Part shown: in pieces, positions 1 through 34,697 of the stretch
How the letters are laid out: the number at the start of each line of letters is the position of its first letter
Position numbering within the stretch: position 1 is the first letter of the stretch
Origin: a virus
DNA length: 34,697 nucleotides
IMG/VR virus record: IMGVR_UViG_3300045741_000098
Span: 1 to 34,697 of that record
Reading direction: 5' to 3' (one strand)
Notes under the pieces: generated by a model
The model's input: the letters and a program-made list of their open reading frames with translations, nothing else
Told to the model about the DNA's origin: nothing
Databases searched by the model: none
Made by a program: the position numbers and the translations under genes

Positions 1-239
1 ACAATGATCAGAGTTCATTGATGCCCTACGATGCCATTATGGATATATTCACCAATACAGTTGAGATCGGACTGAAGTATATGAGTGCAGATATAGCCCG
101 ATTTGGAAAAGATAAGATCACAATTGGTATCTGGGACGGATGGTCTTGTGGTCCGATAGTGATCAAGCAGAAGCAAAGTACGGTTGTAACGGCGGAGGAT
201 ATTCGCAACCTTTCAATTCAGCATCACGTAGCGCAGTCC
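1..239. repeat. Terminal overlap, left copy (circular contig)
   Basis: This block matches 34459-34697 base for base except at 128 (t here, c at 34586) and 152 (t here, a at 34610). Both differences fall at third positions of glycine codons of terL and are silent. The overlap shows that the contig closes into a circle of about 34,458 bp. The opening inside a gene fits an assembly of circularly permuted or circular DNA rather than a physical terminus. The two silent differences suggest the reads came from a mixed population. Confidence 0.95.
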
Positions 240-710
240 CGGATAGTCGTTGATGAGGGAGGAGTGGGCGGAGGCGTTATTGATATGCTAGGTGAGGGTA
301 TTTTGAGTTTTACCGCTAATGCTTCTCCGTTCAAACAGGAGGAAAAGGAAGGATCAAAGAAGATCTACATTCCTCAAAACTACGCTAACCTAAAGGCTCA
401 ATGTGCTTATCTATTTGCCGAGAAAGTAAACGCCCGGATCATAAGAGTAAATACCGAGGACGTTATAATTAAGCAACAGATCATCCAAGAGCTTGAACAG
501 ATCAAAAGAAAAGATCCGGATTCAGACGGAAAGTTAGATCTAGTTCCAAAGGATGTTATAAAAGAAAACATCGGTCGTTCTCCGGATCTATCAGATATGC
601 TCATTATGAGAATGATGTTTGAAGTGAATACAAACAAGCGCCGGCCCAAGAAACTTTACCACGACAATAAAGTTGTCGGTGGAGTTGATTGGGAGGTATT
701 AACCGGATGA
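1..710 (+). CDS. terL: Terminase large subunit, C-terminal part (nuclease domain)
   Basis: C-terminal half of the DNA-packaging terminase. The frame is open at base 1 and continues the fragment that runs off the right end; joined across the overlap the protein is 469 aa, numbered from the ATG at 33759. This half is the RNase H-like nuclease that cuts the DNA concatemer. The expected acidic metal ligands are visible: Asp264 in SADIARFGKDK, Asp318 in VVDEGGVGGG and Asp432 in PDLSDMLIM. A start at the in-frame TTG (18) or ATG (21) would cut the protein in two, so neither is taken as the start. The stop TGA (708-710) overlaps the ATG of the next gene at 707, implying translational coupling. The length and motif spacing fit the P22/Terminase_6-like group. 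Confidence 0.93.
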   Translation, partial: NDQSSLMPYDAIMDIFTNTVEIGLKYMSADIARFGKDKITIGIWDGWSCGPIVIKQKQSTVVTAEDIRNLSIQHHVAQSRIVVDEGGVGGGVIDMLGEGILSFTANASPFKQEEKEGSKKIYIPQNYANLKAQCAYLFAEKVNARIIRVNTEDVIIKQQIIQELEQIKRKDPDSDGKLDLVPKDVIKENIGRSPDLSDMLIMRMMFEVNTNKRRPKKLYHDNKVVGGVDWEVLTG

Positions 711-1009
711 CAATTGTTAGGATGTGTTATCTTCATCAAAAACCGGCAATAAGAATGTCTGAATGTAAAACGTGTAATCCTCCTGCTCCAGATCCTCCAA
801 AATTAGACGTACGATCTGACTTTGAATGGTATGAAGCAAAGATCCTGGAGAATAGAATACGAATGAAAGACCGGTGTAAGCGTTGTTTTTTGAAGTTCAG
901 TAATGATCCTTGTACTTCTCCGGGATGTGGAGTGCACCATCAGAAGGCAAGTTTATTCCGGATAGGCTATTGCCGGGACTGTGAAAGTAAGGTTATCAAC
1001 AGCGATTGA
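707..1009 (+). CDS. Small zinc-ribbon protein downstream of terL
   Basis: 100-aa protein of unknown function. It has four cysteine pairs: Cys20/23 (CKTC), Cys57/60 (CKRC), Cys69/74 and Cys89/92 (CRDC), a pattern typical of zinc ribbons that bind nucleic acid or act as structural clips. I chose the ATG at 707 rather than the upstream in-frame TTG (689) because it overlaps the terL stop as ATGA. A GGAGG at 692-696, inside terL codons, lies ten bases before it; it is one of the few Shine-Dalgarno-like sequences in the window. Position between terminase and portal suggests a packaging or head-assembly accessory role, but this is inference from context. Confidence 0.72.
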   Translation: MTIVRMCYLHQKPAIRMSECKTCNPPAPDPPKLDVRSDFEWYEAKILENRIRMKDRCKRCFLKFSNDPCTSPGCGVHHQKASLFRIGYCRDCESKVINSD

Positions 1010-1033
1010 TTAAAACGTAATTAAGTATATAAT
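1006..1033 (+). promoter_or_regulatory. Promoter, TTGATT-16-TATAAT
   Basis: TTGATT at 1006-1011, a 16-base spacer and TATAAT at 1028-1033. Transcription should start at about 1040, within a couple of bases of the ATG at 1042. The mRNA of the next gene would then be nearly leaderless, in line with other starts in this genome. Confidence 0.6.
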
Positions 1034-1041
1034 AAAAACAG

Positions 1042-1587
1042 ATGATAATTCTTCTAAGTATCATAGCAATTGAGATTGGATCTGTAATTGCTTTTCTTGT
1101 CGTCAAAAATAATCTCTTTGATCCTAAAAAAGTCCGGATTGTAAAACATCTTATCCGCGACTATCAGACTTTGATAATGGAAAATGAGCTTACCGCTCGT
1201 TTTTTGCGTGAGTATGAGATTAACCGGTTAGAAAATATTGTAAGCTATCAGTCCCAGAAGTTAGATGAACGTAAAGCACGACTGAAGTCTGGAATAAATG
1301 ACGAGAAAACAAAGATCAGAGTGAAACGCGATGAGGAAAGATTGGAGGAATACAAGGGCGCGATCATAAAGAACAAAGCCTTTGCCGATAGTATGGATGC
1401 AAAGAACAATATGCTCAATGCCAAGATTGTATTTTACAAACGCACCAACTATTCACGTAATCAACCTAAGCCGGTAACTCCATCAGAAGATATGGAATTC
1501 CAGAATACGGAAACCATACCAGATGAAGCGCCGATTAAAACAGATGACAGTATCAACGCCCACGCTCCCCAAGTCCAGTCTGCCTAA
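1042..1587 (+). CDS. Membrane-anchored coiled-coil protein
   Basis: 181 aa, family not recognised. Residues 2-22 form a hydrophobic segment (MIILLSIIAIEIGSVIAFLV) that should act as a membrane anchor. It is followed by a long charged helical stretch, residues about 30-135, rich in Glu, Lys and Arg and probably a coiled coil, then a Pro/acidic tail. It starts directly behind a strong TATAAT box and has no Shine-Dalgarno sequence. An N-terminal anchor with a cytoplasmic or extracellular coiled coil could serve in superinfection exclusion, in a spanin/holin-like role or in virion assembly at the membrane; the sequence does not decide. Its 3' end overlaps the next gene. Confidence 0.7.
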   Translation: MIILLSIIAIEIGSVIAFLVVKNNLFDPKKVRIVKHLIRDYQTLIMENELTARFLREYEINRLENIVSYQSQKLDERKARLKSGINDEKTKIRVKRDEERLEEYKGAIIKNKAFADSMDAKNNMLNAKIVFYKRTNYSRNQPKPVTPSEDMEFQNTETIPDEAPIKTDDSINAHAPQVQSA

Positions 1588-1783
1588 AGATGTTCAGGAT
1601 ATTTTGAGTAGGTTAATGGAAACCGGATCACCTGACAATCTTACCGAAGATGAACTAGGCTTCCTAAAGGCCCGCCGAGATTATCTGACACCAGGCGAAA
1701 AAGAGATCTTTCTATCCGAGGTTAAGGCATCCGATCCGGATGTTGTCCCGGAAGTAAAGACAAAACGAAGTAAGAAAGCATAG
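1523..1783 (+). CDS. Hypothetical small protein overlapping the previous gene
   Basis: Up to 86 aa, overlapping the last 65 bases of the preceding gene in another frame. Possible starts are ATG 1523 and ATG 1544; neither has a Shine-Dalgarno sequence, and the overlap would shrink with the second (79 aa). The product is hydrophilic, with a repeated flavour of short helices (DVQDILSRLMETGSPDNL, EDELGFLKARRDYLTPGEKE) and a basic tail KTKRSKKA. No family recognised. Position between packaging and portal genes suggests a small head protein. Confidence 0.6.
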   Translation: MKRRLKQMTVSTPTLPKSSLPKDVQDILSRLMETGSPDNLTEDELGFLKARRDYLTPGEKEIFLSEVKASDPDVVPEVKTKRSKKA

Positions 1784-1803
1784 TGTTCTTACGATTGCCG
1801 GTC

Positions 1804-1815
1804 TAAAATCCGGCA
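1804..1815 (+). promoter_or_regulatory. -10 box TAAAAT six bases before ATG
   Basis: TAAAAT at 1804-1809 is followed by exactly six bases and the ATG at 1816. The same spacing occurs before 15438, 20177, 26273 and 32790. No good -35 is visible here, so it is weaker than those examples. Confidence 0.4.
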
Positions 1816-2694
1816 ATGGTAATCACATTATCTGTTCATAGCAGTAAATTTGTGAAAAAACTATTCTTTGGGTTCGTAGTATTGTTCTTTGGCCTGACGT
1901 TGTTTTTGGCCGGAAAAGCATTATTAAATACGTATTATGCTGATAAGTTGGGTGTACCTACCGGCCCTCCTTTCGCAATTAAGAGCGATCTACCCTATAC
2001 CGATCAACAGGAAATTGATCGTCTAGTTAATATTCCGGTAGCCCAAAGAACAGCAAGTGAATCAGCCTGGCTATTGACCAGATCAGTTTATCAATACAAT
2101 TCCATTGTTCTAAAAGATGCCAATAAAAATATAATCATTGCCGAGGGCAATGTTCTTCCTTCCGGAACTTCCGGCTTTACTAAAGGCGCAACATTCCATC
2201 TACTCAATGCTGATTATAATCTCCGAGGCATATATGAGAATACCGGCAATACGGTTAGCTCTGTGTGGAAAGCCATAGGATTGCAAACGGCAACCGTATG
2301 GCTTGCAAGCGCATCCTTTGACACCATAAACACGACACCGGTGGAATTGATACCTGATCCAGGGGATGGAAAAGTCATTGAACTTGAATCTGTTACCGGA
2401 TATAGAGTGTTTGCGTCTGAATCCTGGTCGCCGGCAAGTGTCCTTGATGGCCTTGAAGTTAAATATGATGGAGCAACCGGACTACCTTTGACGGCTTCTT
2501 TCTCGCGTGGCTTCCTTGATGGTGGTGCTTCCGATGTTACCGCTTCACCTTCCTATCAGACAAGATATGCTATTGATGTAAACCGGGCATCTCCTTCCGA
2601 AGCAGTATATCTCACTTCCGGATCTAATCCCTCAATTGATGGTGATACCTACTTCAAGTTTGACGTAATGTATAGAATCGTAGAGCTTCCCTAA
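1816..2694 (+). CDS. Membrane-anchored beta-rich decoration-like protein
   Basis: 292 aa. Residues about 12-34 (FVKKLFFGFVVLFFGLTLFL and on) form a strong transmembrane segment or uncleaved signal anchor. The C-terminal half, from about residue 170 (DPGDGKVIELESVTGYRVFA) to the end (KFDVMYRIVELP), has the rhythm of beta-sandwich domains found in phage decoration or minor capsid proteins. That comparison is from memory and not from a search. A TAAAAT box lies six bases before the ATG, and there is no Shine-Dalgarno sequence. The gene ends one base before the portal gene. A hydrophobic export segment on a head-module protein is unusual; it may be displayed on the cell surface rather than packaged. 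Confidence 0.65.
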   Translation: MVITLSVHSSKFVKKLFFGFVVLFFGLTLFLAGKALLNTYYADKLGVPTGPPFAIKSDLPYTDQQEIDRLVNIPVAQRTASESAWLLTRSVYQYNSIVLKDANKNIIIAEGNVLPSGTSGFTKGATFHLLNADYNLRGIYENTGNTVSSVWKAIGLQTATVWLASASFDTINTTPVELIPDPGDGKVIELESVTGYRVFASESWSPASVLDGLEVKYDGATGLPLTASFSRGFLDGGASDVTASPSYQTRYAIDVNRASPSEAVYLTSGSNPSIDGDTYFKFDVMYRIVELP

Positions 2695-2695
2695 T

Positions 2696-4438
2696 ATGGA
2701 TAATTTCACTCCGACAACACCGGAACAGGATGCAAAGATAAACTCAAAAGCTGATGATAGTGTTTTACTTGATCAGATTGTCCAGGATAAGAACTCCGCT
2801 ATTGAATATCAGAAGCCCCGGCAAGGGCCTTGGACTGAAAACTATAACCTATCGCGTGATCGCGTGGTAAATAATCCACTTGTCCAAAGGCATCCGGTGA
2901 ATGTTCCGCTTATGAAAGAACAGGAACTTGCTTGGTTAGGAAAGATAGATGATATGCCCTCAATATATTTTGATTGCATATCCGATGATCCGGAACTGGC
3001 CCAGAAAAAGGAACTTCTTATCAATGAGTATTGGTCAAAGGAATCAGACCGGTTGAATATACCGATACTTGATTTTGTCGGAAAGCGCGTTGTATTCCAT
3101 ACCGGACGAACTCACGCCAAAATTGGCCTTGTGAATGGTAAATTTATGCTATGGATAACTGATGCCTTTGATGTTGTTGTAGATCCAAAGACTAATCCGA
3201 TGGATATTCAGACCGCTATGCATATTCATAATCTGCATATCTACAAGACACTCAAAGAGATATTAGCCGATCCAACAATCTCAAAAGAAGCAAAGGGCCG
3301 GCTTAATAGCCATCTGGCTACAAATAAGGGTTTATTCAGTACATCCGATACCGTTGATCAGATTAAGGCTAAACTGGAACGCCTGAAGGCATTGAATATC
3401 ACTAACTACGATAAGATTATCGGAACTGATCTTATTATTGACTGTACCGAAACCGTCCGAAAGATCTGGAATCCAAAGACAAACAAGTATGAATTGTTTG
3501 TTATACTTCAGGCATACGATACCGTTATCCTAAAAAAGAGAACAATGCAGGAGGCGTTGGGAATAGACCGCTTTAACTATGCTTCTTGGTGCTATAATCC
3601 CGATACTGAATTATATTGGGAACTTGGGCCGGGAGATATTGCCCGCAATCCAAACAAGATGAGCAACTTGTTCCTCTCTCAATTCTTTGAGAATAGATCT
3701 TTGGCTAACAATCAGATGAATTTCTTTGACGATACCTTTGAGGGTTTTCATCCGGAGGCATTTACGGCCCGACAATTTGGATTTTATGGTGTACCCGGAA
3801 AGCCATCCGATATAATTATGCCTATCAAAGTTGAACCTTTTGACAATGCGATACAGGCAGATCTTGAATATATCCGAGCAATGGCTTCGCGTGGTATGAT
3901 CACAACTGATATAGACAAAGGAATGTCCTCTCCCGGTAATCAAACAAAAGGAGAAATTGAGATATTGGCATCGCGATCCCAGAGGCAAGTAAACAATCTT
4001 CAGAAATTCTATAATCGTTTCTGGCAGGAGATAGCGAACTTCTGGCTTGATCTGGCGATAAATAAGGCTACAATTCTTGATAAAACTCTCCTTACAAAAC
4101 GTGGTAACAATGGGCAATTATATAGCCATAATCTAAAGGTAAAGGATATTAAAAACGATAAAGGCTATGTCGTCCGGGCCGTTCAGATGGCCCAGAAGGA
4201 TGAACAGACAAGAGATACCATCAACAAACTCTCCGTTCTCCGCAATCAATTTATGGATAATCCGGTAGCAATGAATATAATCAAAGAGAAGATGCTTACA
4301 GAATTGAACATATTTACCCCGGACGAGATCAGACAGATAAAGGCAACACTCAAAAATGCTCCGGCAATGCCAATAAATCAAACGCTAAGTACACTAGGCC
4401 AAGCAAACGCGATGGCCGGTGGTAATCCTAATGCCTAA
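2696..4438 (+). CDS. Portal protein (head-tail connector)
   Basis: 580 aa, the usual size for a podovirus portal, which forms the dodecameric ring at one capsid vertex through which DNA is packed and ejected. Family assignment rests on position (between terminase and scaffold/capsid), length and pattern. An N-terminal helical region is followed by a mixed wing region (about 130-260, with DAFDVVVDPKTNPMDIQ), a core about 270-400, and a region rich in Gln/Arg helices (GNQTKGEIEILASRSQRQVN) typical of the portal stem, then a helical C-terminus. It is probably of the P22-like rather than the HK97-like portal group. The ATG lies one base after the previous stop, with no Shine-Dalgarno sequence. 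Confidence 0.8.
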   Translation: MDNFTPTTPEQDAKINSKADDSVLLDQIVQDKNSAIEYQKPRQGPWTENYNLSRDRVVNNPLVQRHPVNVPLMKEQELAWLGKIDDMPSIYFDCISDDPELAQKKELLINEYWSKESDRLNIPILDFVGKRVVFHTGRTHAKIGLVNGKFMLWITDAFDVVVDPKTNPMDIQTAMHIHNLHIYKTLKEILADPTISKEAKGRLNSHLATNKGLFSTSDTVDQIKAKLERLKALNITNYDKIIGTDLIIDCTETVRKIWNPKTNKYELFVILQAYDTVILKKRTMQEALGIDRFNYASWCYNPDTELYWELGPGDIARNPNKMSNLFLSQFFENRSLANNQMNFFDDTFEGFHPEAFTARQFGFYGVPGKPSDIIMPIKVEPFDNAIQADLEYIRAMASRGMITTDIDKGMSSPGNQTKGEIEILASRSQRQVNNLQKFYNRFWQEIANFWLDLAINKATILDKTLLTKRGNNGQLYSHNLKVKDIKNDKGYVVRAVQMAQKDEQTRDTINKLSVLRNQFMDNPVAMNIIKEKMLTELNIFTPDEIRQIKATLKNAPAMPINQTLSTLGQANAMAGGNPNA

Positions 4439-4784
4439 AATAAGCGCACAATCGTATCTTTTGAATCTAGGCTTCAGTAAAGATCAAATTGACGAAGTAC
4501 CACTATCTCAAATTGAAAGTTGGTCAAAGATATTAAGTCAAGAGCCGTTAGATCAGAAAATTGTACGCGACTTTATTCTTAACAAAATAATGGCAATCTC
4601 GGTTGAATTGGGAAAGCCCCGGACACTTATGCAATCGGTTGCCTCATTCTTCCGGCTTGATCCTCAACAAGCATATCTAAAAGCGCAATTGGGAATTCTA
4701 TCTGAACTTTATAAACTCTTTGGCTATGATCCGGACAAGGCCCACAAAGACCTTACCCGCGAATTAAAGTTAAAGGCACAATAA
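4431..4784 (+). CDS. Small helical head-module protein
   Basis: 117 aa, predicted all-helical (for example KDQIDEVPLSQIESWSKIL, LKAQLGILSELYKLFGYDPD), family not recognised. The ATG at 4431 overlaps the portal stop by eight bases and is preferred to the in-frame GTG at 4419 because overlap-coupled ATG starts are the rule here. Its place just after the portal fits a head-completion or adaptor protein, but nothing in the sequence proves this. Confidence 0.65.
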   Translation: MPKISAQSYLLNLGFSKDQIDEVPLSQIESWSKILSQEPLDQKIVRDFILNKIMAISVELGKPRTLMQSVASFFRLDPQQAYLKAQLGILSELYKLFGYDPDKAHKDLTRELKLKAQ

Positions 4785-4786
4785 TA

Positions 4787-5059
4787 ATGGCAAAAGTCAA
4801 AAAAACGTGTAGGACAAGAGTAAAAAGGGGAAAGGTAAAATACACCGGATTATACAAAAAGATGTCACAGAAGGGCAAAATGATGCCGTCTGGTGAGCAG
4901 GAGAAGGAGATCTCGGCTAAGATTGAGCGCATTATGCAAGAAGGAGTACGCCGTAACACACATAAGCCGGTTGGCAAGGGTAATCCAAGAAGGCCGGTAA
5001 GTCCAAAGCAAGCACAGGCGATAGCATATTCAATGGTGATGCGAAATTCAAAAAAGTAA
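4787..5059 (+). CDS. Small basic protein
   Basis: 90 aa, very rich in Lys and Arg (KVKKTCRTRVKRGKVKYTG at the start; VRRNTHKPVGKGNPRRP later), so a nucleic-acid contact or an interaction with the acidic scaffold is plausible. The ATG follows the previous stop by two bases. No family recognised. It is the last gene before a 173-base structured gap that precedes the scaffold gene. Confidence 0.6.
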   Translation: MAKVKKTCRTRVKRGKVKYTGLYKKMSQKGKMMPSGEQEKEISAKIERIMQEGVRRNTHKPVGKGNPRRPVSPKQAQAIAYSMVMRNSKK

Positions 5060-5088
5060 TTTAACAATCTAGGTAGCGTATCTGGGAA

Positions 5089-5165
5089 TTATCTTCACCG
5101 GTAGGCAACAATCCAATGGAGGGACTATGACCTGAAGTTGTATGGTTGCCGACTGGTGGAGATAA
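5089..5165 (+). ncRNA. Long RNA hairpin upstream of the scaffold gene
   Basis: Bases 5089-5109 pair with 5145-5165 in a 21-position stem with one A-G mismatch and two G-T pairs; the arms end in GGCAAC and GTTGCC. The 35-base loop can form a small inner helix (CAA/TTG and AGG/CCT). A second hairpin, 5185-5191 with 5203-5209 (TCCAGAT/ATCTGGA), lies between it and the ATG at 5233. The element fills the only large gap in the head operon and so sits in the mRNA leader of the scaffold and capsid genes. An RNase III processing site, a translation control element or a packaging-related RNA are all possible; the pairing is seen, the function is not. Confidence 0.55.
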
Positions 5166-5232
5166 CCGGAACTGTAATCTTAACTCCAGATCAATCTAAT
5201 TTATCTGGACTAGATCCTGTTCTGATCCCACA

Positions 5233-5994
5233 ATGAATCAGCTTAACTCCGATCCCACAAAGGACGGACTGGCTACCGAGCCAACGGTAAAAAGCCCGGA
5301 TGAGCAATCCGGAACGGGCGTCAAACTACCCGACCCTCCCGATAAGGGAGATACGGATTGGGAGGGACGCTATAAAGCATCCTCAACAGAGGCAATCCGA
5401 CTAGCAGAGGAATTAAAGCGAAAGGAGGAACTTCTGGCTGAATTGCAAGCTAAGGCCGAACGTATGGCCGAACTAGATCTTGAATCAGAGTTACGAAATA
5501 GCGTTCCTGATTGGGACGGTATGGACGAGCAAGAGCGCGAGTTAGCAAAAGATAATTTCCGCCTAAAGCGTGAAAAAGAAATTGCTGAAGCTGAACTCAA
5601 GAGTATGAAAGACAGAGAAGAATTGAACAAGCAACTTGAAACCGTTGTAAACTCCTCGGACTTCAAAGAGCTTGGAGCTAGTAAAGACGAGTTTAGAAAC
5701 TATGCTGAAAAGCATCCGGGGACTGATCTCAAAGTGCTAGCGCGTTCCTTCCTGTTTGAAAAAGCTCAAGAGAAAAGCGCGAAAGACGCGTCTGCAAAGG
5801 CTTCCTTGCAGGGTGTAGAAACTCCCGGATTTGGTGGAGATCTGAAGAACGAAGGTTCAACAGAGATTACCCCGGAGCAGTTGAACACACTCCGCTATAC
5901 TGACCCTAAGGCGTTTATGGAGTATCACAAGAATAAGGTTCAATCAGATCATCAAAAAAAAATAAATGATCGTATATTGGGCCTCGGTCGCTAG
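5233..5994 (+). CDS. Capsid scaffolding protein
   Basis: 253 aa, strongly charged and almost wholly helical, with a coiled coil at about residues 55-150 (EEQERELAK, LKREKEIAEAELKSMKDREE). The disordered acidic N-terminus (DEQSGTGVKLPDPPDKGDTD) and the C-terminus with short helices fit phage scaffolds, which direct major capsid protein into procapsids and then leave. Identification relies on composition and on the position immediately before the capsid gene. No protease motif is visible, so the scaffold probably exits without proteolysis as in P22. No Shine-Dalgarno sequence precedes the ATG; the long leader hairpin lies upstream. Ends with TAG. Confidence 0.78.
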   Translation: MNQLNSDPTKDGLATEPTVKSPDEQSGTGVKLPDPPDKGDTDWEGRYKASSTEAIRLAEELKRKEELLAELQAKAERMAELDLESELRNSVPDWDGMDEQERELAKDNFRLKREKEIAEAELKSMKDREELNKQLETVVNSSDFKELGASKDEFRNYAEKHPGTDLKVLARSFLFEKAQEKSAKDASAKASLQGVETPGFGGDLKNEGSTEITPEQLNTLRYTDPKAFMEYHKNKVQSDHQKKINDRILGLGR

Positions 5995-6034
5995 ATCTAG
6001 ATAAACTTTAACGATAGATCATAGCTACAAAGCA

Positions 6035-7123
6035 ATGACTGGTATGACAAATCTCGGAGAAAAATTCTCCGCGTCCGTTCTTCAGCCGTTCTTTGAGCAA
6101 GCAGTTACTCCCGCAATCACCAATAGTGATTACGAAGGAGCTTTGAGCGCCGGCGGTGCAGATAGAATGAACATCCTTACCTTTGGTACGGTAAACATAG
6201 TTACCTATGCCCAGGGAACACCGATGTCCCTTCAGAATGTTACCGATTCGGAGGCTCAATTGATCCTTTCACAGAAAAAGGCTTTCTATATCGGAATATT
6301 TGATATAGACAAGTTTGAAACCTATGTATCAGATCCGAAATCATCGCTTATGGTACAGGCTTCCGGCTCACTTATGGAGGCAGTTGATAATTATGTCCTC
6401 GGCCTTTATGGTGATGTCGCCTCCGGTAGTTGGGACGGAACTTCCTATACAACTGGAACTGTTACCGTAACAATCACAACTGGAGCTGTCACTGGTAATG
6501 GCACGACCTTTATCGCAGGTATGGTTGGCAAGCCTTTCAAGGCTCAAGGCCATACAAAGTGGTATCGCGTCAAGACATATAATGGTGCGACAGATATAGT
6601 CATTGAGGATGACCTTGATGACGTAGCTTCGCAATATACCGGTGGCACGATTGGCGCGGGTGCAACTTATGAGATCCAAGCTAACACTTCCGTTCAGGTT
6701 ACCAAGAGTAACTTCTACGCGCGTGTATTGGCCCTTAAATTGTTCCTTGATCAGAACAAGATTCCAAAGGCCGACAGATGGCTTGTGATCCCTGCGTGGT
6801 TGGAAAATATCGCCCTTCAAACTACTGAACTTATTCCTGCTGTTCCGGTTGCCTATTCCGATACAGTCCTTAACGGAAATATTGGCAAGGTCGCCAAATT
6901 CAGCGTCTATACTTCAGAACAGATTGCAGGCAATTCTACAACTGGATCTTTTGTTCTCGCCGGACACAAGTCAGCCATCACTTTTGCGATGGGCTTCAAG
7001 AAAGACGGAGTTGAGAATGTAACCGGTGAATTTGAGGAAGCCTATAAAGCTCTTTGGGTTTACGGTGCAAAGATTCCGGATATTCGCAGAAAGGCACTTG
7101 CTCTTGGATTCTGGAAGGCTTAA
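6035..7123 (+). CDS. Major capsid protein (HK97 fold, P22-like)
   Basis: 362 aa. The N-terminal part (residues 1-130) and C-terminal part (220-362, with KVAKFSVYTSEQIA and FVLAGHKSAITFA) follow the pattern of P22-type coat proteins of the HK97 fold, which build the icosahedral shell. An inserted beta domain lies at about residues 135-217 (GTVTVTITTGAVTGNGTTF to GATYEI). A closely similar stand-alone domain is encoded at 20177-20512, so the insert probably works like the P22 I-domain or as a surface decoration. A hairpin (7138-7166) follows the stop. The ATG has no Shine-Dalgarno sequence; ATG 6044 is an alternative start. Confidence 0.85.
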   Translation: MTGMTNLGEKFSASVLQPFFEQAVTPAITNSDYEGALSAGGADRMNILTFGTVNIVTYAQGTPMSLQNVTDSEAQLILSQKKAFYIGIFDIDKFETYVSDPKSSLMVQASGSLMEAVDNYVLGLYGDVASGSWDGTSYTTGTVTVTITTGAVTGNGTTFIAGMVGKPFKAQGHTKWYRVKTYNGATDIVIEDDLDDVASQYTGGTIGAGATYEIQANTSVQVTKSNFYARVLALKLFLDQNKIPKADRWLVIPAWLENIALQTTELIPAVPVAYSDTVLNGNIGKVAKFSVYTSEQIAGNSTTGSFVLAGHKSAITFAMGFKKDGVENVTGEFEEAYKALWVYGAKIPDIRRKALALGFWKA

Positions 7124-7137
7124 ACCTTCTGATCCTA

Positions 7138-7166
7138 CTCTATCTCTGATCCTCTCGGAGATAGGG
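7138..7166 (+). promoter_or_regulatory. Hairpin after the capsid gene
   Basis: CTCTATCTC (7138-7146) pairs with GAGATAGGG (7158-7166) around an 11-base loop. No T-run follows, so it is unlikely to be a full terminator. A 3'-end stabiliser or processing site that raises capsid mRNA relative to downstream genes is plausible. Confidence 0.45.
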
Positions 7167-7203
7167 ATAGCATCAAAAAGTAATAATAAAACATAAAAAT
7201 TTT

Positions 7204-7608
7204 ATGAAAAAAGTATTAGTATCAATGGCTCTATTGGTTAGTGGACTTGCGATAGGCTTCGGCTCATCTCGTCTGCTTGTATCAAATAATACCGAACAGA
7301 AACTTGGCGCTTACGGTTATGCTACCGCTACAAGCTCAAGTGTTCTTGTGGCATCTGCATCTTCCACAACTGTTTTGGCAAATAATCCGGGAAGGATGTC
7401 TGCTAAAATTGTGAATGATTGTGGCTATGCCGTGTATCTTAGCTTTGGAAATACCGCCGTCAAAGGTACTGGTGTCAGATTAAATCCTTTCGGCGGTTCG
7501 TTTGAAACAGATCCATCTCCTGGTGATATATTTAACGGAGCTATCAATGCAATTGCCTCTATCTCTGATGGTACAGACTATTGCAATGTAACAACTCTTG
7601 AAAACTAA
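7204..7608 (+). CDS. Small exported beta-sandwich protein
   Basis: 134 aa. MKK plus hydrophobic residues 5-21 (VLVSMALLVSGLAIGFG) form a signal peptide or anchor. The rest reads as a short beta-sandwich (GRMSAKIVNDCGYAVYLSFG, FNGAINAIASISDG), a pattern I associate with small decoration proteins next to phage capsid genes. Two Cys residues (NDCG and DYCN) could form a disulfide after export. The combination of a decoration-like fold and a signal sequence is odd for a virion protein that assembles in the cytoplasm. No Shine-Dalgarno sequence. The next gene starts one base after this stop. Confidence 0.65.
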   Translation: MKKVLVSMALLVSGLAIGFGSSRLLVSNNTEQKLGAYGYATATSSSVLVASASSTTVLANNPGRMSAKIVNDCGYAVYLSFGNTAVKGTGVRLNPFGGSFETDPSPGDIFNGAINAIASISDGTDYCNVTTLEN

Positions 7609-7609
7609 T

Positions 7610-9067
7610 ATGAAAAGAACTTCTAAATATATTGCAGGTTCAATAGTAGCTGTTATATTATTGGTTACTTTTCTTACCGTTCTATCTACCGAAGCAAGGA
7701 TAAATAATCCGGCAATTTCAGCCGTAATGTGGTTTTTGAATGTTAGATCATTCAATGGCGTTCTTAATGCCAGTATGTTTCCGGGATCGGATATAGGCGC
7801 AAAAGTGAACTCGGCCTATACTTCTTTAGGATCTAATGGCGGAACTATTGTTATACCTGGTTCAGCAAGTTATTCATTCTCAACTCCGATATTACTCAAT
7901 ATCACAAATAAAAAGGTGTGGTTGAAGTGTGATCCAAACGTAATCCTTACCTATACCGGAAGCAATAATACTAGTGCCATAACTTTTGATACCGGTGTTA
8001 GCGCAACTGGTGGAAACGACAGATCTAATCAGGGAATTGATGGTTGCTATATCAAAGGTCCGGCATCAAATACCGGAACTACCGCTATTTACATTGGTGG
8101 TACAAGGGGAGCTAATCGTGCGACATTTAGGAATAACACAATAAGAGATTTTGGATGGGGATTCAAGGTCGGCGATAATACCTATTTTGATACCTGGGAA
8201 AATAACTTTGTAACCGCAAATAGCTCAAGTTGGAAATTCGTTGGAGTAACTAATTCAGGTGAAAACTTTTCTATGTTCCATAATACTTGGGCTGATTGTG
8301 TCTTGGGTACGTTATCATCTCCTCCGTATAATCCGAGAAAATGCTTTGATACTGGTGCAAATGTGGGTATAACTATTACCGGTGATTCTTTTGACGATGC
8401 AGAACTTTATGTTGGCCCGGCTACAAAACTTCTCGTATCTGGTGGATGGTTTGAAGCTCCTGCCGGCGCAGGTATTGTAGATTATGACAGAATAAGAATA
8501 GCATCATCTTCCGGAGATCTAACGACCGTTAATGTAAAAAATTCGTTCTTCTGGGTGAACAACAACTCAACAACCCTTAACCGAGTTATTAGAAACGGAG
8601 GTAATCTGATTCTTGATGGAGTAACGTTCTCCTGTTCCGGATGTGCTACAAGGACAAGGTTCGTATCTCAAGATACTTCTAGCGCAGGAAATACTACCCT
8701 CATAAATGTTAGGGACTTAAATTCTGTTACTACAAGTTGTATTGACAGTGGTGCAGGGTGTAATAGCTTTGACTTTGCCAAATCTACAAGAGGTAGTTGG
8801 ACAGCCGGTATGCAGATAAATTCCTCAAATCAGATATTTCTTGGACGACCGTCTGCTAACGGATTCACAATTGATGTAAATTCGGGTACGGCAAGTGTTT
8901 CAAGTGTTACTGAATTTACCGGATCAGCTACCACAAGCGTGCAGTTTGAAACATCTTCCGGTACAAAGGGAGCTTGTTTAGCTCTTGATGATGTGGGCGG
9001 AACTGGCATTACTTATTGCCGAACTAAATCCGGAACGATGACCTGTAATACAACACCTTGTAGATAA
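7610..9067 (+). CDS. Beta-helix tailspike-like protein with N-terminal membrane segment
   Basis: 485 aa from the ATG at 7610 (the in-frame TTG at 7598 lies inside the previous gene). Residues about 8-28 (IAGSIVAVILLVTFLTVLS) are a membrane segment. From about residue 55 (SDIGAKVNSAYTSLGSNGGT) a right-handed beta-helix of the pectate-lyase type begins, with typical lines such as ATFRNNTIRDFGWGFKV, as in tailspikes that bind or cut surface glycans. The C-terminus has four Cys (GACLALDD, TYCRTK, MTCNTTPCR), a pattern I recall from exported Patescibacteria proteins but could not search. Either a receptor-binding spike or a host-surface protein is possible. Confidence 0.7.
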   Translation: MKRTSKYIAGSIVAVILLVTFLTVLSTEARINNPAISAVMWFLNVRSFNGVLNASMFPGSDIGAKVNSAYTSLGSNGGTIVIPGSASYSFSTPILLNITNKKVWLKCDPNVILTYTGSNNTSAITFDTGVSATGGNDRSNQGIDGCYIKGPASNTGTTAIYIGGTRGANRATFRNNTIRDFGWGFKVGDNTYFDTWENNFVTANSSSWKFVGVTNSGENFSMFHNTWADCVLGTLSSPPYNPRKCFDTGANVGITITGDSFDDAELYVGPATKLLVSGGWFEAPAGAGIVDYDRIRIASSSGDLTTVNVKNSFFWVNNNSTTLNRVIRNGGNLILDGVTFSCSGCATRTRFVSQDTSSAGNTTLINVRDLNSVTTSCIDSGAGCNSFDFAKSTRGSWTAGMQINSSNQIFLGRPSANGFTIDVNSGTASVSSVTEFTGSATTSVQFETSSGTKGACLALDDVGGTGITYCRTKSGTMTCNTTPCR

Positions 9068-9068
9068 T

Positions 9069-9929
9069 ATGATAATTCAGCCCGGTTCAGTAAAATACAT
9101 AGAGTGGGCTAAGGATGATCCGGCAGATGCATCAACGATCTATCCTCAATGCAAAGTCCGAAACCTGGAAACAGATGATCTTATTGCTACGGTGAACTTA
9201 ACATCTTCAGATGGTAGAAGATTCCGGGGATCATATACAACTCCTCAAGATAGGTCTGGTTTAGGTTACTATATCAGCGAATTCATACAGGTATATTCAG
9301 ATGCCGGGCATACCACGCAAGGTACTCAATATGCCGATAGCCACGCTGTTTTTCAGGTATCTGAATACATACAACGCGTTGCATCTGTTCAACCTGGCCC
9401 TGGGCCGGTAATTGATTATTCGGTTATTGCTAACGTAATTGAAGATATTTATAAAAGGATTCAGAAAAAGGATCTGGATGCCTTGCGAAAAGAAATAGAT
9501 GACAAACTTGCAGAGATAAAAGTAATGCCGGCATCTCCGACTATTGACGTTTCCGGTATCACTAACTCCATTGAAAATCTGAAAAATGTTGTTGATATTG
9601 CATCGCAAGGTTATGGTAAATCAAGATCTGAAATATCAAAACTATCAAAAGAGTTTGCCGGTATTGTTTCCGGAGCAAACATAAAGTCCTTTGATGAGAA
9701 TGTAAAAGCAATGGCAAAGATTCTGGAAAAGAATACATCTCAATCTACCGGATCTTTGGCAAATGACGCGGTATTAAAGACGCGCCTGATTAAAGAATTG
9801 TCCCAGGAGATAAGGATATTACAGAAAATGTCCGATGCCCTGATGTCCTCAACGGATGATCTGAATACAAACATCGCAAAGTTATCAAAAGAATTGAAAG
9901 ATGTAACTTTTGTAATGAAAAAAAGTTAA
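9069..9929 (+). CDS. Baseplate/fibre base protein with coiled coil
   Basis: 286 aa. The first 105 residues look like the beta-sandwich found at the N-terminus of baseplate upper proteins (YIEWAKDDPADASTIYP, then DGRRFRGSYTTP and YYISEFIQVY), which attach receptor-binding proteins to the virion. The remainder (about 130-286) is a charged helical coiled coil, probably trimeric. It has no signal peptide, unlike its neighbours on both sides. Its stop shares the A of the ATG of the giant fibre gene (TAATG at 9927-9931), so the two are translationally coupled and likely act as partners. Confidence 0.6.
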   Translation: MIIQPGSVKYIEWAKDDPADASTIYPQCKVRNLETDDLIATVNLTSSDGRRFRGSYTTPQDRSGLGYYISEFIQVYSDAGHTTQGTQYADSHAVFQVSEYIQRVASVQPGPGPVIDYSVIANVIEDIYKRIQKKDLDALRKEIDDKLAEIKVMPASPTIDVSGITNSIENLKNVVDIASQGYGKSRSEISKLSKEFAGIVSGANIKSFDENVKAMAKILEKNTSQSTGSLANDAVLKTRLIKELSQEIRILQKMSDALMSSTDDLNTNIAKLSKELKDVTFVMKKS

Positions 9930-12900
9930 TGAAAAAATATACTATTGCATCATTGATATTCATATTTATACCCGCCGTTGCCTATGCGGGACTGTTTACA
10001 GATGTGTATAACTACATCCGGGGTAATTCTTCGGTACAATTAGGAGATACCCTAGCAACACTTCCGGCGTTCACTATCTCCGGTTCAAATATAATCTCAA
10101 GACTTCCATCTTATGATTGTACGGCCTTCGCTAATAGTGGAAAACTTACAATCAATGGTTCAAAACAGGTAGTTTGTATGGACGATACTTCCGGAGGCGG
10201 AAGTGGCGGAGGGACTATGATAGAAATTGGCGCAGGTAATCCCAATAGTGGCATAAAGATATCTTCATTATCTTTTGATGCCGGTGGATTCAATGTTACC
10301 AATCCTACCGGATATGGTTTTGTTCAAATAGATTATGTGAATGGTCCGGCCTCCCGCTCTATCGCCCAGACAATCACCGGTCTTTGGAACTTAAAGCCCG
10401 GAGTGAATATTGGTGATACCGCAGGACAGTACATAAACATAGACGGAGCGAATGGCATCCGAGGCCAAACCCCCGGTATGGATTTGAATATCAATCAGAA
10501 TGACGGCGGTAATATGACTATCGGCTACGGTGGCTCTGGTACAATCGGAGGTAATGTTTCAATACTTGGGACTAAAAACGATTCCGGAACTGGCGGAACA
10601 GTTACTCTTGATGGTGGCGCTTCTTCTGCCGGACCTGCGGGGAACGTGATAGTACAATCTACTGGGAATGGTCTTTTGTGGGCAAAGGGCTCGGCTTCTG
10701 TTTCAAAAGGATTTGAGGCTATTGGTTATGCTTCTGCTTCTAAATACTATGGCGCAGGTCTTATATCTTGTACCGGCGCTAATCACGTACAATGGACTGG
10801 CGGATTATTTAGTTGTGCCTCTGATCCGGTAGGTGGTGGAGGTAGTGCTGTTGGCTTCAAGGAAGGCGGTGGAGGTTCATATACAAATGTATCATCAGTA
10901 CAATTTTCCGCCTCTGGCTTCAATCTTGTCTTTACCGGTTCAAAGGCTTCCATATCTTTGGACTGGACTAATGGCCCGGCATCAAGAGGACTTTCTCAAA
11001 CTTGGACTGGTACTCCTTACTTTTCAGGAGGGGCTTCATTGAGTGGAACGGTTAAAATATCTCATCTATCAAACCTAACGAGCGATGGATTCGTTAAGAC
11101 TTCCGGTGGCAATGGTACTCTTGTAGTTGATGGCAATACCTATCTTACTGGTGTTTCTGCTGATTCTCCTTTATCCGGTACAGGCACATCAGGAGATCAT
11201 CTTAAATTTACTAATCCTGGCTATATCACAGGTAATCAGACTATTACACTCTTGGGAGCTGTAACTGGCTCTGGGACTACTTCAATAACAACAAGTTTTT
11301 CGGCAAACGCTTCGTTCTCGGCCGGTGAATTTACGATATATGCTTCGGCTACAAAGTTTTATGGTGCGAACCTTACAACTTGTTCTAATGCTCTTACCTG
11401 GACTGGTGGGCAGTTTGGATGTTCTGGCGCATATCAGCCATCAAACGCTTCTCTTACGGCTCTTGGAGCGCTTGGGGGTAATGGTATTGTAGCCCAGACA
11501 GGCGCAAACACGTTTGCCAATAGAACAATAACCGGAACGACTAATCAGATAAGCGTTGCCAATGGTGATGGCGCATCAGCCAATCCGACACTTTCAATCC
11601 CCACGCCGTTTATAATTCCTGGTAGGGCTTCGGTATCTGGTAATTTTGAAGTATCAGGTGGCACTGCATCAATCTCTGGGGCTGTTACTTTAGCCTCAAC
11701 ACTCGGAGTTAGTGGAGTTACTACTTTAACCGGTAGGGCTTCAATCACTTCAGCGAGTGTTTCTGTCGGTATTGAATCAACTGGTTTTGCTTCTGCCTCA
11801 AAGGTATATGGTGCGGGATTGGCTTCTTGTACTGGATCTAATCATCTTCAATGGACTGGTGGACTTTTCTCTTGTTCAGCAGATGCCGTAGGTGGCGGAG
11901 GTTCAGCATTTCAGGTTCGTACCTATCCTGGGACTACTGTTTCTAATGTAGCCACTATCTCGTTTGATGGCGGAAAGTTCGTTGTAAGTGCTTCCACTTC
12001 AACCGATTCAGCAATTAACCTAAATTGGGGTGCAGGTGGTCCGGCATCGCGCGCGTTATCTAATACCTGGAGTGCTTTGAATGTTTTTAACTCCTATGCT
12101 TCGGTATCCCCAAAGTTCGGAGTGTACAATTCAGGAAATGCAGATATAGGTTTGAATAATACTCAAAATGTTGATGGTAATTTCACTATCCGATCAGTTG
12201 GTGGTACAAACGTAGCTAAGATTTCAATACTCGGTTCAGCATCCCAGGCCCTAGTTACCATAGCCTCACGTGGTGATGTGGGAATAAACACAACCTCTCC
12301 AAACCTTAATGGATATGCCGGAAAGACATTAACGATGTATGATTCATTTATTCCCGCAATAGAAGGGTATAGGGTAAACAGTTCTGCCGGTACTAATGTT
12401 TTCTTATTCCGTGGAGCTAATTCCATAAACACCGCTTTGGCCGGATTCGCAATCTATACAACTGCTAACGCTAATAATAAGGGTGAAATAAGACTACAAA
12501 CGAATAATGGCTCTACCACCGGTGACAGAATGACAATCAATGAGTATGGTGCATCATTCTCTGTACCATACGAGAATACCACTTATACATCTTCATCTCT
12601 ATACTATGGTGCGACGCTTACTGGTTGTACCGCTAATGGCAACGTCCTCCAATGGACAGGTGGGCAGTTTTCTTGTCATCCATTGGGCGCTATTGATATT
12701 CCGGCGCTTAACTATCAGCCTGTTGGTGCTTATCTAACCTCCGTGACCGCTGATGCTCCGCTCTCCGGTGCAGGTACAGCAGGTTCACATCTTGTCTTTA
12801 CAAATCCTGGATACATAACTTCAAGTGCTTCGTTCGCGGAGTTCACACAATACGCCTCGGCGACTAAGTTCTTTGGGGCTAATCTTACAACTTGTGGTGA

Positions 12901-15400
12901 TGGAACGCACGCCCTCTCCTGGACTAATGGCCAGTTCGGTTGTCAGGCTATCACAGCAACTGGAGGCGGTGGCGGAGGAACACAGATAGATGTAGGTTTG
13001 GATAATCCTGATGGAACTAAAGTATCATCAATCTCGCTTCACGGTTCAGCGTTTACACTTAACACGGGTTCAGGATATGCGGATATAAACCTCAACTACA
13101 CTACCGGTCCGGCTTCGCGCGCGATGTCACAGACTTGGACTGGTGTTCCCTATTTCTCTGCCGGTGCTTCGGTAGCTACTAAGTTTGAAGTGGTTGGTAT
13201 CGCATCAGTCAATGGGAATGTGGAGTTCAATAACTCACGTCTTGACCTCTATGCCTCCTCTGACCAGACAGAAGTCTTTAACATCCGTAGCGGTGGAGTA
13301 TTCTATGGAAAATGGAACTCTGAATTTAATGGTTTAGTAATACAGAACAAAAGTGCAACGACTAATGCCTTATCGGAATTGCAGATAGGTGCTGACGATG
13401 CCACTAATTTCAATAAGGTTTTTGAGGTGGGCTATACTTCGTCTGTATTCTCATCAACATCGTATAGCGCATTAAGTCCTCATAATGCCTATCTTAGTAA
13501 TGACGTTGGAAATCTATCACTCTTGACTGCTTCTACTTCTTCGGGGGTGGGTATAAAATTCTATACTGGAGGATTGCTCACTTCTAACCTAAAAATGTCC
13601 ATTACTAGAGGAGTATCAATCTCTGCCCCATTTGAACTCTCAAATACTGCTTCAATAGGGGGTAATGTTACATTCAATAGCTCCGGTTCGTCATCGTTGA
13701 TATTCTCTCCTAATGGTGGACTAGCTCAATCAAAGTGGAGAATTGATGTCGGAGGTTTAACCGGTTCTACTTGGGCATCGGAAAGTTTTGTGATAAGAGG
13801 GCCTACAAATGCGCCATTATTCAAGATAGCTTCAAATGGATTTATAATGATAGGTACTACAAAACCTTTGACTTCAGGAGGTTCTTCAAACTCGTTCTCG
13901 TTTTATGATAATAGGGGGAATGATTCTTATTTCACATTCAGGAACGGTTCATCTGGCAAGGCGATGAGAATGACGCAACAGGCCAATTCTGACTATGCTC
14001 AATATGGTCTTATAAACACTAATTCTGCTTGGCTATTTGGTACGTTTGGTCAAACAAGAGTAACGATAGCCGATGATGCCGGTGCTTCAACTCTCTATCC
14101 TCTTGAGATTGAAAAGGGTACTCCTACTGATACCGTGTACTTGAAATCTCAAGGACGTGTGGGCATAAATACCAATGTACCAAAAAGCCAATTAAGCCTT
14201 GTTGATACTTTCACCGGCTCAATAGCTTCCGGTTCGTTTGCGATACGTTCTGCAAATACAATAGGTATGGTAGCCTCAATTTCGGCAACAGCGATGACGA
14301 CTGGTAGTGTTATAAATGTATTGACATCATCAGCCTCAACATCTCCCGCCCTTAAATTCTCCATAAATAATCTTGGAGTTGCGGTTACTAAAGCATCATT
14401 AAGCTCAAAGGGAGCGCTAGAGTTGATGGATTATGCTTCTGCTTCGGCATATCGTGGTGGTGGACTGGCTTCTTGTACTGGTGCGAATAAACTGCTGTGG
14501 AGTGCGGGTGTTTTCTCTTGTGGTACTGATATAGGAATAACAGCATCCCTATCTACCAATTTTGAATTAACGACTGCCGGTTCGGTTATTGGAATAAACC
14601 CTGGAACTACGACAACGGCGGGAGCTTTGGAAATTAACTCGGCTATGACCGCAGGTGCGATAGCTTCAATATCTGCAAACGGAGCATTGACTGGTTCGGT
14701 ATTTCAGATAACCGCTATCCCTATGACTACCGGCAGAATCTTTGATATAACCGTTCCGGCTTCTGGTTCTGGTAACCGCTCTGGCGCTAATATATTAAAG
14801 GTAACAGCCGGTACGGTGGTTACCGCATCACTATCTTCGGGTGGAGATCTATCATTAAGAGGTGGTATTTATACTCATCGTTCTGTAACTAACTGTACAA
14901 CTGCCGGAGGCGTTTGTCTTGATTATGCCGAAAGTTTTGCCGGTGCTTCTGGTTTGGAAGCGGGCGATGTTGTTCAATGGGACTATACTAAAGGGCCGGT
15001 AGTTTCAAAATACGATGGTTCTGGTGAAGCTATCGGTGTTGTTTCTACTAATCCGGGCATAATCATAACCGGAGATAAGGTTCTAACTGGGGATGTTGGG
15101 GAACAATATAAACCCTATAAAGACAGAGGCGAAGTACCGATTGCCCTTGTAGGACGTGTTCCTGTTAAAACAAGTGAGCGGATTTATCCCGGAGATAGAC
15201 TTGCTCCTGTTGCTGATGGAAAAGTTGCAAAAGCTACTAAAGCCGGAATGACTATCGGAATTGCCCTTGAAAACTCAAATGAGGGCAAGGTAATGATAAT
15301 GGTTATGAATACTTATTGGACACCTGATAATAATGATGTGGTTCAGGTTATAGTAAAACATCAAACATTATGGGAGTGGATTAAGTCTGTATTCAAATAA
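9929..15400 (+). CDS. Giant tail fibre with signal peptide and C-terminal chaperone/peptidase domain
   Basis: 1823 aa, the largest gene. Residues 1-20 are a classic signal peptide (basic MKKY, hydrophobic core, likely cut after AYA). The body is Gly/Ser/Thr-rich beta structure with six copies of a module YxGAxLxxCxxxxxLxWTxGxFxC, near nt 10724, 11338, 11785, 12583, 12850 and 14434, and four PASR motifs near nt 10345, 10975, 12040 and 13110. Each module has two Cys that could form a disulfide outside the cell. The last 150 residues (from DYAESFAGASGLEAGDVV) resemble the Peptidase_G2 intramolecular chaperone that trims fibres after folding, as in phi29-type neck appendages. The signal peptide and Cys pairs suggest export; the chaperone domain suggests a trimeric fibre. 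Domain names are from memory. Confidence 0.75.
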   Translation: MKKYTIASLIFIFIPAVAYAGLFTDVYNYIRGNSSVQLGDTLATLPAFTISGSNIISRLPSYDCTAFANSGKLTINGSKQVVCMDDTSGGGSGGGTMIEIGAGNPNSGIKISSLSFDAGGFNVTNPTGYGFVQIDYVNGPASRSIAQTITGLWNLKPGVNIGDTAGQYINIDGANGIRGQTPGMDLNINQNDGGNMTIGYGGSGTIGGNVSILGTKNDSGTGGTVTLDGGASSAGPAGNVIVQSTGNGLLWAKGSASVSKGFEAIGYASASKYYGAGLISCTGANHVQWTGGLFSCASDPVGGGGSAVGFKEGGGGSYTNVSSVQFSASGFNLVFTGSKASISLDWTNGPASRGLSQTWTGTPYFSGGASLSGTVKISHLSNLTSDGFVKTSGGNGTLVVDGNTYLTGVSADSPLSGTGTSGDHLKFTNPGYITGNQTITLLGAVTGSGTTSITTSFSANASFSAGEFTIYASATKFYGANLTTCSNALTWTGGQFGCSGAYQPSNASLTALGALGGNGIVAQTGANTFANRTITGTTNQISVANGDGASANPTLSIPTPFIIPGRASVSGNFEVSGGTASISGAVTLASTLGVSGVTTLTGRASITSASVSVGIESTGFASASKVYGAGLASCTGSNHLQWTGGLFSCSADAVGGGGSAFQVRTYPGTTVSNVATISFDGGKFVVSASTSTDSAINLNWGAGGPASRALSNTWSALNVFNSYASVSPKFGVYNSGNADIGLNNTQNVDGNFTIRSVGGTNVAKISILGSASQALVTIASRGDVGINTTSPNLNGYAGKTLTMYDSFIPAIEGYRVNSSAGTNVFLFRGANSINTALAGFAIYTTANANNKGEIRLQTNNGSTTGDRMTINEYGASFSVPYENTTYTSSSLYYGATLTGCTANGNVLQWTGGQFSCHPLGAIDIPALNYQPVGAYLTSVTADAPLSGAGTAGSHLVFTNPGYITSSASFAEFTQYASATKFFGANLTTCGDGTHALSWTNGQFGCQAITATGGGGGGTQIDVGLDNPDGTKVSSISLHGSAFTLNTGSGYADINLNYTTGPASRAMSQTWTGVPYFSAGASVATKFEVVGIASVNGNVEFNNSRLDLYASSDQTEVFNIRSGGVFYGKWNSEFNGLVIQNKSATTNALSELQIGADDATNFNKVFEVGYTSSVFSSTSYSALSPHNAYLSNDVGNLSLLTASTSSGVGIKFYTGGLLTSNLKMSITRGVSISAPFELSNTASIGGNVTFNSSGSSSLIFSPNGGLAQSKWRIDVGGLTGSTWASESFVIRGPTNAPLFKIASNGFIMIGTTKPLTSGGSSNSFSFYDNRGNDSYFTFRNGSSGKAMRMTQQANSDYAQYGLINTNSAWLFGTFGQTRVTIADDAGASTLYPLEIEKGTPTDTVYLKSQGRVGINTNVPKSQLSLVDTFTGSIASGSFAIRSANTIGMVASISATAMTTGSVINVLTSSASTSPALKFSINNLGVAVTKASLSSKGALELMDYASASAYRGGGLASCTGANKLLWSAGVFSCGTDIGITASLSTNFELTTAGSVIGINPGTTTTAGALEINSAMTAGAIASISANGALTGSVFQITAIPMTTGRIFDITVPASGSGNRSGANILKVTAGTVVTASLSSGGDLSLRGGIYTHRSVTNCTTAGGVCLDYAESFAGASGLEAGDVVQWDYTKGPVVSKYDGSGEAIGVVSTNPGIIITGDKVLTGDVGEQYKPYKDRGEVPIALVGRVPVKTSERIYPGDRLAPVADGKVAKATKAGMTIGIALENSNEGKVMIMVMNTYWTPDNNDVVQVIVKHQTLWEWIKSVFK

Positions 15401-15422
15401 AATAGCCAAGTACCTGCTTTAA

Positions 15423-15431
15423 TGGTATAAT
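15423..15431 (+). promoter_or_regulatory. Extended -10 promoter for the lysis genes
   Basis: TGG followed by TATAAT (15426-15431), then six bases and the ATG at 15438. No clear -35 box is seen, which an extended -10 can tolerate. The predicted mRNA is leaderless. Having its own promoter would let the lysis genes be timed separately from the fibre genes. Confidence 0.55.
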
Positions 15432-15437
15432 AGTAAT

Positions 15438-15734
15438 ATGCTAAACGAAGCCGATATCCCAAAGTTAGAACAATTAACCAATAGTACAACTATAAAAAAT
15501 TTGGGCTATATTGTTGCTATTGTTACTCCTACAATAGCGATAGTAATGGGATATATGGCTTTGGTAAATCGGGTGGAATTGGTGGCACAACAGGTTCAGG
15601 CGGTGGCAAAAGATGTTCAGGAGATAAAGGGCAATCACCTTGTCCACGTTGAAAATAAATTAAATGAATTTCAGACTTCTCTCATAGATCACGATAAAAA
15701 GATTGAACGTATTTTAACAATACTAAAACAATGA
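15438..15734 (+). CDS. XhlA-like membrane/coiled-coil lysis protein
   Basis: 98 aa with one transmembrane segment at about residues 21-43 (LGYIVAIVTPTIAIVMGYMA) followed by a coiled coil (VAQQVQAVAKDVQEIKG, DHDKKIERILTILKQ). This layout resembles hemolysin XhlA-type proteins, although the membrane segment precedes the coiled coil here. Its position directly before the peptidase gene, with a four-base overlap (ATGA), supports a lysis role at the cytoplasmic membrane. It has a separate leaderless promoter. Confidence 0.55.
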   Translation: MLNEADIPKLEQLTNSTTIKNLGYIVAIVTPTIAIVMGYMALVNRVELVAQQVQAVAKDVQEIKGNHLVHVENKLNEFQTSLIDHDKKIERILTILKQ

Positions 15735-16807
15735 AAAAATTTGATATAACAAAGAATACCGGTATTCGCATAGAGGAACTAAAGCCCGAAGATTATATCT
15801 TTGGAGTTAATTCTCTGATAGTCTTTGAGAAGCGCAATACTACCGGGAATTGGAAACTATTTCGTTCTTCTGATGAGCGCCAGTCTTATCGCCTTTTTGA
15901 TGCTATGGATTGCGTAACGATGTCAGCCCTGAATGATTTTGAAGAACAGGCTAACTGGATGCTTGCCAATAATCTATGGCCGGCCGATGCCCTTAAATTC
16001 TGGAACGATAACGGATATATTGTGAATGGAAAGTTTGAAGTATCGGATAGGTTTATAGCCAAAATGTCTAAGACTACCGCGCAAGGGAATACATTCCCTA
16101 ACGTCCATAACGCCATAAGGAACTGCGGTGTCGTACCAGAGGCGATGTGGCCGGCAAGTGATGATTTTACCTGGGAGATATTTTATTCAGAAGTCCGCCC
16201 GGAGGTAATTGCTCTCGGACTTCAATCCCTCAAATATTTCAACTGGCAATATGAGAAGATACCTACCGATAAAAAGACGTTACAAACTCAACTTCAGCAC
16301 GCGCCAATTCATATAGGCGTAGGGACTTGCCCGGACTGGAATGATGGCAAGGTATCAGCCTGTCAGATGTCGCCAAATCACGGTGTATTATTGGATTCAA
16401 TTCAAGTGGATGGGTATCATATCTTTGACCACTATGCTCCGTTTGATAAGGTTTTAGCTCCGGACTACCTAATTCCGATAGCATACAAAGCCATCTTATA
16501 CCCAATTAAGAGGTCTGATCCAATTGGAATAACAACTTTTAACAATGACCTTCGGTATGGACAGGGCGGGCCGGAGGTCGCCAAATTGAAAGATGCCCTA
16601 TATAAAATGGCCTGGATAAGTATAGACGAGATTGTAGGAAGCGATATTTACGATGATAGGTTGGCTAAAGCAGTATTCAATTTTCAACTGGGAAATATAT
16701 TGCATACTCCCAGTACCTTATCTGAACTCTTTTCTCTCCGGGGTAAAGTCGTAGGCCCAAAGACAAGAGCCGTATTAAACCAGTATTATAATATGTGGTC
16801 TAAATAA
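15731..16807 (+). CDS. Papain-like endolysin with peptidoglycan-binding domain
   Basis: 358 aa, two parts. Residues about 40-250 look like a C1-type cysteine peptidase: Cys61 in AMDCVTMSALND, His217 in MSPNHGVLLDSI and Asp233 in YHIFDHYAPF stand at the places of the papain triad. Residues about 265-355 match a PG_binding_1 domain (DLRYGQGGPEVAKLKDAL, then VVGPKTRAVLN). The protein has no signal peptide, so it would reach the wall through the neighbouring holin. A papain-like fold as phage lysin is less common than amidase, CHAP or lysozyme types. Cleavage of peptide cross-links is the likely reaction, by inference from the fold. It sits between an XhlA-like and a holin-like gene. Confidence 0.7.
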   Translation: MKKFDITKNTGIRIEELKPEDYIFGVNSLIVFEKRNTTGNWKLFRSSDERQSYRLFDAMDCVTMSALNDFEEQANWMLANNLWPADALKFWNDNGYIVNGKFEVSDRFIAKMSKTTAQGNTFPNVHNAIRNCGVVPEAMWPASDDFTWEIFYSEVRPEVIALGLQSLKYFNWQYEKIPTDKKTLQTQLQHAPIHIGVGTCPDWNDGKVSACQMSPNHGVLLDSIQVDGYHIFDHYAPFDKVLAPDYLIPIAYKAILYPIKRSDPIGITTFNNDLRYGQGGPEVAKLKDALYKMAWISIDEIVGSDIYDDRLAKAVFNFQLGNILHTPSTLSELFSLRGKVVGPKTRAVLNQYYNMWSK

Positions 16808-16808
16808 A

Positions 16809-17045
16809 ATGAACTTAAAAAATGTATTATTAGGTGATGTTCAATCTTCGTCCGGAACTCTCTCGGTTAGTGATCTGCACGGTCTTTTGAGGACAGTTGC
16901 GCTAGGTTTGGGTGCTTTGGTGGTGGATTATCTCATTAAGTTAGTACCCGGCATAGACTTCGGTGTTAATTCTGCGGTTGTGGTAACGGTAACGATGGCT
17001 GTTCTGGAATTGGCCCGCAGATTCTTTGCTTCGGCACAACAGTAA
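16809..17045 (+). CDS. Holin-like membrane protein
   Basis: 78 aa with two hydrophobic stretches, about residues 27-48 (LRTVALGLGALVVDYLIKLV) and 53-70 (NSAVVVTVTMAVLELARRF), and a charged end RRFF. Size, topology and position one base after the endolysin gene fit a class II-type holin that permeabilises the cytoplasmic membrane at lysis. No Shine-Dalgarno sequence precedes the ATG. Confidence 0.6.
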   Translation: MNLKNVLLGDVQSSSGTLSVSDLHGLLRTVALGLGALVVDYLIKLVPGIDFGVNSAVVVTVTMAVLELARRFFASAQQ

Positions 17046-17051
17046 AAATAT

Positions 17052-17057
17052 AATCTC
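17052..17057 (+). promoter_or_regulatory. Possible -10 box before the tail module
   Basis: TATAAT in the AT-rich gap between the holin-like gene and the gene at 17069. It ends 11 bases before that ATG. No convincing -35 is visible. Confidence 0.3.
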
Positions 17058-17068
17058 CGTTAAAAGTT

Positions 17069-17272
17069 ATGGCTAACCAAAAACAATTTAAGAAAGTCGG
17101 CGATAATTTAGTTGAGGAGGATGTTCAGACAACCGTCAAGGTTAAAATTGATACCTCAAATTTACCGGATATGCGGAATAGATTGGTGAACCATAAACTT
17201 CAATTACAGTCCGAAATAGACGGTATTGATGAGCAGATCGCACGTATTGATGAGATAATGAACGCAAAATAA
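17069..17272 (+). CDS. Small coiled-coil protein
   Basis: 67 aa; residues about 35-66 form a short coiled coil (LQSEIDGIDEQIARIDEIMN). The frame ends in TAATGG, its stop sharing the A of the next ATG at 17272. No family recognised. Its place before the large propeller-like gene suggests a small tail-assembly or chaperone role. Confidence 0.6.
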   Translation: MANQKQFKKVGDNLVEEDVQTTVKVKIDTSNLPDMRNRLVNHKLQLQSEIDGIDEQIARIDEIMNAK

Positions 17273-19008
17273 TGGCACTTGTACTCAAAAAATACGACAA
17301 AGGAAGATCTAACACTCCAATTCGTGATTCATTTTACGCGTCTATCGGGCTTAATCCTTTCCTTGAACCGGGAAGGATGTTATCAAAATATGAATTTCAG
17401 GGAGAAGCCACTTCGGCAGTTTTGGCTTCTCTGAAAGGCATAGTCAATATCGTTGAAATATCCGGAGATGGCTATGCCTTTAATTCTCCGGGTGGAGAAA
17501 TATACAAGTCGTCCGGATTCGGAGGATCTTGGTCTTTGCTTCATACAAACGGTAAAAATGATGGACATCAATGCGCCTTTACCGCTCCTCTATATTCAGA
17601 TCCTACCAAAACAAACATCTACTTTATAGCCAAAGAAGGATCTGATTCCTTTGTGGGTACAGCTCCTACTCCTTATGCTGATGGTGATTTTGTTGATTCC
17701 TGGAAAACTATAACCGGAGGTGCTTCAAAGACTATCCGGGCATCTGTTATTCGAGATTGGGTACTGTTTACTAACGGTCAATATCTTGGTGGATGGAAAT
17801 TTAGTTCAACCGTTGATTCATTCTCAACGAACCTATTGGACTTCAAGCCTGGATCTGTTGCAATTGATGTTGTGGGTAATAAGTCCGGAGGTGTTAGAAA
17901 CGCCTATATTGCCGTACAGTATTCTCCGGATAGAGAATTGGACGGTATCTATGTTTGGGATCTTGAACAAACATCGCCTATTGATTTTATACCGATTCCC
18001 TGGCTTGAAAGTATCTATGCAAAAGGCGGAAAGCTATATGCCATTCACGGAAATAAACTTAATGTTTCACCGGTATCTTCTAACGGCCCGGTACTGAATG
18101 ATCCGGATATATCAATTCTTGGAGGTACTATTCTTCGCTCATCTGCTCCTACGGCCCGCTTTTTAGGATCATATCTTGGCCTGTTGCTGATAGGTGTTTC
18201 CGGTGCTAGGGATAATGCTACTTTCGGATGGGGCTACAATCCCGGACTTTGGGTTTATAATCCCAAAAATGGTGCTTTGTTTTTCTGGATCACTCCAAAC
18301 ACTAACGAAACATATAATGTGATTGTAAATTCAGTATATGTCCGGGAAGATAGGGAATTACGAGCATCTTTTACCTGTACGGATGGAACTAATACGGTGT
18401 ATTATCTTCAAGTTTTGAATAAATTAAATTCCGGAGTTACGGTTAAAAACTTACTTCTTACTCCCATATTGGGATATGACGAGGAGGCCATCAAGTCTTG
18501 GAAAAAGATCTCATTCAATCATAATCTTCTTACCCTGGCATCTCTTGATCCGCGCATTGAGATATGGAGGCGAGATTTTAGGCGCGAACCTTCGGTTACA
18601 ACCACTCCTGCTTTGGTGGTTATTACCGCAAATACATTCAAATCTGCAACATCAAGCGGGAATACAGTCGGAATAAAAGTCGGTGATTATGTACGAGTTA
18701 CCGGAGGTACTGGATCTGGACAGGTTAGACAAATAATTGGGACTAGCATTGATGGACTAAATACAATTTATACCGTTGATCGTAATTGGGATGTTAATCC
18801 TACAACCGATTCAAAAATTGAATGGTGGCCTTTTATTAAAATGGCTACGCTAACCGCTACGTCTGAAGGTTTGGACAGAAAAAGTTTACCCCTAGACTTT
18901 GAGGATGTGCTAGCTCAATTCTTATTCGTGATCACGTTTTCATCTCAAACCGGAACTATTGGAGTTGAAATTCGTAATTTGACTATTGATGTTGCGCTAA
19001 AGAAATAA
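17272..19008 (+). CDS. Large beta-rich tail protein (possible propeller/nozzle)
   Basis: 578 aa, no signal peptide. From about residue 50 it shows repeated four-stranded blade-like units (SGDGYAFNSPGGEIYKSSG, then ASVIRDWVLFTNGQYLGGW, then GGKLYAIHGNKLNVSP), consistent with a beta-propeller as in T7 gp12-type tail nozzle proteins. Near residue 460-495 there is a small beta domain, VGDYVRVTGGTGSGQVRQI, of a type often added to phage tail proteins. Placing it as the short-tail nozzle is inference from size, fold impression and adjacency to ejection genes. A surface lectin-like propeller is the alternative. Confidence 0.5.
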   Translation: MALVLKKYDKGRSNTPIRDSFYASIGLNPFLEPGRMLSKYEFQGEATSAVLASLKGIVNIVEISGDGYAFNSPGGEIYKSSGFGGSWSLLHTNGKNDGHQCAFTAPLYSDPTKTNIYFIAKEGSDSFVGTAPTPYADGDFVDSWKTITGGASKTIRASVIRDWVLFTNGQYLGGWKFSSTVDSFSTNLLDFKPGSVAIDVVGNKSGGVRNAYIAVQYSPDRELDGIYVWDLEQTSPIDFIPIPWLESIYAKGGKLYAIHGNKLNVSPVSSNGPVLNDPDISILGGTILRSSAPTARFLGSYLGLLLIGVSGARDNATFGWGYNPGLWVYNPKNGALFFWITPNTNETYNVIVNSVYVREDRELRASFTCTDGTNTVYYLQVLNKLNSGVTVKNLLLTPILGYDEEAIKSWKKISFNHNLLTLASLDPRIEIWRRDFRREPSVTTTPALVVITANTFKSATSSGNTVGIKVGDYVRVTGGTGSGQVRQIIGTSIDGLNTIYTVDRNWDVNPTTDSKIEWWPFIKMATLTATSEGLDRKSLPLDFEDVLAQFLFVITFSSQTGTIGVEIRNLTIDVALKK

Positions 19009-19009
19009 T

Positions 19010-19477
19010 ATGGAAGATCCCATAAAAACAACTGACGAAAAGAATGATCAGCTTGATGCCGAATCTTTCTCTACCGCTCCGGATGATATGGGAAAGACTA
19101 ATCCTGATCCGTCTGAATTACCATCATCTGCTGAATTGGAAAGAAGGCGTTTACCGGCGGTGGCAGATCTTACTGATGCCTCAACTATTGAGGTTAATGT
19201 TGCGCGCGGTGATGTTTTTAAGGTAACACTTGGAGGAAATAGAACACTTGGTAATCCAAAGAACGTAACCGGCGATCAGAAGCGCATTGAATTTATCATA
19301 AAACAAGATGGGACAGGGGGACGTACTCTTGCCTATGACACTAAATACCGTTTTTCTTCCGGACTTCCATCTCCCACAATTACAACTACAATTAGCCATT
19401 GGGATAGGCTTCTTTTTGCATACGATAAAAGCGCCGATAAATGGGATCTCATAGGATATATCCCGGACTTTTCATAA
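19010..19477 (+). CDS. Small tail appendage protein
   Basis: 155 aa. A disordered acidic N-terminus (residues 1-45) is followed by a beta domain (STIEVNVARGDVFKVTLGG, IEFIIKQDGTGGRTLAYD, ending SADKWDLIGYIP) of a type common in phage fibre tips and appendages. The closing W-D-L-I-G motif is typical of that domain in my experience. Its stop overlaps the next ATG (TAATG at 19475-19479). Probably a receptor-contact or attachment accessory. Confidence 0.6.
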   Translation: MEDPIKTTDEKNDQLDAESFSTAPDDMGKTNPDPSELPSSAELERRRLPAVADLTDASTIEVNVARGDVFKVTLGGNRTLGNPKNVTGDQKRIEFIIKQDGTGGRTLAYDTKYRFSSGLPSPTITTTISHWDRLLFAYDKSADKWDLIGYIPDFS

Positions 19478-20145
19478 TGAGTGCAACTATTCAATCAATT
19501 ACAACCGGACAGAGTAACGGGAATTCAGTGGCAATATCGGTTACTCCGGCGGGTTTGAATAGGGCCATATATGTTTTCGTTGGGACTAACGAAATTGGAG
19601 GTACAAATCCTATGTATGTAACCTCGGTGGTCAAAGGATCTCAAAATGGAGTTAAGGTTACTGATGTAATCTATGCCGGACCTAACGATATAAAATGTGA
19701 GGTTTGGAAAATAGTAAATCCCAATACCACGACAGAGAATGTAACCGTTACCTGTACTCAAGGCAACGGAGGTTTGCGGAGTTTATATTGTGCTGTTGTT
19801 TGTATCTCCGGAACAAGTGGTAGGGAAGATGGGACTGCTTCAGAATATAATAGCACCAGTACGCCATCTGTTACTGTTACCTCAAATACCGGCTCAATTG
19901 TTATTGACTGCTTGATGGAAAATACTTCTTACATAGTTACCGAAGGCGGAGGACAGACTAACAGATGGGGACTTCAAATCGGTGGATATACAGACTGGTT
20001 TGATGGATCAAGTGAAGCCGGAGCTTATAGTTCAGTTGTAATGAGCCAGTCCCTTTCCGGATCTCCGCGCTTTTGCCACATTGCTGTTTCTATAAAAGCA
20101 GGTTTTATCATCAGGGGTGAAGGTAATCTATTGCCCTGGGGATGA
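19477..20145 (+). CDS. Beta-rich tail-associated protein
   Basis: 222 aa from the ATG at 19477, preferred to the in-frame ATG at 19441 because it overlaps the previous stop by one base, as at many junctions here. The protein is all-beta with Ser/Thr/Gly-rich strands (AISVTPAGLNRAIYVFVGT, TSNTGSIVIDCLMENTSYI, HIAVSIKAGFIIRG). The general layout resembles small phage appendage or lectin-like domains, but I do not recognise the family. It ends just before the promoter at 20142. Confidence 0.55.
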   Translation: MSATIQSITTGQSNGNSVAISVTPAGLNRAIYVFVGTNEIGGTNPMYVTSVVKGSQNGVKVTDVIYAGPNDIKCEVWKIVNPNTTTENVTVTCTQGNGGLRSLYCAVVCISGTSGREDGTASEYNSTSTPSVTVTSNTGSIVIDCLMENTSYIVTEGGGQTNRWGLQIGGYTDWFDGSSEAGAYSSVVMSQSLSGSPRFCHIAVSIKAGFIIRGEGNLLPWG

Positions 20146-20170
20146 CAAAGTACAAAAAATATAATATAAT
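20142..20170 (+). promoter_or_regulatory. Promoter, ATGACA-17-TATAAT
   Basis: ATGACA at 20142-20147 and TATAAT at 20165-20170 with a 17-base spacer. An overlapping TATAAT occurs at 20160-20165. The second box ends six bases before the ATG at 20177, predicting a leaderless transcript for the ejection-module genes. Confidence 0.6.
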
Positions 20171-20176
20171 AATTCT

Positions 20177-20512
20177 ATGTCCAGGACTATAAAAGGTTTA
20201 ACAGGAACAGTATCGGCAACTCAATATTCGGCTACACTAACCGGGGTAAGTACAGATTGGGATTCAACTCTTGAAGGAAAATATATTAAGATCGGAGTTA
20301 ATGGAAAACGATATACCATTAACAAGGTTAATTCTACGACGTCAATGGAACTGACAAGACGCTATCAAGAGCCTACCTGCTCCGGTGAGTATTTTGAAAT
20401 ACTTGAAAACAGAATGTTTGTTCAACCTAATTTAATTCAAGATCCAGTATCAACTCCGACCTCTGATCCAAATGTTGCGGGCCGTTTCCCTGATTATGAT
20501 GAAACAACATAA
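20177..20512 (+). CDS. Stand-alone beta domain related to the capsid insert
   Basis: 111 aa. Residues 9-76 (GTVSATQYSATLTGVSTDW, YIKIGVNGKRYTINKVNST, SGEYFEI) follow the same order of features as the insert in the major capsid protein: GTV, a TG..T.. turn, a G..IKI/GKPFKA strand, Y.I/YRV, and a closing G..YEI. The protein then has a Pro/Asp-rich tail. Possibly a decoration or tail-head joining protein. It is placed directly behind a strong promoter and before the LysM protein. The similarity was seen by eye; no alignment score was calculated. Confidence 0.6.
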   Translation: MSRTIKGLTGTVSATQYSATLTGVSTDWDSTLEGKYIKIGVNGKRYTINKVNSTTSMELTRRYQEPTCSGEYFEILENRMFVQPNLIQDPVSTPTSDPNVAGRFPDYDETT

Positions 20513-20524
20513 TTTAACAAAACT

Positions 20525-21829
20525 ATGCAAACAATAACTATAAAATCAGGGGACACTCTTTCGGGGATTGCCAAACAGTACGGTGTTGGATTGTCGGAGA
20601 TATTAAGGCTTAATCCGAAGATCACAAATCCAAATCTTATTTATGCCGGATCTGCTTTATCTGTTCCGGATATGCCGGCCGTACCGCCCACTCCGCCGGT
20701 GAATCCTAATGAAAACCTTGATGCTTCCAAATCCGGAAGATATGTTATTGATGCTACAAATGGAATTGATCAGTATGATACGCAGACTAGAAAGAAACTT
20801 ACTCTGGCAGAATCACAGGCACTTGGTCTAAATACTCAATTTATGCCTCGGCAGAATATATCAACCGACTCAAATAGCAACGAACAACAGGTCGGACAAC
20901 CTATCACCGTTAAATCTGTCTTGAAGGGACTTGGCATAACCGCTCCGGGAGTATCGGACGGTACGGCTTTATCGGAAGCAAAGACTAAACTTGAAACCGC
21001 GCAACAGGCTTTGGATGAATTCAATACAAAACTCACTAAAGACCTATCCGGAATAGACAATAATCCGTTCCTTGTTTCATCGGAAATTCTTGGCGAAAAG
21101 AGAAGGGTAATTAACGATAATCAGGATATGCTAAAAACATTGACTGATAACGTGAATAAGTCTCAGGCGCTTTATAATTCCGTTGTTGATGCCCAGAATA
21201 AACAGAATGATCTAAGTTATAAATATACTACCCTGGCAATGGATGAGATTAAACGTCAAGCTGATCAGGCTTATAAAACACTCCAGGAATCAAACAAAAC
21301 CGCACAAGACAAAGCGCAATACGATATAGACATTCAGAAGCTCCGGAACGAAACTCCGGCAGGTCAATCATTCACTATTGGCGGAAAGACATATACCGGC
21401 CTTAAATCTACTACCGGATCTAGCACGGCGACAAAGACATATCAGAATCGCCTGGCTGATGAAGTTAAAAATGTATATTCCGGTATGTATGGATATTCTG
21501 GCGATGCGCGAGAAAAAGCCCTGAAGGTTTTGCAATCTGAATTCCCGAATATGAATACTCAAGATCTGTATAATAAACTTCCGGATGGCTTTGAATATAA
21601 CATTGGAAGCAACAAGATCACTCTGTCTGAAGCAAAAACGCGTGGGTTACCATCTAGCGTGGTGGGATTAAGCGAAGCCCAGATAGCTCAAGACATAGAC
21701 AAGCCCGATCCGGCTCAATGGTTTATAACTTCCCTAAAAGAGAATGGAATCACCGATCCGGCAGAAGTGTCAAAGCGTTGGACGTTGTTAAAACAACTAA
21801 AATCTTCAAGTTCTGGTAGAGAATTTTAA
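20525..21829 (+). CDS. LysM-domain virion/ejection protein
   Basis: 434 aa. Residues 3-47 are a clear LysM peptidoglycan-binding domain ([20 protein letters not shown], then [20 protein letters not shown]). A Pro-rich linker is followed by long helices at about 140-270 ([38 protein letters not shown]) that should form coiled coils, and a mixed C-terminus. There is no signal peptide. Lying immediately before the giant lysozyme-domain protein, it probably belongs to the internal/ejected set that crosses the wall during DNA entry, with LysM holding the complex at peptidoglycan. Confidence 0.65.
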
Positions 21830-21838
21830 CTTTATAAA

Positions 21839-24800
21839 ATGGGATTACTTGATATTGTAAAAAGTGTGGTATCAAAAAATATCACGACCACAAATACTCC
21901 CAAACCCATTCCACCGCCCACACCTGCGCCATCTTTTGTTTTACCTGGAACACCGGTATCAACCGCTCCGGATCTGAAAGCGATCCGAGATGCAATTGGT
22001 AAAACCGAAACAGAACAATTTAACAACGATCTTGGAAAAGCATATTCATTCAGCCGTTACTCCGGAGATCCTAGTCTTGGAAATGCCCTGGGACGTTATC
22101 AAATTACTGAAAAAGTTTTACAGGAAAAAGGAAAACAGTATCTTGGCTACGTTCCATCAACAAAAGAATTTCTTTCCACTCCATCACTCCAGGATAAGTT
22201 TATGGATGCCAAACTGTCCGATCAACAGAAGCAAGGAGCAGACCTTGAGAATCTGATAGTCAACCACAATAAAGGAATAAACTCTGTACCGACTGATGCT
22301 CCGGGATATTTGAATAAGGTAAAATCATTTCTTCCAAAAGCCACAACATCAAGCGGATTATTGACTGGTATTGATATGCCGAACATAGCGCAGGCATCCG
22401 GATCAAGTGCTTCCGGTAATTCATCACCAATGCCTTTGCTGAATAAACTCCCAGATCTATTGAAGTATGTTACTGGAGTGGACGTAAACAAGGTTACTCC
22501 ATCATCCATATTTACATTCAATGCTTTCAATAAAGTACCAAATAAGCTAACCGCCCCAATTTTGCCCCCAGTTAGTCCTTTGGTTAAGGATGTGGTGAAA
22601 TGGACATTCCGGGCCGGAATACCCGCAGGTACGGCCATTTCAGAGTTAGCAAGTGGCATAGGTGAGGGAGCATACCGCCTCGGACAGACTTTTTCGCCCC
22701 TGGAAGCCCTAAAAGCTGTAATTTCGCAACAAGGTACTCAAGACATCACGCAAACTCCAATTGGTCAATCCTATCTCGGAAAGAAGGCTTTTGGTACTGA
22801 ACCTACTGAAAGTTTACTTACAACGGTGGCCCGGCGCGAACAAACATTCAAACCCTATGTAGGAAAATCTGCTTTGCCTTTGGCTATCGGAGCAACCGCA
22901 TTGGAACAGTATTTTAATTTTGATACCGGAGGTGGAAAAAGTTTAGTGGAATTATTGGCAAAGGAAACTGATCCGGGAATAATTAGCAAACTATTGAAAA
23001 GGACTGGATTACCATCTGAATTCATAGGAAAGGCATCGGAGGATCTATCTAAGATAAATAATCCAGAGGAAGTTAGAAACTATCTAACCGTATTAAAAAA
23101 CGATATTGTTAGTCCGGCAATAAGCGGTGCAGAAAAACTTGGGCTTATCCGGAGTGTTAAAGATATTCCGATGTTAGAGATGCGAGTTGCTGAAATGGCA
23201 GATCTTATCCAGAATAATCCTCTGGCTAAATTGGATAAGTATGCCAACAAAATAGAAGGAAAACTTGGTGAAGTCTTGGGCAAGGGAAAATCTATATGGT
23301 CTAGGAAGGGCGATCAGATTACCCAGGAGCTTTCATCTATATATCCTCATCTACCGTCTGATACGGAGGAATTGAGAACGGCCTACGAACAGTTTGTTGA
23401 AACTCGTAAAGAATATAAAGCCCTCAAGGGTGAACTTCAATTACTAAAATCAACTCCGGAGGCTAAACTTATCGCCGGAGCAGAACGGGGAATAAAGAAG
23501 GTTAAGGAGTATTCCGATGCCACAATTGAACGGATCAATAAGAAGATCCAGATGTTTAACGATAAGATAGGGACTGTTCCGGAACTTCCAAAACAGGAGA
23601 TCTACAAACCGGAACAAGCTATTTTTGATGCCGGCGTTATCAATGCTAAGCGCGCCCAAGATTATCAGGTAAAACTTGATGCCATAAAAGCTCAATTGGA
23701 CGAGGTTGTTATGGGCCGTGCCAAAAAGAATGGCGGAATTTGGAATCAACTGAAAACATTTCTCAATCCGGTAAAGCAACTTGATCCGGAAACGCAGGGG
23801 ATATACAAGCAATGGACACGCGATGTTCTTTCCGCTAAGGAACTTGCTAACGCGGAGATCGCCAAATACAAGATCCCAAATAAGGAAGGTTTGGATATAA
23901 TCAGAAAATATCAGGCCGGTGAGAAAACTCCATACTCTGATCAGATAAAACAGGCGTTTGATTCAATGTTCCGGGAGGCCAATCAGCGTGGCCTTACTGT
24001 TCATTACTGGCCTGACTATCTACCGCAAGTCTATAAGGAAAGCCCGGACGAAATTAAGGCATCTATAATCAAGTATCTGCGCGATAACGGCGTGGCCGAC
24101 GACGTGATACACGACTATTCTACCGGAAAGGGATCTCTACCATCTGATGTTGCTTACCGACTGAAGATCAATCCTACGTTCTCAAAAGAAAGAGTGTTCC
24201 CGGACTATGAAACCGCTATGAAGTTTGGCCTTACTCCACGATATACCAATCCGGCGCAACTGATAGCTTACTACCGAGGCGAAATGGAGAAGTCAATAGC
24301 TAACCGGGCCTTTGTTGAAAAACTTGCCGGATCAGGAAAGATATTCCCGACCTCAATTGCTCCGGATGCCTGGAAAGAAATTAACCTACCATTCGCCGGA
24401 GAAAAATACTCTGCTCCAAAAGACATTGCTAATATGCTCAATGGCGTATTCCGCAACAACGAAGATCTTACATTTGGTGAATCGGTGTTCAAGGGATTGT
24501 CTTGGCTTAACAGATCAGCACAAGAGTTAGCTCTATCCGCCGGAATACCAAAGACTAATATGAACTTCTTTACCTTTGGGCAACTGATCAAAGAGATCAC
24601 GTCCGGTAACCTGAAGGCGGTTGTTCCTTTTGTCAGATCGCAATTCAATGAAAAGAGTATTGCCTACTTTGCCTCAAAACAACCGATACTAAAATTGATG
24701 GCAGATGAAGGCATTGATATTGGAAGCCGGATCGGAACTTATAGCAAGGTGTATAAAAATCTTCTTGAAAAAAAGACGTTCACTCAATGGGCCGGAGAAT

Positions 24801-26002
24801 CATTTGATAAACTATTCAACGAAAAGACTTTCGCCTCATTTATGCCACAACTGTACGTGGACACCTTTGAGCGCGCATATAACTCCGGTATTAAAAAAGG
24901 ACTAAATACTATTGAAGCCCGACAATTAGCCGGACAAACAACCAAGACCTTTTATGGCCTTATAGAAAACGTAGGGCGATCAAGACTATCCCAGGATGTG
25001 ATTAATTCGGTATTCTTCGCTCCGCGCTTCCGTGAAAGTTTGATTAATATGTTAGTCAATACCGCTAAATCGGTAACTACTGAATTTCGTAATCCCGCAT
25101 ATAAACTTAACCGGAGATTCCTTGCCGGAGCTACGGCTAGCTATGTTCTATATAATGCCCTGAACAAGAAACTTACCGGACACTATATGTGGCAGAATGA
25201 ACCTGGAAAGGAATTTGAATTGACTGTACCTATGCCAAACGGAGATCGTACCTATGTGGCCCTGCTTCCTTCTGTATTATCCCTACCTCGTAATCTTGGA
25301 TCTGGATTCATTGCATTAGCAAAGGGAGATCTGAATACCGCAGAACAGAAATTTGGATCTGCATTTTCTATGCCATTAAAAATTATGTCGGAGGTATTAT
25401 CAAACCAGGACTATTTTGGACGCACCATATACAAAGACACCGATCCGGGAATGGTAAAACTTCAAAAGATAGCAGAGTATGTTGGGCTTCAGGTAAATCA
25501 TCCCTATATTAAGGAACTTTATAATCGCGTTCTCAAACCTATGTGGGATAAAAACTATGTTTATAATAAGTCTGTTCCGCAGTCCATAATTGAGGCATTA
25601 GAATTTCCACTCAAGTTCAAAACAAAAGATCAGATAGCATCTTCAGAATACTTTAATGCTCTTGATAAACAGATTCAAGAACGCGCTGATATAAAAAACA
25701 AAGTTAAGCCTATATATGATCGCATACAAAAACTCCGAGATTCCGGAAATGATGCTGAAGCACAGACACTCTTGGATTCATTGACGGATGATGAGTATGC
25801 CATATACAAGGATCTCCGGACGGCCGATAAATCTGCTCAAACAAAAAAAGCAAAGAAGATGGTGTTCGGTAAATATAAACAGATCCAATCCCTATTAGCT
25901 TCCGGTGATACAGACAAGGCTCAAGAGATATTGAACTCATTGACTGATCAGGAGTACAAAGCATATAAACTGTTGAAAGATAACAACACGCCGACAGAAT
26001 AA
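21839..26002 (+). CDS. Giant ejection (internal virion) protein with lysozyme-like domain
   Basis: 1387 aa. After a Pro-rich N-terminus, residues about 45-170 look like a lysozyme/transglycosylase fold: candidate catalytic Glu57 in AIGKTETEQF and the substrate-cleft motif GNALGRYQIT (81-90). Such domains open peptidoglycan locally during DNA ejection, as T7 gp16 does. The long remainder is mainly helical, with segments like VHYWPDYLPQVY and NSVFFAPRFRESLIN that I recall from large internal virion proteins. The C-terminal 95 residues contain two similar helical units (RIQKLRDSGNDAEAQTLLDS and KQIQSLLASGDTDKAQEILN). Together with the LysM gene upstream this is the ejection module. The gene ends the late operon, followed by a terminator. 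Confidence 0.72.
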   Translation: MGLLDIVKSVVSKNITTTNTPKPIPPPTPAPSFVLPGTPVSTAPDLKAIRDAIGKTETEQFNNDLGKAYSFSRYSGDPSLGNALGRYQITEKVLQEKGKQYLGYVPSTKEFLSTPSLQDKFMDAKLSDQQKQGADLENLIVNHNKGINSVPTDAPGYLNKVKSFLPKATTSSGLLTGIDMPNIAQASGSSASGNSSPMPLLNKLPDLLKYVTGVDVNKVTPSSIFTFNAFNKVPNKLTAPILPPVSPLVKDVVKWTFRAGIPAGTAISELASGIGEGAYRLGQTFSPLEALKAVISQQGTQDITQTPIGQSYLGKKAFGTEPTESLLTTVARREQTFKPYVGKSALPLAIGATALEQYFNFDTGGGKSLVELLAKETDPGIISKLLKRTGLPSEFIGKASEDLSKINNPEEVRNYLTVLKNDIVSPAISGAEKLGLIRSVKDIPMLEMRVAEMADLIQNNPLAKLDKYANKIEGKLGEVLGKGKSIWSRKGDQITQELSSIYPHLPSDTEELRTAYEQFVETRKEYKALKGELQLLKSTPEAKLIAGAERGIKKVKEYSDATIERINKKIQMFNDKIGTVPELPKQEIYKPEQAIFDAGVINAKRAQDYQVKLDAIKAQLDEVVMGRAKKNGGIWNQLKTFLNPVKQLDPETQGIYKQWTRDVLSAKELANAEIAKYKIPNKEGLDIIRKYQAGEKTPYSDQIKQAFDSMFREANQRGLTVHYWPDYLPQVYKESPDEIKASIIKYLRDNGVADDVIHDYSTGKGSLPSDVAYRLKINPTFSKERVFPDYETAMKFGLTPRYTNPAQLIAYYRGEMEKSIANRAFVEKLAGSGKIFPTSIAPDAWKEINLPFAGEKYSAPKDIANMLNGVFRNNEDLTFGESVFKGLSWLNRSAQELALSAGIPKTNMNFFTFGQLIKEITSGNLKAVVPFVRSQFNEKSIAYFASKQPILKLMADEGIDIGSRIGTYSKVYKNLLEKKTFTQWAGESFDKLFNEKTFASFMPQLYVDTFERAYNSGIKKGLNTIEARQLAGQTTKTFYGLIENVGRSRLSQDVINSVFFAPRFRESLINMLVNTAKSVTTEFRNPAYKLNRRFLAGATASYVLYNALNKKLTGHYMWQNEPGKEFELTVPMPNGDRTYVALLPSVLSLPRNLGSGFIALAKGDLNTAEQKFGSAFSMPLKIMSEVLSNQDYFGRTIYKDTDPGMVKLQKIAEYVGLQVNHPYIKELYNRVLKPMWDKNYVYNKSVPQSIIEALEFPLKFKTKDQIASSEYFNALDKQIQERADIKNKVKPIYDRIQKLRDSGNDAEAQTLLDSLTDDEYAIYKDLRTADKSAQTKKAKKMVFGKYKQIQSLLASGDTDKAQEILNSLTDQEYKAYKLLKDNNTPTE

Positions 26003-26016
26003 TTAGCCCCTGGGGG

Positions 26017-26082
26017 ATGGGGTAGTGATCCGGAGTGGCCGAGAATGTAGGCTTCCGATGATGGAACACTACTCCATTTTTT
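26017..26082 (+). terminator. Terminator of the structural operon
   Basis: An 11-bp stem, ATGGGGTAGTG (26017-26027) with CACTACTCCAT (26067-26077) including one G-T pair, is followed by a run of six T (26077-26082). An inner helix (CGGA and GCC with GGC and TCCG) branches inside the loop. This closes transcription after the ejection gene. Confidence 0.75.
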
Positions 26083-26096
26083 ATTGCAACACAAAA

Positions 26097-26151
26097 CGCG
26101 CAGGTACAGATGCGCGATTTATTACTATACCCTCCCGGAACTTTCTTCCGG
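26097..26151 (+). promoter_or_regulatory. Two tandem hairpins after the terminator
   Basis: CGCGCA (26097-26102) pairs with TGCGCG (26111-26116), and CCGGAA (26135-26140) pairs with TTCCGG (26146-26151) around a CTTTC loop. Neither is followed by a strong T-run. They may insulate the early region from read-through or be RNA processing sites. Confidence 0.4.
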
Positions 26152-26158
26152 TACAATA

Positions 26159-26199
26159 TTGACACGTTTTTTATGCTTGTGGATATCTGTACAAATATC
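26159..26199 (+). promoter_or_regulatory. Operator-like dyad overlapping a TTGACA box
   Basis: GATATCTGTACAAATATC (26182-26199) is an 18-base dyad, 16 of 18 positions symmetric, centred on TGTACA. It begins 17 bases after a consensus TTGACA (26159-26164), where a -10 would lie. It is upstream of the 59-aa HTH gene, so it is a good candidate operator, possibly for that protein. Confidence 0.45.
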
Positions 26200-26238
26200 A
26201 TCATAAAATTCTTTATAACAGGCCATTTTTGCAAACCC

Positions 26239-26266
26239 TTGACTTTACAATTGAGCCTGCTAAAAT
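26239..26266 (+). promoter_or_regulatory. Strong promoter TTGACT-16-TAAAAT
   Basis: TTGACT at 26239-26244, a 16-base spacer and TAAAAT at 26261-26266, six bases before the ATG at 26273. It is the best -35/-10 pair in the window and would start the early/recombination operon with a leaderless mRNA. Confidence 0.7.
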
Positions 26267-26272
26267 GAGTAT

Positions 26273-26452
26273 ATGAGAATTGAAAAAACGGTACGAAATC
26301 AATTCATCAAAAATCTTTGGAGATCCGGAGTATATTCCATCTCGGAGATTGTGAACGAACTGATCCGGAACGGTTTTGAGAAAGTATCTCGTAACCGGAT
26401 TCAACAGTTAGTTAGAGGAGTTGATTCACCTAGAAGGCGTACCAAAAAATAA
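26273..26452 (+). CDS. 59-aa helix-turn-helix protein
   Basis: Small basic protein with a likely HTH at about residues 18-49: SGVYSISEIVNEL is followed by a turn and the recognition-helix-like KVSRNRIQQLVRG. The tail is SPRRRTKK. It is the first gene after the strong promoter and the operator-like dyad, so it is a likely transcription regulator of the early region, perhaps of its own promoter. The start is fixed by the promoter: the ATG is six bases after the -10 box, and the upstream ATG at 26265 runs into a stop after three codons. Confidence 0.65.
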   Translation: MRIEKTVRNQFIKNLWRSGVYSISEIVNELIRNGFEKVSRNRIQQLVRGVDSPRRRTKK

Positions 26453-26459
26453 AAATAAA

Positions 26460-26477
26460 TAGCCCCTTTCGGAGCTA
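26460..26477 (+). promoter_or_regulatory. Short hairpin before 26529
   Basis: TAGCCCC (26460-26466) pairs with GGAGCTA (26471-26477) around TTTC with one mismatch. It lies in the 76-base gap between the HTH gene and the next gene. No T-run follows. Role unknown. Confidence 0.3.
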
Positions 26478-26528
26478 CCTATTATGGAAAGACCATTTAC
26501 ATAATAGCAGATCCGGGGATAAGTATCA

Positions 26529-26738
26529 ATGACTAAAGAGGATAAAGAAGAAAAGTTATTTCCTAAAGTCCAGAAGGCCAAGATCAAGAAGGTGGAAGAT
26601 GTGGAGATCTTGGATATGAGTATGATCCCTCTTGAATATCTAACGGTGGATATTCAAAATCTCCGGTATGATGTAGTCGTCAAAAAGAAACACGTACCCG
26701 GAGTGGTAAAAGTAATAAGAGAAATAAGAGCAAAATAA
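26529..26738 (+). CDS. Small protein upstream of ERF
   Basis: 69 aa, charged, family not recognised with confidence. The first half is Lys/Glu-rich (KEDKEEKLFPKVQKAKIKK). The second half, with MIPLEYLTVDIQNLRYDV and a VPGV motif near the end, is reminiscent of the C-terminal tail of siphovirus Gp157-type proteins that often accompany recombination genes; this is weak, from memory. It ends one base before the ERF gene, so it should be co-expressed with it. Confidence 0.6.
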   Translation: MTKEDKEEKLFPKVQKAKIKKVEDVEILDMSMIPLEYLTVDIQNLRYDVVVKKKHVPGVVKVIREIRAK

Positions 26739-26739
26739 A

Positions 26740-27468
26740 ATGACTGAAACTAAAGCAATACAAAACATATCGGAGGGAAGCGGAGAAAAGCAGGTAAACC
26801 TTTTCATCTCCCAGGCTATTGAAAAAGGTATGCCGGTGGAAACTATGGAGAGATTATTTGATCTTCAGACCAGAGCCAGAGCGGAAAACGCAAAGTCAAT
26901 GTTCGTCCAGGCTATGTCTGAATTTCAAAAGACAGTCCCGACAGTAAAGAAAACAAAGAAGGTGTTAGATAAGTATGGCAAGATTAGATACGTCTATGCT
27001 CCCATTGATTCAATAGTTGAACAGATCAAAAAGCCCCTTGCCGATTGTGGACTGTCCTATTCCTGGGAAAGCACGAGCAAGGATAAGATGATGAGCGTAA
27101 CCTGCAAGCTAGTCCATATCTCCGGACACTTTGAAACTAGTTCATTTGAAGTCCCTATCGGTGCAGAGTATATGACCGCTCCACAACAGTATGCCTCCGC
27201 ATTAAGCTTTGCCAGGAGATATACCTTGTGTAACGTACTCGGAATTTCAACAGCAGATGAGGACACCGATGCCACCACCGTAAATAAAGAAGCCACCGCA
27301 AAGTCCCTAAAGTCCCAGGTAACATTTCTTCTCCGGGAGCTTAACGTAAAAGGATCGGTAACCGATTCAGTAAAAAAACTAACCGGCATAACTCCGGATG
27401 AGAATAATCTTAACGAGGTTATCTCACGCCTGGAGGCATTAGTCCAAGACAAAAATGCAAATAGTTAA
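26740..27468 (+). CDS. erf: ERF-family single-strand annealing protein
   Basis: 242 aa, ERF superfamily recombinase, which binds single-stranded DNA and anneals complementary strands in phage recombination and end repair. Typical features are AEFQK-like helix FVQAMSEFQKTVPTVKKTKK, then GKIRYVYAPIDSIVEQIKKP, CGLSYSWES, VTCKLVHISGHFETSS, and the ERF hallmark QQYASALSFARRYTLCNVLG with the acidic STADEDTDA after it. The last 50 residues form a separate helical tail. Its 3' end overlaps the exonuclease gene by 14 bases. ERF plus a YqaJ exonuclease forms a complete two-component recombination pair like Red. Confidence 0.9.
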   Translation: MTETKAIQNISEGSGEKQVNLFISQAIEKGMPVETMERLFDLQTRARAENAKSMFVQAMSEFQKTVPTVKKTKKVLDKYGKIRYVYAPIDSIVEQIKKPLADCGLSYSWESTSKDKMMSVTCKLVHISGHFETSSFEVPIGAEYMTAPQQYASALSFARRYTLCNVLGISTADEDTDATTVNKEATAKSLKSQVTFLLRELNVKGSVTDSVKKLTGITPDENNLNEVISRLEALVQDKNANS

Positions 27469-28054
27469 ATACGATAACGAACAGGAATGGCTTGATGCGC
27501 GCCGGGGCAGAATAACCGGCACTCGCCTAAAGGATCTCATTCAGGGACGTTCCGCAAAGCCCAAAATTGGCTTCTACGAGCTTATTGCAGAGCGTGTGGC
27601 ACTTCCGGCCACAGATGAGCTTGCAATGGACAGGGGCAAGCGTTTGGAGGATGAGGCTATTGAGCGTTTTGCAAAGGAAACTGGAAAGAAGATAAACAAT
27701 GATCTGGTGATATGGCATCGGGACGATAACGAAAACATTGCCGTATCTCCGGACGGATCAATAGGAAAGACGGAGGCGGTGGAGGTTAAGTGTCTTTCAT
27801 CCGCAAGGCATTTGGAGGCGTGGATCAACCAGACTATCCCGGATGAATTTGAGTATCAGGTTTATCAATACTTCATTGTAAATGATAAACTGAAAAAACT
27901 TTATCTGGTATTCTATGATCCACGTATGCCAAAGGATCTATTCTGGATTGAAGTTAAGAGAAAAGATATACAGGAAAAAGTTGATGAGTATATCAAGTTG
28001 GAGAATAATGTTTTGGATCTTGTTTCAAAAATAGAAAAACAATTAACCTTTTAA
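27455..28054 (+). CDS. YqaJ/lambda-exonuclease-type nuclease
   Basis: 199 aa, YqaJ viral recombinase fold (PD-(D/E)XK). It resects double-stranded ends to give the single strands that ERF anneals. Visible motifs are ARRGRITGTRLKDLI (residues 15-29), RGKRLEDEAIERF (60-72), the metal site SPDG with Asp100, and EVKC with Glu110 and Lys112, then Gln135 in EYQVYQYF. Length fits the family. It overlaps erf by 14 bases, so the two are translationally coupled. Confidence 0.88.
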   Translation: MQIVKYDNEQEWLDARRGRITGTRLKDLIQGRSAKPKIGFYELIAERVALPATDELAMDRGKRLEDEAIERFAKETGKKINNDLVIWHRDDNENIAVSPDGSIGKTEAVEVKCLSSARHLEAWINQTIPDEFEYQVYQYFIVNDKLKKLYLVFYDPRMPKDLFWIEVKRKDIQEKVDEYIKLENNVLDLVSKIEKQLTF

Positions 28055-28058
28055 TTCA

Positions 28059-28337
28059 ATGACCGAAAGAAAAGACTTAACACCGGAGCAGAGAATATTT
28101 TTACCCCAGATATTACCGATCTCAATTTATCTGGCAAACATAAAACTATTCTCGCCGGATGATGCAATTGAGATAGTCCAGAAGGCGTACGAATTGAGCC
28201 GGATATCCTACCGGATCTTAACTCCCAAGATGGCCCGGAAGCTGATGGATTACTGCAATCTCTGGGATATGTGGGAGATCTACACCGCAGATGAGCAGAA
28301 AGAGATCAAGAATTTAGCCAATTCAAGCCACGATTAG
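28059..28337 (+). CDS. Small helical protein after the exonuclease
   Basis: 92 aa, helical, family not recognised. Segments such as LPISIYLANIKLFSPDDAIEI and ILTPKMARKLMDYCNLWDM are amphipathic. It follows the exonuclease by four bases and is the last gene before the 650-base structured region. A recombination or host-takeover accessory is possible from context only. Confidence 0.55.
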   Translation: MTERKDLTPEQRIFLPQILPISIYLANIKLFSPDDAIEIVQKAYELSRISYRILTPKMARKLMDYCNLWDMWEIYTADEQKEIKNLANSSHD

Positions 28338-28372
28338 TTATCAACATTTCATTTTTGTTCTTTTATAGAATG

Positions 28373-28381
28373 TGGTATAGT
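28373..28381 (+). promoter_or_regulatory. Extended -10 promoter for a probable small RNA
   Basis: TGG followed by TATAGT (28376-28381). The preceding bases TTATAGAATGTGG nearly repeat the block before the promoter at 32778 (TTATAAAATTGTGG), so this looks like a phage promoter type. Predicted start is about 28388. Confidence 0.5.
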
Positions 28382-28387
28382 GTGTAG

Positions 28388-28500
28388 GTATGTGGAGATT
28401 AAATCTCCGGGCGTTATTAGCAGACGATACTTGCAAAACCTTTTGGAAGTATTGTCATAAGCCCTAAAAAGCTTATGCTAATACGCCCAAAGGGTTTTTT
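28388..28500 (+). ncRNA. Probable structured small RNA (three-way junction)
   Basis: From the promoter the sequence first gives a hairpin (28394-28408), then a closing stem GGGCGTTATTAGCA (28409-28422) with TGCTAATACGCCC (28476-28488) with one bulge. Inside it are two hairpins, 28423-28432 with 28447-28456 (ten pairs, one G-T) and ATAAGC/GCTTAT (28457-28462, 28471-28476). Six T at 28495-28500 end it. There is no long reading frame inside. The promoter, compact fold and T-run support an independent RNA of about 110 bases. I do not match it to a known class; it is not a tRNA (no T-loop). Confidence 0.55.
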
Positions 28501-28504
28501 CTTC

Positions 28505-28545
28505 GGCAGGGTTCGCAATGCCCACGTTTCCCGAAAGGGTTTGCC
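28505..28545 (+). other. Small branched hairpin set
   Basis: GGCA (28505-28508) pairs with TGCC (28542-28545), enclosing GGG/CCC (28509-28511, 28521-28523) and CCC-GAAA-GGG (28530-28539), the latter with a GNRA tetraloop. The stems are short, so this could be chance. Confidence 0.3.
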
Positions 28546-28593
28546 AGTAATAGACGTTCAGCCATTGCCCCATTGACACCTATACTGAATGAG

Positions 28594-28699
28594 AAAAGTT
28601 GAGAGTTGATTATCTGGTGCGGGGGGTTAGGAATAAGTATATTTTTCCTGAAAGATATACTTATCCCCCCTCATCAGATAATCAATTTTCTCAATTTTT
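28594..28699. repeat. 106-base imperfect inverted repeat
   Basis: Four stacked segments pair: 28594-28604 with 28689-28699 (11, one G-T), 28606-28619 with 28672-28685 (14, one G-T), GGGGGG at 28621-28626 with CCCCCC at 28665-28670, and ATAAGTATAT (28633-28642) with ATATACTTAT (28655-28664). The tip loop is 12 bases. About 41 pairs in all, with a T-run at the 3' end. It can act as a bidirectional terminator, a cruciform or a replication-related site; the sequence does not choose. Confidence 0.6.
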
Positions 28700-28844
28700 C
28701 TTAATATGATACTTCCTATGATCCGGACGAGATCCCGGAGGAAGGAAAGACATTCAGGCAGGAGGAGATGGGCGAGCTATTTACATACGTACCACATTCT
28801 CCCCGGCTTATATCTGGGTAAGGGAATTATTGAAAATTGTATAT
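28700..28844. other. Intergenic stretch without a supported gene
   Basis: 145 bases between two inverted repeats. A frame without an early start runs 28705-28821 and reads SYDPDEIPEEGKTFRQEEMG, which has coding-like composition and may be the remnant of a gene. A different frame from ATG 28705-region codes a basic peptide. Neither is convincing. An AT-rich TATATT lies at 28840-28845. Confidence 0.3.
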
Positions 28845-28979
28845 TTTTAGCGGGGTAGTTCTTATGTTACCACCTATAAAAAGGCAAGGTTTACCCTCCT
28901 ATTTTTTCACTATCCGCTCCCCTGTTTCACGGATAGATCTCACGGTCAGACGGCCAATCCCGCGCCGTCCCCGCTAAAA
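28845..28979 (+). ncRNA. Possible structured RNA or leader closed by an 11-bp stem
   Basis: TTTTAGCGGGG (28845-28855) is perfectly complementary to CCCCGCTAAAA (28969-28979), 113 bases away. Between them CTATCCG pairs with CGGATAG and GACGG with CCGTC, giving a multibranch shape. It ends ten bases before the gene at 28989, so it may be its leader or an independent RNA. A promoter placed to transcribe the whole 5' arm is not clear. Confidence 0.4.
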
Positions 28980-28988
28980 GTACATAAT

Positions 28989-29405
28989 ATGGAAATACCA
29001 TCTTGTAAAAATAAAAAGTTCGGCCATAACTTCATAGGCGGAGTATGTCTTAACGGATGTGGTCAATCTCAAGTAAATACCTCCGGACCTAAAATTGATC
29101 CGGTAGGTGTGGATGTTTGGCAGAAGTATGCCCGGATAGTCTTTGAAAGAACTCCTACCACTAACGCCAGATCATACTTCAATGAAATTGTTGATCCCTA
29201 TATGAAGTATATCGCCTGGGATGATTCAGACGGAAACCTATTCAGATCTCATCAGGGTAAAGTCTATATGGCTATCCGGAATTACTGGAATAAGTACCAC
29301 CAATTCAAGACCGTTCAATTCCTAGAATGGGTAAAGAAAAAGAATTGCCTGCATCCTATGGCGGTTGTATCTGCATTTCTAGAAACAAAATCCTATGGAC
29401 GATAA
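28989..29405 (+). CDS. Protein with N-terminal Cys/His zinc-like motif
   Basis: 138 aa. The N-terminus has Cys6, His14, Cys20 and Cys24 (CKNKKFGHNFIGGVCLNGCG), a likely zinc knuckle. The rest is helical and aromatic (YFNEIVDPYMKYIAWDDSDG, YMAIRNYWNKYHQFKTVQFL). Family not recognised. It lies between ERF/exonuclease and NinB-like genes, so a DNA recombination or replication role is a reasonable guess. It may be controlled by the structured leader upstream. Confidence 0.6.
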   Translation: MEIPSCKNKKFGHNFIGGVCLNGCGQSQVNTSGPKIDPVGVDVWQKYARIVFERTPTTNARSYFNEIVDPYMKYIAWDDSDGNLFRSHQGKVYMAIRNYWNKYHQFKTVQFLEWVKKKNCLHPMAVVSAFLETKSYGR

Positions 29406-29811
29406 AATGATATTTTATGGCCGGGTTGCCAATAATAAGTTTGTTCCATATCGCCGGGAGCTTCTGAATAAATACGTTACTTCTCTTAACGGAAAAGAAG
29501 TTGAGTTTTCTATTGAAGTCCGGAAAGACAAAAGAACAGATGGGCAGAATAGGTTGTACTGGTTATATCTCCGACTTATTGTTGAGAATAGTGATGGCGT
29601 TGTTACAAAAGATGCCATTGATTCTTTGCACGAATATCTTAAAAGACAACTTCTCAAGGCCGTTGATGACAAGATTAAGCTACCAAATGGAAAGGTTATT
29701 GAATTCCGGAGGCCGGAAAGTACAACTAAACTGGATAAGGCGACATTCTCAAAATATATGAAAGACATTGAGATTTTAACCGGTATTCCTGTTCCGGATA
29801 AGATCTATTGA
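29395..29811 (+). CDS. ninB: NinB-like recombination protein
   Basis: 138 aa. The order VSFSIEVRK-type strand (EVEFSIEVRKDKRTDGQNR), RLYWLYLRLIVENSDG, then VIEFRRPESTTKLDKATFSK and YMKDIEILTGIPVP matches the NinB family, which works with lambda-type recombination on single-stranded DNA. The ATG at 29395 overlaps the previous gene by 11 bases; ATG 29407, one base after the previous stop, is equally likely by the spacing habit of this genome. NinB, ERF, YqaJ and a DUF1064 nuclease in one stretch form a recombination module. Confidence 0.72.
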   Translation: MDDKMIFYGRVANNKFVPYRRELLNKYVTSLNGKEVEFSIEVRKDKRTDGQNRLYWLYLRLIVENSDGVVTKDAIDSLHEYLKRQLLKAVDDKIKLPNGKVIEFRRPESTTKLDKATFSKYMKDIEILTGIPVPDKIY

Positions 29812-29820
29812 GTTATCAAC

Positions 29821-29849
29821 TTAACATAATTATTGTAAAGTGCTAAAAT
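29821..29849 (+). promoter_or_regulatory. Promoter TTAACA-17-TAAAAT
   Basis: TTAACA (29821-29826), 17-base spacer, TAAAAT (29844-29849). It starts at about 29856, 47 bases before the ATG at 29903. Its downstream part is repeated at 29886-29904. Confidence 0.55.
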
Positions 29850-29904
29850 AATAACATAGCAATAAACAAAGACTAGCAATCGTTTTATTGTAAAGACCTA
29901 AAAT
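29831..29904 (+). repeat. Pair of 19-base direct repeats at a promoter
   Basis: TATTGTAAAGTGCTAAAAT at 29831-29849 recurs at 29886-29904 with 17 of 19 bases identical (AC replaces TG). The second copy runs into the ATG at 29903. Two spaced copies across a promoter and start codon suggest a regulator binding site or a duplicated promoter. Confidence 0.5.
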
Positions 29905-30217
29905 GGAAAACCTAAAAGAAAAAGTAGCCATCGTATTATCTGAAGTCCCGGAAACAAGGAATTCAGATATTGCTCTTACCATAGAAATATGGAAAAGATA
30001 CTATCCAAAATACGTCCGTAGGGGACAATATGGCGATCCGGGAATATATCTCAAGGATCTATTTGAGTTACCGCGCGAAGATAATATAAAGCGCATCCGG
30101 GCAAAGTATAATTCAATAGGATTATATCTTCCGACTGAATGGGCCGTTGCTAAGGGCCGGGGAATACTTGAGAATGAGTGGCGAAAGGCTATGGGGTATA
30201 ATCCGATCTTACTATGA
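29903..30217 (+). CDS. Conserved-looking small phage protein
   Basis: 104 aa. The pattern ETRNSDIALTIEIWKRYYP near residue 20, then DLFELPREDNIKRIRAKYN, looks like a family frequently seen near phage replication genes, but I cannot name it. The middle RxKYN helix suggests nucleic-acid binding. Its ATG lies inside the second 19-base repeat. It overlaps the next ATG by four bases. Confidence 0.65.
   Translation: MENLKEKVAIVLSEVPETRNSDIALTIEIWKRYYPKYVRRGQYGDPGIYLKDLFELPREDNIKRIRAKYNSIGLYLPTEWAVAKGRGILENEWRKAMGYNPILL
30197..30202 (+). promoter_or_regulatory. Possible internal -10 box before the nuclease gene
   Basis: TATAAT followed by CC, 11 bases before the ATG at 30214, within codons of the preceding gene. 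The TATAATCC string also occurs at 31210 and 31687. It may be only coding sequence. Confidence 0.25.
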
Positions 30218-30603
30218 CATTCACTACCGGATATAGACAGAATAAATACAAGAACAAAAAGACTACGTTTGGAGGCCGGCTTTATGGATCAAAGCTAGAA
30301 TCATCTGTTGCCTCGGATCTGGAACTTGCCCGGCACGCTACCAAAGACTCTGATCGTGTTGTTGATGTTAAGCCTCAATACAATGTAGATATTTATATTG
30401 ACGGAGTTACTCTTACCACTAAACCTACGCCAAGAAAGTTATTCAGATACATCCCGGACTTCTTTGTTGAGTATGCCGATGGACACTTTGAGATCATTGA
30501 AGCAAAAGGTTATGTAACAGATATTTTTCGTTTCAAGTGGAAGATATTTGAAGCGGTTTACAATAAAGAACATCCAGATATTTTATTAAAAATAATCAAA
30601 TGA
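30214..30603 (+). CDS. DUF1064-type PD-(D/E)XK nuclease
   Basis: 129 aa. KYKNKKTTFGGRLYGSKLES at the N-terminus, then RVVDVKPQYNVDI, FRYIPDFFVEYADGHFEIIEAKGYVTDIFRFKWKIFE: this is the DUF1064 pattern, with Asp102 region of YIPDF and Glu..Lys of IEAKG as the restriction-fold active site. Such proteins are thought to cut branched DNA (Holliday-junction resolvase-like) before packaging. The gene starts four bases within the previous one and ends in ATGA shared with the next. Confidence 0.78.
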   Translation: MTFTTGYRQNKYKNKKTTFGGRLYGSKLESSVASDLELARHATKDSDRVVDVKPQYNVDIYIDGVTLTTKPTPRKLFRYIPDFFVEYADGHFEIIEAKGYVTDIFRFKWKIFEAVYNKEHPDILLKIIK

Positions 30604-30764
30604 AAATAGTTGATGGCCCATACAAACGTAATTTTACTATCCCGGAGGGAGTTGTAGTCTTGTTGCTCCTCACCTCCGTAGTCCTATCCCTTATGGCCTT
30701 TGCTAAGTGGGTAAACGAAAGAGAGCCGGTAGGTGAAGTACCAAGATTCTATAAGACACAATAA
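30600..30764 (+). CDS. 54-aa single-pass membrane protein
   Basis: 54 aa with a transmembrane segment at about residues 16-34 (GVVVLLLLTSVVLSLMAFA) and a short charged tail (KWVNEREPVGEVPRF). ATG 30600 overlaps the nuclease stop as ATGA. It could act in superinfection exclusion or as a lysis accessory; nothing decides. Just after it the CCGG-poor segment begins. Confidence 0.6.
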   Translation: MKIVDGPYKRNFTIPEGVVVLLLLTSVVLSLMAFAKWVNEREPVGEVPRFYKTQ

Positions 30765-30767
30765 ACA

Positions 30768-31103
30768 ATGCCGTATTTAATAGACAAAAACAATATAAGG
30801 TTACCCAAGTCCGAAGATAGGCGGGTCAAGATTTCAGATGAGGATAGGTCACATATTGCCAGTCTATACTCTAAAGGTGTCGCCGTCAGAGAGATTGTTA
30901 GGCGTATGGATAATAGGATTAGTCGCAGAAGTATCCAGTTTATATTGTTTCCTGAAAGACTTGAGCATTTACAAAACCACAATCGCGAGATAGAACATTG
31001 GAAAATATATTACAATAGGTCTGAACATAATAAAGCGATGAGAAAAACAAGAAAGCATAGAGCGGAAGTATTCAATGTACCAAGCAGGATTAATACACAA
31101 TAA
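30768..31103 (+). CDS. HTH protein of a common phage family
   Basis: 111 aa. ISDEDRSHIASLYSKGVAVR and EIVRRMDNRISRRSIQFILF form a helix-turn-helix; then PERLEHLQNHNREIEHWKIY and a basic tail with KAMRKTRKHRAE. The RRSIQFILFPERLE string is characteristic of a small DNA-binding family seen in many phages (from memory). It starts three bases after the previous stop and opens a segment with markedly different base composition. Confidence 0.7.
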   Translation: MPYLIDKNNIRLPKSEDRRVKISDEDRSHIASLYSKGVAVREIVRRMDNRISRRSIQFILFPERLEHLQNHNREIEHWKIYYNRSEHNKAMRKTRKHRAEVFNVPSRINTQ

Positions 31104-31108
31104 ATAAT

Positions 31109-31207
31109 ATGATTACAAAAAAAGAAGTATTAGACAATTTGGAGCAAGTGAAGGCTGTAATAAAAGACATACTCATAAGGGATTCTCTTGTGAAATATGA
31201 GAATTAA
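31109..31207 (+). CDS. Candidate 32-aa peptide
   Basis: Short helical peptide (MITKKEVLDNLEQVKAVIKD and on), in the five-base-spaced position typical of this genome after the previous stop. Its end abuts a repeated promoter block (31203). Coding is plausible from spacing and lack of stops, but the length makes it weak. Confidence 0.4.
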   Translation: MITKKEVLDNLEQVKAVIKDILIRDSLVKYEN

Positions 31208-31232
31208 AGTATAATCCAATAAACATATATGA
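31203..31232 (+). promoter_or_regulatory. Repeated promoter-start block, copy 1
   Basis: A 30-base block with TATAAT at 31210-31215 and the ATG of the next gene at 31229. Copy 2 (31680-31709) differs at one base. The 13-base gap from -10 to ATG leaves a leader of only about six bases. Confidence 0.6.
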
Positions 31233-31546
31233 GAAACATTCTTAATCAAATAAAGTGGGCCTACCAGAGAGTAGTTAGGGGCTATGACGACAGGATTAAG
31301 TGGGGGTTTGATACCTACCTTGAGGATATTGTTATGAAGCCATTAAGAGAGTTTTGTACCGAGGAATTGGTAGACAATCAAGATGATACAAGAGCAATCA
31401 TATATCCCGAAACCATAAGACTGATAGATGAATATGCAAAGGCAAAAGAGGGATTGTTTACGACTGTCACACGGAAAGATGTTTACACTATGCAGTATAA
31501 GATGTGGAAATATATAGTAGAGAAGATAGGATATTACTGGAATTAA
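31229..31546 (+). CDS. Small conserved-looking phage protein
   Basis: 105 aa, aromatic and charged (KWAYQRVVRGYDDRIKWGFD; VMKPLREFCTEELVDN). The WAYQRVVRGYDDR motif is one I have seen in phage proteins of unknown function, so a conserved family is likely, but I cannot name it. It has its own promoter block. After the stop, CCTCGTGCC (31548-31556) follows; the same string follows the gene at 31706. Confidence 0.6.
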   Translation: MRNILNQIKWAYQRVVRGYDDRIKWGFDTYLEDIVMKPLREFCTEELVDNQDDTRAIIYPETIRLIDEYAKAKEGLFTTVTRKDVYTMQYKMWKYIVEKIGYYWN

Positions 31547-31569
31547 TCCTCGTGCCAACTAACATTAGA

Positions 31570-31713
31570 ATGATTACCCTCTTAAAACGCCTCGCCTATT
31601 ATCTCCTAAAGTGGGCCTATCATTCGGAGAACTGGAAGCAGATGAGAAGCATCAGAGTAAATAGAGAGTGGGCCGAAGGATTAAAGTATAATCCAAGAAA
31701 CATATATGACTAA
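31570..31713 (+). CDS. Small basic protein in the cassette
   Basis: 47 aa from ATG 31570 (an in-frame ATG at 31504 lies inside the preceding gene). Helical and basic (MITLLKRLAYYLLKWAYHSE; SIRVNREWAEGLKYNPRN). The sequence coding LKYNPRNIY carries the second promoter block. The N-terminal YYLLKWAY helix is amphipathic and may touch the membrane. No family recognised. Confidence 0.45.
   Translation: MITLLKRLAYYLLKWAYHSENWKQMRSIRVNREWAEGLKYNPRNIYD
31680..31709 (+). promoter_or_regulatory. Repeated promoter-start block, copy 2
   Basis: Matches 31203-31232 in 29 of 30 bases, with TATAAT at 31687-31692 and ATG at 31706 at the same 13-base distance. It is embedded in the 3' end of the preceding gene. 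Confidence 0.6.
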
Positions 31714-31849
31714 ACAAAAATCAAAAATAATAGAGTTCATTAAGTTTACAGTAGGTGGTATGCACGCTTGGGTCAAGGCGATAGTAAACGGTAAGGAAAT
31801 AATAATCCGTAAACCGGTTAGTCAGATACCAAAAGAATTGCTTAAGTAA
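31706..31849 (+). CDS. 47-aa protein behind promoter copy 2
   Basis: Basic protein (MTKQKSKIIEFIKFTVGGMH; AWVKAIVNGKEIIIRKPVSQ; ending IPKELLK), family not recognised. It starts at the conserved ATG of the promoter block and overlaps the preceding gene by eight bases. After its stop comes CCTCGTGCC (31851-31859), as after the first cassette gene. Confidence 0.5.
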   Translation: MTKQKSKIIEFIKFTVGGMHAWVKAIVNGKEIIIRKPVSQIPKELLK

Positions 31850-31880
31850 CCCTCGTGCCTTAATAGGGGCGTGAGGAAAT

Positions 31881-31941
31881 CGGTTGTGATTGAAAACCGT
31901 GTCAATAATATAACCTAATCGCCTCATCCACGTCACGGATG
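31881..31941 (+). promoter_or_regulatory. Hairpins in the leader of the secreted protein
   Basis: CGGTT (31881-31885) pairs with AACCG (31895-31899), and CATCC (31925-31929) with GGATG (31937-31941), shortly before the ATG at 31949. The stems are short; they may control the downstream start, or be chance. Confidence 0.3.
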
Positions 31942-31948
31942 AAATAGT

Positions 31949-32383
31949 ATGAAAAAAATAGCAATCGTATTCTTACTCATAGCCCTCTGTGGCGTGAGCG
32001 TATCAGCAAGGGATAGGGACGGGTGTAGGCATAACTGTCACCCTCACCCCACGCACACTCCTTTACCAAGCCTAACCCCGACACCGACACCAGAAGCCAC
32101 GCCAGAGCCTCAAATTGAGCCTGTGGGACGTTCTAACCACATTGTGGACGTAGTTTTCACCTATTCAGGCCCGAGTACAGAGTTCGTCTTTGAAGGTAGT
32201 AATGTCCAGTCAGCCGATGAGCTTCACTTTCAGCGGTGGTCGTCAGTATATAGCTTTGAAGTCTTGCCAGTTAAGAATTGGGTATTCCTATTAAGTGGAG
32301 ATTGTGTCCCTGGAGTTCTCAATGCCGAGGATGTTCAGAAAACTGGTCGGGTAGAGTGTAATGTTAAGGCGGTGTTAAAATAG
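31949..32383 (+). CDS. Secreted Pro/Thr-rich protein
   Basis: 144 aa with a clear signal peptide (MKKIAIVFLLIALCGVSVSA, likely cut after SVSA), then a Cys/His patch (DGCRHNCHPHPTHTP), a Pro/Thr-rich spacer (residues about 35-60) and a C-terminal beta domain (residues about 65-144) with two Cys (GDCVPG and VECNVK) that could form a disulfide. It is exported and not part of the capsid genes, so it is probably a moron-type surface protein altering the infected cell. No homolog recognised. Confidence 0.65.
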   Translation: MKKIAIVFLLIALCGVSVSARDRDGCRHNCHPHPTHTPLPSLTPTPTPEATPEPQIEPVGRSNHIVDVVFTYSGPSTEFVFEGSNVQSADELHFQRWSSVYSFEVLPVKNWVFLLSGDCVPGVLNAEDVQKTGRVECNVKAVLK

Positions 32384-32539
32384 ATGAACAAAGAACAGGC
32401 CAAATCAATGCCCCTATCCCAGAAGCTCCTATTAGGGAATACGCCCCGCGCCAGAGTAATGTTTGAGAAAATACACTTTAGTCTATTGGTCTTGTTCTTG
32501 GGAGTAATGAGCTATCTATTTGAGTTGATAACAAAGTAA
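32384..32539 (+). CDS. 51-aa membrane protein
   Basis: One transmembrane segment at about residues 30-47 (IHFSLLVLFLGVMSYLFELI) after a basic, Pro/Arg-containing N-terminus. It starts immediately after the previous TAG, and may be expressed with the secreted protein. Function unknown. Confidence 0.5.
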   Translation: MNKEQAKSMPLSQKLLLGNTPRARVMFEKIHFSLLVLFLGVMSYLFELITK

Positions 32540-32543
32540 TCCT

Positions 32544-32735
32544 ATGCCAGATGAAAAAAAAATAGAGATAGATGTTGAGGAGAGCCAGAAGTGGCCTAAA
32601 CCGAATCCTAAAGAATGGACTGGATGGAGGTTTTGCGAAGGATGCGATAATCACTATAAAAGTTTGTCCTATACCTGCCCGCATTGCGGATCTATGGAAA
32701 CTAGACCGTGTAAAGAACCCATAGAACAACATTGA
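32544..32735 (+). CDS. 63-aa zinc-ribbon protein
   Basis: Acidic N-terminus (MPDEKKIEIDVEE), then CEGC and CPHC pairs (RFCEGCDNHYK, SYTCPHCGSM), a classic zinc ribbon. It follows the previous stop by four bases. Such proteins bind nucleic acid or modify host polymerase; no specific family is recognised. Confidence 0.6.
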   Translation: MPDEKKIEIDVEESQKWPKPNPKEWTGWRFCEGCDNHYKSLSYTCPHCGSMETRPCKEPIEQH

Positions 32736-32774
32736 TCCGGAGTTGATAGCAATATGGCTTGACTTATAAAATTG

Positions 32775-32783
32775 TGGTATAAT
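32775..32783 (+). promoter_or_regulatory. Extended -10 promoter for the leader peptide
   Basis: TGG plus TATAAT (32778-32783), six bases before ATG 32790. The TTGACT at 32759 stands only 13 bases before it, too close for a standard -35, so the extended -10 probably carries the activity. Confidence 0.55.
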
Positions 32784-32789
32784 TAGGAT

Positions 32790-32849
32790 ATGCGCAAGAC
32801 AAATCAAAAAATAAGAGTTTTGAACCGGCGAATATCCAACATTAAGTAG
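32790..32849 (+). CDS. 19-aa leader peptide overlapping a terminator
   Basis: MRKTNQKIRVLNRRISNIK, leaderless start behind the promoter at 32778. The terminator's 5' arm (32823-32831) lies within the codons and the stop (32847-32849) falls just before the 3' arm. A ribosome moving to the stop would cover the 5' arm and prevent the terminator from forming, which is how attenuators of this type work. It is rich in Lys, Arg and Asn. Translation is inferred. Confidence 0.45.
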   Translation: MRKTNQKIRVLNRRISNIK

Positions 32850-32863
32850 GTCGCCGGTTTTTT
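32823..32863 (+). terminator. Terminator/attenuator before the HExxH gene
   Basis: AACCGGCGA (32823-32831) pairs perfectly with TCGCCGGTT (32851-32859) and is followed by T through 32863. It lies only about 40 bases after its own promoter, so it stops early transcripts unless they are released; read-through would reach the packaging operon. Confidence 0.75.
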
Positions 32864-32871
32864 ACAAAGCA

Positions 32872-33210
32872 ATGACTAAATATTTTATAGACAATAAATC
32901 AAAGGTATATGGTGAAACACTTACCGGATCACGCCTGATCCGGGTGAACGCCCGGATGTCAAAGAAAAGACCATTCACAAAAAAGGCAAAGGTAGGTATT
33001 CACGGCCTAGCTGATACCATATATCACGAAAAGTATCATCTCAAGCATCCAAAGGCCCACGAAAGGACTGTCCGGAAGATCACTAAGCGCGTAATGGCAA
33101 AGATGCCAACTCATCGGAAGCGTAAGATTGTATTAAGTTTTCTAAAAAAAGCTAAGCCCATTACAAAGAAAATCCGGAAGGAATTCTACAAAGTGGAAAC
33201 TAGCGCATAA
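32872..33210 (+). CDS. Small HExxH protein (possible metallopeptidase)
   Basis: 112 aa, basic. Residues near 51-55 read H-E-K-Y-H in DTIYHEKYHLKHPKAHERT, the HExxH zinc motif of gluzincin-type proteases; the next Glu is seven residues on from the motif (HPKAHERT). The rest is Lys/Arg-rich helix. It is shorter than known proteases, so a minimal metallopeptidase, or a zinc-binding protein that is not an enzyme, are both possible. It stands directly after the attenuator and before the packaging genes. Confidence 0.55.
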   Translation: MTKYFIDNKSKVYGETLTGSRLIRVNARMSKKRPFTKKAKVGIHGLADTIYHEKYHLKHPKAHERTVRKITKRVMAKMPTHRKRKIVLSFLKKAKPITKKIRKEFYKVETSA

Positions 33211-33213
33211 TCT

Positions 33214-33282
33214 GTGAAGTGTATTAAGTGCCGTAAGCATCGTAAAACAAAGAAGGGAATCTGTAAGGCTTGCCGTAATTAA
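33214..33282 (+). CDS. 22-aa zinc-ribbon micro-protein
   Basis: From GTG 33214: MKCIKCRKHRKTKKGICKAC and a short tail, two CxxC pairs separated by a basic loop. This is the minimal zinc ribbon. The stop is followed one base later by the small terminase ATG. Support comes from the motif and from its tight fit between genes; no ATG start is available. Confidence 0.5.
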   Translation: MKCIKCRKHRKTKKGICKACRN

Positions 33283-33283
33283 G

Positions 33284-33832
33284 ATGCCAAAGAATAATAG
33301 TACAAAATCCGGAAAGAAAAAATTACAGCTTTATCCAAAGAACACCTTTGAGAATTTATCGGTTAAGGATCTTCTCAAAGAACATCCGTTAAGTAAAAAG
33401 GATAAGGGCCGAGGTAGGGCAATTCTAGAGAAGTTTACTATTGAGCAGATAGCAGAAAAATGCGCAGTTTACTTTGAGGAATGTATAGAATATCGCCGGC
33501 CTTTTATTATGACCGGGCTTGCTAATGTTTTGGATAGTGATCGGGAAACAATCTTGAAGTATGCGGAAGGCGATGATGCTTTGGCCGTTATATTAAAAAA
33601 AGCTACAAAATTAGTCTTTGAATACTGGGAGGCAAAGCTCAATGGATCTCAAGTTACCGGCGCAATCTTCTGGCTAAAAAATCATAAGTGGAATGGCGAC
33701 ACTAACCCCGATGGAATAAGCTCATTCAAAATAGACAAAATTGAGATTACTGTTAAAAATGGCAACATTAAAACCGACAGTAACAATCAAACAGGGGGAA
33801 GCCCTGGAAATACTACGGAATCAGCAGACTAA
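33284..33832 (+). CDS. terS: Terminase small subunit
   Basis: 182 aa. A basic N-terminus (NSTKSGKKKLQLYPKN), a helical DNA-binding core (FTIEQIAEKCAVYFEECIEY, RRPFIMTGLANVLDSDRETI), and TGAIFWLKNHKWNGD near residue 130 fit the P22 gp3-like packaging proteins that recognise the pac site and load the large subunit. The acidic, Asn/Gly-rich tail overlaps the start of terL by 74 bases in another frame. ATG 33284 follows the zinc-ribbon stop by one base. Confidence 0.8.
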   Translation: MPKNNSTKSGKKKLQLYPKNTFENLSVKDLLKEHPLSKKDKGRGRAILEKFTIEQIAEKCAVYFEECIEYRRPFIMTGLANVLDSDRETILKYAEGDDALAVILKKATKLVFEYWEAKLNGSQVTGAIFWLKNHKWNGDTNPDGISSFKIDKIEITVKNGNIKTDSNNQTGGSPGNTTESAD

Positions 33833-34697
33833 TATACTTATGTTCGGTGGTGGCGCAGGCGGTGGCAAATCCTGGCTAGGTTGTCTTTGGCTAATTCTAA
33901 TGTCCCTGGCTTTTCCGGGGATTAAATCTTTTATAGCGCGCGATGAGCTAAAGAAGATAATGCAAACCACATTCCTGACGTTCTGTAAGGTATGCCAATC
34001 TCTTGGAATCCCGGCAAATGAGTGGAAATTAAACGGCCAATATAACTATATTCAGTTCCGGAACGGTAGCAGAATAGATCTATTGGACGTAGGCTATATG
34101 CCCTCTGATCCGTTATACGAGCGTTTTGGGTCATCTGAATATACCTTTGGATGGATAGAAGAAGGCGGAGATGTCCATTTTGGAGCTTTTGATATTCTCA
34201 AAACGAGAATTGGACGACACCTTAACGATAAATACGGCCTTGTCCGGAAGCTCCTTATCACCGGTAACCCTTCAAAAAACTGGCAATATCTTCTTTTCTA
34301 TAAACCGAACCGGGAAGGAAAGTTACCGGGCAATCACGCGTTTATTCAATCTTTGGTGGATGATAACTATTTTGGTGAAGCCGGATATAAGGATGCTTTG
34401 CTATCAATAACTGATCCGGTACAGAAGGAAAGACTGTTGCGGGGCAATTGGGAATATGACAATGATCAGAGTTCATTGATGCCCTACGATGCCATTATGG
34501 ATATATTCACCAATACAGTTGAGATCGGACTGAAGTATATGAGTGCAGATATAGCCCGATTTGGAAAAGATAAGATCACAATTGGCATCTGGGACGGATG
34601 GTCTTGTGGACCGATAGTGATCAAGCAGAAGCAAAGTACGGTTGTAACGGCGGAGGATATTCGCAACCTTTCAATTCAGCATCACGTAGCGCAGTCC
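33759..34697 (+). CDS. terL: Terminase large subunit, N-terminal part (ATPase); continues at base 1
   Basis: Start of the 469-aa terminase; runs off the right edge and continues in phase at base 1. Residues 30-38 GGGAGGGKS are Walker A with Lys37, and W132-I-E-E-G (Glu134/135) is Walker B, so this is the motor ATPase that pumps DNA into the capsid. ATG 33759 is chosen because MATLKPTVTIKQGEALEILR precedes the ATPase core at the usual distance and the next in-frame ATG would remove the start of the fold. The gene overlaps terS by 74 bases. The translated C-terminal end here (34459-34697) duplicates 1-239. Confidence 0.93.
   Translation, partial: MATLKPTVTIKQGEALEILRNQQTNILMFGGGAGGGKSWLGCLWLILMSLAFPGIKSFIARDELKKIMQTTFLTFCKVCQSLGIPANEWKLNGQYNYIQFRNGSRIDLLDVGYMPSDPLYERFGSSEYTFGWIEEGGDVHFGAFDILKTRIGRHLNDKYGLVRKLLITGNPSKNWQYLLFYKPNREGKLPGNHAFIQSLVDDNYFGEAGYKDALLSITDPVQKERLLRGNWEYDNDQSSLMPYDAIMDIFTNTVEIGLKYMSADIARFGKDKITIGIWDGWSCGPIVIKQKQSTVVTAEDIRNLSIQHHVAQS
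34459..34697. repeat. Terminal overlap, right copy
   Basis: Right-hand copy of the 239-base overlap (see 1-239), differing at two silent terL positions. The terL reading frame passes through it without a shift, so the two ends join in phase. Confidence 0.95.

Follow-up and report, generated by a model that had tools for sequence, protein, structure and literature searches.

Spacing of promoter and ATG points to leaderless messages in a tailed phage with a probable patescibacterial host

In a 34,697-nt viral contig from IMG/VR (IMGVR_UViG_3300045741_000098), the whole of which was analysed here and is referred to as the window, sigma-70-type -10 hexamers end six bases, or nearly so, before the ATG of several genes, and Shine-Dalgarno (SD) sequences are almost entirely lacking. 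This spacing is conserved in a diverged relative, and the same geometry is enriched in a family of Patescibacteria that harbours a related prophage. On this sequence evidence it is well supported that four to five transcription units of the phage would be leaderless or nearly so, and we consider the reading as a whole, which combines leaderless promoters with a probable host among the Patescibacteria, to be likely correct.

The window is a tailed-phage genome. As its ends share a direct overlap of 239 bp (1-239 and 34459-34697), the map is circular or circularly permuted with a length of 34,458 bp, and two mismatches between the repeats, at positions 128 and 152, appear to show some strain variation. 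All 45 gene starts considered are located on the plus strand. The gene for the large terminase subunit (TerL, 469 aa) spans the contig junction (33759..34458, then 1-710, plus strand), and the major capsid protein is encoded at 6035..7123 (plus strand). Between the terminase and capsid genes lies a reading frame (2696..4438, plus strand) whose product is common to two cellular prophage loci described below and is 28.5% identical to a relative from such a locus (E about 1e-67). Searches of Pfam and PHROG gave no match for this protein; its gene position suggests a portal, and we refer to it as the portal-position protein. Other recognisable products are a small terminase subunit, an Erf annealing protein, a YqaJ exonuclease, NinB and a Holliday-junction resolvase, while neither Rfam nor a tRNA search gave a match in the window.

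A sequence-only reading had reported the pattern TAWAAT-N6-ATG at five ATGs, and it is indeed present at 1816, 15438, 20177, 26273 and 32790, with the first base of the hexamer at 1804, 15426, 20165, 26261 and 32778 on the plus strand; the near case at 1042, TATAAT-N8-ATG, is likewise there. Counted on both strands, the pattern occurs six times against 1.76 expected from dinucleotide shuffles, and none of 100 shuffles reached six. As the letter-reversed control pattern is found four times on the plus strand of the window, however, raw whole-window counts are weak and only moderately unusual. These control hits, and the site at 1816 that turned out to be such a coincidence (see below), are what one would expect if TATAAT fell near ATG by chance in AT-rich intergenic DNA. 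Chance does not account for an excess that is specific to one position at gene starts: TAWAAT stands at a distance (d) of exactly six bases at 5 of 45 starts, as compared to a per-position rate of 0.6% elsewhere upstream (P=8.5e-6, or about 3e-4 allowing for 41 distances, and weaker by roughly twentyfold if the 19-aa ORF at 32790 is left out). With the independent conservation of the sites added to this excess, we regard a chance origin as very improbable. Further promoter elements accompany the hexamer in the sequence at 26273 (TTGACT-16), 1042 (TTGATT-16) and 15438 (extended -10). Note that at the five sites the hexamer reads TATAAT or TAAAAT with no TTTG following, as a Bacteroidota-type -7 box (TAnnTTTG) would have it.

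The relative in which conservation was assessed, independently of the eye that had first picked out the sites, is the 62-kb IMG/VR contig IMGVR_UViG_3300037851_000300 (G001), with TerL and capsid proteins 74% and 79% identical to those of the window. At ATG 26273, the start of a 59-aa ORF, the putative promoter (26239..26275, plus strand) consists of TTGACT (26239-26244), a 16-bp spacer and TAAAAT (26261-26266) followed by 6 bp, and the orthologous gene in G001 retains TTGACT-16-TAAAAT-6-ATG while bases of spacer and discriminator differ. An extended -10 element, TGGTATAAT (15423..15440, plus strand), ends 6 nt before ATG 15438 of a 98-aa ORF, and the string TGGTATAATAGTAATATG at this start is identical in G001 although the encoded proteins are only about 40% identical. 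For the 111-aa ORF starting at 20177, ATGACA-17-TATAAT (20142..20179, plus strand) ends 6 nt before the ATG, and TATAATAATTTTATG is retained in G001, at 21712, with the same six-base gap. The 181-aa ORF at 1042 is preceded by TTGATT-16-TATAAT (1006..1044, plus strand), which ends 8 nt before the ATG, and its counterpart reads TTGATT-16-TAAAAT-8-ATG. Finally, TATAAT ends 6 nt before the 19-aa ORF at 32790-32849 (feature 32778..32849, plus strand), with a gap of 5 rather than 6 nt in G001. The distance from -10 box to ATG is thus kept within one base at five starts and is exactly six at three of them, and at 26273 and 1042 both the -35 box and its 16-bp spacing are retained. On the plus strand of G001, TAWAAT-N6-ATG occurs four times, and three of the four are these orthologous starts.

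The claim of a leaderless start at 1816 was not borne out, and the site was rejected. Here a conserved hairpin, TTGCCGGtctaaaatCCGGCAA (1786..1826, plus strand; fold z -6.5), has TAAAAT as its loop and lies between an ORF ending at 1783 and one starting near 1816/1852; G001 has a counterpart of the hairpin, and the orthologous place there is devoid of an ATG. The GTG at 1852 may be the true start of this ORF. Elsewhere, two near-identical segments, AAAGTATAATCCAAxAAACATATATG (31206-31231 and 31683-31708), each stand before a small ORF and look like an apparent duplication of a promoter-start unit.

With AGGA, GGAG or GAGG at -18..-4 counted as SD-like, a single start of 45, at 707, carries such a 4-mer and none of the leaderless candidates does, in keeping with the earlier statement that nearly all starts lack an SD sequence. 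The observation that many ATGs closely follow the previous stop also stands, as 24 of 44 starts overlap it or lie within 6 nt. Because most starts outside the leaderless set abut or overlap the previous gene, translational coupling is indicated, and most other starts of the phage are probably reached in this way. To speak of one coherent initiation system, as had been done, was therefore too broad: leaderless transcription fits only some 5 of the 45 starts, and most of the others look coupled.

In searches with a capsid profile, full-length cellular relatives were found only in two Patescibacteria genomes among those searched, G381 (E 3e-111) and G422 (8e-96), and 296 Bacteroidota genomes yielded only partial, weak matches in two of them. 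The locus in G381 is an integrated prophage with a tyrosine integrase, TerL (47%), the portal-position protein, a scaffold-position protein and the capsid, and it adjoins cellular genes for a membrane protein and a mannosyltransferase. The TerL family is mixed, being widespread in Bacteroidota and also present in Patescibacteria. Its best match among annotated phages is Bacteroides phage Versailles (ON453897), with 48% identity over the full length and 54.5% in the best segment, slightly closer than the TerL of G381; within the 40.8 kb of Versailles compared, no protein of the window other than TerL was matched. A host assignment from TerL alone was thus rejected, as the family is split between two phyla and the likeness to Versailles is confined to this protein. 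Codon usage did not discriminate either, as its correlation with that of the window is as high for Bacteroides as for G001, and viral contigs scanned singly with the capsid and portal-position proteins gave no match. We conclude that the host is most likely a patescibacterium. It need not belong to the family of G381, because the 29 kb of the related prophage that were checked lack such a promoter-ATG arrangement at any recognisable gene, and three of six ORFs around its capsid gene carry SD-like 4-mers. Among named 16S sequences, the one closest to G381 comes from a Shapirobacteria MAG and shares only 73% identity with it.

The genome of this lysogen (0.99 Mb) shows the geometry in bulk. Among 935 naively called ORFs (first ATG, at least 80 aa), a -10 hexamer lies exactly six bases before the ATG in 14.0%. 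The share is 0.9% for a gap of five bases and 2.8% for one of seven, and among internal ATGs it is 0.2%. Gene calling is not required for this result, as ATG comes directly after TATAAT-N6 in 60 cases where 10.8 would be expected (5.5x); with GTG, TTG or CTG in place of ATG there is no excess. The sites are further enriched for TTG at -35 with a 17-bp spacer (13.5% vs 3.1%; 17-18 bp spacers are enriched) and for TGn (32% vs 8%). The excess at d=6 peaks at genes separated by 10-49 bp from a preceding gene on the same strand (35%) and is nearly absent from overlapping or nearly touching genes (1.7%), whose starts carry SD-like 4-mers in 25% of cases against a background of about 11%. In the 61 genomes of the G381 family, TATAAT-N6-ATG was counted 2933 times against 733 for reversed-pattern controls, with at least a twofold ratio in 59 of 61, so that leaderless messages look normal for starting genes in a family whose members commonly share the arrangement. 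Across the phylum, 145 genomes gave 3401 sites against 1494 controls, with a ratio of at most 1.2 in 28 genomes. A peak at d=6 also emerges when two more genomes, G120 and G1066, are profiled by gene. In G120 (L213-L220, about 0.7 Mb), 124 sites stand against 10 controls and 44% of starts are SD-like, such that this genome appears to use both initiation modes heavily. A Shapirobacteria MAG and an Amazon Paceibacterota MAG showed clear SD use in small samples, and neither an E. coli sample nor the samples from 20 Bacteroidota loci had a peak at d=6. As some Patescibacteria show the peak and others clear SD use, the geometry is lineage-dependent and coexists with SD initiation. The sequence-only reading had pointed to related phages and host genes as the places to look, and the spacing is retained in the one and the geometry enriched in the other. 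Its hint at a host lineage that rarely uses SD sequences stands in part: the family has the leaderless geometry genome-wide, but G381 has an intact anti-SD at its 16S 3' end and some SD use inside operons, and other Patescibacteria sampled often use SD.

These profiles bear on two further explanations. The promoters might be real but place a few leader nucleotides before the AUG, or the genes might be read mainly from promoters upstream, with strictly leaderless translation a minor route; the retained 8-nt spacing at 1042, a TATAAT 13 nt upstream of 31229 with a similar near-copy before 31706, and the frequent overlap or abutment of starts with the previous stop fit this. It would not predict the sharp maximum at d=6 over d=7 in G381, nor the exact conservation of six bases at three phage sites, and we consider it unlikely, if the most serious competitor. 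Alternatively, the TATAAT-like element could act in translation, as an A/T-rich element that is Kozak-like or bound by S1, in a host that does without SD, for instance a member of the Bacteroidota. The lack of SD sequences and the A-rich bases directly before the ATG do resemble Bacteroidota starts, and the TerL family is widespread in that phylum. Nevertheless, a peak at a single spacing is not a diffuse A/T bias, -35 and extended -10 elements are enriched alongside it, the 20 Bacteroidota loci have no such peak, and the capsid relatives are found in Patescibacteria, all of which renders a translation element improbable. Initiation in Flavobacterium johnsoniae (PMC6847099) is similar in that SD sequences are lacking despite an intact anti-SD, which here is that of the related lysogen, but differs from the present case, where a sigma-70 -10 box stands at a fixed distance from the ATG.

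The leaderless reading has close precedents. A published criterion for leaderless bacterial genes is a -10 box spaced such that the transcription start coincides with the start codon (PMC3160421). In the TA-led genes of Deinococcus-Thermus and Actinobacteria (Zheng et al. 2011, PMC3160421; leaderless class of GeneMarkS-2, described in PMC9581028), the first T of TANNNT/TATAAT likewise lies about 12 bp before the start codon with six bases between, and such starts are without SD in genomes that use SD elsewhere. Different here are the setting, a phage and Patescibacteria, the G+C content of about 42%, and the restriction of the excess in lysogen G381 to ATG, with none for GTG. The kind as such is already known, since predictions assign leaderless transcription to roughly one bacterial species in five (Lomsadze 2018, as cited in PMC9581028).

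We envisage that RNA polymerase, bound at a -10 box 6 nt before the ATG (5-8 nt across both phages) at 15438, 20177, 26273 and 32790, and almost so at 1042, would initiate about 7 nt downstream of the box. With ordinary sigma-70 spacing and a six-base gap, this start would coincide with the A of the ATG, and across these sites it would fall on the AUG or no more than about two bases away. The product would be a leaderless mRNA, on whose 5'-terminal AUG ribosomes would begin without SD pairing, a mode of initiation that is established for leaderless mRNAs in other systems. Downstream genes on each transcript would mostly be reached by termination-reinitiation. The phage would thereby follow the habit of its host group, of which the family of the related lysogen gives the example.

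The packaging genes are preceded by the ORF at 32790, which is 19 aa long in the window and likewise in G001 (MRIVNQKIRVLKLGRSNIK). The 3' end of this ORF is overlapped by a terminator-like hairpin, AACCGGCGA...TCGCCGGTTTTTT (32823..32865, plus strand; -19.4 kcal/mol; z -3.3 in the window). G001 has a similar hairpin in which bases are changed, with z -1.15. A 19-codon ORF on an intrinsic terminator could be a translation-dependent attenuator. Separately, a structured non-coding RNA candidate was noted at 28390-28600 (plus strand; about 31230-31440 in G001). It comprises the hairpin GAGATTAAATCTC, a three-way junction closed by gggcgttattagc/gctaatacgccc and the terminator CCCAAAGGGTTTTTT, before which stands TGTGGTATAGT (fold z -6.45). 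In G001 the hairpin loops are largely retained and the closing stem is changed on both sides; Rfam gave no match for the candidate. Downstream of it lies another conserved block, GGGTTCGCAAYGCCCACGTTTC ... AATAGACGTTCAGC.

Patescibacteria are a large and mostly uncultured radiation with reduced ribosomes. In the open-access literature searched, we found no report of leaderless mRNAs in Patescibacteria, CPR or Saccharibacteria, and their abundance in this group and their use by such a phage look unreported in that literature. Tentatively, as a proposal that comes close to an even call, leaderless transcription may be a main start mode for transcript-leading genes across entire families of Patescibacteria. 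Their phages would be adapted to it, and the conserved 19-codon ORF that is leaderless and lies on a terminator could be part of this, as a possible attenuator that senses translation from 5'-terminal AUGs. If one family does start many of its genes on leaderless mRNAs, gene finders tuned to SD sequences would misplace starts there, and initiation on a minimal ribosome becomes testable. The spacing of promoter and ATG is, moreover, a sequence signature that may help to match uncultured phages to their hosts.

Follow-up and report, generated by a model that had tools for sequence, protein, structure and literature searches.

The window analyzed here is the whole of IMG/VR virus record IMGVR_UViG_3300045741_000098, a stretch of 34,697 bases. 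It includes a 651-base gap that holds a structured RNA of ~107 nt (positions 28394-28500, plus strand) and is flanked by a 92-amino-acid (aa) gene on the 5' side and a 138-aa gene on the 3' side. ERF and YqaJ recombination genes precede the 92-aa gene, and a NinB/Orf homolog follows the 138-aa gene. The gene at 28059-28337 ends 56 nt before the RNA, while the next gene downstream starts at 28989. Similarity searches of phages and plasmids with the DNA returned no match, nor did a protein search in phages with window positions 2696-4435. No open reading frame (ORF) of at least 50 aa overlaps the RNA; a 25-codon frame that begins with ATG at 28390 is present in the window and absent in L003, the nearest relative.

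The RNA has an extended -10 promoter of its own (TGTGGTATAGT) and a T6 end, both of which a preliminary description of this DNA had pointed out. No good -35 element was seen for this promoter. The same description noted a similar promoter near position 32778. That copy is real (TGTGGTATAAT at 32773-32783), but the three near-matches found, compared with 1.53 expected, are not a significant excess. Positions 28386-28503 fold with a computed energy of -45.6 kcal/mol, compared with a mean of -23.8 (SD, 3.36) for dinucleotide shuffles (z = -6.49), and none of 200 shuffles was equally stable. Together with the lack of an overlapping ORF of at least 50 aa, this bears out the claim of a structured RNA of about 110 bases without a reading frame. 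The computed fold has a separate 5' hairpin (P0), a closing stem (a with a'), and two inner hairpins (b and d), which together form a three-way junction (Table 1). A closing stem with two inner hairpins had been anticipated, but the fold is not simply nested as was then thought. Loop CCTTTTGG in hairpin b is complementary to CCAAAGGG in the tail (28487-28494), and a pseudoknot scan of the window found that this pairing crosses the nested stems.

Table 1. Features of the RNA locus in the window
Feature	Position	Strand	Basis
Degenerate copy GTTATCAACA of a DnaA-box-like motif (TTATCC[AC]CA)	28337-28346	+	Motif upstream of several relatives
Extended -10 promoter TGTGGTATAGT	28371-28381	+	Pattern match
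P0, 5' hairpin adjoining the closing stem	28394-28408	+	Fold; 4 base pairs varied yet paired in 18/18 members (arms chosen by hand)
a, 5' strand of the closing stem	28409-28421	+	Fold; a1-a5 paired in 18/18, each in 2-4 pair types (arms chosen by hand)
Hairpin b, whose loop carries c	28423-28456 (b, 28423-28432; b', 28447-28456)	+	Fold; covariation (arms chosen by hand)
c, CCTTTT plus two variable nt, pairs with c'	28439-28446	+	t1 and t2 in 18/18 each, t3 in 12/18; pseudoknot scan
Hairpin d, in both folds, tip of the putative terminator rod	28457-28476	+	Fold; kept in the 16/18 members where placeable; fold B drawings
a', 3' strand of the closing stem; c also pairs with its last two bases	28477-28488	+	Fold; member pairing table; fold B drawings
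c' (AAAGGG) plus T6, putative terminator foot and U tract	28489-28500 (T6, 28495-28500)	+	Sequence; pseudoknot scan
Structured noncoding stretch	28505-28988	+	z of -7.0 in the window and -3.1 in L003; conserved in L003

The first relative, L003, lies on a 62-kb contig that was reached through the 138-aa neighbor protein, and its gap aligns with that of the window over the full length. The closing stem of L003 has other letters that are still paired. Its loop AACCTTTTGG and tail CCAAAGGGTT are unaltered and complementary to each other, a pairing that no nested fold can represent. Scanning viral contigs for the loop, gap, and tail yielded seven loci, and by eye all seven had the same architecture. 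With the GG/CC part dropped, a second scan found 65 stretches, 14 of which were taken as members by eye. A third scan, for CCCTTT (the C-G form of a wobble pair), found 77 stretches and one clear member, L170. In a scan for GGGTTCGCAANGCCCACG, only L008 was real; L007, L009, and L010 were rejected as unrelated coding matches.

The resulting set consists of 18 members of one architecture, namely the window and 17 relatives in viral contigs (L003, L011-L016, L040, L045, L053, L061, L069, L074, L078, L097, L099, and L170). L011 and L013 are closely related, and both are counted; the doubtful L077, two copies of the window (L001 and L002), and L008, which belongs to the phage of L003, are left out. 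The 18 members share the order P0-a-b[c]b'-d-a'-AAAGGG-T5/6, with d placed in 16. Two of them, L069 and L053, occur on opposite strands of a single contig (IMGVR_UViG_3300033571_006685), ~7.7 kb apart.

Because 6.6% of shuffles passed a lax descriptor of this architecture, we replaced it with a strict one. The strict test required a closing stem of at least five pairs, at least three of them G-C, that ends exactly at AAAGGG. It also required at least four pairs in hairpin b around the loop, a P0 of at least four pairs adjoining the closing stem, and both variable loop-tail pairs. It was passed by 15 of 52 distinct viral cores in the set from the second scan (window included), compared with 24 of 5200 shuffles (0.46%). 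From the CCCTTT set, 4 of 59 distinct cores passed: L170, along with L121, L152, and L159, which we read as a second kind of terminator RNA described below. A scan for AAAAGG yielded no member of the junction kind; 1 of its 85 distinct cores passed (L227) and was also read as the second kind. Among 1188 cellular genomes of three phyla, there were 19 pattern matches with 17 testable cores, none of which passed. A scan of cellular contigs returned 23 contigs with 22 distinct cores; the only one to pass (L019; shuffle rate, 2.1%) is regarded as chance. Thus, among the tested sets, clear members are exclusively viral. All scans share one search core, so variants with a different core would be missed, including any in cells.

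MAFFT failed to align the stems, and their arms were parsed by hand and then checked by script. The P0, a, b, and d stems show two to six pair types per position, with 4 to 12 members altered on both sides. The compensatory changes that the preliminary description had named as a check are therefore plentiful. Since the arms were chosen to pair, a shuffle test of these four stems is biased, and the unbiased part of the covariation evidence consists of the strict descriptor and two loop-tail pairs, t1 and t2. These join the two bases after CCYTTT to the two before AAAGGG, at the end of a'. They form in 18 of 18 members, including all 10 that were found without requiring them (L040, L045, L053, L061, L069, L074, L078, L097, L099, and L170). 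The third pair, t3, does not stand out from shuffled columns; its 12 of 18 was equaled or exceeded in 72 of 1000 shuffles. The a' bases that t1 and t2 use also pair with a1 and a2 in every member. Since the same bases keep two partners, the RNA has two mutually exclusive structures, and comparison of the members shows both sets of predicted pairings to be conserved by compensatory change. In the MAFFT alignment of 17 members, the invariant columns are AACCTTTT and AAAGGGTTTTT only, most of which the scans had demanded.

With the tail barred from pairing, the best computed fold in most members is the three-way junction of a:a', b:b', and d (fold A); in L012, L061, and L170, the computed fold A is unlike the drawn junction. 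When c:c' pairing was forced, all members folded as a rod (fold B). One side of this rod comprises an A-rich stretch, CCYTTT, t1-t2, and b'; it pairs with a side made of a', AAAGGG, and the U's, and hairpin d forms the tip. The modeled rod has the shape of an intrinsic terminator. The complementarity of b' to a', which only the rod uses, amounts to 4 to 8 pairs in 18 of 18 members, and none of 400 random re-pairings of members reached its mean energy. Computed without regard to pseudoknots and kinetics, the energy of fold B minus that of fold A ranges from -13.8 to +7.2 kcal/mol around a median of -3.7 and lies within a few kcal/mol of zero in most members. The junction is clearly favored only in the window (+7.2 kcal/mol) and in L003 (+6.0 kcal/mol), and for this reason the stop fold may form poorly in these two.

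Promoter spacing fixes the start of a transcript at a set distance after the -10 box. In 14 of 18 members, a -10 box with at least four of six matches precedes P0 by 5 to 8 nt, compared with 8.9% at random positions; the four exceptions include the window, whose box is 12 nt upstream of P0. We infer that in most members transcription starts on the first base of P0 or close to it, which would leave no space for a leader ORF before stem a. Farther upstream, the DnaA-box-like motif occurs, exact or as TTATGCACA, within 130 nt in 7 of 18 members, compared with 0.32 expected; the exact motif is missing in 11, the window among them.

Neighboring genes vary by locus and include ERF, YqaJ, and NinB together; an endopeptidase with ERF; a methyltransferase; a ParB-like gene; and NinB. 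A protein read from its sequence as lytic-transglycosylase-like recurs in nine loci and an upstream protein of ~100 aa in four. Judged by eye from ORF lists, the next gene is codirectional in 12 of 16 loci, is opposite in L069 (a 354-aa frame downstream of the RNA), and is ambiguous in L013, L045, and L078; the contigs of L015 and L074 end too soon to be counted. Codirectional genes are the norm in phages, so this count is weak evidence. At L170, a GTG frame for what reads as a secreted CAP-like protein begins 1 nt past the T6, and AAAGGG sits where a ribosome-binding site would be expected. At L012, an ATG frame with what reads as a membrane-like stretch follows the T run.

The structured noncoding stretch between the RNA and the next gene of the window is possibly a long leader or a second RNA. 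RNAalifold scored it at -89.0, compared with -36.9 (SD, 3.8) for shuffled columns. Pairs changed on both sides numbered 20, compared with a shuffle mean of 10.4 and a maximum of 23; because 20 falls within the shuffled range, covariation in this stretch is unproven. It contains an inverted repeat of 35 nt (28601-28635/28656-28690; 80% complementary) and ends in a terminal helix directly before the next start codon. Downstream structure is not common to all members (z of +0.9 to -7.0). Three loci, L014:4000-4425 (-), L078:5397-5885 (+), and L011:11590-12000 (+), share a different downstream block of ~100 nt that is 95-97% identical, and their RNAs of the present family are far more diverged than this block. 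An HNH-endonuclease gene lies between the RNA and the block in L011.

We propose, with a probability of about one-half, that the window RNA is the start of a phage transcript and acts as a phage-specific leader switch that is bistable between terminator and antiterminator. A shape that is kept in unrelated phages while its letters change, and that can form either a junction or a stop signal, suggests a built-in RNA switch that is seemingly uncatalogued. The first ~107 nt of the transcript would carry the switch. As the polymerase leaves the promoter, P0 and the junction of fold A would form first. The emerging tail, AAAGGG, would then gain a toehold on hairpin b at its CCTTTT loop, and strand exchange would separate a from a' and b from b'. 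The resulting rod, in which c and b' pair with a' and c' and d forms the tip, would end in the U tract and stop transcription. Read-through into codirectional early genes would be allowed by any factor that holds fold A, be it the speed of the polymerase, another RNA, or a protein of phage or host origin. We infer the order of events, the termination, the controlling signal, and the cis target. No controlling signal can be named, because no effector-binding sequence is conserved. The proposal is supported by the common segment order, the pass rate in the strict test, t1 and t2 in 18 of 18 members, the b':a' complementarity in all 18, the similar energies of the two folds, the -10 box in 14 of 18, and, weakly, the codirectional next gene in 12 of 16 loci, with the GTG frame close behind the T6 in L170. 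Against it stand the opposite orientation of the next gene in L069 and the preference for fold A in the window and L003. The preliminary description had suggested a phage regulatory RNA, which fits because clear members were confined to viral contigs among the classified scans, but it did not propose a leader role or include the terminator helix that competes with the junction.

The main rival to the leader switch, with which it could coexist, is a stable small RNA that acts in trans. The rod would serve only for release, and the free RNA would refold to the junction, be locked by the loop-tail pseudoknot, and act on host or phage RNAs or proteins. We consider this a serious possibility, although the odds are against it. 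A sigma-70-like promoter of its own and a probable start at the base of P0 in most members would give an RNA structured at both ends, and it would finish in a T5/6 run. Members also adjoin differing genes, one contig carries two on opposite strands, and the window prefers the junction by 7.2 kcal/mol. However, the sole conserved accessible sequence is CCYTTT, itself paired in the rod or the pseudoknot. There is no excess complementarity to the downstream stretch of the same locus (a comparison with one target that ignored internal structure), and a small RNA alone has no need for the b':a' pairing. The b':a' complementarity, which serves the rod and not a pseudoknot, also weighs against a permanent loop-tail pairing. 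The RNA would then be rigid, with an architectural or decoy role, much as the large phage RNAs that have no known function, and perhaps the 5' domain of a longer RNA that reaches 28988. The c:c' pairing, in crossing a:a' and b:b', would make a plausible loop-tail helix, and the stretch up to 28988 is structured and conserved in L003. Yet the T run immediately 3' of c' suits termination, and downstream structure differs among members across the z range given above, leaving this reading unlikely.

Two other accounts fare worse. An RNA that lies 56 nt after the gene at 28059-28337 and ends in a T run could be an ordinary intrinsic terminator of that gene, with some chance structure. We judge this very improbable given the pass rate of 15 of 52 cores in the strict test against 0.46% of shuffles, covariation in stems for which a terminator has no use, and the fixed spacing between -10 box and P0 in 14 of 18 members. 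Still less credit goes to an element that works as DNA, such as part of a replication origin. The DnaA-box-like motif upstream of 7 of 18 members (0.32 expected) and the long noncoding stretch with its 35-nt inverted repeat would fit such an element. The overlap between two RNA pairings and the orientation of promoter and T run are features of RNA, though, and the exact motif is missing in 11 of 18 members, the window among them.

In RNAs of the second kind, a 5' hairpin loop of ~6-9 nt is the exact complement of the tip of an intrinsic terminator lying downstream, as in loop-loop kissing. Such RNAs were observed in viral contigs (L114, L133, L135, L136, L153, L177, L193, L220, L233, L257, and L166 and kin), often preceded by a TAnnTTTG promoter, which we take to be Bacteroidetes-like. 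Of 45 cores tested, L114, L133, L135, and L233 had complementarity that exceeded 200 of 200 shuffles. The window itself holds other candidates. At 32773-32863 (+), a strong promoter (TTGACT, TGTGGTATAAT) is followed by a stretch of ~80 nt that ends in a terminator, AACCGGCG...CGCCGGTTTTTT, whose ATATCC loop complements GGATAT at the 5' end; this is possibly a second small RNA. At 26529-26440 (-), a promoter-like TTGATA/TATTAT containing TTATCCCC has a 13-pair terminator ~20 nt on and may give a very short minus-strand transcript. More speculatively, and with considerable doubt, leader RNAs with an intrinsic terminator at their core might form a large, as yet uncatalogued class in phages, with a 5' element that captures both arms or, by kissing, the tip. 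The window RNA would then be a self-contained switch that times early genes, with the choice between stopping and continuing made by the loop-tail toehold rather than by a ligand.

If the leader switch is real, an RNA regulator is common to phages from unrelated contigs and preserves its shape even though its sequence changes with almost no constraint, which is why similarity searches would miss it. It would be a compact natural case of toehold-driven strand exchange at a terminator that reporters could test, and it would open a way to study how early genes are controlled in phages with unknown hosts.

At gathering cutoffs, Rfam 15 gave no match in the whole window or in seven related loci (67.8 kb), and ARAGORN found no tRNA or tmRNA gene in either, in agreement with the initial impression that the RNA does not look like tRNA, tmRNA, or a known ribozyme. 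With permissive cutoffs, all Rfam matches in 28330-29000 scored far below the gathering level, and the other permissive searches near the RNA were likewise subthreshold. The MAFFT alignment of 17 members contained no conserved ligand-binding core of the riboswitch type. A conserved leader ORF was also not found in the 17 members tested, whose 5'-end frames (0-83 aa) have no common position. Tandem pseudoknot repeats of type III toxin-antitoxin systems are absent: a scan of the window gave one clear copy and one unlike candidate, and none of the 20 direct-repeat families listed for the window is a short tandem repeat family. Complementarity to the RNA's own leader, of the P4 CI/c4 type, was not in excess of shuffles in 17 loci (best z, -2.0 in L078; internal structure ignored).

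The phi29 packaging RNA is a short phage RNA with a three-way junction, and we know of no terminator switch in it. By general description, the present RNA resembles it in the junction and differs in matching no Rfam model at cutoff. We count OOP among the phage-encoded small RNAs. In passages of a review of such RNAs, c4, AgvB, DicF, and others are, like the RNA described here, short and phage encoded, some with a terminator-like end (PMC12197685). The word pseudoknot was not found in that review. In contrast to the small RNAs listed there, the members here represent one architecture across diverse phages. Passages of another source describe ROOL and GOLLD as structured noncoding phage RNAs with pseudoknots and unknown function, often near tRNA islands, with many GOLLD RNAs exceeding 800 nt (PMC12286853). 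The present RNA is likewise a structured noncoding phage RNA with a putative pseudoknot but is far smaller, with no tRNA and no Rfam match. We found no prior description in the literature on phage small RNAs, structured or ornate phage RNAs, and pseudoknot terminators, as covered by titles, abstract openings, and passages of PMC12197685, PMC8040213, and PMC12286853, with preprints and many subscription papers outside this scope.

We file the RNA as a new family of the attenuator and phage small RNA kind and not as something categorically new. Attenuators of the trp type and riboswitch platforms have segments with exclusive terminator and antiterminator pairing. The RNA likewise has two exclusive conserved folds, one of them a predicted terminator with a U tract, although this fold is 6-7 kcal/mol weaker in the window and L003. 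As in trp-type attenuators, four segments form two exclusive pairings near the transcript start, one of which would be a terminator followed by U's. Unlike attenuators and riboswitches, the RNA has no conserved effector-binding domain or leader peptide. It further departs from the trp type in having as its putative antiterminator a three-way junction, which draws on both arms of the terminator, and in that a loop-tail toehold could start the exchange.
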